A DNA stretch of 64,000 nt, taken from contig OZ020591.1 of NCBI GenBank assembly GCA_963971535.1, positions 17,036,823 to 17,100,822 on the forward strand, given 5' to 3'. The DNA is from Notolepis coatsorum. Its lineage: Eukaryota; Chordata; Actinopteri; Aulopiformes; Paralepididae. The notes under the pieces are model-generated. The model saw nothing but the letters and a program-made list of their open reading frames with translations, was not told the DNA's origin and did no database searches. Made by a program: the position numbers and the translations under genes. Positions 1-64,000 of this stretch are shown here, piece after piece (positions within the stretch are counted from its first letter, which is position 1; the number at the start of each line of letters is the position of its first letter).

Positions 1-590
1 GTATCTTCTCGTCGGTCGGGTTTTCCTTGAGTCAAAGGGAGTGTGTAGAATGAGCTGTGTCCTTGTCTCGTTCGTGGGATTGTGTCTCTCCTCTCTCCGT
101 GGAGCCGGCCATATTCAAATCTAGACTCCGCCCCTAGTTTTACGACAAGTGGGCGTATCCGTCTAATTCGTACCGAGCTTTCTAATTGGAGAAACACTCG
201 CTTTGGCTGTCTATAGGCTAATCCACTACAGTGACGTCAAAACTGAATTTATTAGTGGGCGTGTTTCCAACAGTTCAAGATACCCCTACGGGGCAAACGG
301 AGGGGGGCTGAAGGCAAAAGGGGAACTATTTGATCTATTCTTGTAGTATATCCTGTGTATTCAACCTCACAGACCAGATGTCTCCTGGAGGTTCTTTGAT
401 CTTAAAACTGTAAAACCATGCAGCTGCTGACTTCACCACCTTCTCAGGAGATGAAACAGCCACTGTCTCTGGTTAAATTAGCTTGCTGCTTATCTCATCC
501 CCCCCACCAGGAGATTGAGACAGCCAGCTGGTTCTCTGATTGATTTGTCTGCATTTTCTAATCTTGTGTTGTGCATTTATGTGGTGTATA
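1..590. other. Unassigned left edge next to the retroviral fossil
   Basis: No convincing reading frame, LTR copy or RNA gene is visible here. On the minus strand this is where the end of integrase and env of the neighbouring retroviral fossil would be expected, but nothing env-like was recognised and the LTR sequence at 6607-7101 does not recur. A purine-rich run at about 296-326 on the plus strand could be a remnant polypurine tract of some other element. The second LTR of the retroviral fossil, if present, lies left of the window. Confidence 0.4.
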
Positions 591-1514
591 TTACCTTTCC
601 CATTTTCGCCATTCTGTGCAGTGCTGGTACATTTTACACAGATTGGTTGACAAAACTACCACATAAGCACAGTGGTTTTTTAATTCAATACCAAGCGTTC
701 GTGAGCAGAGCGTGATGACCTCATTCACGAAGTGCGTTCCGTTGTCGGATCTTATTATAGATGATATTCCGTGCGTTGAAAAGATGTCTTTACACAGTAT
801 GTTTGCTACTGTAAGTGCTGTTAAATCTTTTGTTGGAAATATTTCTACCCATTTAGAAAATGCATCAATGATTACCAAACAGTATCTTAGTTTACCGTTT
901 TGAGATAATTCTATGAAGTCCATGTGTATCACTTGAAATGGGTGTGTGGGTTTAGGGAAACTTCCTCTTTTTGGTCGGCAGCCACCCTGCGAGTTATTTT
1001 TACAACAGATCAAGCATGCTCTACAAAAATTTTTTGTATAGTTTTGGTAATTAGGAGCATAGAACACTTTCATCACCTGTGATATCATCCCACAGCTTGA
1101 GACATGGGTAACCCCATGACTCAATATAGCTGCCACCTTATACATAGCTTTAGGCAGAACCAGCTTGTCCTGTATAGTGAGAAGTCCCCTGGGGTTTCTC
1201 ACAGCGCCTGCGCGCGTCCATGCCTGTTGCTCCAGTATGGGTGCAGCGTTTTGCATGTCTAGTAGGATTTCACAATCGATGGGCGTGTTTACAGACGTGT
1301 CACTTACGAAAGTGTCATGTGTCTTTGGGTTTTTTCCCACAGCTGCTAATTTCGCCATCTTGTCTGCAAAGTTGTTTCCGGTGGTAACCAACGATGTGTC
1401 TGTCTTGTGTGCGGCACATTTGCACAATGCAAGCGAATTTGGTAATGAGACCACATCTAAAAGTTGTTTTAGTAGTTCCCCATGAGTCACAGCTTTTCCT
1501 GTTGAGGTAATCAT
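591..1514 (-). pseudogene. Retroviral integrase (fossil)
   Basis: Shows the HHCC zinc-binding region (HGVTH then CRACLIC), and the core start VIHMDFIEL, the FSKWVEIFP strand and the SDNGTHF box with the second catalytic Asp. Similarity fades towards the left. The first ~70 residues still belong to the end of RNase H. Part of the retroviral fossil. Confidence 0.8.
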
Positions 1515-3263
1515 TCATCTGCGTGCCCACAACTGTGCAAAGTGATGGACTGCAGAAAAAGCATACTGGCTGTCAGTATATAGGTTAATCTTTTTTCCCT
1601 CTGCCCATTTGCAGGCTGCAATTATGGCTGACAATTCAGCTGCTTGGGCAGATAGGTGTGATGATAATTCTTTTCCTATGAGCAGTGTATCTACGGTTGT
1701 TACTGCGAATCCTGTATGTGTTTTGCCATACTGATCTTTTGACGATGAGCCGTCAACAAAAATGTCTATGTAGCCTTGTTGAGGTGTGTCATGCATGTCT
1801 TGTCTCGGTTTGGTAGCTTGGTCTGTCTCATGAATGCAGCAGTGGGGTGTACCATTCTCTGCTGTTGGCAAAAGTGTTGCTGGATTCAACATGGTGCATC
1901 GTTTCAATGTTATGTGAGGTTGTGACAACAGCGTGGCTGTCAAGTATAAGTGTCTGGCTGCTGTGAGGAATGTTAATTTAGCTTGTAGTAGTAACGCATC
2001 CACAGCGTGTGGTACGAATACTGTCAATGGGCTATACAACACTAACTCAGCAGTTGTGGTGACAGCCATACTCGCCGCGACGGTGGCCTGTACACAGGGA
2101 GGTAACGCTCTAGCCACTGAATCTAGTCGGCTAGAATAATATCCTACTGGGCGTCTCTTGGACCCATGTGGCTGGGTGAGTACTGCGCACATGTGCCCAT
2201 CATTATTGTGTACAAACAGTTCAAACGGCAGACTGTAATCTGGAAATGCCAGAATAGCATTTGATTGTAACAACTTTTTCATTGTTATGAATGCTTCGTC
2301 AGCCTCAGGTGTCCATGTTAATTTATCTGTCAAAGCCATCTCTGTAGTGTAGATTAGCGCCTGTAGGGGTGCTGTTGTTCTAGAGTATTCTGGAATCCAA
2401 ATTCTACAATAATTACACATTCCCAAGAAACTCATTAGATGTCTTTTATTAAGGGGCTTGGGGGCCTCAGAGATTGCCAGCTTTCTGTTTTCGTGCAGCC
2501 GTTTACCTTGCTGTGAGATCTGGTGACCTAAGTACGTGACCTCTGGTTGCACAAATTGAAGTTTCGAAAGGGAAACTTTGTTTCCTGTTTTTGCTAAATG
2601 CTGTAGAACCTCTAGTGTTGTGTCTCTGCACTGGTCAGCTGTGTTTGATCCTATGAGGATATCTTCCACATAAATCAATATTTGACTATGCTCTTTAGGA
2701 ATGTACGTTGACATGCATTTCTGTATGTTTTCTGCAAATATTGAAGGGCTCTCACTGTACCCTTGTGGTAAGCGAGTGTAGGTGTATTTTACTCCTTCAA
2801 ACGTGAATCCAAACCAATGCTGAGCGTCTCGGTGTAGAGGAATTGAGGAAAATGCATTACTCAAATCTATGACTGAAAAGACTTTTTTCTCTGGTTCTAA
2901 ACTGTTCAGCAATGTGTGTGGGTTAGGTACGTTAGGTGCTCTTGGAATTACTGCGCTGTTGACTGTTCTCAAGTCTTGTATTAGCCTCCATTTGCCAGTG
3001 ATTGCTTTTTCCACAGGGACTATGGGTGTATTACACTGCGCTTTGGGTGAGCGAATTATAATACCTGCTTTTTCCATGTCTGCAATGACTGGTCTGATGC
3101 CATCCATTGCCTGTTTTTTCAATGGGTACTGGCGAGTCACAGGCCTGTAATCTGATCTGGGAGTAATAGTTACTGGCAACGCTGTGGTCATTAATCCCAC
3201 ATCAGAGGGCCCCTTTGACCATAAGGAGGGAGGAAGCGCTCTCAGTTCTGGGTGGTCCTCCAA
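1515..3263 (-). pseudogene. Retroviral reverse transcriptase and RNase H (fossil)
   Basis: 582 residues. Visible in order: the RT finger motif KWRLIQDLRTVN, palm motif A VIDLSNAFSSIPL, motif B LPQGYSESPSIF, motif C region around residue 200, the YLGHQIS thumb box, a connection domain, and RNase H with IFVDGSSS, AELSAIIAA and YTDSQYAF. The pattern is that of class I retroviral pol. It is part of the broken pro-pol of the fossil. Confidence 0.85.
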
Positions 3264-3272
3264 ACTTAATAA

Positions 3273-4142
3273 TCAAAAGGCTGGCTGTCCCGTCATGTGG
3301 ACGGTGGGAGTGGTCACTGTCGTCCAGCTTAGAGGTTTTCTCCTGAGGGTTTTATCACAGGAGGACTCCCACCCTCCTGTCTGTTCTGGATACCATTTCA
3401 CTTGATTTCTAGCCCTGGCCACAAAGTCTCCTAATTGGTACCATTTTGTACCGGGCTCTTTTGTGAGCGAGATGTGTGGAGGGTGTGTAGCCAGATCGTT
3501 GACCATTTTTGGCCATGAGACATCAGCAACACTACTCACTCCGTCAGAGTAGACATATGCGCACGTTATCTTTTGGGGTCCCAATTTATTAATCTTTTTA
3601 TCAAAATCTGGGTCAGGACCTGTTGTCCTTTTGAATCTGATTGTTGCGTGTAATTCCTCTGGCTTTTGAATATCGGCTGGGCCTTTAAGAGCCTCCTGTG
3701 CTACAGCTATTAGCTGTTTAGTGATAGACATAGGTTCTCTAGTGACTAGATCTAGTGACCACCAGTACCTGGGGTTCCCCCTTCCCTGTACGAGGAACAT
3801 TTCTGATCCCTCCTCGTGATCATCTCCTGTGTGATCCCATCTTACTACCGCTATACCCGTTTGGCCTGGTATAAGGGCTAGTCCGAGCAATGTCAGTGCG
3901 TCTCTCCCCAGGAGATTTACTGGACAGCACGGATCCACTATTAGTGGGATGGAAACTGATCGTTGAGAGATAGGGTCCAGTATGGTCACTGGTGCTGTGA
4001 GCTGCTGTGGAGTGACCAGGCCATTAGCCGACTTGACTAATATTCTTCTTCCTGTTTTTACTGCCTTTGGCGGGTTCTTCCTGACTAATGACGTGCAGGC
4101 TCCTGTGTCACACAGGAACTGTACTTTTTCTCCGTTTACCAA
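3273..4142 (-). pseudogene. Retroviral protease region (fossil)
   Basis: Contains the aspartic protease signature LCDTGAC near the start and the second conserved box LLGRDAL about 80 residues later, as in retropepsins. The remaining part is a spacer leading into RT. It lies between gag and the RT region of the same element and belongs to its broken pro-pol. Confidence 0.8.
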
Positions 4143-4325
4143 TAAATTAATATAGGGCTTGCAGTCTTTGCTTTTTAGGTCATATGACGCTAATATCAGG
4201 CCTACATCTATATAGTCAGTGTTCTGGTAAGGGTCATGATTAAGTAGGTCAGATTCCGAATCAGAGTCAGACTCAGAGTCTCTTCCTTGTTTAGGAGGGC
4301 AGTTTGGGTTGTGGTCTCGGCCTAG

Positions 4326-5864
4326 TCATTCTTTATTGTTCTCGTTATAGTCTCCATTTCCTTGGGTGGGGCAGTCTCGGGCGAAATGACCTTTGCCCCC
4401 ACACGTGAAACATTTGTCATTTTTAATGTCACGTCCTGGGTATTGGCCTCTGCCTCTACCCCTACCTTGACCCCTTCTATTCTGGCCTTGACCCCTTCCT
4501 CTCCCACCATAGTTACTAGGGCCCTGGTAGTAGATTCCCATACCTCCCTCATCGTCCTGGTAAAATACCTTGGCTATTTTTTGCTTTTTCTTTGCCTCTA
4601 CCTCGGTGGCATGTCGAGCATAATTTAGTGCTTCCATCAGTGTGCCAATTTTCCAATTTACCCAATTTTTCTTAAGCCACTCCCTAAGGTGGGCTAATAG
4701 ACCCTCAATGAAGGCCATTTTCAGCTGTTGTTGGTAAGTACCGTTGACATCATTCTCATATGGGATGCCACTATGTTGTCTGAACACAACTTGTATCCTG
4801 TCTAGGAAGTCACCTGCTAACTCGTCATGTTTCTGTTGTGTGCCATGAATTCTACCATAGTCTGCTCTCATTCTGTACTCGGTTCGTATACGCTCATACA
4901 ATGCGTTCAGTGCGGCTGTCAGTAGGTCGTCCCTTAATGCAACCCCATCCACTTCGCCTGTATAATCCTCTTGTATTTTGTACCATCTACTTCCGAACAC
5001 CGCCATCAAAACTCTGAGCATTTCTACACCATCCAGTCGGTAGGACATTCTCAGCCCCCCCAACTGGGTGATGAGTTCATCAGGTCCCGCTGCGGGCTTT
5101 GGTAACCCCTTGACATGCTCTAGAATGTCGGAGTGTCCCCAGGGCCGGTGCACCTCTGTGAGTCTTGCAGTATCGCCCTCGATTCCAAAATGGGGATTTG
5201 GAACTTGGAGCATTGGCAAATTATTTATCACCTCAGTGTTGTACGGGGGAGGGCGTGCACTAGTTGTATGTTCTATCGGCAGTGTGGGGTACAAGCTATC
5301 TTTTGTTGAGTGTAGGTTCAGTCCTGTCATCTGTCTGGTAACAGGTCTGTTTTTGTTTATTTTAGCTGCCGCCTCTTGTTTTTTATTCTCCTTTTCTACT
5401 CTCTTAGTCTCAACTGTCTTGGCTATTCTGGCCTCTTCTACTGCTGCTACTGCTGCTACTATTTCTGCCCGTCTGTGCATTTCAGCTGTTACCAGTCTGT
5501 GCACTTCGCCTGTCAACAAGGATGTGTGGACGGTCACCTCCTCCTCCTCCGCTTTTTGTGCCAGGCCGAGCAGCGCTGCACTTGGCTTTCTTATCTTCTC
5601 TGTGTCTGTTTTTTTCTTTGCCTCGTCTAACCACCTCTGTGCAATAATCTTTTGCTCTGTAAACTTGATCTGTCCTTTTGTAGAGGTGGTGGTTATGATT
5701 TTCATATTCAGCTCATCCAATACTTTCTTGCAACTGTCTGTAGTACAGTAGCCTGTAAACCCATGTTTTTTCTTCCATTCAGCTACGTGACGCATGTTTT
5801 CCGGATCCTTTTCAAACATGCATTTCTCATCTTCCGTGAGGGCTTTACTTTGTGATTTCCCCAT
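4326..5864 (-). CDS. Retroviral gag (fossil)
   Basis: A 512-residue open frame. It begins MGKSQSKA, a typical N-myristoylation start of retroviral matrix, has a charged Glu/Lys/Ala-rich region at about residues 120-170, a capsid-like central part and near the C-terminus a Gly/Arg-rich stretch followed by one CCHC zinc knuckle (CFTCGGKGHFARDC). The frame looks whole as it stands. It lies between a leader of about 720 bp and the protease region. Confidence 0.85.
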   Translation of the reverse strand: MGKSQSKALTEDEKCMFEKDPENMRHVAEWKKKHGFTGYCTTDSCKKVLDELNMKIITTTSTKGQIKFTEQKIIAQRWLDEAKKKTDTEKIRKPSAALLGLAQKAEEEEVTVHTSLLTGEVHRLVTAEMHRRAEIVAAVAAVEEARIAKTVETKRVEKENKKQEAAAKINKNRPVTRQMTGLNLHSTKDSLYPTLPIEHTTSARPPPYNTEVINNLPMLQVPNPHFGIEGDTARLTEVHRPWGHSDILEHVKGLPKPAAGPDELITQLGGLRMSYRLDGVEMLRVLMAVFGSRWYKIQEDYTGEVDGVALRDDLLTAALNALYERIRTEYRMRADYGRIHGTQQKHDELAGDFLDRIQVVFRQHSGIPYENDVNGTYQQQLKMAFIEGLLAHLREWLKKNWVNWKIGTLMEALNYARHATEVEAKKKQKIAKVFYQDDEGGMGIYYQGPSNYGGRGRGQGQNRRGQGRGRGRGQYPGRDIKNDKCFTCGGKGHFARDCPTQGNGDYNENNKE

Positions 5865-6586
5865 GGTAATTATCTACTCATGTATATTTTCAGAGATACC
5901 TTTGTTAGTTTAGCAATCCCAGTAGAAATCTCATGAATGACTCCAGTGGTCAATTGGAAACTGTTAGAGACAATCTTCTACAGGTCTCCACTCGGATACC
6001 CCCGCGGTCTCGCCTCTGGGTGTTTAAGATTCACACAGTTATTCCAATCTTTTAATTCATGAGATTAATTACCTTCGCCAACTTCTAGTATCTCTTAGAA
6101 TTATACCATATATTTCTCTGATCCATACGTGTACACAACAAATATTCACACACTCTACTCAAACATCACTATTTCCCAGAAATATTTCTTGTGATTTTAA
6201 GTGCCATTTTTCCTGGTAAAGGCTACCTGTGTTTCTAGAAGAATATTTATTTCAAAATCCTATACACAACAATATTCACAAGCATTTACTTTTACTTTAA
6301 GCGTTACTATTTCCCAGAAATATTTTTATGTAACCTTAAACAGTATAACTTCAATGAGTATTTTGCTATAGATTTTGTGCTTACCCGTCGTGTTTTGCTG
6401 CTGGTTGTTTACTGGTGTTCTGGTCGGATCACGTCAATCTCTCACCCAGTAGAGAGGGGCAATGGCTATGCACCGGCCGGGCCACGAATTCAACGTCCCC
6501 GGACTTTCATGGAGCCGTCTAGGGCCCCAGCTGTCGACAGACTTCGGCGTTGCGTATCTCTCGCCTGGGTGGTTGATATCTTGCGA

Positions 6587-6603
6587 TCCGGCTCGAAGGA
6601 CCA
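6587..6603 (-). promoter_or_regulatory. Primer binding site complementary to tRNA-Tyr (retroviral fossil)
   Basis: The plus strand reads TCCGGCTCGAAGGACCA, which is the 3' end of vertebrate tRNA-Tyr including CCA (acceptor strand pairing with a 5' CCTTCGA). On the element's minus strand this is therefore an exact 17-nt tRNA-Tyr primer site placed 3 nt inside the LTR. The same site is used by the BEL element at 22269-22285. Confidence 0.85.
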
Positions 6604-6606
6604 AAA

Positions 6607-7101
6607 TGTTAAGTATATTTAACCGTGTACTGTGCTTCAATCTGCACTGTAACCAGTATTCAAACAACAAGACAGAGAGGTTTGATCGTACAAGTTCTGC
6701 AGAAACAGGGAGCGCGTCTGAAGTCAGAACACACTGAAGACTGCTTCCCGTTTGCAGTGCTTTTATTAAGATGAGAGCTTACACAGAGACAAAGGGAACA
6801 TGTGTTACATTTCAACAGTTCATTAGAGCTGTCTGTCTGGGAGGCCCAAACTTTCATTGACCTTCCTGACCCTCCGTTAGCGAAATACATGTCTGTCACC
6901 AAAAGAGGAACTCGAGGTTTCTAACACGGTACGTGCACTTAGGTCAGCATTTATCAAGAGACATGTTAGTACAGAGAGATAATGATTTAGTAACACAAAT
7001 ACATATAGAAATCACGGATAATGATTATAGTCGTTCATCTGTCATTCATTTGCAGATAACGTATACATAGAGTATAAACATATCTTTGTTTATCTTTGAC
7101 A
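6607..7101 (-). repeat. 5' LTR of the retroviral fossil
   Basis: On the minus strand the sequence ends in TTAACA three bases before the primer binding site and can be traced back to a TGTCAAAG start near 7101, giving about 495 bp with TG...CA ends. An AATAAA polyadenylation signal lies near 6770 on the minus strand, consistent with an R region there. The inner edge (6607) is firm because it abuts the primer site; the outer edge is inferred only from the TG start and is tentative. Confidence 0.6.
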
Positions 7102-7235
7102 ATAATTAAAGAAGTTGAGTGTCTAAAATGTGCTGTAATAAAAAACACATTATTTACTTGCAGAAAGAAAAACTACAGTGTGACATTGATATACCAATCT
7201 CATACAGCTTGAATACCTATTGGCCAAACACATAC

Positions 7236-7429
7236 CCTTTAAAGGTGAGCAGGGAAGCTGAACATTGTTGGCACAACACCATCTTTAAGGCGGACAGTCT
7301 GCCCCGTCCTGTCAAATTGCTCACTGGTAAAGTGGTCACTGCAGAGCAGTGTCGTGCCAGTCGCAACAAAACCGTCCCTCCTTAAATGCCAGTTCCCACT
7401 GTCTGCTCCTCTCTCCGGCTTTGGGAAAC
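7236..7429 (-). pseudogene. THAP-domain exon, probably a gene or THAP-transposon remnant
   Basis: After a pyrimidine-rich acceptor (…TTCTGAAG at 7430) the minus strand codes FPKPERGADSGNWHLRRDGF, then LCSDHFTSEQFD (C and H of the C2CH zinc site) and the closing VVPTMFSFP box: the second half of a THAP zinc finger, normally encoded by exon 2. A GTATG donor follows at 7235. The expected Gln codon after FPAHL is TAA, so the frame stops two codons before the donor. The N-terminal half with the first two cysteines was not found to the right. The retroviral fossil starts about 130 bp downstream, in what would be the next intron. It could be a decayed host gene, a pseudogene, or a piece of a P-element-like transposon. 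Confidence 0.7.
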
Positions 7430-7970
7430 CTTCAGAACATGAGAAAGGTAGCCAAATATAGAAATTATTGTCAACATTTTCCACCTTACTTTACTTTAGC
7501 ATTAAGGGTAAGGACAAAAATACACACCTAAATTATGATATTTTGGGGGTAATTGTATGGATTTATGCAAATTTTAAGAATAAGACAACCACATTAAGAT
7601 TTATAAAAAGGTGTCCAAAAGAAACATTCAATGATTTTTGTAAACAATGTTAGCAACATTCTAAAAAGGCTGGGTCAACAACAATCTTGCAATACTATTA
7701 GGCTATCTCACATAACCCCACTATTCCTTTGTAGCAGGACTTGTATAGTACATACATCCACTAAGTAACTAGCGATTATCCTAATTATAGATGTAATATT
7801 GTCATATCTTACACGTGAAAGGTGATCCCACGTCTTCTTGATTCTACACTACGGCGAGTAGTGCATCCATAAGCTGCACAAAAGGCAGGCATGTTCCACT
7901 GGTAGGTTGTGTGCTTCTGTAAACACAAAGCCAGCAATGTCCTGCATCATAAATGTATCTAAAGATGTTT
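7430..7970. other. AT-rich stretch without recognisable genes
   Basis: Stops in all frames, no terminal repeats and no LINE or SINE similarity seen by eye. It may be intron of the THAP locus. Confidence 0.4.
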
Positions 7971-8912
7971 TTTTACAAACCGCTTGAATCATAGCCACGT
8001 TAATAATGCTTGTAATAAACCAAACCGTTTGTAAATCCGTCAATATTTCAGTGAGTTATGAGTATTTTTGTCTGTGCAGATCACTCACCCTCCAACAGCT
8101 ACCATTGAACATAACTGTGACAGAGTGGGTCTGTCACTGACGCCGGGGCAGCACGCACGCACACATACACACAACATTCACTCATCATATACATTCATAC
8201 ATAATCAAACATGCATACATATCCATTCATCTAAGCATACATGCATTTATACATACATTCATATATCCATTCATACATATATTTATTTATTGTGTTGTGT
8301 ATATATATTTATTTATTGGGTTGTGTATATGTATTTATTTATTGGGTTATGAGGGTATTGGTATTGGAGGTTGTTTTTATATAATATGTGTAGGAAACGG
8401 CAATCCATTTGATGTGTAGCACCTGTTTAGTCTTGTTTAATTAATTATGTGTGGCACCTGTGGAGGGGGAGGAGTGCAGGTGTCATGAGGGCTGCGTGCC
8501 CAAGGTTCTGGGTTCTTGCCCTGCACCAGTTGCAACGTAGGTGACTGAGGGAAGTGCCGTATGTGTCTGTTAGTCTGTTTGTCTCTGAGGTGGTGCTTCA
8601 CCAGATAACGGTTGCAAAATGGGTAACTAGGGAAGCGCCACCCAGTAAGTGTTTTGTCTATCAGATTAAGTTATTGTGGAACGCATCTGAAAGACTGCAG
8701 AGGTAGTATAGTTTAGTTATTTATTTAGTTTATCTCACTTGTTATGTAATGTCACCTCTGCACCGTGGATGGCCGGCAATAAACACCCACCAACAACACC
8801 TGTGATTCCGACTACGCCATCATTGTTGTGAGTTTGGAGGAGTTCGAGAGAGGACCCCGTCACAGTAACAGAAAGGCTGACTCGAGCAAGATGGCGGCGG
8901 TTCAGTGACGCT
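7971..8912. repeat. Left arm of a large imperfect inverted repeat
   Basis: 7971-8092 is the reverse complement of 10139-10270, and 8875-8912 (…CTCGAGCAAGATGGCGGCGG…) is the reverse complement of 10099-10136. In the right arm these two parts are directly adjacent; in the left arm they are separated by 8093-8874, which holds a probable solo LTR. The arms enclose about 1.2 kb. The arms could be terminal inverted repeats of a decayed DNA transposon or an inverted duplication of a promoter-like sequence. Confidence 0.7.
8116..8864 (+). mobile_element. Probable solo LTR (Ty3/gypsy-like fossil)
   Basis: About 749 bp bounded by TGTGACAG and CCGTCACA, flanked by 5-bp direct repeats ATAAC/GTAAC (one mismatch). 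An AATAAA signal sits at 8778-8783 and the right end has the GACCCCGTCACA form seen in fish gypsy LTRs. It contains a short tandem of an ATTTATTTATTGGGTTGTGTAT-type unit near 8280-8345. It interrupts the left arm of the inverted repeat, so it came later. Confidence 0.55.
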
Positions 8913-9479
8913 GGTGACTCCGCCTTAAGCTATCTAGTGTTCTATATAGATATCTATGGTCCAGACTCCGTTGACAATCTGCGCATGTGTATGGGGAGTA
9001 GGTGCTGGAAAGGGGACTTGATCTCGGCCGATTTAGTTCTGATCGATTAGGGGTCGCGCCATGTTCTCATCCACAATCATTCATTTGCTGTGATGTGTCG
9101 GTCACGAGCGACTCGTTCATAAGAGCCGAGCACAGACACACACACACACAATGAACGGATATCGTCGATCGGAAGCTCAGCTGACACGTTTCTTCTGAGA
9201 AACTGAATGAATAGTAGTACTACCTATTGACAGACATTCCATTCCAAATGGCCCTGGCATCAGTGATCAGTACCTGGCATTGAGCATAGTCAGAAACTGA
9301 ATGAATAGCATACTACTTATTTGGTTGTATAGGAGTCGAGTGGCGCTAATGAGTGTGTCTTTTGTCAAACAACAGTAGCCTATGAATAGGCTATGACTAA
9401 CGTAACGAGATGCAAATATGCAATTGATCACTTGGTATGCTAACTGGTGGGAGCATCACCTTGATACAAGCATTCCACC
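8913..9479. other. Spacer of the inverted repeat, no gene seen
   Basis: Contains a TATAGATATCTATGG-type sequence at about 8934-8961 that recurs at 10985-11012, a short CA run near 9135-9150 and a 25-bp direct repeat (AGAAACTGAATGAATAG) at about 9199 and 9294. No frame or RNA gene recognised. Confidence 0.4.
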
Positions 9480-9645
9480 TTGTATTATGCTTCTCCATCA
9501 AATGAAGTCCTGAGCAGAGAACTTAATGATGTGAATGATTGGATAGTAGCTAACAGGCTTGTACTGAACATCTCTAAGCCAAAAAGCATGGTGTTTGGAT
9601 CGAGGCATGGGTTGTCTTGTAACCCAAAGCTTATTTTAAATTCAT
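9480..9645 (+). pseudogene. LINE reverse transcriptase fragment (L2/CR1 type)
   Basis: The plus strand reads YASPSNEVLSRELNDVNDW then IVANRLVLNISKPKSMVFGS, the stretch that follows the YADD motif in L2/CR1/Rex1-type reverse transcriptases. It is about 55 residues long, without start or catalytic core, and stops at 9645. A dead fragment. Confidence 0.7.
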
Positions 9646-9663
9646 AATTATGACCCATAATTA

Positions 9664-9791
9664 TACAGTACAGTGTTTGGCAATGACTTAAGGAGGTCTC
9701 AAAACAAAAATAACCTCTAACTGTTAATAAATACTTCAATCAAATCAATCAATCTGCATGACAGTACAGTGTTTGGCAATAACTTAAGGAG
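9664..9791 (+). mobile_element. Very short LINE tail between ~31-bp direct repeats
   Basis: CAGTACAGTGTTTGGCAAT followed by RACTTAAGGAGG occurs at about 9666-9696 and again at 9762-9792. Between the copies lie about 65 bp ending in AATAAATACTTCAATCAAATCAATCAAT, which looks like a LINE 3' end with an ATCA tail. The simplest reading is a 5'-truncated retroposition with an unusually long target duplication; a local duplication is the alternative. Confidence 0.5.
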
Positions 9792-10098
9792 GAGTACAGT
9801 AAATACACTTTGTAACTTAAAATTATTATGTTTGATTGTGTTTTGGTTTTAGTTTAACATCCGTTTTACAGGTTACAGTCAAACTAGGGTTTTTTCATGA
9901 TTCTGAATCCATTGCAATCATCAGTTTTGAGTGTCAGTGTTGCTACAGTACAGTCAGTCAGTCACACTGTCACAGTGCTCGCTGCAGGGTCCGGAAGTGC
10001 CATGAACCGTGAATCGAATCAGTGAATCGGATCATTGCCGTGAGCGCGAATCGAATCGCTCACTCACTGAAATGATCCGTTTTGCTCATAGATACTAT

Positions 10099-10270
10099 AT
10101 GCGTCACTGAACCGCCGCCATCTTGCTCGAGTCAGCCTTGAGTGAGGGTGAGTGAGCTGCACAGACAAAAATACTCATAACTCGCTGAAATATTGACGGA
10201 TTTACAAACGGGTTGGTTTATTACAAGCATTATTAACGTGGCTATGATTCAAGCGGTTTGTAAAAAAAAA
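10099..10270. repeat. Right arm of the large inverted repeat
   Basis: Reverse complement of 7971-8092 plus 8875-8912, uninterrupted here, so this arm shows the state before the solo LTR entered the left arm. It contains the GCCGCCATCTTGCTCGAG sequence, i.e. an AAGATGGCGGC (YY1-like) motif on the minus strand. A poly-A-rich tract follows at 10260-10280. Confidence 0.7.
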
Positions 10271-10309
10271 CAAAAAAAAACTGCCTTTAAGTAAAAAAGT
10301 AGACATGAA

Positions 10310-10907
10310 TGTTATCATCATGTTAAACCCAGATTCGGCTCAAACAAGGGACTAAATACGTTTCGCAATTATGCCACATCAATGTGGAACGCCCTACCTA
10401 AAGCTGTAAAGGAATGTGAATCCCTACCCACATTCAAAACCGCTCTTAAAGAGCACCTACGGGAGGCTGCAATTCGAAACTGGCCACCGTAAATGCCCAA
10501 AACCCACACCACCTCCTAATAGACAGTCTCCTCCCCACCGCATGTATATATTCCCTCCCCGCCGTATGTATATCTCTCTCCCACCCACCCACCCCCTCCT
10601 AATGTACAGTCCCCTCCCCATCATATGTATATACTCTGTCAGGATCTAGGGGTAACAGTACTGTATATTTGAATACCGTTTATGCCACAAATGTATCAGT
10701 ACTAAATACCTATATGTCCCTATGCCATAAATGTCATGTATGTTGTGTATGTCATAAATGTCTATATGAATTGAAAATGGGGGACCCTGATGGAAACAAG
10801 ACAAACGTCTTTCTCAGGTCTGCATCCCCTTAACAATTGTGTGTATTGAGCCGTGCTGTATTGTACCCATTCTGCAATCTGTTAAATAAAGTTTTCATTC
10901 ATTCATC
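10310..10907 (+). mobile_element. 3' end of a CR1/L2-type LINE
   Basis: 10318-10491 reads, in one frame, NTFRNYATSMWNALPKAV then KECESLPTFKTALKEHLRE before a stop: the familiar C-terminal tail of fish CR1/L2-type ORF2 (WNxLP…FKxxLKxHL). It is followed by ~400 bp of 3' UTR and the terminal CTGCAATCTGTTAAATAAAG with an ATTC microsatellite tail. 5'-truncated. The same tail recurs at 46083-46130 and 60208-60240, and an inverted copy of the UTR lies at 11807-11970. Confidence 0.75.
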
Positions 10908-11012
10908 AGTAGCTGAGCTGCCTCGAGCAAGATGGCCGCCCTACGACGACGTCGCTCTACATTGGCCGGCAGCGCGGGTAAGCTATCTAGTGTTCTATAT
11001 AGATATCTATGG
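10908..11012 (+). repeat. Third copy of the AAGATGG / TATAGATATCTATGG repeat
   Basis: Resembles 8878-8961 in direct orientation: CTCGAGCAAGATGG near the start and GCTATCTAGTGTTCTATATA then GATATCTATGG at the end, but the middle differs and a GTAAGC donor-like sequence precedes the second block. It follows the LINE tail directly. Confidence 0.6.
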
Positions 11013-11806
11013 TTTTGCTCCCCCCGCTATCTCCTCCCCGATTTCAGAATCCCGGAAGTGTTGCGGTGGTCTCATGATCGACCTTAACGCGATTTGCGCT
11101 GAGAGAAACGTCAGTGGCCAATCAGATCGCGGAACCCGAACGCGGAACTGCAGCTCCGTTGGTAAAAGATACACGCAGCCGGACTAGACCATTGAAGAAG
11201 AAGACTACACGCGGTCCTGCTGCTGCTGCTCCTCGGTCCTGATCGTGTCTCTAGTGGGACTGACATCTGAGCCCCGTCCTCCTGCTGATGGAGGCTCGTC
11301 AGGTAGTGACTGAAATGTGTTTTCTAGCTGCATGTCTTCAGTGTTTGAGGGGAGTTCTCCTCTTACTGTGTTGTTAGCAGCGTCCACAGCTGCTGCTTAT
11401 CACTCGTGGTGGTTGATGTTGGCCTAGTTAGCATAGCCAGCCATTAGCTCTCTCTCGTTTCAACTGCTCCTGTTTCTCAGGGGATGCTGTTTGTTTTCGG
11501 TCTTGCTCCACGTTCATTCCAATAGTTACTATTATGTGGTATATCTCGGTAGTTTCCCCCTCTGTATCTGGGGCTAGTGTTCCCTTAGCTGCTGTTAGCT
11601 TAGCTTGTTGGAGTCGACTAGATAGCCTCTATTGTTGTCTCCCCTTTGGTGTCCATGGTATTGTCGGCTCATTCTCTTCCAAATGAAATGTCTTCGTCTG
11701 GAGTAGACTATTATCTGTAGATGTCCAAAGCAGTCTTTACAGGGGGACATATCCGCGGGGGGATGCAATAGGGTAAATCTGCAGTGCCGCAGATTTTGTA
11801 TTTGCA
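11013..11806. other. GC-rich stretch, possible promoter or exon
   Basis: Contains CpG-rich sequence with an AATCAGA and CCAATCAG box (about 11116) and a run of GAA. On the minus strand 11205-11387 is a 60-codon open frame beginning MDAANNTVRGELPS and ending in a Gln run, which could be a small exon but has no recognised family. No other gene seen. Confidence 0.3.
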
Positions 11807-11970
11807 GAATGGGTACAATACAGTACAGCTCAATACACACAATTGTCAAGGGGATGCAGACCAGAGAAAGACTTTCGTCTTGTTTACATCAGGGTCCCCC
11901 ATTTTCAATTCATCATAACATATATGACACACATGACATACAGATAGACAGTACTGCTACATCTATACAT
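11807..11970 (-). mobile_element. Inverted copy of the CR1/L2-type LINE 3' UTR
   Basis: Reverse complement of roughly 10720-10880, including TGTACCCATTCTGCA and the CATCCCCTTRACAATTGTGTG stretch. The terminal AATAAAG and ATTC tail are missing, so the 3' edge is also cut. Confidence 0.7.
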
Positions 11971-11982
11971 TTATGAGTTTCA

Positions 11983-12783
11983 AGTTCAAGTTTCAAGTTT
12001 CTTTAATAGTTGTCATACAGAAGTACAGAATACTTTCATACAAAATGCTTCTTACTGTTACGCTCCAGAGACTGTGCTAGACAAGATAGTATCAAATAAC
12101 ATAGTATAGCATGCAATTTAGAAGTAGAAAATGAGGTCACAGTGTTCAGTATAGACATATGTACAATGTTCGATGCAGAATAGACATAACTGAGTTACCA
12201 TATAATATACAATACTATGCAGTGTACTAATGTACAGTACTATATAGTGCAAAGCAGAAATGGGATGAGGTACAATTTAGGTACAATTTACAGTAAGGTG
12301 TACGAGTTGTAGTGCAATCCTTCATCAATAAATATAAAGTGTGGGGAGTGGGTGCTACAGTGTTTGTTTAAAGTGAGTGTGTGCTATAAAGTGTGTGGAG
12401 TGGGTGCTACAGTGTGTTTGTTTAAAGTGAGTGTGTGCGTGTGGATGTGTGTGCTATGTGCGTTTGATGGTTGTTGTTGTGTAGTGTTCATTGTTCGTTT
12501 AGCAGCCTGATGGCCTGGGGATAGAAGCTTCTTCTTCTGAGTCTTTCTGTGCTCGCCTTGAGACTCCGGTATCGCTTGCCTGACCGCAGCAGTTCAAAGA
12601 GGCAGTTGTTCGGGTGACTGGAGTCCTTAATGATTCTCTTAGCCTTGCCCCTGCAACGCTTGTTGTAAAAGTTCTGGAGGGTGGGGAGCCCCCCTCCAAT
12701 TGTGCGTTCGGCTGAACGTGTCACTCTTTGTAGTCTGCTTCGGTCTTGTGCAGTGCTATTCCCAAACCAGGAGGTGGGGTCAG
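11983..12783 (-). mobile_element. 5'-truncated L2/Maui-like LINE, copy A
   Basis: On the minus strand 12783-12488 codes WFGNSTAQDRSRLQRVTRSA, then YNKRCRGKAKRIIKDSSHPNN, LLRSGKRYRSLKAS and YPQAIRLLNEQ before a stop: the last ~95 residues of an L2/Maui-type ORF2. About 500 bp of 3' UTR follow, ending in a TTCAAGTTCAAG-type tail at 11983. It is the same family as copy B (18430-19080); the two are nearly identical where they overlap, so both inserted within a short time of each other. Confidence 0.8.
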
Positions 12784-13123
12784 TGGCCAATCAGAGGAAC
12801 CCGGAAACCGAATTTCGTTGCGTCCCGTCCCCCCCCAGCCACTCAACCCCACCCCACCTACCCAACCTCCCCCAATGTACAGTTTTTACGTCAAATGTAT
12901 ATACTCTCTTTTCTGGACAAAAACGATATTTATGGGCAATTTGAGAGTTCAGACCTCAACCAAAAACAAGCATTGTGGAGCCTCACAGCTCAGTGGATGA
13001 AAACATGAAGCCACATTACAAACGCACAGCACTTCCCTGGCTCGCATTAGGCCTGGCAATTTTGTTTGCCATGCTATGTCTATACATTGGTTTCTTGTTC
13101 GAATGCATTTATTTCTATTAGAC
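12784..13123. other. C-rich intergenic stretch
   Basis: The CCCCACCCCACC… stretch with TGTATATACTC resembles the LINE UTR at 10500-10640 and may be a diverged piece of it. No gene seen. Confidence 0.35.
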
Positions 13124-13913
13124 CAGTGGTGCCCAACCAGTCGGCCGTGGTCGACCAGTAGATCAATGACATGCAATGTAATTGCCACGAGCGATGGGAT
13201 GTTAGCTGCTGAACAGGCTAAGCTAACTAGCGTTAGCCGTTAGCTTAGCGTTTAGCTGCTAGCCACAATGCTATACTGTTATACTGGCATATTCACGTTA
13301 GCATGTAAGCTAACAAAACGGCGCAGATTAGACTAAACACCGCTTTTGGTGTTCAATTGTGTTGATGTTAGTTTTGTTTCATCAACAAATGAGAGGCAGA
13401 ACACACAGTGAATGTATCCGTTTTGTTTATTGCGCGTTCTTTGCTGAAAAATAAGTGCTACAGTGCCAGTGGCTATACTAGACTAGTACTAGGCTAAGCT
13501 AACTAGCGTTAGCCCTGGGAAACGCTCAAAAGCGAACTCTACAACACCATCCATTCGTGATAAAATGGGGTGGGTTATATTGACAAGGCTTGACAACAAA
13601 GGTTCAAATATAACTTCATGTTTATTGGTTATTTGTTCATTTTATATCAGCATCCAGTCTCCACCGTGTCTCTCAGTCTCTTCCGGTTTACATTTTCGAG
13701 CGTGACATCATCGCCTACGGCAAGCTTGCAAGCTCAAACCGTAAACAAAACCCAGAGCGCACCAAGACTGAGTGTGTACACAAACTAGAGGGAGGGGGAG
13801 GGGGGGGGGGGGAGTTCGCATCAGATCTCGGAACGGACTAGAACGGAATGGAATGGAACCGAATGGGTGAGTGAGAAAGGCCCCTAAAGTCTCTGACTGG
13901 TTGGCCACCCCTG
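13124..13913. mobile_element. hAT-like non-autonomous element
   Basis: Starts CAGTGGTGCCCAACCAGTC and ends with the inverted counterpart GACTGGTTGGCCACCCCTG, a 19-bp imperfect terminal inverted repeat of hAT type (CAGKGGTG…). No matching 8-bp duplication could be read at the flanks. The interior holds repeated GCTAACTAGCGTTAGCC motifs and a G-run at 13790-13812 and no transposase frame. Confidence 0.6.
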
Positions 13914-14236
13914 CTTGACTAGTGGATGCAGGACTTCAGGGTTTCTGGAGACACCTACCATTGGAGTCAAGCAGAGTGATAGAAGTGGGCACATATTGGC
14001 CATTAGAGCTACATCCGAGTTCACTTGTTTGGTCCACACCAGAGTTCGAATGAGCTTTCACACCACCCAAAACCAACCGGACTATCCGAGGAAAACGAAC
14101 CAGGGTTCGATTAAGGCAGACCAAAGAGCTCAGGTGTGAAAGCGACCATAGACTGTAGGAGTTCAGCAATCTACTCTTTTTGGGTAGACTCTTTGCTAGT
14201 TTTGACATTATTATGGTATTGAGTTTTCCAATACCA
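13914..14236. other. Short repeat with inverted GTGTGAAAGC motifs
   Basis: GCTTTCACACC at about 14052 and GGTGTGAAAGC at about 14132 form a short inverted pair around an AAACGAACC-type core, reminiscent of common fish MITEs, but ends and target duplication are unclear. Confidence 0.35.
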
Positions 14237-14562
14237 GTTACAATTAGGGGTGGGAATCATCAGTTTCATCACGATACGATACGATATCGATTCTTTGGAC
14301 AACGATACGATATTTGCAGATATCACAAAGTCTGCCACGATACGATACGATTCAATTCAGGTGCCTGCGATCGATATGAGGCGATATTATGTGCCCATTT
14401 AACACAATCAGTCACATTTAGATCAACTAAAAAAAGGCTACGGAAATATCAATTGATGTATTTATTTTTGAGCTCTTCCAGACATTTAAATGAAAAACAA
14501 TCTATTGTTTTTAATACAAATAGACCTCCTGTTCACTTTTGTTTTTATATATTGAGCTTTAA

Positions 14563-14610
14563 CACACACACAGACACACACAGACACACACACACACACA
14601 CACACACACG
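14563..14610. repeat. CA microsatellite
   Basis: Mostly (CA)n with two interruptions, inside the hAT element. Confidence 0.9.
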
Positions 14611-15258
14611 CAGTCCCCCACAGCCCCCACCCCTCCTCCTTCCAAGTCCCCTCTTCACTCTCCTGTTCTCTCTCACGGTTAGCTGCTTAGCTTTTAAGCA
14701 GCCAACGCAACGTTCATTTAGATATTTAACGCGACGTTGGCATAAAGGAATGGCGACGATGCAACGCCTGTTATATGCATTTGACCCGTTGCGGGGAAAA
14801 AACTGCACAGACTTCAGGGCTGTACGTTAACTTTTTTTGCACATAGCACTGGTGCTACAGAGGTTGATAGTTTTGTAGCACAGGCCAAAATCTTGTAGCA
14901 CGAGTATAAAACGTCTCTAAAATCTCTAAAAACAACCACAAGTAGTGCAGCTCATTACTTAAATAGGTATGTGACTGGCAAGGGACATGAATCTTGCATA
15001 CAGGGCACACAAAATCCAAACTTTAACAAGAAATGCTTTTAGACAAATTCTTTCTTTATTTGCCCATAATGTAAAACAAAAAGAACAAGGACATAACCAT
15101 ATAACCGATATGAAGCAGTCCGAGACCAGGCAGCGCTGGTGTGGACTCAGATTACAGGGAAAGCTAGAAACCAACCTAGAAACACCTAGAACCAACATAA
15201 CAAATAGATATAATGCATACAAACACCTGTACATATTTGTGGAACCAAATAAATAAAT

Positions 15259-15259
<1 letters not shown>

Positions 15260-15308
<49 letters not shown>

Positions 15309-15408
15309 ATTATTCGTGTGTGTGTGTGTGTGCGTGCGTGTGTGTGTGTGTGTGCACTGCACACGTGTCACAGTTCCAGCATCATGTCTGCTGGCCACTT
15401 TTTCAGAT

Positions 15409-15453
<45 letters not shown>
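15260..15453. repeat. Cluster of ATT, GT and CA microsatellites
   Basis: (ATT)n at about 15260-15313, (GT)n with GC interruptions at 15317-15354, and (CA)n at 15411-15453. The ATT run follows AAATAAATGT and is the type of tail that LINE 3' ends carry. Confidence 0.9.
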
Positions 15454-15456
<3 letters not shown>

Positions 15457-15565
15457 TTGCATTAATCAGAACTAAGTACAAGGAACTCTGCATGAATGAA
15501 AAGGGCTTTATAAATAAAATGAATTATTATTATTATTACCTTATTTGCATATTGTCTCGTTATTA

Positions 15566-15640
15566 GATAGATAGATAGATTGATTGATAGATAATTAATA
15601 CTTTATTGATCCCGGAGGGGAATTTAAGTAGCCATACGAT
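15566..15640 (-). mobile_element. Rex3-like (RTE) LINE 3' tail
   Basis: On the minus strand TTAAATTCCCCTCCGGGATC then AATAAAGTATT and a TATC repeat: the characteristic 3' end of fish Rex3/RTE LINEs. A plus-strand copy is at 56355-56407. Confidence 0.7.
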
Positions 15641-15901
15641 GGAGTTCTTTTTACAGAGTAAAATTAGCGGCTTAAATTTAGTGAACAGCATTTCTTCCTT
15701 GGCGATGCAATATGCCACATTCATCTTAAACTTTACCTCACGGAGATCAGCATCATCCGCTCTGGTCGTCTGTTTACTCAGCGAGTGAAAGAGGGTGCCG
15801 GCCCGCGCTCAGGAGTTTGTTTAGCGTTGAAGGCATCCCGGGCAAGAATGTGTCGATGGGACGTATTGTGTTTATTAATGTTATCCCTTTTTAGGATATT
15901 G

Positions 15902-16159
15902 TTACCCGCGAGTCAAGGGATTCTCTGATCGGATCTTTTCCGGAGTCTCCCGGCACCAGTGACAGAATAATAATAGCTGTGCTTCCTCATTAAAAAATAT
16001 CCACGGAAAATCATTTTCCCACTCTGCGTTATATCTGTACATCTTGTTAATCTTCTCCTTTTGTCTCGTTTCTATTAACGGTGGTCCCTCTCGGGCTCGT
16101 TTGGGGTTTTGATCTTGTACTTCTTTTGTTTGATTTAATACCTTAAAAAAGCGCTTCAT
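15902..16159 (-). pseudogene. N-terminal fragment resembling a hAT-derived zinc-finger protein
   Basis: 85 codons beginning MKRFFKVLNQTKEVQDQNPK, then YRYNAEWENDFPWIFFNEEA and LFCHWCRETPEK. The W…FPW…CxxC arrangement resembles the N-terminus of hAT-related ZNF862/KIAA1586-type proteins, which carry a TTF-like zinc finger. It ends shortly after the CxxC. It lies inside the hAT element 14245-17505 and may be a remnant of its own transposase. Assignment is by eye. Confidence 0.45.
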
Positions 16160-16190
16160 CTTGTCGAAGTCACCCAGTCAGTGTACATTG

Positions 16191-16980
16191 CAGCGTTTCC
16201 GTTAGCCGGTAATTACCGGTATTTGACTGGCAAAATCTGTTGAAGTCCGACATATTTAATCTCTCCGGTCATAATGTCCGGTGAAAATAATTCCCTCTAA
16301 ACACAATTAGATTATTTGAATTGTATTAAAATAGGCTAAAATTATATAGCCTATGCGATGAACGAAACAATCTCACCAAGCAGCCGGTCTAATAATGACA
16401 TCCTGCTGTCAGCGCGAGCTGGCTGCTGATATATTTACGTGAAGCATGGCTTGGCAGGGTGCAGTACTCCAATTCAGCCATTGGCAATTCAGCTGTTGGG
16501 TGGGGGCGCTGCTGACACCACTGCTCTGCTCTGCCTGCTCCAAGTGCTCCATGCTTCACGTAAATATATCAGCAGCCAGCTCGCGCTGACACAGCGGTGC
16601 CAAATTTCTCAGTTCTTCGCTTGATATAATTAATACAAATGTCCAATATAACGGAATTAGTTAGCTCATAAAAATGTGATTATAACAGACTGCTGTTTAT
16701 TAAGGTCGGGCAGACTGCCCACCGACACCTCAAGTCGGCAGCAGCAGCACGAAGTCTCGAGGGACTTATTTTATTTGGAATATATTAATGACTGATACGC
16801 AAAAGTAGCCTAGTTTTAAGTTAAAATATTATAAATGCCTTGATGATGTCATTCTTTATATAGGTCTATCAATTGTTTTTAAGCTCAATAAACTCTGACC
16901 GGAATTTATCCCATTTGTCCGGTAGATTGAAATCTACCGGACACTCAGACCTGCAAAAAAAAATTCTAACGGAAACCCTG
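16191..16980. mobile_element. hAT element with CAGSGTTTCCGTTAG ends
   Basis: Left end CAGCGTTTCCGTTAG, right end inverted CTAACGGAAACCCTG, one mismatch in 15 bp, flanked by the exact 8-bp duplication GTACATTG (16183-16190 and 16981-16988). 790 bp, no transposase. CCGGT motifs recur near both ends. It sits inside the hAT 14245-17505, right upstream of the transposase-like frame. Confidence 0.85.
16411..16592. repeat. Long inverted repeat inside the small hAT
   Basis: GTCAGCGCGAGCTGGCTGCT continuing to GAAGCATGG at 16411-16448 is repeated inverted at about 16549-16591, with a ~100-bp loop. Arms of about 38-40 bp match almost perfectly; it could fold as a hairpin RNA or be a nested foldback. 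Confidence 0.75.
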
Positions 16981-17513
16981 GTACATTGAGCTCGCAACTT
17001 AGTCGCGGGGATATTGTTCGCTAGGGATTATGGGATTTGGTGTTTGATTATGGACTCTACGCGAGACGGGACATTGTTTTTAATCGCACGAGACTACAAG
17101 TACCAAGTGGATAGCGTGGCGCTGTGGTCCATTCAATTTACCGTCACACTTTATTTTTTTTTGCTTGCTCCACGGGCCATCGCACCAGTGCTACTGAAGT
17201 CAATTCATTCATCGCACAGACTGACGTCAGTGTCGCACGTGCGACATATATGTCGCAATGTACAGGCCTGGACTTATATCTGCTCGCAAAATAGACGCTC
17301 TGTAGTGCTTTACAGCAGACGCAAACACTGCTGTAATGTGTACACGGAGTTTCACAATACTGGGCGCCGGCGGATATGACTCGCGGGGATTTTCAAAATA
17401 AGAGTATCGCAATATGAATCGATCTTTTTACGTTGCGTCGATCCTATTTGATTATTGATAATAGATCGATATATCGATCTGGATCGATGTATTGTCCCAC
17501 CCCTAGTTACAAT

Positions 17514-17955
17514 GTGATATGACATCTATTTGATATCAGTATCAAAATTATTTCCAAATGAACCGTTATGAATATCTGGTTGATTTCAAATAAGTGGTTA
17601 GCTGGCAAACCAGTTATCTGTCCACCCCCCCCCCCCCTTATTACAATACAAACAAAGAGTATACTCTTCAATACATTGGTTGAGCATAAGTGAATATGTT
17701 ATGAACAAATTAAAAGTTTGACCTAGTGAACGATTGTCTTCCAGGGATGTATTGATACGGGTATCGGGCCATGCCAGGCTAAAACAGAGTAGCGGTATTG
17801 GGGGGGGGGGGGGGGATCTCCCCAATGCTCAAATCTGACACCAAGAGAGTGTGATTTGATTAAACTCCAAGCAGCATAATACCCTGTTTGGCCCATCTTG
17901 TATCCCAGCATGTGGGGAAACTTGGCATGGCCAAACACTGAGTCTGACTTGTGAG
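17514..17955. other. Intergenic stretch with C and G homopolymers
   Basis: C-run at 17624-17637 and G-run at 17800-17814. A CAGGGATGTATTGATACGGG stretch at about 17742 resembles a hAT end, but no partner was found. Confidence 0.35.
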
Positions 17956-19150
17956 TTAAAGGGATAGTTTGGATTTTTGGACTCTTAAGTGGTATGAAAT
18001 ACTTGCTAGTAGTATAGTTGATGCGATGCCATTAGCTTAACTCGCAGAGTACCGTGGTCTGAGTTCTGGCCTCGTTCTGAGTGAACCGGGAAGCTTCAGA
18101 CGGGCAGCAAACGACGTCATGAGACAAAACGTCATGTTATTCCACCATACAATAACCTGCAGGCAAAAGTTGTAATCATCCACAGCAGAAAACATTTCCT
18201 ATGCTTCAGAGTGACATAATGTGTTGGAACTAGTCTCAGTGTGAGGTAGTCACTAAATGGTTCAGAGTGACATGATGTGTTGAACTAGTCTCAGTGTGAG
18301 GTAGTCACTAAATGCTGGGTCTTGAAGCATAGAAAATGAGGCACGCTGTTTTCTGCTGTGGGTGATTAAAACTTCTGTCGGGTCAGAACTCCGACTACGA
18401 GACTCGGTGTGTAAACTGAGGGCACTGCATCAAGTTCAAGTTCTTTAATAGTTGTCATACAGAAGTACAGAATACTTTCATACAAAATGCTTCTTACTGT
18501 TACGCTCCAGAGACTGTGCTAGACAAGATAGTATCAAATAACATAATAACATAATATAGCATGAATTTAGAAGAAGAAAATGAGGTCACAGTGTTCGGTA
18601 TAGACATATGTACAATGTTCTGAGTTACCATATAATATACAATACACAATACTATGCAGTGTACTAATGTACAGTACTATCTAGTGCAAAGCAGAAATGG
18701 GATGAGGTACAATTTTAGGTACAATTTACAGTAAGGTGTACGAGTTGTAGTGCAATCCTTCATCCATAAATATAAAGTGTGGGGAGTGGGTGCTACAGTG
18801 TGTTTGTTTAAAGTGGGTGTGTGCTATAAGTGTGTGGAGTGGGTGCTACAGTGTGTTTGTTTAAAGTGAGTGTGTGCGTGTGGATGTGTGTGCTATGTGC
18901 GTTTGGTGGTTGTTGTTGTGTAGTGTTCATTCATTGTTCGTTTAGCAGCCTGATGGCCTGGGGATAGAAGCTTCTTCTGAGTCTTTCTGTGCTCGCCTTG
19001 AGACTCCTGTATCGCTTGCCTGACCGCAGCAGTTCAAAGAGGCAGTTGTTCGGGTGACTGGAGTCTTTAATGATTCTCTTACAAACATCAACTATACTAC
19101 TATAGTATTTCATACCACTTGATGTCCACAACTCTGAACTATCCCTTTAA
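17956..19150. mobile_element. piggyBac-type MITE interrupted by an L2 copy
   Basis: TTAA at 17956-17959 and 19147-19150 flank inverted ends AGGGATAGTT; the inverted similarity continues inward for about 65 bp (…AAGTGGTATGAAATACT…AGTATAGTTGATG). The interior also has a ~50-bp direct repeat (GTGACATRATGTGTTG… at about 18212 and 18268). With the LINE at 18430-19080 removed the element is about 540 bp. No transposase. Confidence 0.8.
18430..19080 (-). mobile_element. 5'-truncated L2/Maui-like LINE, copy B
   Basis: Almost the same sequence as copy A (11983-12783) but cut shorter: the coding part 19080-18931 keeps only RIIKDSSHPNNCLFELLRSG to LLNEQ. 3' UTR ends in GTTCAAGTTC at 18430. It entered the piggyBac-type MITE, just inside its right inverted repeat. 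Confidence 0.8.
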
Positions 19151-19300
19151 GGTGACTCATCATCAAGTACCAGTGACAAGACATGTCGAACATAAAAAAA
19201 AAACAAAGCCAAACCTGTCCATCTACAATTACTCTGCGGACGGTGAACGTTGTACTTTGCAAGACTCTTATTGTTACTGTTTTTAATCTGGTATTTTTAG

Positions 19301-19445
19301 GCCACAGCCCCACTGATATCCAGTACAGTGGAGGAGATGGCGTCTTGCAGTCACCGCTCTCTGTTGGAATTAAAGGAACTATCTGTCTACTTGGTGGACT
19401 GCATTAAAACACCAGGACTTAAAGGAACTGTGAATGAAGGAGGAG
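19301..19445 (+). CDS. Candidate internal coding exon of an unrecognised gene
   Basis: A pyrimidine-rich acceptor (…GGTATTTTTAG) precedes 19301 and a consensus donor GTAAGG follows 19445. The 145-nt exon is open: it starts ATAPLISSTVEEMASCSHRS, continues LLELKELSVYLVDCIKTPGL and ends KGTVNEGGG before the donor. The family was not recognised. Codon use and splice sites look like a real vertebrate exon and no repeat similarity was seen, making this the best host-gene candidate in the window, though partner exons were not found. Confidence 0.45.
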
Positions 19446-19739
19446 GTAAGGCTATAAATTCTCTCTTATTTAAAAAATTATTCACATTGAGATCTTTTTG
19501 ACATTTTTTTTAAAAAAGTGCATCCTAGCCAAGACAGGCAACGGCACAATTAACAGGGTTGCAGATATTTCATTTCAACCTTTATTTAAAAATCTTAAGC
19601 TTCTGAAGTTTCCCTCATTTACAGAAACGACGATTGTGCAATTGTAAACGGTACATAATAAAAGCAATATTTACAGAAAATTAAACACAAAAGAGAAATA
19701 ATAATATTAAAAATAAGAATGTTCTAAAATAATTAAAAA
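19446..19739. other. AT-rich stretch after the candidate exon
   Basis: AT-rich, possibly intron or LINE 3' UTR (minus). Nothing specific recognised. Confidence 0.35.
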
Positions 19740-20940
19740 AATCTAAATGAATAAATACCAGTGTTTTTTGCGCCTTTCTGCAAGAGAAGGCCAACCCACC
19801 CTAGCATACAGGACACAATGGTGAGTATTGTATCTGTCACCATTAACACTTTGAGTGCCAACGACAAGATTAGTCGTCCTAACTCGCCATGCGTTGGGTG
19901 CCAATGACGAGTTTTCTCATTATTTGATTATTTCTTTTATTAGCGATATCCATAAATTTTTCATCCATCCAGCCTGACGTTATCATTGTGAATGGGTCTG
20001 AGCTCGAAAATGGCAAATACCGCCGCCTATCGTCTCCTGGATGGTAATGCACATCATTGGATTGGATTGGGTGGCCATGTGCATCAGAAAAAAAGTCCGG
20101 TCCAGGGTTTTCCTATCTCTGGCATGCAGTATCGTGTTACCAGATTGACTGAGGACCCTCAGAGCAGCGTCGATTATGTGTTTCGGACTATAACGTTGGA
20201 TCAATAAACGGGATCAATATTTGGAATGGCTATCAGTAATTGGATTAATCTTTTTTCAGAACATCTGATGTGAGGTAAGGACTCTATTTTACCAGTATTG
20301 GGTTAATCGGATGTTTATTTCATAGCGATCACAACGTGTCTGTGTGTGTGTGCGTGTATGACGTTAGCGCTCACCAGGTCATGGATAATAGATTTTTCAG
20401 CCCGCTTCTCTTGCGTCCATAAGTACACATATACTATCGATAATCTAGCGTTTATTTGAAAACGATTCATAAATCAGCTGAAAAATGACGACGTGTTTTG
20501 TGTATTCCACTAAAGGGCTATTATCACGGAATTTCTCTGAAATTACTAGAACTCTCCGAAACTATACTCGTATTCAAAACGGTATAAAACGGAAATGTAC
20601 CAATGAAAAAACAATCCGTAACGTACATGTTGACTGCAAGCAAGTCATTGATAAGCAAGGGGTGTTTTAGACCCATAGCCATAATTTAAGATATAGTTTA
20701 AGCGTTCGCAAATATCTCCGACCTCCCATTGACCAAAGCGCTGGCACTCAAGGGGTTATCTGGGCAAAGGGGCGTGGCACCCAATGTGCTAAGAGCTGAC
20801 TGATATGCAGAATCCAGAGGTTTAAGAGCTGATGCTGCAGCATGCCTATAAATTACATCACCATATTCCAAAACTCATAAGAACAACAATTATTTTCCTA
20901 CTAATTAGAGGAAAATTTGATCTGTTTCTGTACAGGAAAG
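19740..20940 (-). mobile_element. Rex1-like LINE, thumb to C-terminal part of RT
   Basis: Minus-strand translation gives FLYRNRSNFPLISRKIIVV, then YGDVIYRHAAASALKPLDSA and YQSAL at 20940-20793, and beyond an inserted MITE GDRYNTHHCVLYARVGWPSL then AERRKKHW at 19843-19770. This is the C-terminal half of a jockey-superfamily (Rex1/L2/CR1) reverse transcriptase protein. Short frame changes are present around 20870-20890. It is cut on the right next to the BEL element. Confidence 0.75.
19845..20792. mobile_element. piggyBac-like MITE inside the Rex1-like LINE
   Basis: Left end TTAACACTTTGAGTGCCAAC; right end, read inverted, TTAGCACATTGGGTGCCACG. The duplication is TTAA on the left and CTAA (TTAG inverted) on the right. 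About 948 bp, no transposase. A second, internal inverted match (CCCTTGAGTGCCAGCGC near 20735-20755) suggests the right end repeats its motif. The LINE protein resumes on both sides. Confidence 0.7.
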
Positions 20941-20986
20941 CTCTTGAAAACAACATAAATATTGTGTTACTAGCATTAACTCATTG

Positions 20987-22266
20987 TGTTGTGAAGGGCC
21001 AGATTAAAACTGAGAATCTACCTTTATTGTTTGATATACTTTGTATATTATTTATATATACACGGAATATCCCTTTACCTGCGTTCAAACCAGAGTAATA
21101 TTCGCTCTCCTTAGTGGACAGCGCCCCTAGGCGCCACCTCGCAGGCCCCCAACGCCAGGTTCAAAGACAAGTTCAGGCATGTCAGAACATGCCCGGAGAC
21201 AGCGTATTGATACCAGACAAGGACTGCGGTTTGGGACTAGATAATCACTTAAGTATATATACAGCGCAAGGTGCGCACAGCAGCAGTTCGTTCATCAAGT
21301 CAATCCCGAGTCAGCGGGTGGTGAAGTGAGCACTCGTGCGTTGAGAACTTGTGCGAATAGAATAGTAAAGTGTCAGAGTTTAATGCAGTAACGTCAAGTT
21401 CGACCTAATCTAATAAGTAAATAGTCGTTCATTTATTGTATATCGTGTGGCCACAGTTCGTTCGTGTGTAGCATTACCCAGCGGTTCGTCGTGTTTTAGC
21501 TAGTGTACCTTAGCCAGGGTGTGTGGCCCAAATACGTGCCCACACCCGAGGAGGCCTAGTCGGAGAACCGTTGGACATGTGCACAGGAGAACCAACGTCG
21601 GCGATTGCAGAACCATTACCGGTTGGATTATATTGATTTGGAACGTGTTACCCGGAGAAGAGCCTCGTTGATTTCAACTATCGTTTGGGATTCAACCTCG
21701 TGAGGATTACAACTCGGGCTGGCCTCATGGACAGAGGCTGGCTAGCTGTCATCAGTGCTATCGAGCATTTGGATTACAACTATTGCTTTGCTGCTGATCG
21801 TGGGATTTACAAGGACCGACTCCTGTACGTGGAGTCTCTTTATTCTTCATTGAATCAGACGGAGTATCCGAACATTCCTCTACCCTCCAGGCCTTACACC
21901 CCCGGAGGGAACCCATTGTCTCCAGGCGGTATCAGCGTTGCCTTATATAGTTGCTATTGTACGACAGGTGGTGTCAACTTAGACCCATCGTAGGATTCCT
22001 GCTATTCTTAGTGACTCATGCTATTGACTGACTTTACGCATATTCTTCGCCATACAAGCGCAACCCTAATTCTCATTCTGTAACCTAATGTTGCATAATA
22101 ATAAAATACCCTCAAATACTATTTCTTTGTCAATGCCGTGTTCTTGTGAGTGTTCACCATCTATATTTGATGTACTGTCTGGCCAGTAATTAAAGTACAT
22201 AACTAGCAGTGGTTTAATCTATCACAATCTTTAATACAGTCAGGGTTTTGTAACCCCTCAGTTACA
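20987..22266 (+). repeat. 5' LTR of the BEL/Pao element
   Basis: 1280 bp, TG…CA ends. Contains AATAAAATACCC near 22100 as polyadenylation signal candidate and a TATATATAC box near 21255. Nearly identical to the LTR at 28486-29749. Confidence 0.9.
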
Positions 22267-22268
22267 AT

Positions 22269-22285
22269 TGGTCCTTCGAGCCGGA
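22269..22285 (+). promoter_or_regulatory. tRNA-Tyr primer binding site of the BEL/Pao element
   Basis: TGGTCCTTCGAGCCGGA, exact complement of the 3' end of vertebrate tRNA-Tyr, 2 nt after the LTR. Identical to the site of the retroviral fossil. Confidence 0.85.
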
Positions 22286-22324
22286 GGGTATCAGTGTAAT
22301 ATTTAATATAATATTAATATTGAC

Positions 22325-23353
22325 ATGGCCAGCGGTGAACACTCTCCAAGCGGCTCCCCTAAGCTAGAACGCCCGCAGCGCAAACGTCAGCTACCTCCAT
22401 ATCTGGAGGACTTCGCTTTCGTTCTACCCCCTAGCTTATCTAAACAGACGTTAAATACGGATAAATCGGATAGTTTAAGCATGTCCAATCCTATCGACTT
22501 GGCGACCCTGCCAGTAGAGACCCCAGTGGGTTCAAACGAAACTGACTTAGCTCACGGGGGGGACCAAGTGGGACATGACGTGACTATACCTCCAGACAGC
22601 GTCACCGGGATAGACCCCGGAGCGCTCCAGGATAAAGAAAGCGCTCCAGGGATAGAACCCGACACACAACCAAGAGAAGAGTACCGCGCTCAGGAGATAG
22701 ACCTCGGAGCGCGCCAGGAGAACAGATCTCCAACAAGCCCTGTCGGCACCCGATCACCTCCGTCAGTGTCATCCCCCAGCGAGGCGGACCAGATACTGGC
22801 GCAAGCCTTGATCGCCACGCTGACAGCCTCAACCGAAAGAGACCGACTCCAGGGTGAGCGCGACCGGCTTCAAGCAAAGACGCTTAGTGAGCGCGAACAC
22901 TCTGCCACGGAAAGAGAGCGCCTCCACGCGCAACTCCAAGCGCAAGCCCTTAGTGAGCGCGAACAATCTGCTACGGAACGAGAGCGCCTCCGGGCGCAAC
23001 AATTAAGTGAGCGCGAACACTCTGCCGTGGAACGAGAGCGCCTTCAGGCTCAACAAATGAGCGAGCGCGAACAACGAGAGCGCCTCCAGGCGCAACAATT
23101 AAGCGAGCGCGAACACTCTGCAGCGGAACGAGAGCGCCTCCACGCGCAACTCCAAGCGCAAGCCCTTAGTGAGCGCGAACACTCTGCAACGGAACGAGAG
23201 CACCTCCAGGCGCAACAGCGGAGTGAGGACGACCGTATCAGACTGGAGGAGAGGCGCCTTCAGACGGAAGAGAACGAGACCGCGCCAATGCACAGCGCGA
23301 CGCCGCCAATACGCAGCGCGAAGCAGAGCGCGACCGGCTGCAGGCGCAGATGA
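22325..23353 (+). pseudogene. BEL gag N-terminal part with heptad-like repeats (fossil)
   Basis: The frame starts MASGEHSPSGSPKLERPQRK and from about residue 170 to 310 consists of diverged copies of a unit like LSEREHSATERERLHAQ, strongly charged and predicted to be a long alpha-helical coiled coil. The repeats are visible in the DNA as well (22830-23235). Confidence 0.7.
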
Positions 23354-23645
23354 TAGAACAATTGATCGCCAGGGCGACACCCCCTCTCTCCGCACGGAGC
23401 TCCAGGAGATCATCATGACAAGGGTCTAGGGAACCTTCCCCTACCCGACAAAGCTACCCGGGACCCGGCCAACAGGAGGCCAACAGGAGGAACCTATCTA
23501 CATCTCCGAGCCCCCTCCCCGACCGGTCCATACGAGACCCAGCCAACGGGAAGAACCGGCCTACGTCGCCGAGAGACTAACTAGAAGACTCCAGGACCTA
23601 GAAGAGGAAGAGGAGGAATATCAAGCCCACCAGCACGAACATACT

Positions 23646-25040
23646 TTGGACCAGGAGGCCCAGTACAGCCCCGACTTCAGCCCCGAGTCACTGCACTACA
23701 AACCCCCTACCCAACTCAAGGGTGAGTTTGATGTACAGTCAGCACCGAGGAACAGCACCTGGGGACCCGGCCTCTGGTACCCACCAAGTACTAACCCACG
23801 ACCACACGTACGGGGAGACTCGCCCAGGAGGCCTCTTCCCCTACGCTCACCAATGTACCAGCCATCCATGGCATCGTACCTTGGCACACCGACGTTCCCA
23901 GACTTTACGCGCGAGGACAGAGCACAGTACACGGAATTACGCATGTGTTTGGAGACTATGATGTCCGACGTCCACGACGAGTCGTATAAATATGCCATCC
24001 TCCTCAAGCATCTCAAGGTGCCCAGAGCGCATAACATAGCGCTGGCATATTCCAACTCAAGCACCCCATACTCCGCGGCTCTGGTGGCCCTCGACCAGCG
24101 TTATGGACGCATATGGGATTACGTGATCCAAGAAATACGGGATATCGACCGCCTCCCCCCAGCCAAAGACAATAGAGCACTGGATGACCTCTCTATCAAG
24201 GTACAATCCCTCGTGGGGATGCTGGGGTCCCAAAAGGAGAAGGGGAGATATGAACTGTATGCAAATTCTAATGTGGAGCGAATACTGGAGAAGCTCCCTC
24301 CAGCCCGCCAAGAGCGTTTTCGGCGGCAGAGAGACCACCGTGACCCCAACGGCCCAGAGCCATCCCTCCTAGACCTGGCTGCTTTCCTCGCAAGGGAAGT
24401 TAGCAGTCTACGACTGGACACATTCGTGTGGAGTGGCTCTAGCCCAAGAGATGGACCTCGGAGGTCCAACGATAACCGCCGGTCAGTGACAGTTATGCAC
24501 CAGGCCGAGTCAGTGCCGCAGCACAAGAACCACAGCACCCCCCACGCGAAGGGGAAGTGGAAGATTGTATGCCAGTACTGTGAAAATGAACATTGGCTGT
24601 CTCAATGTGACACCTTCAAGAAGCTGACCGCTGACGAGGTGAGTCAGTGGATCAAAGCCAACCGCTGCTGCTTCCGCTGCGCGCGCAGCCATATGGCAGC
24701 TGAGTGCCGCCTAAAGAAAAGATGCAGCAAGTGCGACGGCGCCCACTTGGAGGTCCTACACGACAGCAACAAGAAGAAACCCGTACCCCCAAGCAGCTCG
24801 AGAGTGAACGTCATGTACATAGACCCTGCGAAGAGCGGGAGCTCCCGAGTGCTCTTGAAGGTGGTCCGAGTGCTCTTAAGCTACGAGGACAAGGTCATGG
24901 ACACTTACGCCGTCCTAGATGATGGGTCAGAAAAGACTCTCCTCCTCGCATCCGCCGCAGCCCGGCTGGGTCTGCGGGGGAACGAAGAAACAATGACAAT
25001 CCGTACCATTAGAAGAGACTTGAAGACCATAAAGGGTTAA
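23646..25040 (+). pseudogene. BEL gag capsid, zinc knuckles and protease (fossil)
   Basis: The frame holds a Pao-type capsid region (…NVERILEKLPPARQERF…), two Cys/His boxes (CQYCENEHWLSQC and CCFRCARSHMAAEC, followed by CSKCDGAHLEVLH) as in BEL/Pao gag, and the protease start YAVLDDGSEKTLL. Confidence 0.8.
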
Positions 25041-25666
25041 AATGTCTCCTTCACGATAGCAGCGGTCGAGCAGCCCGAGAAGCAGTATAGCATCACTAAC
25101 GCCTTCACCAGCCACGACATAGGCCTGTCACGGTACACCTACCCCATCACAAAGCTGACGGAGAAATACGTGCACCTACGTCAACTACCTATACCGCTCA
25201 TCGATGACGCCACCCCGACCCTGCTCATAGGATCCGACCACGCACACCTCATCGTCCCAACGGACCGGGTCCACATCGGGCCCAGAGGCTGTCCAGCAGC
25301 GGTCGAGACCCGTTTGGGTTGGACACTACAAGGCCCCCTCTCCGGGTCTTCCAACCGACCGACAGCCCCTCGCTGCCTCTACACGAGGATAAACGAAGAC
25401 GACACCACCCTCTTGCAGCACGTCGAGAGGCTATGGACATTAGACGCGATGCCCTTTAAGAATGAAAAGAAACTCGTTCGCTCAAAGGAAGACACTTATG
25501 CCATAGCCCTCCTCGAGCAGAAGACAAAGAGTCGAGGTCAACGGAGTGATGAGATAGGCAACTCCACTCTTGAGGCGAGAGGGTATGCCCACCCTCCACG
25601 CCTCAAAAGAAGCGACAGAGCGATATCTACTGAACACCGAGCGGCGTCTAGCCAAAGACAGCCACT

Positions 25667-26710
25667 GTGTACCGCGCTGAGATCGACAAGCTGATCGCCG
25701 CGGGACACATAAAGAAAATTGACATTCAAGAGGCCGACCAGACGACTGAATCCTGGTACGTGCCCCACCACAAGGTCCACCACAACGGCAAGGATCGCAT
25801 TGTATTCAACTGCAGCTACCAGATCGGACTACAGAATCTGAATAAAGAACTCTTGCCCGGCCCGACACTCGGCCCCTCTCTCCTCGGCGTACTACTACGT
25901 TTCCGCCAAGACAAGGTGGCCATCAGCGTGGCGACATCAAAGGGATGTTCCTGCAGGTGCGACTAGTGGAGGACAAGCCCCTGCTGCGGTTTACTATGGA
26001 GAGAGAGGATCAACGATGAGCAACCATCCATCTACCAATGGGAGGTCCTCCCCTTCGGCACCACATGCAGCCCATGCTGTGCTACGTTCGCACTTCAAAA
26101 ACATGTGACAGAAGACCCTGAAGCTGACGAGGAGGTCAGACAAAGTGTAGAGAGGAGTTTCTACGTGGACAACTGTCTGCAAAGCGTCTCGATGCCAGAA
26201 GAAGCCGAAGCCCTCCTGCTCAAGCTCCGCGCCTCACTGATCAAAGGCGGCTTTGATCTCCGGCAGTGGGCCAGCAGTGACCCTCAAGTACTTTGCAGCC
26301 TCTCCCCAGAGACAAAGGCAGCAAGCAGCGAGACCTGGATGGCGACCACCCCAGGTGAAGCACAGGAAATGACATTGGGCCTAGTCTGGCGATTCAAAAC
26401 AGACTCGCTCCATTACAAATACACACCCCTGACCCCGGAGCAGGGAAGGTCGACCCCTCTACCGACCACCAGACGGAGCGTATACAGAACACTCGCAAGT
26501 CAATACGACCCGCTGGGGTGTATCCTACCTTACACCACTCGGGCGAAAATGATTGTACGAGAGCTGTGGGACAAGGAACAGGGCTGGTACGACCCCATAC
26601 CCGACCACCTAGCTTCCACCTGGAGAGAGTGGGAGAGAGAACTCAGCTCGCTCCAAAATGTGAACATACGCCGGAGCTACTTCCCACCCACAGTGCGGCT
26701 GGAGACCTGA
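25667..26710 (+). pseudogene. BEL reverse transcriptase region (fossil)
   Basis: Visible BEL/Pao RT landmarks: SWYVPHHKVHH, RIVFNCSYQ, GPSLLGVLLRFRQ, the SFYVDNCLQS catalytic strand, and the DPLGCILPYTTRAKM box. Part of the broken pol. Confidence 0.8.
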
Positions 26711-26868
26711 TTTGATTTGATTTGATTTTTTTTTTATTTGAAGTCTTTATTTCGAACATGCAATGAATACAACAAACAATAACAAAAAAGAAAAACAACT
26801 CAATCTGCATGTTCGAAAAGGAGTAGGAAGAAGTATACACTTATTTAATCCTACCCCTTTTCCACACT
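26707..26868 (-). mobile_element. LINE 3' tail inserted in the BEL element
   Basis: On the minus strand: GGAAAAGGGGTAGGATTAAA …CTTCTTCCTACTCCTTTTCG, AACATGCA…, AATAAAGACTTC and an A-run with a TTTGA-type (ATCAA) tail at 26707-26730. This is a common fish LINE 3' end; its insertion postdates the BEL. Confidence 0.65.
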
Positions 26869-26869
26869 G

Positions 26870-27281
26870 CCAGATGGACCTGCACGTCTTCAGTGACGCC
26901 TCGGAAGTAGCCTACGGTTCGGTGGCTTACTTGCGGGCCCGAGAGGAGGGAGGAGAAATACACACAGCCTTCATCCTGGCTCGCTCAAGGATAGCCCCCC
27001 GCAAGCAACAATCGATCCCGCGTCTAGAGCTCTGCGCAGCTCTGGTAGGCGCGCAACTCGCCACGTTAATCCAACGTGAACTCACCATCCCGGTGCAAAG
27101 AACAATCTTGTGGTCAGACTCCATGACCGTACTCGCATGGATCCAGTCCGATTCTTGTAGATACAAGGTCTTCGTGGGAGTCAGAATCACAGAGATTCAA
27201 GACCTGGTAGGATCAGCGTGCTGGAGGTACGTGGACACGAAACAGAACCCAGCCGATGTCATCACACGGGGATGTCCCTAG
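26870..27281 (+). pseudogene. BEL RNase H region (fossil)
   Basis: LHVFSDASEVAYGSVAY, RLELCAALVGAQL, ILWSDSMTVLAWIQ and YVDTKQNPADVITRGC are the canonical RNase H-like boxes of BEL/Pao pol. Confidence 0.85.
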
Positions 27282-27289
27282 ATGACCTC

Positions 27290-28391
27290 ACACGTCCCAA
27301 TATCTATAGTGACGGTCCTGAGTTCCTCAAGCTCCCGGAGGAGGAGTGGCCTACCCCCACCCCACGGGAGGCTAGTCAAGAGGAGGCAGAGATCAAGAAA
27401 TCTATGTTCTGTGGGTTGACGCACATCCCAGTCCCCACTGACCCTAACATAGACGACTGCCTCACCTTTGAGAGTGCGCAGCTAAAAACATTCCTGTGAC
27501 ACCACCCTGAGGTTCCCCCCACTACAGACATTGGCGCATCGAACTACGCAGAGGCAGAACTCCTTCTGCTACAGCGAGCCCAAAGAGACTCGTTCCCCGA
27601 CGAGCTAGACTGCCTGCAGGGAACAAAGCCAATCCCGTCAGACAGCAGACTGCTCCACTTGGCCCCTGAGCGCGACACCCATGGCCTCATCAGGGTGGGT
27701 GGTCGTCTGAGACGGGCCCCGGACTTAGCGGATGACGTCAAGTATCCTATAGTCCTCAACAGCCGACACAAGGTCACTGAGCTCATCATAAAGAAATACG
27801 ACGAGGATGTGCACCACGCTGGGGCAGAGAGTCTTCGCTGAGATCCGACGTCGTTACTGGATACTGCAAGGAAGAGAAGCAGTACGTCGCTTCCAGCGGA
27901 CCTGTCTAGACTGTCGCAAGTGGCGAGCACAACGCCCTCGAGTACGTCTCAAGTGATGTAGCAGATGTCGACCCAGTCACCCCAACACTCTCTTGATGGT
28001 GCGGCTGGACCCTGCGCTTCCACAGACGGTGTACAGAATTGAAGAAGCGAACGGCCGAAGAATGTGGAGGTACAGTCAAATATTGGCTGACAAGTTTTGG
28101 AACAGTTTCCTCCTCCACTACCTACCGTCTCTCCAAACCCGTCAGAAGTGGGTAAAGGACAGAGACAACTTACAAGTGGACACAGTCGTTATGATCATAG
28201 ACCAGTCACTACCCCGAGCTATGTGGCCGGCCAGCCGCGTAAGCAAAGTGATCACTGGTGCCGACGGAAAGGTCAGAGCGGCAGAAGTTATTGTCCCAGG
28301 GCGGACCTACACCGGACCCGTGGCGAGGCTGATAGAGTTGCCGAGGCTCCCTGACTCCCCTGATGACGATCATGACCCACTGACTTTGTAG
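27290..28391 (+). pseudogene. BEL integrase-side region (fossil)
   Basis: Contains GLIRVGGRLRRAP, the zinc-binding box HHAGAESL then CLDCRKWRAQ, and the C-terminal DUF5641-like part with FWNSFLLHYLPSLQTRQKW and WPASRVSKVITGADGKVR. Part of the broken pol. Confidence 0.75.
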
Positions 28392-28485
28392 ATTGCCCTA
28401 CTCCCCACAACAGACATTGAGCAGTTGACTGGACTATTAATCTGTCTCCCTTAACTAATTAGGTGCGGACTAATTAGGAGGCGGC

Positions 28486-29749
28486 TGTTGTGAAGGGCCA
28501 GATTAAAACTGAGAATCTACCTTTATTGTTTGATATACTTTGTATATTATTTATATATACACGGAATATCCCTTTACCTGCGTTCAAACCAGAGTAATAT
28601 TCGCTCTCCTTATTGGACAGCGCCCCTAGGCGCCACCTCGCAGGCCCCCAACGCCAGGTTCAAAGACAAGTTCAGGCATGTCAGAACATGCCCGGAGACA
28701 GCGTATTGATACCAGACAAGCACTGCGGTTTGGGACTAGATAATCACTTAAGTATATATACAGCGCAAGGTGCGCACAGCAGCAGTTCGTTCATCAAGTC
28801 AATCCCGAGTCAGCGGGTGGTGAAGTGAGCACTCGTGCGTTGAGAACATGTGCGAATAGAATAGTAAAGTGTCAGAGTTTAATGCAGTAACGTCAAGTTC
28901 GACCTAATCTAATGTGAAGTAAATAGTCGTTAATTTATTGTATATCGTGCGGCCACAGTTCGTTCGTGTGTAGCATTACCCAGCGGTTCGTCGTGTTTTA
29001 GCTAGTGTATACGAATACGTGCCCACACCCGAGGAGGCCTAGTCGGAGAACCGTTGGACATGTGCACAGGAGAACCAACGTCGGCGATTGCAGAACCATT
29101 ACCGGTTGGATTATATTGATTTGGAACGTGTTACCCGGAGAAGAGCCTCGTTGATTTCCACTATCGTTTGGGATTCAACCTCGTGAGGATTACAACTCGG
29201 GCTGGCCTCATGGACAGAGGCTGGCTAGCTGTCATCAGTGCTATCTAGCATTTGGATTACAACTATTGCTTTGCTGCTGATCGTGGGATTTACAAGGACC
29301 GACTCCTGTACGTGGAGTCTCTTTATTCTTCATTGAATCAGACGGAGTATCCGAACATTCCTCTACCCTCCAGGCCTTACACCCCCGGAGGGAACCCATT
29401 GTCTCCAGGCGGTATCAGCGTTTCCTTATATAGTTGCTATTGTACGACAGGTGGTGTCAACTTAGACCCATCGTAGGATTCCTGCTATTCTTAGTGACTC
29501 ATGCTATTGACTGACTTTACGCATATTCTTCGCCATACAAGCGCGACCCTAATTCTCATTCTGTAACCTAATGTTGCATAATAATAAAATACCCTCAAAT
29601 ACTATTTCTTTGTCAATGCCGTGTTCTTGTGAGTGTTCACCATCTATATTTGATGTACTGTCTGGCCAGTAATTAAAGTACATAACTAGCAGTGGTTTAA
29701 TCTATCACAATCTTTAATACAGTCAGGGTTTTGTAACCCCTCAGTTACA
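28486..29749 (+). repeat. 3' LTR of the BEL/Pao element
   Basis: 1264 bp, preceded by a purine-rich AATTAGGAGGCGGC that fits a polypurine tract. Matches the 5' LTR throughout. Confidence 0.9.
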
Positions 29750-29754
29750 CATTG

Positions 29755-29930
29755 ACTGCTGTTTTCGGGCCCGTCTAACACTGCCACGCTTTAAAAGATA
29801 GGAGTCCATCACATTGTTTGTAGAGCTATAACTATATTCTATATTATAGCTATGGATACAATACTATGGTCATTTGACAGTGACTTTCTTCCGGTCAATA
29901 ATTTGTCCATGCATACATTTGCGCATTATA
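29755..29930. other. Short unassigned flank
   Basis: Flank between the BEL and the next hAT; no feature recognised. Confidence 0.3.
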
Positions 29931-29938
29931 CCGTGGTG

Positions 29939-30966
29939 TAGGGGTGGACGGTATGGTCTAAAATGTATATCACGGTATAATTGGAAGCATAGACGGTAAC
30001 GGTATATATCACGGTATCATCGTTTTTGATACATTTTTTATTTTTATTTTATAATTTTTTTTTTTTATAAAATATATATATTATATAATTAGACTTGTAC
30101 TTGTATTATCTGCGAGACATCGCCACCATGCAACAAGCTCCACTGTCTGTGTGTACTCTAGTAGCCTCCAGCTACGGCCAGGATTCCCCGGAGCTGCACC
30201 TGGACCTATACTCGAGTAGCCTCGAGCAGAGCTACGGCCAGGATTCTCCGGCGCTGCACCTGGACCCTATTGTATTGGTATAACGTTAGCAAGCCCTCAG
30301 CTCGAATACGCATCGAATCAGTGTTATAAGACATTGATATCACGAGCTATCTGTAGCTACTGCTAGCCGTATATATAACGTTAATACAACGCCTCAGTGA
30401 ATTATTTAGTTCAATGGGACATTTCGTTTTGAACGGTGAACTAACTTGCGTTAACGTGAGCTAACAGGTAGCACACACGTCTCTCTCTACTAGACTTTGT
30501 GGAGCGTTTGTTGATGTCAGGAGCTATCGGTAGCTGGCCGACTAGATACCGTTCGGTTAGACAATGCCTCATCATGTATTAAACTAAAAGTGAATAGTTG
30601 ACTGGGTCATTTTGTAACGGTAGCTAAGATAACGTTAGCTCAGGGAGACGCCGCCGTCTTCCCGACAGCTCCCGTGTCCCGTCCCACTAGACTACTAGAC
30701 CCGTGTTTACATGCGTGCGGTAGGGGCTGGCACGCCCACTGCGCGAAGCCTCCTAAATAACTTTTTCCAGTTCGCACATATCTATTATCTATGACTAATT
30801 CTATCTATTTTTAGGGGCAAATGCGAGTGAAATAGTCGCGCTGTGCTTACATGACGTCATTGCTATTTTAGAGCTGCACTACCGGTTACACGGTATAGTC
30901 AAAATCCATACCGTAGAGCAAATTCATACCGTTTATACCGTATACCGTTTATACCGTCCACCCCTA
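29939..30966. mobile_element. hAT element with TAGGGGTGGAC ends
   Basis: Left TAGGGGTGGACGGTATGG, right inverted CGTCCACCCCTA, flanked by the exact 8-bp duplication CCGTGGTG (29931-29938 and 30967-30974). Subterminal regions repeat the motif ATACCGT/ACGGTAT at least four times on each side. 1028 bp, no transposase frame. Confidence 0.85.
30165..30272 (+). repeat. Two-copy tandem repeat inside the hAT
   Basis: CTACGGCCAGGATTCYCCGG followed by MGCTGCACCTGGACC is present twice, about 57-60 bp apart. Confidence 0.8.
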
Positions 30967-30974
30967 CCGTGGTG

Positions 30975-31340
30975 CATATAAGTGTTTTTAGATTGGTCTG
31001 GGGTAATGCTGAGGAATAGCCTTATGCGTGTATTATACTATAACTGTTGCCGTTTCTTGCCTGGACCAGCTATTATTCTCAAATCAAATCTATATCATAG
31101 GTATTATGTTTCATCATGAATACATGAAGGGGGGGGGGTCGTTTTTTGATGCTTTGATCGTCACCAACGGCATTTGTTGTGGAGTAACATTACACACACG
31201 TTCAGTTCGAGGTGAAGGCATGGTTGGATCAATGCAAGATTGATATCATATAGCCCTTACCTTGACTAGGATGTACCTCAAAAAGAATATTCTAATTATC
31301 TGATCGTGATTCCAAGTATTGATGTCCATCGTGTCACCAA
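30975..31340. other. Unassigned stretch left of the L2 LINE
   Basis: G-run at 31130-31139; no gene or terminal repeat recognised. The 5' end of the neighbouring LINE lies at its right border. Confidence 0.3.
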
Positions 31341-31349
31341 CATAATCCA

Positions 31350-32242
31350 CCACACATCATGCATCGGGAGGTGGGGTCTGCATCCTCACGAACAATCTCT
31401 GGGTTAATCCCAAAGAAGTACATGTCCTCTCAAGTTCATGCTCCCCAGATATGGAACATCTCTCAATCCTGTGCCGTCCGTTCCACCTACCCCGTGAGTT
31501 TACAGCGGTCATCATGTCCGTCGTATATATACCCCCACAGGCAAATACTGGCAAAGCGCTGGTGGAATTACACGACCACCTCAACAGACAACAGATCAAG
31601 CATCCGGACGCAGCGTTGATAGTGGCGGGTGATTTCATCCAGGCGAATCTGAAGAAAGTGATGCCGTCCTTTTTTCAGCACATCGCCTGCTCCACGAGGG
31701 GGAGGAACACACTCGACCATTGTTACACCCCGTTCAGAGCCGGCTACAAAGCTGTAGCGGCTCCGCCATTGATGGGTGCTGCAAGCACGAGCGATCACGA
31801 CTCCATTTTTTTAATCCCTGCATACAAACAAAGATCACGTGACGCCGTCGTGTCACGTGAGACAAAAAAGTGGTCTGACGAATCAGAGGCCACGCTCCAG
31901 GATGCGCTCGCAGACACGGACTGGGACATGTTTCAAGGAAGCGCCAGTGACGTCAGCGAGTACGCTGATACCGTTGTGAGCTACATAACAACAGTAGCTG
32001 ACAGTATTGTCCTCACGAAAAAGGTGCAGGTTTTCCCAAACCGGAAACCTTGGGTGGGCAGTACTATTAGAGCAGCCCTGAACTCTCGCACCACGGCTTA
32101 TAACCTGGGCAGAGAGTCAGGAAATATGGAAGAGTACAAGGCTTCAGTCTACACTCTGCGCAAGGCTGTTAAACTTGCTAAGAGGACATATGCTGATAAA
32201 CTGGAGACACAAATGGCACAAAACGACACAAGAGGCTTGTGA
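31350..32242 (+). pseudogene. L2 LINE endonuclease domain (C-terminal two thirds)
   Basis: GGGVCILTNNLWVNPKEVHV, then VVYIPPQANT, VAGDFIQANLKKVMP, LDHCYTPF and SDHDSIFLIP mark an APE-type endonuclease, with the catalytic SDH at the end. It is followed by the linker typical of L2 ORF2. A TGA ends the frame at 32242 where the homologous protein would continue. Confidence 0.8.
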
Positions 32243-32938
32243 CGGGGACTGAAGACAATAACTGACTACAAAGTCAGCGCCCCCTCAATGGGGAGCGACA
32301 ACGCCTCTCTCGCGGACAAACTCAACTCGGTTCGGTGTAGACAGTGTCGCCGCTAGCCCTCTGGCTAGTAGGGATGGGAATCGAAAACCGGTTCCCATTG
32401 GGAACCGGTTCCTAATTGGCCGATGCCTGGAACCGTGTGGCTCCTGTGACTTTCGATTCCCTTATCGCTGCCTACAGTTGCGCAATAACGTTACGTTACC
32501 ATGTAGCCATGGCAGACTCTATTTGATTCCTTAAGGGCTCGAAATTGCCTGGGTTTTGGTAATATGCTCCCGAAATGCTCCCGCTGTTTGGCTACTTCTA
32601 TGTGCAGTGAAAACTACTTGAATGCTTTAGAACATTGTCATTGATTTAGTTTAGGGTGAGCTAAAATTAGCCGCGGAGCTAACGTGAGCTAACGCTATTT
32701 AATCAACCTCACAAAGAGAGATAAACAGCTGACAGCGGATAGTACAGGTACAAATACAATAAAACAGCAGGTGGGGGCTGTTGTGTAAACCTTGTACTCT
32801 TTAGTTCACATATAATGAGAGACGCGAGTGCTTGTTTACAAGTCTGTAAAGTGTAAACCAGGAAGTACAGTGGTGCAACATACAAATGTGTCCGTGTAGC
32901 AACACAAGCCAATACATAAAGGACAGGGGCCCGGGGAG

Positions 32939-33134
<196 letters not shown>

Positions 33135-33355
33135 CAGAAGTCAGAGGAATAACAACCTGTTATTCAATAGATTAAATTAGTTTAAGAATAAAAAAATAAA
33201 TACATTTTAAGAGAATCTCAAATACATTATTTTATTTAAGTGTAGGCTATAGTTAATGTTTTATTTTTTACAGTTTTTGTATTTTTCTGACATGGGGGCT
33301 CAACAATAAATGACAATCAGAAATGTCAAGTTGCATGTTGTTATTCTAACCAGCT

Positions 33356-33750
33356 TAGACCCCGACGCTCTGCATCTTCTGGCCGCCTCAGACCTACTCC
33401 TATCCGAGCTCCGGGAGGGTCATCAAAGAGAAGTCGCCTATTCTCAGTCCTTGCCCCACAATGGTGAAATGAACTACCCACCCCAGTTAGGACAGCCGAA
33501 TCACGTCCAATATTTCGCCGTCGACTAAAGACGCACTTCTTCAACCATTATCTGAATAAAAAAATATATATCTAACCCTAACTAACCGTACTGTCATGCA
33601 CTTGTCCTAATAAACTAACCTACACTGGAGCACTCAACACTTTGATGAACATTGTTGCTCAGCTGATAGAGTTGTGCCCTTCCTGATGGCTTGTCGTACA
33701 GAACTTGTAAGTCGCTTTGGATAAAAGCGTCAGCTAAATGACTAAATGTA
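33356..33750 (+). mobile_element. LINE 3' end inserted in hAT copy 1
   Basis: Codes the tail FSVLAPQW*NELPTPVRTAE… then FRRRLKTHFFNHYLNK of an L2-type ORF2, followed by the widespread fish tail AAGTCGCTTTGGATAAAAGC GTCAGCTAAATGACTAAATG. hAT copy 2 lacks it: there CCAGCTTA continues straight into GTTCTGTTGC, which defines both borders. Confidence 0.75.
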
Positions 33751-33968
33751 GTTCTGTTGCATTTCCAATTTATTTATTTAAATTATAAATTGATCAGGTA
33801 TCGATAAGGGAATCGATAAAGAATTGAATCGATAAGCAGAATCGATAATGGAATCGTATCGATAAAATCCTATCAATTCCCATCCCTACTGGCTAGTGAC
33901 GTCACTGGCGCGCCGGCTGTTGTGGAGGGGGGGGGGGGCAACCGCGGGGGGGCGGGGGCGCTCTCTCG

Positions 33969-35138
33969 TTGTCGGAACACAGTGTGAGAAGAGCATTTAT
34001 GCAGGTGAACACCAGGAAGGCTGCTGGCCCAGATGGTATAACAGGACGCATACTTAAGTCCTGTGCCAACCAGCTTGCCCCGGTGTTCACCGCTATATTT
34101 AATCAATCCCTGGCGGAGTCAGCGGTCCCTGCCTGCTTCAAGATGTCTACCATCATCCCTGTACCGAAGAAACCCTCCCCAACATGTCCAAATGACTACA
34201 GACCGGTGGCACTCACCTCTGTGGTCATGAAATGTTTCGAGAGGCTGGTCAAGGACCACATTTGTGCCTCCCTCCCCAGTGATATGGACCCTATGCAATT
34301 TGCATACAGGACAAACGGGTCCACTGACGACACGGTCTCCCAGGTACTGCACAGCACTCTCTCCCACCTTGACCGTCAGAAGGGGGGCTATGTGAGACTG
34401 TTGTTCATTGACTACAGCTCAGCGTTCAACACCATAGTCCCCACCAGACTGGTGGACAAGCTGATCGAGCTGGGTCTGAGCTCCGCCCTGAGCGCCTGGG
34501 TACTGGACTTTCTGAGTGAAAGACCCCAGGCGGTCAGGGTGGGGGGTCAGACCTCTAACACCATCACCCTGAGCATCGGGTCCCCCCAGGGCTGTGTTCT
34601 AAGCCCCCTGCTGTACTCGCTCTACACACACGACTGTGTGGCCAAGTTCAGCTCCAACTCCATAGTGAAGTTCGCAGACGACACGGTGGTGGTGGGGCTG
34701 ATCTCGGACAACGACGAGAAGGCCTACCGGGAGGAGGTTGAGGTACTGGAACGCTGGTGCCAGGACAACAGCCTGCTCCTGAACATTGGTAAAACCAAGG
34801 AGCTGATCGTGGATTATAGGAGAGGACAGCAGGAGACACACACACCACTGATGATTAACGGGGCTACCGTGGACAGGGTGAGCAGCTTTAAGTACCTGGG
34901 GGTCCACATCTCAGCCGAGCGTACCACGGGTATTGCGCTACCTCCCCTGCAGGTTCTATACAACAAGAGGTGCAAATCCAGAGCCTGCAGAATAATGAAA
35001 GACCCCCACCACCCCAATAACAGCCTGTTCCAGCTGCTGAGGTCAGGCAGACGCCTGCGAACCCCAGCTACTAGGACGGAGAGGCTTAGGCTCAGCTTCT
35101 TCCCCCAGGCCATCAGAGCCTTGAACAATGAACATTGA
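33969..35138 (+). pseudogene. L2/Maui-like LINE reverse transcriptase
   Basis: An open frame of 389 codons. Visible: TRKAAGPDGITGRIL, IIPVPKKPSPTCPNDYRPVA, motif A LLFIDYSSAFNTIV, motif B GSPQGCVLSPLLY, motif C KFADDTVVV, the KYLGVHIS thumb box and the C-terminal HPNNSLFQLLRSGRR … FFPQAIRALNNEH. Compared with the copy at 51349-51810, about 74 residues between GVHIS and ERTTGIALPPLQ are absent, in frame, with a short CTCAG match at the joint. Catalytic motifs are kept, but endonuclease and thumb are incomplete. Confidence 0.85.
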
Positions 35139-35714
35139 GTGCCACAGAACACTGAACTATCCACACACAAGCACACACGAGCACACACACGACACGCACA
35201 CTGTGCACGCTCACACACTTAGCAGCCACTTTAACACGAGCGGGCACACACTCACGCCGCACACACGCACACTTATGGCTAAGAGGAAAGGCCACTTTAA
35301 ATTAGTATAACAACAGGAACAGTGTATTGCACTACTAAAGCTACCTAGCATGTCCTATATGCTCTGTAAATACTATGTACAGATACCGAGATGTCACACC
35401 ATGTTACCTGTTACCTGTTTATTGCACAATGTTGTTTTTTTATTGGATTCTATAATATGTTGTACCACTGTATTGCACCCGCATTTCATTGTATACTTGT
35501 ATGCCGTGACAATTAAAACTCTTGACTTGACTTGACATTTGATTCTTCTCAATCCGACTGTTATAACCGCTAAAAAAAGCTGACCCGGAGACATTTCATC
35601 GACGCACAGGCCAAGATACAAGGTTTCATAGGGTGCCTGATACCGCTGTCTAGCTGGATGCTGCTGCCGGTATTGCACTTTGGCGATCTCAGACTCATTC
35701 CCTATGGTAACGCC

Positions 35715-36190
35715 AAGGTTAGTCTATTTGCCAACACAATGAACCCGGAAAGTTTGCAACCACCAAACTTTTATGATAGATATGGATAGTATGGGTCACC
35801 AGTACTTAGAAACTGCCGGATGCTAAGTTGTACATGTTGGGCAATTTTATTTTATTTTTATAATTGGCATATATTTGCATAATCACCTAAATGGACAAAT
35901 CTCGGAAACTACTTGATCAATTTCAACAATGTTGGAGGGGTTTTGGGGGTTATTCGGGATGCTGAATCCATTTATGATACTCAAGAGTTTCGATATTGCA
36001 ATATTTACTGGAATTTACCAAATTTCAACTCATTTTTGTGCAATTTTGGTGCATTTTCAGTCAATTAGAAAGTTTTAGAGGATACTGAAATGATTACATT
36101 TGGACAGCAGACATTATGTATTCACAATATCTCTACTGACTCCAAATAGTTCCTATGGTAATGTCATATTGTCATAGTACAGTAGATACT
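35715..36190 (+). repeat. Unclassified interspersed repeat, copy C
   Basis: The reverse complement of this stretch makes up 50740-52310 (copy D) once a SINE and an L2 fragment are removed from the latter. Shared landmarks: GTCTATTTGCCA, CCACCAAACTTTTATGATAG (inverted TATCATAAAAGTTTGG), AATCACCTAAATGGACAAAT and CAATGTTGGAG. No coding capacity or terminal repeats were seen. Confidence 0.7.
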
Positions 36191-36199
36191 AGATAGGAA

Positions 36200-36412
36200 C
36201 AGGCTGTCATCCCCACCTGTCTGAAGAAGTCCACCATCATCCCTGTACCCAAAAAATATACGCCCACTTGCCTCAACGACTACCGCCCTGTAGCCCTCAC
36301 CTCCATAGCCATGAAGTGCTTTGAGAAGCTAGTGAAGGGCTACATCTGTTCCTCCCTCCCCATCAACCTGGACCCCCTGCAATTTGCATATCGCCCCAAC
36401 AGAAGCAGTAGT
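36200..36412 (+). pseudogene. L2 LINE reverse transcriptase fragment
   Basis: Codes [40 protein letters not shown] and [12 protein letters not shown]: the N-terminal part of the L2/Maui RT domain, matching 34135-34315 of the larger copy. Truncated at both ends. Confidence 0.8.
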
Positions 36413-36442
36413 TGGCGTCAAGCTTTATCAGACGAGGTAGTT

Positions 36443-37785
36443 TTAGTGACATGACCCCACCACCATGAGTGGCTCCTCCAGGGAAGAGAATACCTGCAGG
36501 ATTCTGCACAAACTGAGTGGCCATGGCATGAGTCGTGTGGCACCGTTCGGTGTGAAGACCACAAGATCAAAATTGTCACCCCAACTGTGGATGGGGCCAA
36601 TCTGCCTCTCCAACTGTGCGCAGATAATTATCTGGGTCCTCTGAAGCATATTTGGCAGCTGACTTCCGGAACCGTATGACTTCATCGTAGGTGGTGACAA
36701 TGCCATGCTCGTTAAGATTCTTGACCAGCTCTGTGCTACCATATTTATGGTGGAGTCTTACGGCAAGCCCCAGGGTTGTCTGATTCCAGCTCCCACTGAT
36801 GTGCTGCTGGATGCACTGAGCGAGTAAGTGATGGTTTGGTCACTTTTCCTTCCTTTGATACCAGACAGGAGACTAACTTCAAAAGGGATGGACTTGTGGC
36901 TTGTATGATCTTGTCATGCTGGAAGCTGCCACGGTCATATTCACGGTGCAAGGGAATATTCTGCACCTCAGCTTGCACTCTCTTCACAAGCTTGGTGATA
37001 AAATCATCAGCGGCAGTGGTTTTATCTCGTTTTACCAGTTTGAGTGACTTGAGTGTGTGAGTTACTCATGGAATGTCTGGCACCCTTCCACCCTCATGAC
37101 AGCTACAGCATCACCATAAAAGTCACACAAGTTAACTGCAGAGGTGCCCGGAGTTGGCTACATATATATCATGTAACTCTGACACTGTCCAGGTTGATGA
37201 CTTGTCTGCATTCATGTGGTCAATGACAGCAGCTAAACAGCTATCAAACGGTCTGCACTGGGAACTTCCACTTGAGGAAACTCTCTTGAAGTCATCGTAG
37301 CACTTGGTGTGATACTGGGCATCAGCTGCATGCAGGTCCAGGGAGGCATTTACCCGTAGAGCCACTTCCTCAGCCCATTGATCCTGGCGCTCATCACATT
37401 TAGACAAGATGATGTTTTTGAAGGATGGCTTCCTGGTCTCTCAACAGTCTGGCATTGTTTCACTGGCTTCCATCTATCAGGGTGTTTGGTGTCTTTGGGT
37501 TCGCAAATGATACCACAAAACAGACATTGTTTAGAAAACTCAAAGGCACCATCAGATGAGCTGAGTTTGCGTTTGGTTGCATTTCTAGACTTAGAAGTAT
37601 ATGAGCTATAACATGATTTGTGACAAACTACAGATGCTGACACACCATGTGTTGTAGCTGAATCGTCAAGCTCTTCACTCCTCTGAAGCAAAACTGTAAT
37701 GCCTTTTGGTCCAGATGTCTTGAAGTCATTGTCCTTGCCGTCACAGGGCTCAAATAAGAATTTCTTCCTTGACATGTCAATCTGA
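36443..37785 (-). pseudogene. Cys/His-rich protein of unknown family, multi-frame
   Basis: An acceptor (…TTTTGTTCATTTCAG) precedes IDMSRKKFLFEPCDGKDNDF at 37785. Going left: CHKSCYSSYTSKSRN, CLFCGIICEPKDTKHPDRWK, then (other frame) RVNASLDLHAADAQYHTKCY, a middle part of low complexity and, near 36740-36540, TQIIICAQLERQIGPIHSWG DNFDLVVFTPNG. The spaced C/H pairs suggest zinc binding. The reading is spread over several frames, so it is decayed or has unrecognised introns. I recall similar uncharacterised, multi-copy proteins in fish and invertebrate genomes, which would suggest a mobile-element origin, but cannot name the family. Confidence 0.45.
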
Positions 37786-38016
37786 AATGAACAAAAGAAG
37801 AATGCACTATTTGTATCCTCCGTCTCTGCACTACCACACACTCTACATTACAGAGCAATATGGATACATTGCCAGGATGTACATTTCAGACGGGCTGTTT
37901 ACTATTCCAATGAAAACATGTATTTCCCATGTTATTGGTATCCTACATGAACAAACTGGTATTTGCATTACCTTTTGGGTCTCTTTCTCTGCCTCAGTGC
38001 CTCAGATCTTCTATCA

Positions 38017-39254
38017 CAGCGGTTCTCAACAGGGGTTCCGCGGCACACAGGGGTTCCGCGGAGAGCTGTCAGGGGTTCCGCGAGATGCCTGATGGGAATG
38101 TTTCTTTAAGAATATAGAATGACAACTATTAACTAAACAAATAGTCTATCTAATGCTTCATGTGTATACAATAATTGCCTAATCTAATAACAAACTAAAA
38201 AAGAAATCGATCAAAATGTCTTCACACGTTTCGTAAAGTTATTATAGAAACAACTTAACGTCCGCGTCAGGCGTCATTGCTTTTACCAACAGATTTTCCA
38301 ACGCATTTCCAGAGAAGTCGCATTCGTGTGACGTCACATCGCGGGTCCTATCTCCGTTACAGAGCCGGCTCTGATCCGTTATCAATGAATTGCAAAGCGG
38401 GCGGCTGTCGTGATAATAATTACTAAATGCATTCAGTGCTGGATCTAATCAAATGGATTTATCGAGACACGTTATGGAAAGTTCAAGACCGGATCACAAG
38501 CGTGCTAATTACACGCTTGGGCTACGGTGATGGGCTACTCGCCAAGTGCAGACAAAGTGAGTGTATCCGCTGCTGTTATTATTATGATACAAAATGTGAA
38601 TGAATGAATGAAAACTGTATTTAACAGAAACAGTAAAAGGCACTCTGCAGATTACATTTTATATAGCTGTTTTATACGTCAACATTGTGTCCCTGACCGT
38701 CAAAGAATGGCAGGATGTGATGTCATAAACAAGCGTCACCTCACTAGAATAATATTTCCAAATGGTCACACTATGTTATTTTTATAGAAAACAGTGCAGC
38801 TGCAACGGATAGCACTTTATTGATATTTTTCTGTATTTAAAAAAATAAATACATGATTTTCTGTTTTGAGAAATGGTCACACTAGTTTTTATTTTTTTTT
38901 GAAAACAGTGCAGCTGCAACAGATAGCACTTTATTGATATTTTTCTGTATTTAAAAAAATAAATACATGATTTTCTGTTTGATAAATGGTCACACTATGT
39001 TATTTTTATGGAAAACAGTGCAGCTGCAACAGAGCACTTTGATATTTTTCTGTATTTAAAAATAAAATACATGATTTTCTGTTTGTTTCCCGGTTTCAAT
39101 GGGTTAAATAAACGTTATTTTGAAAGCAAGCACTTTTGTCATCATTGTAGCAAAAAAGACAGGACCGCAAAAGTCTTTATTGTATGTAGGGGTGCCCTGG
39201 AATATTTTTTTGGACACAGGGGTGCCTTGGCAGCAGAAAGGTTGAGAACCCCTG
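38017..39254. mobile_element. hAT (Charlie-like) element with CAGCGGTTCTCAAC ends
   Basis: Left CAGCGGTTCTCAAC, right inverted GTTGAGAACCCCTG, flanked by the exact 8-bp duplication TTCTATCA (38009-38016, 39255-39262). Next to the left end AGGGGTTCCGCG occurs three times; next to the right end AGGGGTGCCYTGG occurs twice. 1238 bp, with a three-copy tandem repeat. It lies upstream of the Cys-rich exon, in what would be its intron. Confidence 0.85.
38760..39089. repeat. Three tandem copies of a ~110-bp unit
   Basis: Units start with AAATGGTCACACTA at 38760, 38871 and 38984 and share GAAAACAGTGCAGCTGCAAC and ACATGATTTTCTGTTT. Lies inside the hAT element. Confidence 0.9.
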
Positions 39255-39563
39255 TTCTATCACACAATTCTACATTAAGGAGAGCAAAAGTACCATATGA
39301 ATAATCAAACTAGATGCTTCTCTGTGTGACGAGGGATAGAGCCTGGTGACGCGAGGCTAGGTAATAACTAGGGATGTCTGATATTATCGGCGGCCGATAT
39401 TGGCATTAAAATGTGATATCGGAAAATATCGGTATCGGTTTAAATATTTTTTTTTCTTTTACATTTCTATAACCTTTATTTACCCAGGCAAGCAAGTAAG
39501 AACAAATTCTGATTTTATCTATTGTCAAAAGTATGCATAATGTTGTGTTAATTCCACAACAAG

Positions 39564-39597
<34 letters not shown>

Positions 39598-39714
39598 GAG
39601 ATTTGACTTCCGGTTTGAAATGTCTGAGTGAGCAGCCATTGAAAAAATCTCCCGGTCGCAAATCAAAACAAACGTGGAATAACATGATCTGAAAACGAAA
39701 AAAGTAAGCATTCA

Positions 39715-40781
39715 ATGACAAGCGAGGAAGAACAAGTGGAAAACAAAAAAGACCCCAGAAGAAAAGGAAATAACGAGGCGACGTGAAGAAATAACGAGAC
39801 GACGTGAAGCAATGGCGCAGCTACAACAAGCTAACACGGAGATCCCCAGCTGGGCTGTGGAACTCGGAGCTAGTATTCGGGACATACAGGCAAGCATGCA
39901 AACTAGCGTGAAGGTAAACGAAGCGAACACGCAAAGCATACAGAAAAGTATAGACAGACTCGGAGAAGAAGTAAAGAAAGGACAAGACTAACTCAAAGAA
40001 GAAATAAATAAGAGACTTGAGTCAATTGACAAAGTTGCTGAAACAGGAGAAAGACACGGTGGCGTTGGAAGAGAGAACGGCCGAGACTGAAGAATGGAGT
40101 ACAGACGTACAAAAGATTCTAATGGAGACTCTCGAGGAACAAGGGAAGATGAGAGAGAAGTTAACTGACTTTGAGGGGAGATCAAGAAGAAACAATATAA
40201 GAGTGTGGGGTCTGAAAGAAGGGCTAGAAGGAGCCTCGATGTCCAAATATATGGATAGCCTAATCCGAGAGAAACTGGACATGTCACTGTCAGAACACAC
40301 CGATATGGGAATACAGAGGGCACATAGGATACAAGCACTGAGATCTCAGACGAATGGACCACCGAGAGCAGTCATAATTAACTTCCTGAGGTTTGAAGTC
40401 AAGGAGAACATTCTTAAGAGAGCCTGGCAGACGAAGATCGATGTGGAAGGACAGAGAATTTCCTTTGACCACGACTATGCAGAGGAGGTGGCTGCAAAAC
40501 GCCGAAGTTACGCGGAAATAAAAAAGATTCTAAAAGAAAAAGGGATTCGGTTCCAATCACCGATGACCGCTCTGAAAGTGTACTGGCAGGAAGGCACCAA
40601 AACCTACAGCAGTGTACAAGAGGCAGCGAGGGACATAAATCGGGATGGAGAGAGGACGCCGGGACAAAGGGAGGGGGGAAAACCCACAATACACCCACCC
40701 CGATGGAGAGACTGGAGAAGATGCGCAGGTGGAACAGAGTCGAGAAGAGGAGGACGGATGAGAGATGGGGATTGGAGATGA
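39715..40781 (+). pseudogene. L1-type ORF1 (RNA-binding protein)
   Basis: An N-terminal Glu/Gln-rich coiled coil (MAQLQQANTEIPSWAVELGA…) is followed, after a stop at about 39991 and a frame change, by the open part 40017-40781. This has GRSRRNNIRVWGLKEGLEGA (start of the RRM), RAHRIQALRS, PRAVIINFLRFEVKENILKR and a C-terminal domain with GIRFQSPM. These are the Transposase_22 RRM and CTD boxes of L1 ORF1p, which forms RNA-binding trimers. Confidence 0.75.
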
Positions 40782-41125
40782 TTCGAGACAGAGCAGCTGA
40801 GGAGAGTGACAGAGGGACATCGGAGAGAAGCACAGGAAGAGCGCAAGGGACCACGATACTTCAAAAGGAAAGATAGGTACAAAACAAAACAAACATTTGA
40901 CTAAGACCATGACTAAATGTGAAAGATACATAGAAATACACACAACATAGAATATGAGTAATTGTAAACATAAAAAAAAAAGATAAAACTTAAACAGAGA
41001 GAAGGCATGTGATACACAGTACAAATGAATGTGGACATGAAAATGACTGATTCTATGTCTCTGAAAATGACTGACAGAGAGAAAAACACACGTTGGACAG
41101 ATTGTGTGTGTGTATATATATATAT

Positions 41126-41215
41126 TAGAGATGGGCCGTTAACAGCGTTAACGTGCTGCGTTAACGCTATACTAGTATTGCGCGATAATATAATTAACGC
41201 ATTAATCTAAAAAAA
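41126..41215. mobile_element. One-sided hAT/MITE fragment inside the L1
   Basis: TAGAGATGGGCCGTTAACAG followed by GCGTTAACG repeats is the end of a common fish hAT-type MITE. No second end or target duplication was found; it is bordered by TA and T/A runs. Confidence 0.45.
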
Positions 41216-41256
41216 AAAAATTCTTTTTTTTTTTACTTTTTTTTTCGGATGGAAAG

Positions 41257-42050
41257 ATGATACAAATTAAAGGTATTAATATGATGTCGCTGAATGTTAA
41301 TGGAATGAATAATCCAATCAAAAGGAGTAAGGTGATGACGAAGCTTAGAAAAGAGGAGGCACAGGTTATTTTTCTACAAGAAACCCATCTAATACAACAA
41401 GAACATGAAAAATTTAAGAGATTCGGATACGAGAATATGTTTTATAGTTCTTTTAAACAGAACCTTAGGAGAGGAGTAGCTATATTGATTAAGAATGCAG
41501 TGAAGTTTGAATTGATTAAAGAAGTGAGAGATAAAGAGGGGAGATATGTAATGGCCAAGGGGAAAATGAAAGGCCAAATGGTAACATTAATGAATATATA
41601 TGCACCCCCAGACAGTGAGAAATACCTATTTGAAACAATCTTTGATATTATAGCAATGGAAGGGGAAGGCGTTTTAATCTGTACAGGAGACTTCAACGTA
41701 GTATTGAAGTACGACATGGACACGACAAGCACAAAGAGATGGAGAACACACATTAGCAAATATATGAATATACAAATGACAGAATTAGGAATCACGGATA
41801 TAATGAGAGAAACACACTAGACAGGGAATACACACATTATTCACATCCACACACAACATATTCAAGGATAGATTACTTCCGCATGACAACAGGGGACAGA
41901 TACAGAGTAGAAGATTGTAGAATAGGGGTAACAGACATATCAGATCACAGCGCAACATATCCGACAGTAAATCTGAAAAGTAGACGGAGAAACACAGTCT
42001 GGAGACTGAACGTAGGTCTATTGAATAACAAAGGCTTAGTAGACTAAGTA
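41257..42050 (+). pseudogene. L1-type ORF2 endonuclease domain
   Basis: ISLNVNGMNNPIKR-like start (MMSLNVNGMNNPIKRSKVMT), VIFLQETHLIQQEHEK, RGVAILIKNAVKFELI, LMNIYAPPDSEK and CTGDFNVVL are APE endonuclease boxes. The frame shifts near 41816 and the last box DISDHSATYPTVNLKSRR follows at about 41935. Catalytic E, D and H positions can be seen. Confidence 0.8.
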
Positions 42051-42333
42051 AAAGAAGACATAATAAGATACAGAGAGGAAAATGATAACTGAGAGGTAGA
42101 TCCAAACATTCTATGGGATGCAATGAAGGTAGTAATACGAGGAAAATTGATAGCAAAGGCAGCACTACTCAAGAGGGCCAGAATAGAGACATACCAGAAC
42201 TTAGTAAAGAAACTGAAAGAATTAGAGAAAAAACACAAACTCAAAGAACCAAGAGACACTTAGGGAAGTAAAAGACGTTAGAGAAAAGATAAACAAAGAA
42301 TTACTGACAGAAATTGAGAAAAGGGCTAGATAT

Positions 42334-43690
42334 GTGAAACAGACATACTATGAAGGAGGAACGAGAGCGACCAGACTCTTAGCTAGACGAATCAGAATAC
42401 AACAGAAACTAAATACAATACACACAATAAAAGACACAAACACAAACGGGTTACTAAGAGAACCAGCTGAAATGGAGAAGACATTTGTAGAATACTATAA
42501 GACACTATACACACAACCGAAAGCGGCAGGAGAAGAAGAGATAGAGACATTATTAGAAAAATTAGATTTACCATCGATGGGAAAGGAACAGAACAAAATA
42601 TTAAATGCAGAGATAACAGAACAGGAAGTGGGAAATGCGATCAGTAAAGCAAAGAACAATAAGTCACCAGGTAGTGACGGATTCCCTTCGGAATTTTACA
42701 AAACATTTAGACAGGAACTGAGGCCCATATTAAAGGCAGCATTTAGACACACAATGAAAAAAGGAACAATGCCACCCTCATGGAAAGAAGCCATAATTAC
42801 TACGATTCCAAAGGAAGGGAAGGATAAGGAACTATGTAGTAGCTTCAGACCAGTGTCCATACTTAATGTAGATTACAAGATGTATACATTCTTTCATTTA
42901 TTTGCATTTATTTTAAATTTGTTGGACCTTATGGTGTTCTTGTTCTGTTCTTGACTTATGTTTTCTTCTTGACTTGTTTAAAGAAGACTTGTACGGCCCA
43001 TGGGGACATTAACGTGTGTTGTCGGGCCTTATGAATAAATTTGATTTGATTTGATACATCGATAATATCCAAAAGATTTGAGACATTTATGCCAGATATT
43101 ATAGACGAAGACCAGACCGGATTCATTAAAGGAAGAAAATCACAGGACAACATAAGAAAGACAGTGCAGAAAGTAGAGGAGATACAAAAAGAAGGAGGAA
43201 GTGCAGTACTAGTTAGCCTCGATGCAGAAAAAGCATTCGACAGTGTAAGCTGGATATTCCTATATAAAGTATTAGAGAAATTTGGACTAGACAAATGCGA
43301 TGAAAACAATTAGGGCATTATATCAAGAACCAACGGCAAGGATTAAAGTAAATGGCAACTTGACGGACCGGATCAAACTAGAGAGGGCTACAAGACAGGG
43401 CTGTTGTCTTTCGCCGACGCTCTTCGATATATTCATCGAACCACTGGCTCAACTAATTAGACAGACCGAGGACATCAAAGGGGTGGAGATAAGGGGAACA
43501 TAAATTAGGACTGTTCGCAGATTATGTGATAGTATATATGAGACAACCAGACACAAGCTTCCCGACACTGATGGATTTACTGACAGAATATGGATATTAC
43601 TCGGGGTATAGACTTAACGTAACAAAGACACGGACCTTAACATTGAACTACACCCCAACGACAGATCAAAGACAAATACAAGATTAAATG
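42334..43690 (+). pseudogene. L1-type ORF2 reverse transcriptase
   Basis: Visible: NNKSPGSDGFPSEFYKTF, IITTIPKEGKDKELCSSFRP, then after an inserted LINE tail [15 protein letters not shown], motif [17 protein letters not shown], motif [21 protein letters not shown] and motif C FADYVIVY, where L1 elements normally have FADD. Several frame changes (for example near 43295 and 43500) break it. Confidence 0.8.
42888..43054 (+). mobile_element. LINE 3' tail inserted in L1 ORF2
   Basis: Between YKMYT and SIISKRF of the L1 protein lie about 165 bp ending GCCTTATGAATAAATTTGAT TTGATTTGAT. The AATAAA plus TTTGA tail marks a 5'-truncated LINE. Confidence 0.65.
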
Positions 43691-43694
43691 GGAT

Positions 43695-44990
43695 ATGGAC
43701 AGGATCAGATACCTAGAAGTGAATATTACAAGAGGGGTGGAGGGACTATATGATGCAAACTATACACAGATTAATCAGAAAATCAAACGAGACCTAGAAA
43801 GATGGACAGTAATGCCTCTAGACTTTAGCTCAAGGATCGAAATTATAAAGATTAATATATTACCAAGGTTACTATACCTATTTCAGGCTCTACCGATATT
43901 AATACCACAAAGCCAGTTCAGGGAATGGAATAAACGGATATCAAGATTCATATGGGGGGGGGGGTGGGGGGAGGCCAAGGATAAGATATGTGACTACAAT
44001 TACCAAAGGAGAAAGGAGGAATGGCAATACCTAGTTTAGAACATTACTACTACGCAGCACAGCTGATAATAGTAACATGTTGGTGCAACGAGAATTATGA
44101 AGCCAAATGGAAAGACATAGAAACAAAAAATTAGGGACTCAAAGTACAGGCACTAATAGGAGACAGGGAGCTATACAGAAGAAAGGAACAACTAATAGAC
44201 CCAATTACCAAATTCACTATAAATATATGGAACAAGATAGTAAAGAAATACAAGCTAGAAAAAGAAACCAAGATACTGAGATGGATAACGCACAACAACA
44301 CATTTAAACCAGGGAAAGAAGATCATGGGTTCAAAAGATGGGAGAGGGGGGGCATAACAGCAATATGTACAATGACAGAAGGAGGGGAGATCCAGACTCT
44401 ACAAAAATTGAAAGAAAGATTCGGACTAGAGAATAGCGACCACTTTAGATATTTACAGATTAGGGACTACTACAACAAGGAAATAAAACTAGACAAAGAC
44501 AAAGATCAGAATGGGATAATTAAGATAATGGTAAAAGCATACGAAGGAAGAAAGGGGGGGGGGATATCAGCACTATCAGGCAATAATGGACAGCAAGGAC
44601 ATCACAAGCAAATATATAAAGGAAAAGTGGGAGAAGGAATTAGAAACGGAGATAACAGAAGAAGAATGGTATAACATATGTAAGATACAACACAGTCACA
44701 ACCACAGGGTCAAGGATATGGAGGGAGTTTGGGTGGAAAAACATAATTTGATTTTTTACAACACCAGAAATACAGGGCAACTATACACCAACACAGAAAC
44801 CATGCTGGAGAAAATGTGGACAGGAAATAGCAAACCACACACACATATTCTGGGGATGTCCGATAATAAAGAACTATTGGGAAGAGATAGGAGGGATAAT
44901 AAATGAAATAGTAGGATATGAAATACCCCAGACAGGACAAGTATTGTATTTAGGGAACTTAACACAGGAAGGAATTCAGGGGAAAGACAT
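43695..44990 (+). pseudogene. L1-type ORF2 C-terminal part
   Basis: Contains the post-RT ISRFIWGG box (43945-43970) and, at about 44805-44860, CWRKCGQEIANHTHIFWGC, the C-terminal CxxC…H…C knuckle of L1 ORF2, then YWEEIGGIINEIVG in another frame. Spread over several frames. Confidence 0.7.
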
Positions 44991-45685
44991 ATACTTGAGT
45001 AGCAGCCAAGAAAGCACTGACGAAAATGTGGTATAGAGTAGAAGCACCGACGAGGGAACAATGGACAGAGATAGTGGGTGGGATACAGGAAATGGAGAGA
45101 ATCACACATAGGCTGAGGCTACAAGACGAGAAGTTTGAGTCAAAATGGGAGAAGTGGGAAGAGTATAGGAAAAAAAGAAACGACATCACAGGAGAGTGAA
45201 AAGGAGACGAGAAGAAAAATCGAAACGAAAATAAACTATGAAGGTACCAAAGAACCCATGTCACTTTAATTTATTTGTTATTGTTTATCTCTTTTCTTTG
45301 TTTTTGTTTTGTTTTTTCCCCTTTAGTGAATTTATTTTAGGTCAACTCGTCATTCGATTTTGATATTATTTTTTCTACTATCAGCTATATCTTTTAGTTC
45401 TTATCTATCGAATTGTATTGTACTGTCGTTTATAATTTTGACCGCCAATTGTATTGTTTTATGTGGATGTTTTGTTTGTAAATAAAAAAACTGAAAATAA
45501 AAATTCAAGTATATAAAAAAAATTCCACAACAAGAGATATGTAATGTTAATTACCTGAAATGATTCCGTTTTGGGGGGGGGGGGGGGGCCTGCATATATC
45601 GGTTGATATTGGTATCGGAAATTAAGAGTTGGACAATATCGGTATATCGGTAAAAAAGCCAATATCGAGCATCCCTAGTAATAAC

Positions 45686-45920
45686 GGGTAATAATCGCAC
45701 ATTCATGTCATGACATACATTGCTAACATAGCTAAGCTATGATTGCATTAACATTGGTTACCGTCAGATGGCTAACGTTAACCCTAAGAGCTAGCTTACT
45801 ACAGTTTGTGATCATATTATATTCAGTGTTTGTTATTGGATAGTAATAAAACCACAGTTTGTGTATCTGTTTCTATTTTCTCAACTTACTTGCATTGAAA
45901 CAACAATCCTTGAAAATCAG
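45686..45920. other. Unassigned flank
   Basis: No repeat ends recognised; the right part (45870-45920) would be the intron end of the candidate exon. Confidence 0.3.
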
Positions 45921-46073
45921 GGGTCTGAATTTGCTGCAGCTGCTCGTTGCCACAGTAGGAATGAGATCATGGTGCAAATTAGCCACTACTCACTTGGAAG
46001 TTTTGCGTTAACGATTAGCGCACTGAAGTCTAGGTCAAGGCTAGGAACTGGGGTTCTGAGGACATTTTATAAG
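45921..46073 (+). CDS. Candidate exon, weakly supported
   Basis: 153 nt open between an acceptor-like AAAATCAG and a consensus donor AAG|GTAAGTC. It would code GSEFAAAARCHSRNEIMVQI then SHYSLGSFALTISALKSRSR and LGTGVLRTFYK. Not recognised. The open frame and the strong donor are the only evidence; the pyrimidine tract is weak. Confidence 0.25.
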
Positions 46074-46082
46074 GTAAGTCAG

Positions 46083-46130
46083 TCATTCTGCAATCTGTTA
46101 AATAAAGTTTTCATTCATTCATTCATTCAC
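46083..46130 (+). mobile_element. CR1/L2-type LINE tail
   Basis: CATTCTGCAATCTGTTAAATAAAG plus ATTC repeats; only the last ~45 bp of the LINE whose larger copy ends at 10907. Confidence 0.7.
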
Positions 46131-46519
46131 ATACAAAAATCCAATAGAATAGTTTCTAGTTGTGGCAGCAAACTGCTCCGCTGCCACGTGGACTCATGGC
46201 AGAGCTGCAGCAATTCTGTATCGTATGGCTCGGCTCTGCGTCACTACTGCACTGTACCTCGCTCGTGCACGCGCACTGAATAAAAAATTCCACAATGCAC
46301 CTTTACATCCCAACATCCGTCTGACCACACCCCCATCAGCTTACCTTCATAAGCAGGTGTGTGGCCACCTACTCGCCTCCTTCTTCGCTTTCACCACAAG
46401 GAAGTGCCTGGTAGATCCCCACTTGACGAGGTTGCTATTTGAAGAAAGTTGAGACGAGTTTACATTGTGCTTATTTTTTTCTTCTCTCATAAATATTCAA
46501 GAGAAAAATCGAAGTCATA

Positions 46520-47898
46520 ATGTCTACTTCGGAGAGTCGTAGAACCACTCTTCACCAGCGGTTCTCCATTCCCGCCTCCGTCGTGCGTTCTGGTGCGGGG
46601 CTGTTGCCGCTTTCGTGGTCGGCAGCCACGCCCGGTAGGCATTCGATGGGTAGTTTGCCTCTCCGAGGAGCCAGTGCACCGTGCCGTCGACTCTGCGATG
46701 GCCTGGCTCTGGTTCCGGGGAATCGTCCGTTGTTGAACGGCCGGTTCAGTTGGTTCCGGAGGATTTGAGACGCAAGCTTTTTGCGTCTGCTCGGTCCCGT
46801 CGCAAGATGGTGTCCTGCAGACATGAACGGCCTGGGTTTGGGGAATTGCTGGAGACCAGCGAGGATGCGTCGGTCTCTAGTTGTCCAAGTATAGTAGTCT
46901 CCTTGGGGCGCCTTGTTCGAGGATGTCGGGGAAACCCCTCGGTGTCTTCAGCAGGATGCCCTACTATCAGCCACATCAGACTGTGGCTCCTTAACTAGTC
47001 GCAGCCTGCTGCATGTGAGGGATGCGGGTTCGGTGGAGGAAAGTCTGCAGGGGGAACTGCAGGCTTTGTTCCCCGAGCTTATGGCGGTGGCGGCCGCTGC
47101 AAACGGCGTGCCGCAGCCACTGCCTGCTCCTGTCCCAGATGATTTAATAGGTCATCTCTGGCAGCGTCGCCCGGTGAGAGGGGTGGACGTTGTCTACCCA
47201 TTTTTCCCCTAAATGGGGGCCTATGTTCGTCGGGGCCAGGTGGTGTCCCACATCATGGGCCTCACTCCCGCCTACGTACCAGTTACGCGGGTGGTGGGTT
47301 TGGTTGAAGGTATGAGAGAGGGTGTGCCACGGCTTGATAGGCCGATGGCCGCTCTCCTCTGTCCGGATGTGGTGTGGGAGCCGTTATGCAAGCCGGTTCT
47401 CCAAGGAAGATCGGCTAGGCGGTTGGCGTATTGGAGTGACCAGTAGCCCTGGCTACTCTGATCCAGCGCCACCTTTGGCTGGAGCAGGCCTGTGTGCCGG
47501 AGAAGAAGAGGTCTCCTCTTCTGACGGCCACCCTCTCCGATGCTGGACTATTCGGGAAGGCCCTGCAGCTGATGACCTCAACATGCAGAGAGATGGCAGA
47601 GGAGAGATCCGTGCTCCAACCCCATTTTCCGCCTCCCGTCATCGCCGGTGGAGTCAGAAGGCTTCCGCGTCGTCGAGGTTCCTCCGCCGTGGCTGCCAAT
47701 GCCTCCATCGCCACTGCTGGCCCGTCGACGAAGGCCAGGAGGAGAGACTGTGCTGCTGCTGTAGCCGGCCCATATACGACCGGAGGTGACGGTAGGGATC
47801 GACGAGACCAGCAACCGATTGCCTACCGTCCCTCCGGGGGTTCTCGGGGTGGCAAAGCCCGAGCGGCTCGAGGCAGCAGAGACGCCGCTAGACAGTGA
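46520..47898 (+). pseudogene. DIRS gag-like region (fossil)
   Basis: Starts MSTSESRRTTLHQRFSIPAS, as gag-like ORFs of fish DIRS1 elements do from memory; further on it has ALFPELMAVAAAANGVPQPL, VRGVDVVYPFFP, SHIMGLTPAYVPVTRVV, LSDAGLFGKALQLMTSTCRE and ends in an Arg/Gly/Ser-rich tail (RPSGGSRGGKARAARGSRDA). Part of the broken element. Confidence 0.65.
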
Positions 47899-47899
47899 C

Positions 47900-49225
47900 T
47901 TTTTTCCCCATGCGGTCCCCACTGTTTACCCCTCCCCGGCCCTCTCATATTATTTTGTTGATTAAATAAAAAGTCCCCTAAAGGGGGACTGTATTTTTTG
48001 GTTAAACAAACTGTGTTTCTTCACCAAAATATGATGAGGTTGAAAAAGGGTGAATCTACATTGGTATACATTGATGGATGAGTTACGTTCGTGTTATGAG
48101 ATTAAAGGGGGAAGGGTTTTGTGAGGGGGTGCCGAATAAACCCCTCCTTCCCACTTGATTGGTCGAATGGGTTTTCTCATCTCCTGTTGGGCCAGTCAGG
48201 GCCAAGCCGTTAAACGCCTTGTCTGGGGGGAGGGTTGTCCTGACTATGCTCCTATTACAAACGGGAGTTATGTGCTGGGTTTCCCCCCGTCATAGCGTAC
48301 GTTACGTTGCTATGACGATGGCTTCCGTGAGTAGATCGTTACGTAAGGTCTGTGGTGTCAAAGTGTCGGGTTAGAGCGTAGGACTTACGGGTCCGCTACG
48401 CTCGTTTTTATGTGTAACTTGAGTCAGTTGGTCACGTGACTCGCAGTTGCCATGGCTTTTTCATTCTACGACTCACGTGGGAAGGCTTTCTGGGGAATTT
48501 CGGTCTAAATCCTCTGTGGAAGGGGTGACTGGATGTAAAAATATAAACAGTTTTTACCCCCGGCTGTGTAGACTGGGATTCATACTGTTGGTGCTTCCTT
48601 CTTTTTTATTAAAAACAGTTGGAGTTAGGAAGCACCACACCCCTCTTGTCGTTCCCCTGGGCGCCTTGGGGATTCACTGAAGGGTCCAAATAGCCTGTTC
48701 ATTGATGTGGTTGTGTCCCGACGCACGTTAAGTGCTAGCTCGGGGTGTTCTGTTGAAGATCAGGCAAGTGACTAGCACGCCATGGTTGCTTGTGGTTAAA
48801 ACAGCGTTTTTATAAAGCAACTGGGATGGAGGTTTTTTCCTCTTCCGACGACCTGTATTGGTTATCGACGGATTCTCGTTCATGTCTGGGGGATGATGAC
48901 GGAATGGATCTAAACATATGTAGAGGGGTCTCACGCCCTTGGGGTGGGCCACCAGGCGCGGTTCGCACCGACCGTCTGGGTGGCGCCTTTTCATGTTTTA
49001 AGATCAACACGCCTATCTGCCCCTTCTCCTGGAGTAGGCATGTCGGCGTGGTTAGGGCACGGGACTGGTTCTGGTCACGCTGGTCCAGGTCAGTTAAACC
49101 CGTTGTCCGCCGGGGATGCAGATCTGCTGTTCTGGTACCCTGAGGGACCAGTATCTGGGTATCGCAGGGTTAGGCGCTATGGAGACCCTTGTTGGGTACA
49201 TATTGTACTCTGCACTGTCGTAATG
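47900..49225. other. DIRS-like interior without recognised domains
   Basis: Moderately GC-rich, several medium open frames (48159-48374, 48447-48680, 48790-49143 plus) with no recognised motif. AATAAAAAGTCCCCTAAAGG GGGACT at 47965-47990 contains a perfect short stem (AGTCCCC…GGGGACT) beside AATAAA, a plausible RNA end signal. Confidence 0.35.
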
Positions 49226-49344
49226 GCTTACGGTCATGCCAACCTGTACACGCCCGATCTCGTTCGATCTCGGCCGCTACGCTGGTTTGGTCCTGGTTAG
49301 TACTTGGTTGGGAGACCGCCTGGGAATAACAAGGGCGGTGTGCT
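49226..49344 (+). rRNA. 5S rRNA-like sequence, degenerate
   Basis: Reads along the whole 5S: GCTTACGGTCATGCCAACCT, CGCCCGATCTCGTTCGATCT, then GTTAGTACTTGGTTGGGAGA and CCGCCTGGGAATA, matching vertebrate 5S rRNA at most positions over ~119 nt. The internal promoter is altered: box A reads GCTACGCTGGT where 5S has GCTAAGCAGGG, while box C keeps one mismatch. It lies on the plus strand inside the DIRS-like element. Likely a 5S pseudogene or the head of a 5S-derived SINE rather than a functional gene. Confidence 0.8.
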
Positions 49345-50365
49345 TGGGGCTGGTTCTCCATTCTTTTCGCTCCTCTTTCACGCATGGCGTGGAGGGGGCT
49401 GTTGGGGTGGTCTTAGACCTCTGGTAACTCTGTGCTTCCCGTGCCGCCGGGCCCGGTCCGAAGTACTGTTCGTTGACCCGTAGGCCTGGGATAACCCCCT
49501 TTTTTGAAAAACTGCAACACTTGTACTGCGGTATGACACCCGCAGGTGTGTTTTGGAGTTTTTCCTGAGGGGTTATAGGAACAACCACTGCATAGGGTAA
49601 CGACATGGTGGTTGGTTCTCTGGTGTGTTGGAACAGTGATCAACAACGCCAGCATACGCCCCTTCCGCCGGGGCGGCTGTTTTCAGCTGACTCCTTTGGC
49701 GCCTGTCTCGTCCGCAGTGCTCCAGGCTCGGGTTACAGCCTGTTGCCTGGTTTCCCCGGTACGCTGCCTCCTTCCGTTGGTTAACCTTTGAGTGTTACGG
49801 CCGTGCTGACTGCCTGTTCTGCAGGGTCAGTATGCCAGGCGGTGTGCTATTGGGGAGAAAGGGCCCGCTCTTGGAGGGGCCTGATCCGAATACGCTGGCG
49901 ATGTGGGGGGCGGTGTCACTAAGTGACCGCCTGGTGGGGTCTTGTTGCCTGGCGTCATTGACCTCTCCGGGCCCTCGTTTTCCAGGGGATCCAGTCCCTT
50001 CGGTGGGTCTGGGTCTTCCTTCGCTCTCCGCTGCTACGGCCTTGCCAAGGGGTTGGGTTTGTTCTTGACCCCGTGATTCTGGGGGCAGTAACGAGGTTGT
50101 TCCTTCCGTTCGTTCCCGGGTGGCATGCGGGTTGTGCGTGTGTAGTCGTGGGGTCAAGCCACGGTCTGCTCACCCTGTGCGTGGAGTTGCTTGAGTGCCT
50201 CTTCACACGGTCGGATCCGTCGCCCTCCCGGGAACCTCCAATAGGGCGGGTGCCCTCCATTAGGGGGGGTCGGGGGTGCTCAGTCCTCCCTGATCTGATG
50301 GTTGTGGGGGGCCTCAGCGGGGTACATTTGTCGGGCGATGGCTCTCGCTCGGCCTCCCTTGTGCG
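49345..50365. other. DIRS-like interior, right part
   Basis: GC-rich, no motif recognised. Open frames on both strands are probably chance in GC-rich sequence. Confidence 0.35.
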
Positions 50366-50692
50366 GTAGTGACACCGAGCGGAGCCATACGATACAGAAT
50401 GTTAGGTTATGGCTATAACCAAGTTCTGTGAGTATTGGTGACGCTCGGCGTCAGACGCCACTGCGGCCCTTGATCTCACCTTGTGGTGAAAGCTTGGGAA
50501 GGAGGCGAGTAGGTGGCCACACACCTGCTTATGAAGGTAAGCTGATGGGGGTGTGGTCAGACGGATGTTGGGATGAAAAGGTGCATTGTGGAATTTTTTA
50601 TTCAGTGCTCGTGCACGAGCGAGGTACAGTGCGGTATTGACGCCGAGCGTCACCAATACTCACAGAACTTGGTTATAGCCATAACCTAACGT
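50366..50692. repeat. Internal complementary region and right terminal repeat of the DIRS-like element
   Basis: 50366-50400 is the inverted outer left end (…GCCATACGATACAGAAT). 50401-50452 pairs with 50640-50690 in inverted orientation (AACCAAGTTCTGTGAGTATT…), and 50480-50640 is the inverted left repeat 46247-46400. This joins the outermost left and right sequences, as expected of an internal complementary region used for circularisation. Confidence 0.7.
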
Positions 50693-50871
50693 TACCCCAG
50701 TAACCAAGCATAAGCACCTAGAGTACCCCATTAGGCGTTCTACAAATGAAAGTTATTATTATTATTATCATTCTGTTTACAATTGAACATTCCATGAAAA
50801 TTATCTATAAATTCAGCATCTTCTGAAACATTTATAAACTGAAAATTCATAAAAAAAAAAAAAATGGCACC

Positions 50872-51069
50872 GGGTGCTCCAGTAGCACACCATGTTACCG
50901 CGCTGCGTCGCGGGACTCCGTGCTGCGTCACGGATCTGGTTGACTCCGAGTTCGATTCCCGGACTCGCCGTCATTTGCCGAATGTCTCCCCCTGCTCTCT
51001 CTCCCGTTTCACCCTACAACTGTCGGTCATGCTTGACCAGAAAAGCGATAAACGCTAAAAAATAAAGTA
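50872..51069 (+). mobile_element. tRNA-derived SINE
   Basis: A tRNA-like head with B box GAGTTCGATTCCCGG (about 50948-50962), a body with TCTCCCCCTGCTCTCTCTCC and an AATAAAGTAAAAA tail. Flanked by the direct repeat AAAAAAAAAATGGCACC (ending 50871 and 51090). No acceptor-stem pairing like a real tRNA. Confidence 0.75.
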
Positions 51070-51348
51070 AAAAAAAAAAAAAATGGCACCAAAATGAGTA
51101 GAAATTTGGTAAATTCCAGTAAATATTGCAATTTTGAAACTGGTTTCTTCTCTTAAGTATCATAAATGGATTCAGCATGCTGAATAACCCCCAAAACAAC
51201 TCCAACATTGTTAAAATTGATCAAGTAGTTTCTGAGATTTGTCCATTTAGGTGATTATGCAAATGTATGCTAATTATGCAAATAAAAAAAGTTGCCCAAC
51301 ATTTACAACTTAGCACCGGGCAGTTTCTGAGTGCTGGGGACCCGTACT

Positions 51349-52232
51349 GTGGGGGTCCACATCTCAGAGGATCTGACATGGTCAACACACATAGACACAG
51401 TAGTAAAGAAAGCGAAGCAGCGCCTCTACCACCTGAGACAGTTAAGGAAGTTCAGAGTATCGGGGAAGATACTCCAGTCCTTCTACTCAGGAGCTGTAGA
51501 GAGCATCTTGACCGGAAACATCACTGCCTGGTATGGGAACAGCACGGCACAGGACAAGAAGGCCCTACAGAGAGTGGTGCGCTCAGCCGAGCGTACCACG
51601 GGTATTGCGCTACCTCCCCTGCAGGCTCTATACAACAAGAGGTGCAAATCCAGAGCCTGCAGGATAATGAAAGACCCCCACCACCCCAATAACAGCCTGT
51701 TCCAGCTGCTGAGGTCAGGCAGACGCCTGCGAACCCCAGCTACTAGGACGGAGAGGCTTAGGCTAAGCTTCTTCCCCCAGGCCATCAGAGCCTTGAACAA
51801 TGAACATTGAGAGACACAGAAACTGAACTATCCACACACAAGCACACACAAGCACATACACGACACGCACGCTCACACACTAGCAGCCACTTTAACACTC
51901 ATGCCGCACATACGCACACTTATGGCCAGAGGAAAGGCCACTTTAAATTAGTATAACATCAGGAACAGTGTATTGCACTACTAAAGCTACCTAGCATGTC
52001 CTATATGCTCTGTAAATAATATGTACAGATACCGAGATGGCACACCATGTACCTGTTTATTGCACTGTTGTTTTTTACTGGATTCTATTAATATGTTGTA
52101 CCACTGTATTTTTATTGGATTCTATTATATGTTGTACCACTGTATTGCACATCGTCGCGGGCAAGACCAGCCGCATTTCATTGTATACCTGTATGCCGTG
52201 ACAATTAAAACTCTTGACTTGACTTGACTTGA
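51349..52232 (+). mobile_element. 5'-truncated L2/Maui-like LINE
   Basis: Codes GVHISEDLTWSTHIDTVVKK, LTGNITAWYGNSTAQDKKAL QRVVRSAERTTGIALPPLQA and the C-terminus FFPQAIRALNNEH to 51810, then 3' UTR with tail CTTGACTTGACTTGACT. Same family as 31341-35535 and more complete than it in the thumb region. Copy C shows the empty target (…CATACTATCCAT…). Confidence 0.8.
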
Positions 52233-52439
52233 CTATCCATCATAAAACTTTGGTGGTTCTGAAATTTCCGGGTTCACAATGGGGCTCTATGGGATGGCAA
52301 ATAGACTAAGGTCCCCAGATGAATAATGAATACAAATATCTGAAAAAAAGGAAAAACGATCAAATAACTTATATATACGTGGTTGGCGTTTAACGGTTGT
52401 CCGCCAAACACGTATATAAACGTGGTTTGCGTCCATTGA

Positions 52440-53310
52440 GTTAAGAACTAATTCAAGATTAACAAGGGCCTCCAAGAGCATCAAAAGAAAGCTGCAATTT
52501 CTCAATGGCCAACTGAACAGAATCAACTGTACGCAATTGTATCATCAAAATACCGTACTTTTCGGACTATAAGCCGCGGCTTTTCCCCCCATTTTTCGAC
52601 CCTGCGGCTTATATAACGGTGCGGCTTATATGCGACTCGACGTGACCAAACCCGAAAATGTAAAAATCTAAATATTGCTTTTTTGACTGCATTGAAATGT
52701 TATTTATCTGTTCCCTTATTTGCTAAACTTAATACAACTTGTAAATGAGTTAATTCTTGTTATTTGTCCGACAGTATTGTGTCCCAATGCTAATTACATA
52801 TGGTAATTAAACATTAAAACACCTGCGGTTTATAGTCCAGTGCGGCTTATATATGTACACATCATTCAATTTAGCTGCTGCGGCTTATAGTCAGGTGCGG
52901 CTTATAGTGCGAAAGTACGGTACAAATGGAAATTATCCGTACAAAGAAGAAACAATATGATTGATGTAGATCGTAAAAAGGACACCCAAAACTGAACCTT
53001 GCGGCATACCTTTAGTTATGGACAGAAATTCAGATTGGGCTTGACCCAACTTCACACACTGACGCCTAGAAGATGGATAATCCCGAAACCAGACACGGGC
53101 ATTACCATCTAAGCCAATGTTAGATTTTAGAAGCAGGTAGTCAGGTAGGCTTTTGACAAATCTACAAAGAGGGCAGCACAGTGTTTCTTCTTATCTAATG
53201 CTGAGATAATATAATTTGTAACCAGAGGGATGGCTGATGTAGTACTGTGTTTGGCTCTAAAACCAGATATAAAAACATATAACCATTAACAATAAAGTAA
53301 AGAACAAATT
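52440..53310 (-). mobile_element. Rex1-like LINE reverse transcriptase fragment
   Basis: Minus-strand reading: ALDKKKHCAALFVDLSKA (motif A), RVWFRDYPSSRRQCVKLGQA then QSEFLSITKGMPQGSVLG (motif B) and LFTIYIN; after an inserted MITE, DDTIAY (motif C) and DSVQLAIEKLQLSFDALGG. Frame changes are present on both sides of the MITE. 5' and 3' truncated. Confidence 0.8.
52551..52922. mobile_element. MITE with TACCGTACTTT ends between RT motifs B and C
   Basis: Left TACCGTACTTTTCGGACTAT AAGCCGC, right inverted GCGGCTTATAGTGCGAAAGT ACGGTA; 26-27 bp with few mismatches. The motif GCGGCTTATA is repeated six or more times inside. A TA target duplication is possible. 372 bp; superfamily not assigned. Confidence 0.75.
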
Positions 53311-54629
53311 ACGGAATCAAAATATATTCATCACAAGTCATCGACATCAGGGTTCATACAGGGGCAATATAAATCAGTCAAAACATCTGCAGCCAGATGT
53401 CTCTGCCTCAAAGTCATTAAGAATAACTTTAAATGCATCCAATGAGACCACCTACCAAAGATTCTGATAATTTTGCAACTGTTTCCAAGTAGAGGGAGCA
53501 ACATACTTAAACCCCCTTTTCCCCAATTCAGTACAGGCTTTAGGGACAGATAGTAGGCATAAGTCCTAGGAGTAAAGACAATAACTTCCCATACATTTTT
53601 AAAGAATGTAGATCCATAGGTATGATGGAAGCAAACCTAGAATAGCCTTATAAATTAAAATATGCTAATGGTTAAGGCAGACCATCCGACCCAAACATGC
53701 AAAGAGCCATGGTGAGTAAGGCGAAGCTACATGTTAGATCCTTGCACATTTGTGAATAATCATTGCCGTATATCATTGTTCTTTGCGGTTATACTTTCTG
53801 TCATTCTGTGCAAATGTTATGCTAAGATTGATTTTAGAGTGATTTGTGGGTCTTTAGGAGATCATCAAACGGAACCCTCTCCCTGGTCTTTTCCATGCAT
53901 CCCAAAAATGTGGAAAATAATTGACATAAGCCATCTTGCAATACCACTTCATAGGGTTTTATGGGGTCGGGGGTTCCAGTGGTGACATTATTTTGGGGAC
54001 TTGAGGTTACAGTCGCATATTATTTGATGACTAAATGGTAAACAATTGTGATAATTTGTAGCAATTATGATAATTAGTTGAGTGAAGGTGAGGATCACAG
54101 TAGCTAAATTATCAGTGCGCTGCACACTATTCTTTTAGTTTTCTTGTTAAACGATCAGTTAAACCATTAACCAATTTTTCTTTTATAGAATATTTGAAGA
54201 TTAAAACCCATTAAAATGCCCATCCCATGTTTGAGCTCACTAACCTGGCGTATTCCCTTTAAATTGGCTGTGGAAAAACAATACTGCTGTTGCCAAAATG
54301 TGTGTGCATCTTTGTGATGATGTTGATGACAAAAAGGTCTTATCTATCGCAATTGAATTCCTTCAACTACTAAACATTATTATAATATTAATTAATGAGT
54401 AATTAACATAAATGTATCCAACCAAGCTTGGTAATCCTTGAAGTAGGCCTAACTAATAGGCTCTGTTTAGTTGTACACAGAGATGAAAGACTTCCGCCGA
54501 TCCACAATGGTGCACATAATTTCTATTTCAATCTTTAATCTCGAAAGAACATTTACAATGATGTCGAGAGGTACAAATACACAAATAATATAGAAACATA
54601 AAAGTAAATAATTTAAACAATTTTAATTA
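53311..54629. other. Long stretch without recognised genes
   Basis: 53340-53690 resembles LINE 3' non-coding sequence on the minus strand. 53700-54629 is AT-rich, with a TCGGGGGTTCCAGTGGTGAC segment near 53965 but no open exon or repeat ends recognised. Confidence 0.35.
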
Positions 54630-54811
54630 ATTAAAAGAAATGGTCGGCTATTATAGATTCAAACTGACCAATGGATACCCTAGTGTTGAATTTAAACCCT
54701 CCTTCTGCTAAGCATAGGAAAATAGGAAGTATTTATATTCTTTAACTCTCAATAATACTCTTTCACAGTAGATACAGTATATGCAAATGTTCACAGACAG
54801 TACCTTTAGAG
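54630..54811 (-). pseudogene. Rex1-like RT fragment, left of the large hAT
   Basis: Minus strand from 54811 codes FSKGTVCEHLHI and further LRVKEYKYF, continuing the protein interrupted at 61125. Contains stops. Confidence 0.6.
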
Positions 54812-55030
54812 CATAGCTGTCAACATTGGGATATTAAAATAAGGGAGATTTGCCAGAGAGGGAGGGAGGGGGGGGGGGGGGGGGTAAAGGCCCCCTTTGG
54901 TGAATTTTTTTTAGTCAAATCAGTTGTGTGATAGTCACTTTTGGTGAGTTGTTTATATACAATTCACTTATATGACATTTAGGTATGACACAGGACTACA
55001 AAAGCATTTAGTATAGAAATGTGTCAACAG

Positions 55031-55511
55031 GAAGGCGGCTGGATGGCGCAGGGGAGATTGCGCCCGTCATCAATGCAAGAGACTCCGGTCTCGAATCCCG
55101 GTGTCAACATTGCCTCCGGCTTGGGCCAGTCGTCATACTATCTCAATTGGCAGATGTAGCGGGTGGAAGTTGATGGGTGGGGATTGGACGTTGTGGACTG
55201 CGACTCTTACAGGTCGGTTGGGGGACGCCTGCACAGCAGAGACAGGAAGTAGCGGGGGTAGTGTGAGCCTCCCATGCGTTACACCTCGCCACTGAGAGTC
55301 CGCGCTGTCTGGTGAAAAGATGCGACAGGCTGCCTCCTCGTGTACCAGAGGGGACACGTGATGCAAGGCTTCTATCCTCCCTACGACTGACCAGTGGGAG
55401 GCATAGTCGAGCAACGTACAAGACGGGGGAGGGGAGAATTGGAAATACGAAATTGGGATGGGAGAAAAATAGAAAATAAGGAGAAAAAGTGGATGAAAAA
55501 CAAAACAAATT
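55031..55511 (+). mobile_element. Long tRNA-derived fish SINE
   Basis: tRNA-like head GGCGGCTGGATGGCGCAGGG (A box) and GGTCTCGAATCCCGG (B box), a long body with CTCCCATGCGTTACACCTCG and GGTGAAAAGATGCGACAGGC, and a tail AATTGGGATGGGAGAAAAA. Flanked by the exact 9-bp duplication TGTCAACAG (55022-55030, 55512-55520). Confidence 0.8.
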
Positions 55512-56354
55512 TGTCAACAGACTAAAGCAGGGAACCACAATATTTTGCATACAAATTATGCTGAGCAGAATGTAATATCATAACTGTCTATTATTTTTCT
55601 TGCAATTGAGCCAATTTTCATTAGGTATGGTTTTGAGGTGTGTGTTCAACAGAATGTAGTATCAAAAACACGTTCACAAAGTATGGGTTACTGAATGATG
55701 AACGGCACTGTAATAATCACTAAGCAGGGCTGTACACTGCGACGAGATTATCGCAAATTGCCCTTTAATTTGGCCCGTGCGAGTGGTAAATAATATTTGG
55801 GAGCAACCTTGCGAGTAGTGATTTCAACTCTTCATTCGCATTTCACTCCTAAATTAATAAAATAAAATAGTAAAACATTAGCCTACAACCAGGGCTGTAC
55901 AGTGCGACATAATGCCGCGGACGGTGCTATGAAAAAATCTGTCGGCAATGAATGAATTTACCGATAGCGATAGCCCATGTGTGGAAAAAAATTATTTGCG
56001 TGTGAAGTGAATCTGGGCCACTTGGTAGTCTATCGTGCGATTAAATACCATGTCCCTGTCTGGTAGAGTCATTACATCCAACACCAAATCCCAGAATTCC
56101 TAGTGAACATTCAAATCGAAACTGAATGTGAACTTCCTTTCAATAAGTTTAAGCCACTAATTTTGCTCTCCAAGAAGAACGGAGCGGATATCAGTCCATT
56201 TTATGACAACCACGTCCAATGTGGAGAGATGATAAGAGACCATAGCCGGTGAAATTAAGTCTGATCTGGCAGTGATGATTGACGGGAAGTCGGACACGGA
56301 CACTTCTAACGTTCAGCCGTGAGTAGCCCACTATTAGGACGTGAAATACTGTCT

Positions 56355-56407
56355 ACTTAAATTTCCCTCCAGGGATCAATAAAGTATCAACCTATCTATC
56401 TATCTAA
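56355..56407 (+). mobile_element. Rex3-like (RTE) LINE 3' tail
   Basis: TTAAATTTCCCTCCAGGGAT CAATAAAGTATC and a TATC repeat; same family as 15566-15640. Confidence 0.7.
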
Positions 56408-57499
56408 TACTGAGACAATATGCAAATAAGATAATACTAATAATTGTCACCGTTCCCCGTATGAAAGTGGCTTGCAACTTACTGCTGGTAAAATCACTGT
56501 TTATTTATTTTGCATAGTATTACATTCATCTTCTATAAACAATCAAAGTCTCACCATAAGAGCGTCATACGGGTCAAATAAACCTTTTTGATTAGAGTCT
56601 TTCCTTCGAGCTAAGTTGAACTGAACATTTCATTGTCAAAAGCGCAAATTTAAACAAGGTTGCGTCGCAACACTGTTTTCTAAATAAAGGTAACATAACA
56701 AATACCGTAGTAGGCCTCTCAATTCTTATAAAAAAAAGTCCTGGATATACATAAAACATTAATTGGCATAGATCTCTATAAACGGCCCAACCCATTGATC
56801 ACTTTAGGCACACCCTGAAACCAGTAACATCACAAATATGAAGCAGGTAATTACCCATAAAAATAATAAACCTTTCATGGGGTTATTTATAGGGCTGACA
56901 AATTTACTTATAATAATTTCTTTTTCTTTTTTTATCTTATGTTGTGGGACTTGTACAGCACTTTGGTAAACTTTGTTGTTTTTAAATGTGCTCTATAAAT
57001 AAAGTGGATTTAATTAATTAAGTAGCCCCTTTTCGTGACTGACGCAGCCAACAAGGTTTCACTCGGCTGCTCTGCCTGGGTGCAGTGGGGCTGCTCTCAC
57101 AGCCAACGACATGACATTACATAATTATGTTGCAACCTTCGTCTATCAAGGAAACAATTATATTATATTTAATTTATCATTTATAATTTATAATTATATC
57201 AGACAATGCACCTACAAAAGCAGATGATTACAATTAAATTAGCCAACTTGGTAACACATTAGTCATAGCAGCATAGGCATTAGTGTTGTCAAAAATATCG
57301 AAGTATCGATACATATCGATACTGAATATTTAAAATGGTTTCGATACTCATTTCCCGAAATACCGATACTTTCTGCAGTATCGGTACCAGCTGGCGAGTG
57401 TTCTACCGCAAGTTGTTGACACGCTGTTCAGAGCACGCTTGCCCCCTCCGGCTCCTCCAGCCCTCCCCCTCACAGAGCCGACAAACATTTTAGCTGAAG

Positions 57500-57670
57500 A
57501 TGGCAAATGCAGAGCATCCGCAACTTGTGCTTGTGGATAAAGAAAACAGCAGAAGTGCTGTTTGGAGGTACTTCGGGTTTAAAGTAAACAACGAAGGACA
57601 AGCTAAAGAAGATGCCCCAATGCTATTTGCAAGCGGTGTTACAGATCAGTGCCAACGCGGATCTCCATAA
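57500..57670 (+). pseudogene. ZBED-like hAT transposase N-terminal fragment
   Basis: MANAEHPQLVLVDKENSRSA then VWRYFGFKVNNEGQAKEDAP, the start of a BED zinc finger (VWxxFGF). It stops after 56 codons before the zinc ligands of the second half, as an internal deletion derivative would. Confidence 0.6.
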
Positions 57671-58043
57671 AGAAATGAGAGGTTCGTGACAGCTGCTCTT
57701 TCAATGTCACTGTGACTGAAGCATTAAACCATTAACTCTAGTTTAATACATGATATGTTGTCTACTGATGGTGCATAATATCAACAGCTGATAAGTTGTT
57801 AGTAACGTTACAGGCAGCTATCAGCTAACGTTAGCCTACTGCTAGCCATTAGCTCCGTTAGCTTAGCTGGCCACTTTTATAATTACCTGTATGGAAACGG
57901 AGTAACGTTAACGTTTAAACGTTATGTCGAGGTCATACAATACTACAGTCGACATAAGGTTAACGTTACCCCATTTCCATGAAGTGTTTAAATAGCAGCA
58001 ATCTTGTTGAAAATGTAACGTTACTAAAATGCTCCGAGCATAG

Positions 58044-58044
<1 letters not shown>

Positions 58045-58107
<63 letters not shown>
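58045..58107. repeat. CT microsatellite
   Basis: About 31 uninterrupted CT units inside the hAT. Confidence 0.95.
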
Positions 58108-58112
<5 letters not shown>

Positions 58113-58353
58113 CTTTAAATAAAAATCGAAACTGTTACTAACTGTAATACAAACAGTGTTTACATCTGTCTGCTTGAGAAAATACCATGTTCTGCATCTG
58201 CAATAAAAATGATTGAAGTGAGATGAACAGTTATTTTTAAATGTGTGATCTAAAGATAAACAAAGGGTTTTAAAAGTGTTATATTTATCTTCTCTTATAG
58301 TACCAGAGAGAAGCTGAGGAAAATCAACCAGCAACAAAAGCTAAATTTGTTTA

Positions 58354-58386
<33 letters not shown>

Positions 58387-58484
58387 TTTATTTTTTGGTC
58401 TCGAAATGGTATCGAAGTATCGATACTTTTCAAGGTATCGTATCGAAGTCGAAATTCCAGTATCGTGACAACACTAATAGGCAT

Positions 58485-58700
58485 AGCCTTATTAATGTTT
58501 TGTGTGGCGTCGCCGTCGTGTACAACGATACTTACGTTTTTTAGGTGATTTGACAAAGTTCTTGTAGAGTTGTGATATGCCATTTTCTTCTGGCACTCGG
58601 CTTTTTGGGCATTGTCTTTGCATATTTTAAAGTGTAACCACACGTCTGATGACTTCTTCGTCGACATGTCTGCTGCACATGTCCTTGTTGTTTTCAACAC
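58485..58700 (-). pseudogene. BED zinc-finger transposase N-terminus
   Basis: Minus strand from 58700: MLKTTRTCAADMSTKKSSDV WLHFKICKDNAQKAECQKKM then AYHNSTRTLSNHLKNVS. VWxHF, the C and the TxxLxxHLK pattern fit a BED finger, with some zinc ligands altered. It is cut by the hAT at 58476. Probably the transposase relict of the element 55725-59277. Confidence 0.6.
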
Positions 58701-60207
58701 AGATCATCTCCACGTGCTTGTTGTAGAGAGGTGGAGTCGAGGTACCGCTTACTTTCGTTTCATTGGAATGGAGGCGCAAGATTTTGGAGGAGAATTATTA
58801 CTATTTTTTTTTTTATGTTCGAAGCTTGTGCCATCGAACGAAGCTTTGAAGTATTTAAGACAGCCCTAGTTATTTACAATAATAATAATTCATTTTATTT
58901 ATAAAGCACTTTTCATTGTGAAACAAATGTATGCAGAGTTTCTTGTCCTCCTGATTAATGCAATGGTGTGTGTGTGTTGTGGTGATCTCATTCAAGGAGC
59001 ACTACACAAGCGCGCGCACACACACACACAGTTTGTTGTTTTTGTTCTATTAGTGATTTACACACTTTCTCAGTTGGTTCATTCTTCAAACCTGAAAACA
59101 AACGCACTTAAATGTTAAATAAAAGGACCACAGTAATGAGGCAGGAGGAAAAAAAATTTGCACTATAATGGTAAAATTGTTATTTAAAAATGTGCCCCTA
59201 AAAAATATTCTGTGCCCCTAAATTTCTCATTTAGGGGCAAGTGTGCCCCTAGTGAAAAAGCTTAGCGTACAGCCCTGCTAAGCCATTGTAAGACCTTACC
59301 TGTGTCCCTGTATCACTCGTCTCTGCTGCCCTTTGACTAAAAAACGTCCCTATGTCTATTTTCTTTTTTCTTTCTGGTCGCATATTTGAGTTAGTCACCT
59401 AGTAAAAGTGAGATAATTGACAATATCAAAACATGCTATGGCTGTACCTAGGGGTGCACCGATATATCGGTCGGGTATCGGTATCGGCCGATAAGTGCCT
59501 TGTTGACTGCTATCGGCCTATCGGCCGATAAGCTCAAATGTGCCGATAGCAGTCGCCGATAAATACCCATCAATTTGTGTAGCGTAAAAGGCAAAAAAAA
59601 AAAAGTTCACTCGCGACCTACCTGCAGTGCACAACGCCCGCCGTCCCCCACACACACACACAAGCTACTGCATCAAAGTAACTAGTACTTATGATTAACA
59701 AGGCATTCGTTTTGTGGCATTAGCGTTATATAGTTAGTGTTACATGGACAATAACATCAGCATATTATTATTACCCATAGCAGCAAGGCATTACTCCGAG
59801 TCCGTTCATTAGCTACCGGGAGATGCAAGACCAACGTTACTGGTGAAAATGTGATTTGCGTTGGAATACTCCTTTGTCAACTTGCTGTACTTTGCTTGCA
59901 GGTCTGCAGCCATTATTGCTGCATTATGAATAGCCCCAACTTTAGCCAAGGCAACGTTATGGCTAAACCTTTAACAATAGTTAACGCTAGCTTTCGGTTA
60001 GCTGTTCAATGCTATTAATAACACAACTCCCCGTCAACACCCTCTCTTGGGAAGATGGCATTTAAGAAAGTATCTGCTGTTAAAATAAAGTGTTACACGT
60101 TCAATAACAAGCATATTATTTACCCGAAGATAGCTGTAAACAAGGCATTACTCAGTTAGTCCGTTCATAGCTCGGTTCCATTCCGTTGCTCATTCCGTAC
60201 CCAACTA

Positions 60208-60240
60208 CACATTCTGCAATCTGTTAATAAAGTTTTCAAC
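60208..60240 (+). mobile_element. CR1/L2-type LINE tail
   Basis: CATTCTGCAATCTGTTAATAAAG: last ~30 bp of the LINE ending at 10907. Confidence 0.55.
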
Positions 60241-60518
60241 CAGACAAATGTATAGAAAGGCTTTGTTTTATTATAACATTTGTTGCAGTAAAATCATTGT
60301 CTCATTTGGTCATGCGTGGAGCGCCGGTCGGCGGGCGCCGGGCCGGGCAGCTAACGTAGCTACGTTAAGTGTGTTCTTCTGCAGTGCTCTCGCAAACAGA
60401 ACAATGGCGGCATGCCCGGAAGTAGAAAAATTTATAAACGCTTGCCGATTGGTGGTAAGGACAGCAGGAGGTGGGTGCTAGCGGTGTGGCGTAATTGGCC
60501 GAATCGACTGTCAATCAA

Positions 60519-60650
60519 AATGGTTCCATTGCATTGGTTGAAAGCTCTGGTTGAGAGAATAGTATCCCGCTGCAGGCCGCAAGAATGGTTCCATTGCATT
60601 GGTTGAAAGCTCTGGTTGAGAAAATAGTATCCCTCTGCAGGCCGCAAGAC
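60519..60650 (+). repeat. Two tandem copies of a 65-bp unit
   Basis: AATGGTTCCATTGCATTGGT… at 60519 and 60584, with only two or three differences. Confidence 0.9.
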
Positions 60651-61124
60651 GATACTGGGAGAGAGATAGTGATACCATAAACATATTTCTTGATGTTTCC
60701 TTTTTTTAAGTAAGTAAAGAGGCCTACAAATACAAACATACACATACAAATATACAGTAGTTTCATTAAAAATATATATATATTAATTAAAAAAATAAAA
60801 ATTTACAAATACTTATATACAAATATACAAATATCGGTATCGGTATCGGCCGATAGTGTTAGTTGAACAATCGGTATCGGTATCGGCGGCCAATTTTCAT
60901 ATCGGTGCATCCCTAGCTGTACCGAATAGTTCTGTTGTGGAATATTTTAAAAAGAGCCATGACACTAAGCTGTAGAAATTGAGATAGTCAGTTGTTATAA
61001 AAATATAAAAACATAGTTTATTATCCTCCATATTTTTTCTGCTCCAGATGGATAAATCCTCTTCATTTTGCTTGTTTATTATACGTAGGTATTGCTGGGA
61101 AAAACTGGAGGGTTGACAGGTATG

Positions 61125-61325
61125 CTTTAGAGAAGAGCATGAACTTTGTTTGGTTTGAGTACCAGTTTAAGATTAACAGCGTATCCTGCAAAGTATTAAA
61201 TGAGAGTTGTACATTTTTAATGGGTAGTTGTACAGAGTCAACAACACAATAGACGATAGTGTCATCCGCATAGAGATGATCCTGACAATGTCAGAGACAA
61301 TATCATTCATATAAATAGTAGGCGT
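61125..61325 (-). pseudogene. Rex1-like RT fragment with YADD motif, right of the large hAT
   Basis: Minus strand: TIYMNDIVSDIV, then (one frame change) HLYADDTIVYCVVDSVQLPI KNVQLSFNTLQDTLLILNWY SNQTKFMLF. Motif C intact. Cut on the right by the hAT 61326-61722 and on the left by the hAT 54812-61124. Confidence 0.8.
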
Positions 61326-61722
61326 TAGGGATGCTCCAATCACGTTTTTTGCCACCGATCGTCTATGAGCCATACACTGCCGATACCAATAGTTTTTGGT
61401 TTTGTTATAGCAGCTGGCAGTATTATACTGTAGGTCTAACACAGGCATTCTCAAAGTCCGGACTCCGGACTAAATTATCCCATCTAATCTTAGAAATTAA
61501 GTAAAGTGAATAGTACTGGGTGTTAAGCATAACAGCATCTATGTTCATTTACTTCTGAATATTGGGGCGTATCGCCGTGCTTGTAGCCGCGTTTTGATTA
61601 CTTCATCACAACAACACGTTAGGTTACGAACGTAACCCTGTTCTTTGCCGAAAGCCGAAAGGGCCTTTTTTAACTACTTTCGGCCGATATGTTTCGGTGG
61701 CCGAATATTTGGTGCATCCCTA
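61326..61722. mobile_element. hAT element with TAGGGATGC ends
   Basis: Left TAGGGATGCTCCAATC, right inverted GGTGCATCCCTA, CCGATC/GGCCGA motifs near both ends. No matching 8-bp duplication at 61318-61325 versus the right flank at 62781, so one flank may have been lost. The next element inserted exactly at its right end. Confidence 0.6.
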
Positions 61723-61946
61723 CTAGGGGTGTAACGGTACGCGAATACGTACTGTACCGCCTCAATGTGGTCCTCCGGTACAGTACGAGCTGTGCACCGA
61801 ACGATTGCAACGGTACGGAACCTTTTTTTGCGGAACTTAAATCCCCCCGGCCCTAAAATAACGTGCACAACTAACCGGATGTTTCTTCATCCCACGCAGC
61901 CACGCTGAACGAGAGCTGTAATTCAGCATAGCATATTAGCCTTAGA

Positions 61947-62421
61947 GTGGCGAGTGCAATACTAACTGACAAGCCAGAGCTAGAACATGCTCCCACAACA
62001 TTCAAGTCTCCCGTTTGGGATCATTTCGGATTCCCAGTTAACCACAGTAATGGACAAAGACAGGTGGATCACACTAAAGCTACGTGCCGGCTAGCCCCTT
62101 TCGTGACTGTGATGCACACTTGTGATGCAAGCCTTGCATCACAGTCACGAAAGGGGCTACGTGCCAGCATTGTTCAACTTTATTGCAAACTTTATCACGC
62201 ATTTGAAACGGCATCACCCGAATGTGAATATCACTGGAACAAGGAAGAAACAGACCCTAGTGCAAACCCAGCTCCCCGTGGCATTCAAGCAGCATCTCGC
62301 TATTAATTCAGACCGGGCCAAAGCGATAACAAACGCCATAGGTGTTTTTATAGCAGCAGATCTGCAACCATACTCCGTTGTCGAGAACACTGGGTTTAAG
62401 CACATAGAGCATAGAGAGTAA
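61947..62421 (+). pseudogene. ZBED-like hAT transposase N-terminal relict
   Basis: First part PTTFKSPVWDHFGFPVNHSN then GQRQVDHTKATCRLA (first half of a BED finger); after a 67-bp foldback insertion and a frame change, FIANFITHLKRHHPNVNITG (second half with HxxxxH) and further RAKAITNAIGVFIAADLQPY SVVENTGFKHIEHRE. The part after the finger is the dimer/linker region of ZBED-type hAT transposases. The catalytic core is absent. Confidence 0.75.
62092..62158. mobile_element. Tiny foldback element, copy 1
   Basis: 67 bp: AGCCCCTTTCGTGACTG… and its inverted end CAGTCACGAAAGGGGCT, nearly all stem. Flanked by ACGTGCCGGC (62082-62091) and ACGTGCCAGC (62159-62168), a 10-bp duplication with one mismatch. 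It splits the BED finger of the hAT relict. Confidence 0.75.
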
Positions 62422-62491
62422 TAGCCCCGCTACCTAGTTCCCTCTTGTCCGTATTTCAGCCAGCAAGTCATACCACCAGCTCTGTATAAAC

Positions 62492-62568
62492 GAGCCCCTT
62501 TCGTGACTGTGATGCAAGCCCTGCCCCTGTATTCAAGCAGGGCTTGCATCACAGTCATGAAAGGGGCT
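62492..62568. mobile_element. Tiny foldback element, copy 2
   Basis: 77 bp: AGCCCCTTTCGTGACTG… and inverted CAGTCATGAAAGGGGCT with a loop around CTGTATTCAAG. Flanked by the exact 10-bp duplication CTGTATAAAC (62482-62491, 62569-62578). Same family as copy 1, in the 3' part of the same hAT. Confidence 0.8.
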
Positions 62569-62780
62569 CTGTATAAACAAGCACACGCTACAGTTGTCCA
62601 AGGCATGTGCTATATAATAATCTTCAGATGTACTTTTAAGTGTTATTAGTAGGTTACAGCAGTAAGCATTAGTTTGCTCAGTAAATTATGGCCAATTCGT
62701 TTTATATTGTTACGTGACTTCAAAACCGAGGTACGTACCGAACCGTGGATTTTGTGTACCGTTACACCCCTAATCCCTAC

Positions 62781-63403
62781 TCAATTAGTATCGACGTGGC
62801 ACCTGTTAGACCCACGTTTGATATTCTGGAAACTTGTGAACGCTTTCTGTTAATCTGGTAAACTGTTGGTTGTATTGCGTAGCTAAATGCTAATGTGGCT
62901 AACTAACAGTAAACTTTTGTACATGAAATACAGCCCAAAAACCTTAAAAGACCCCGCTGAGAAACACTTTACAAATGTTTGCTTATTAAATCATTTTTAA
63001 AAGTAATTAAAAAAGAAAAAAGTTACGATAAAGTTGTTTAATTGAAAAGTTGCTAAAGTCCATGTATTGTGATGGGACCGGAAGAAGCCTACACGCGGAA
63101 GATTCAAGAGGTTTATTATTTGTCACATACATACCAGGGCATACAGTGACATAACCGGATATGCCGCCTCCACATTGTGCAAGTGGAGAATTGTCCCTGT
63201 CCGCAGTTAAACAGCAACTTTTCATCCAGATTTCTAGCTTCAGAGTTCCAGGGTCCCAGTTTGCTTATTCAGTTATGAAAACATATGAATAATTTTCAAT
63301 AATTAAATTTCTCTCTGCATACATGATGTCAACTTTGCCGTCAAAATCTCGCCTCGCACAGCTTTTTTTTTCTTCTTTTTATTATCTCCCCCCCCCCCCC
63401 CCC
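62781..63403. other. Unassigned AT-rich stretch
   Basis: No reading frame or repeat ends recognised; C-run at 63389-63403 directly before the next hAT. Confidence 0.3.
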
Positions 63404-64000
63404 TAGGGATGGGAATTGATAGGATTTTATCGATACGATTCCATTATCGATTCTGCTTATCGATTCGATTCTTTATCGATTCTCTTATCGATACCTGATC
63501 AATTTATAATTTAAATAAATAAATTGGAAATGCAACAGAACTAAGCTGGTTAGAATAACAACATGCAACTTGACATTTCTGATTGTCATTTATTGTTGAG
63601 CCCCCATGTCAGGGGCGACAGTGGCTCGGGAGGTAGAGCAGTCGTCTGGCAATCCGGAGGTTCCCGGTTCGATTCCCGCTCCTCCCGGGCAGCGTGTCGA
63701 TGTGTCCTTGAGCAAGACACTTAACCCCTAACTGCTCCCGATGAGCAGGTTGGCACCTTGCATGGTTGCCTGCGCCGTCGTTGTGTGAATGTGTGAGTGA
63801 TTGGGTAAAATGTAAGGAACAAATTGTAAAGCGCTTTGGATAAAAGCGCTATATAAAAAAGCAGCCATTTACCATGTCAGAAAAATACAAAAAATAAAAC
63901 ATTAACTATAGCCTACACTTAAATAAAATAATGTATTTGAGATTCTCTTAAAATGTATTTATTTTTTTATTCTTAAACTAATTTAATCGATTGAATAACA
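63404..64000. mobile_element. hAT element with TAGGGATGGGAATTG end (copy 2, runs off the window)
   Basis: Inverted copy of the right part of 32369-33888: ATCGATA-rich subterminal region, then TTATAATTTAAATAAATAAA, CAACATGCAACTTGACATTT and, after a SINE, the AT-rich block matching 33160-33300. Its other end is beyond 64000. Confidence 0.8.
63613..63871 (+). mobile_element. tRNA-derived SINE in hAT copy 2
   Basis: A box TGGCTCGGGAGGTAGAGCAG, B box GGTTCGATTCC (about 63666), body with CCTTGAGCAAGACACTTAAC and tail AAGCGCTTTGGATAAAAGCG CTATATAAA. Flanked by the exact 9-bp duplication CCATGTCAG (63604-63612, 63872-63880). hAT copy 1 shows the empty site near 33290. Confidence 0.85.

Follow-up and report, generated by a model that had tools for sequence, protein, structure and literature searches.

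The window analysed here is a 64,000-nucleotide stretch of Notolepis coatsorum DNA that contains a hAT relict struck by two short hairpin insertions, together with a related one-sided end elsewhere. Its relevant features are as follows.

57023-57041, plus strand: one-sided end TAGCCCCTTTTCGTGACTG, a half-element.
61724-62772, plus strand: hAT relict struck by both insertions; terminal inverted repeats of 22 nt (91% complementary) and BED-finger transposase fragments.
62083-62091, no strand: left target duplication of foldback 1, CGTGCCGGC, 9 bp.
62092-62159, no strand: foldback 1, 68 bp; arms of 25 nt, fully complementary; ends T...A.
62160-62168, no strand: right target duplication of foldback 1, CGTGCCAGC, 9 bp.
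62483-62491, no strand: left target duplication of foldback 2, TGTATAAAC, 9 bp.
62492-62569, no strand: foldback 2, 78 bp; arms of 33 nt, 97% complementary; outermost pair G...C.
62570-62578, no strand: right target duplication of foldback 2, TGTATAAAC, 9 bp.

Both stem-loops described in the initial annotation are present where it had placed them. Folding as single-stranded DNA gave -36.5 kcal/mol for 62082-62168 (z -9.9 versus shuffles) and -43.1 kcal/mol for 62482-62578 (z -16.4 versus shuffles). Comparison with copies elsewhere in the genome reset the element boundaries to TAGCCCCTTTCGTGACTG...CAGTCACGAAAGGGGCTA with a target duplication of 9 bp. The hairpins, first given as 67 and 77 bp long, become 68 bp (62092-62159) and 78 bp (62492-62569). 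Likewise, the 10-bp direct repeats first read as target duplications are literally there, but the true duplication is 9 bp; the tenth base, on the left side, is a host base that precedes each 9-bp target and matches the last base of the element by chance, A at insertion 1 and C at insertion 2. The outermost pair of foldback 2 is not constant among hAT copies: the window has G...C, L026 T...A and L023 A...C. At up to three mismatches the 17-bp end matched the window five times, against 0.06 expected. A structural scan for exact direct repeats of at least 8 bp flanking arms with at least 9 paired bases recovered insertion 2 only and found zero matches in 10 simulated sequences; insertion 1 was overlooked because its duplication contains one mismatch.

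The location of both hairpins in a single hAT relict, as originally proposed, was borne out. When the two sides of insertion 1 were brought together, keeping a single copy of the duplication, a BED zinc finger reappeared (zf-BED in Pfam, E 7e-5), and the left piece of the hAT alone gave no BED finger in Pfam. Relatives of the hAT protein yielded 21 matches, one named from Polypterus and one from Metynnis, and eight of the 21 were aligned, with Polypterus included and Metynnis left out. Insertion point 1 is spanned without an insert in all eight aligned relatives and point 2 in seven of eight; the Polypterus protein departs from the family before insertion point 2. Thus, the restored BED finger and the insert-free relatives identify both hairpins as true insertions into an older element. 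As to the host, among the best 120 of 5015 reverse transcriptase relatives, those with a named source come mostly from ray-finned fishes and two from Xenopus, with a top identity under 80%, which makes a ray-finned fish the most likely host.

The hairpin ends belong to a very abundant family. Across the genome searched (3,421,551,600 bases or 3.42 Gb, in 4787 contigs), the exact 17-bp end has 12,134 copies, split 6087 to 6047 between the two strands, against a chance expectation of about 0.4 by hand estimate; the reversed 17-bp sequence, used as a whole-genome control, has zero matches. A search for two perfect ends within a span of 49-79 bp gave 292 places genome-wide; as the pattern is self-complementary, every place registers on both strands. 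No viral contig matched, and the 17-bp end occurred in eight bacterial contigs with one match each, below the ~30 expected from equal base frequencies by hand estimate, and a literature search found no mention of it.

Target duplications were examined in a foldback sample formed by the first places listed on contigs C1 and C4, which is non-random and draws many rows from one amplified hAT. The tiny copies in it make up 58 rows, four places appearing twice, and group into 23 flank clusters. One representative was taken per flank cluster, long copies included (n = 32). A 9-bp duplication with at most two mismatches flanks 25 of these 32 (17 exact); an exact 10-bp duplication flanks two and an 8-bp duplication one (L011), and the other four (L010, L034, L036 and L127, all at least 191 bp long) have none. 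As controls, setting the left flank of one copy against the right flank of another gave an equally good match in 6 of 992 pairs, and displacing the right flank by 1, 2 or 3 bases gave 2, 0 and 1 of 32. The outer pair is T...A in 31 representatives and G...C in insertion 2 of the window only. These results agree with the earlier expectation of many copies with differing 9-10-bp duplications; the 292 paired places and 32 represented flank clusters likewise take the family beyond the two copies, or the one shared flank, that had been named as grounds for rejecting it.

The same data bear on a non-transposon origin, in which template switching or break repair within the hAT produced the hairpins. 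In both window copies the extra left base pairs with the base that opens the 10-bp repeat on the right, and AGCT precedes both 10-bp repeats, as points in favour of such an event. That pairing is, however, just the outermost pair of the element, and more than 12,000 exact ends and 9-bp duplications at unrelated targets make this origin hardly credible; genome copies with T...A ends and 9-bp duplications refute it family-wide.

The same ends also bound much longer elements. Largely foldback copies of 191, 465, 553, 584, 594, 600 and 929 bp were found, together with two further foldbacks of 551 and 562 bp. Arm identity in these nine elements (191-929 bp) ranges from 75 to 99.5%, taken across as much as 203 bp past the 17-bp end; a tenth, only 85 bp long, falls below the length measurable for arm identity. 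The long copies are essentially two inverted arms and are in this sense foldbacks, and the 18-bp ends form terminal inverted repeats whose arms run on for as much as several hundred bp. Pfam gave no match for a short reading frame in a long arm. By-eye counting in L009 (590-1517) gave a ~35-bp repeat lying six times head-to-tail in each arm, in mirror symmetry. L032, considered as a 2653-bp element, was discarded as a chance pairing, as its ends are of different arm types and share no duplication by eye; its longest listed reading frame is 118 aa.

One pair of loci connects the long and the tiny forms directly. L035 (465 bp) and L057 (56 bp) sit in copies of one host repeat that are separated by ~178 Mb of the same contig. 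Of 286 flanking bases 284 are identical; the exceptions are a mismatch and a gap, the gap stemming from how the stretches were cut. Both loci carry the target duplication ATGACAATG. Removing 409 bp from L035 yields L057 without a single mismatch, and since the junction falls within a 9-bp repeat, ten adjacent positions fit it equally well. This exact difference shows that in-place collapse can give rise to a tiny form. A second site, CTATCGTGG, recognised by eye from its flanks in eight fetched places, occurs by eye as two intact forms of 55 bp, four in which the right end is largely gone, and two single forms of 39 and 37 bp. In 22 hAT copies insertion 1 measures 53 (three copies), 55 (two), 66 (five), 68 (eleven) or 70 bp (one). 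The length variants at insertion 1 and CTATCGTGG thus point to small in-place changes as common in this sample; a large collapse was seen once, as one exact pair, alongside one erosion series. With the same ends bounding elements of up to 929 bp and the L035/L057 pair at hand, the original description of the hairpins as extremely short elements in their own right was not supported.

A related proposal is that the tiny hairpins are true mini-MITEs of 50-80 bp, moved as such by a Mutator-like transposase that would need little beyond the 18-bp ends. The 23 flank clusters of the fetched tiny copies, mostly with clean 9-bp duplications, argue for self-moving tiny copies and count against a collapse origin, and a long form at the window sites was found in none of the 22 (insertion 1) and three (insertion 2) fetched copies, window included. 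On the other hand, the tiny form L057 was produced by deletion at an already occupied site, and tiny copies vary in their inner arms, which by eye track several long-arm types, as repeated collapse rather than one tiny master would predict. We therefore consider mini-MITEs unlikely. The tiny copies do share with ordinary MITEs their shortness, non-coding nature, inverted ends, target duplications and high copy number; they differ in that their lengths and arms vary and that one of them is a collapsed long copy.

Arm comparisons were made within and between copies. Among the 23 tiny representatives the inner arm scored 0.54 against its own partner and 0.22 against others (as high in 0 of 20,000 permutations), and the own arm was the best or tied-best match in nine. 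For the longer copies the own arm outscored every other copy in 5 of 10, one being unmeasurable, and the top between-copy value was 0.951. The pattern reveals subfamilies whose arms are paired, and not necessarily copying between arms.

The two window insertions are themselves shared with other hAT copies. The flanks of insertion 1 are common to 22 fetched loci, window included, most of these stretches being too short to reach site 2; the flanks of insertion 2 are common to three fetched loci, and a fourth, L073, ends inside insertion 2. Each insertion therefore resembles a single event amplified with the hAT, and the idea that the window copies are separate fresh hits did not hold; some of the loci may also be segmental duplicates. 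The hAT copy L022 has insertion 1 and an unoccupied site 2 with a small local duplication adjoining it. Insertion 2 is thus probably the younger, or site 2 in L022 may instead have been vacated by excision. The empty site and small duplication, at ~1870-1920 of L022, could be an excision footprint.

Isolated ends are also frequent. The related one-sided sequence noted earlier near 57024 is present at 57023-57041, and this half-element recurs at 14 other fetched loci with an identical or nearly identical flank, which marks it as an old half-element carried by another repeat. Window 56890-58868 is another hAT-like element, with the 8-bp duplication GTTATTTA read by eye, and contains the 57023 end and a nested repeat. 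Among 100 exact ends listed, 16 lie in convergent pairs less than 600 bp apart (by-eye count). A follow-up sample of 20 exact ends lacking a convergent partner within 600 bp gave a credible altered second end for four (85, 551, 39 and 562 bp, three with a 9-bp duplication) and a weak, probably false one for two; for the other 14, two of which represent the eroded site CTATCGTGG, a stretch of about 1 kb held no second end. Many exact ends are therefore remnants, at least in the sampled part of the genome.

To which superfamily the mobilising enzyme would belong was approached through the duplications and through MULE-domain sequences. The hAT and P superfamilies usually make target duplications of 8 bp, from which the 9 bp seen here differs; 8 bp occurs in 1 of the 32 representatives. 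MULE target duplications span 8-11 bp as given in the cited part of one survey (PMC6446971), and the 9-bp (25), 10-bp (two) and 8-bp (one) duplications among the 32 representatives fall in this range. Matches to the MULE domain (PF10551) were obtained at no fewer than 14 places in the genome, with 150 of 253 candidates scored. They form one group of L092-L095 and another of L096-L098 and L100-L104, with L099 and L105 as weak strays. The best match among L092-L095 and L096-L104, in this fish genome, has an E of 5.3e-11. The 17-bp ends do not occur within about 1.5 kb of the 14 places at up to four mismatches, and larger stretches of four of the loci (two per group) contained no convincing end. 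A weak end-like match recurring in L106 and L107 at up to five edits was judged unrelated, and one found three times in L109 at up to four edits belongs to another repeat. The initial annotation had favoured a Mutator-like element and anticipated a longer one with the same ends coding for a MULE transposase. The 9-10-bp duplications, the many different flanks and the long foldbacks uphold that reading in part, but the stretches searched contained no MULE transposase with these ends.

Somewhat unlikely, in our judgement, is mobilisation of the foldback family by a non-Mutator transposase, comparable to Galileo with its P-type transposase. The foldback form is not confined to a single superfamily, according to the relevant sections of two reports (PMC4079207, PMC3573991), which favours such an enzyme, as does the separation of the MULE-domain places from these ends. 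The survey cited above, in the part concerned, also judges the Repbase vertebrate MuDR entries misidentified, the zebrafish ones because no MULE transposase could be matched (PMC6446971); these zebrafish elements, compared by description only, resemble the present family as fish elements filed as Mutator. Against a non-Mutator enzyme, 9 bp lies within the MULE range (PMC6446971), unlike the 7 bp of Galileo (PMC3573991), MULE-domain sequences exist in this genome, and MULEs are mentioned for animals from insects through fish in a passage of another report (PMC5225508).

Known foldbacks provide closer parallels, as far as the cited descriptions go. Tm1, a root-knot nematode foldback of the Mutator superfamily, has mostly 9-bp duplications (PMC3169594), and Tetris of Drosophila virilis has 8-10-bp duplications and was assigned to Mutator solely from its duplications and form (PMC4079207). 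The likeness to both consists of long inverted repeats with internal repeats, 8-10-bp duplications and short MITE-like relatives. The differences are the fish host, the >12,000 exact ends, the TAGCCCC ends and the copies collapsed to 40-85 bp; Tm1 in addition has a coding member, of which none was found here. Galileo, a foldback of the Drosophila P superfamily, is similar in that two-inverted-repeat copies outnumber coding ones and the arms of one copy are very alike, and it differs in duplication length and in the average size of its two-arm copies, 1.7-2.2 kb, by the same partial account (PMC3573991). Together with the nematode and Drosophila foldbacks, the 9-bp duplications suggest that the family works like a Mutator foldback; the assignment fits the duplication length and the foldback form and stays unproven.

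We thus think it probable that the hairpins belong, as greatly shortened copies with no coding capacity, to an abundant foldback family that behaves like a cut-and-paste element of Mutator type. We infer that a transposase supplied in trans, putatively of Mutator type, recognises the TAGCCCCTTTCGTGACTG ends; insertion at a staggered break and its repair would give the 9-bp duplication, rarely one of 8 or 10 bp. The mobile form would probably be a foldback of ~0.5-0.9 kb with little beyond two inverted arms. Being unstable palindromes, such copies would undergo deletion between short arm repeats and leave in-place hairpins of about 40-85 bp, and the two window copies may be collapse products of this kind. 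Both entered one hAT, insertion 1 probably first, and would then have spread with it. A broader picture, quite possible and offered tentatively, is that of a fish foldback family with thousands of copies and 9-bp duplications whose transposase would lie outside the well-described vertebrate elements, with palindromes collapsing repeatedly by microhomology deletion and amplified host repeats keeping alleles of one and the same insertion in long, tiny and eroded form. If true, the instability of palindromes in a vertebrate would here have left a natural record. With a long and a collapsed palindrome paired at one site, the rate and mechanism of vertebrate palindrome deletion could be measured, and such pairs reveal a route to tiny MITE-like hairpins without movement. 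Foldbacks with 9-bp duplications have been described from insects and nematodes, and vertebrate Mutator elements were judged misidentified in the cited part of one survey (PMC6446971); a fish family with this many exact ends makes the search for its enzyme worthwhile.

Two other features of the window were observed. An Rfam search gave nothing beyond a 5S rRNA-like match at 49226-49344 (76.2 bits), which is diverged by eye, and retrovirus-like reading frames were seen by eye on the minus strand at 591-5864.
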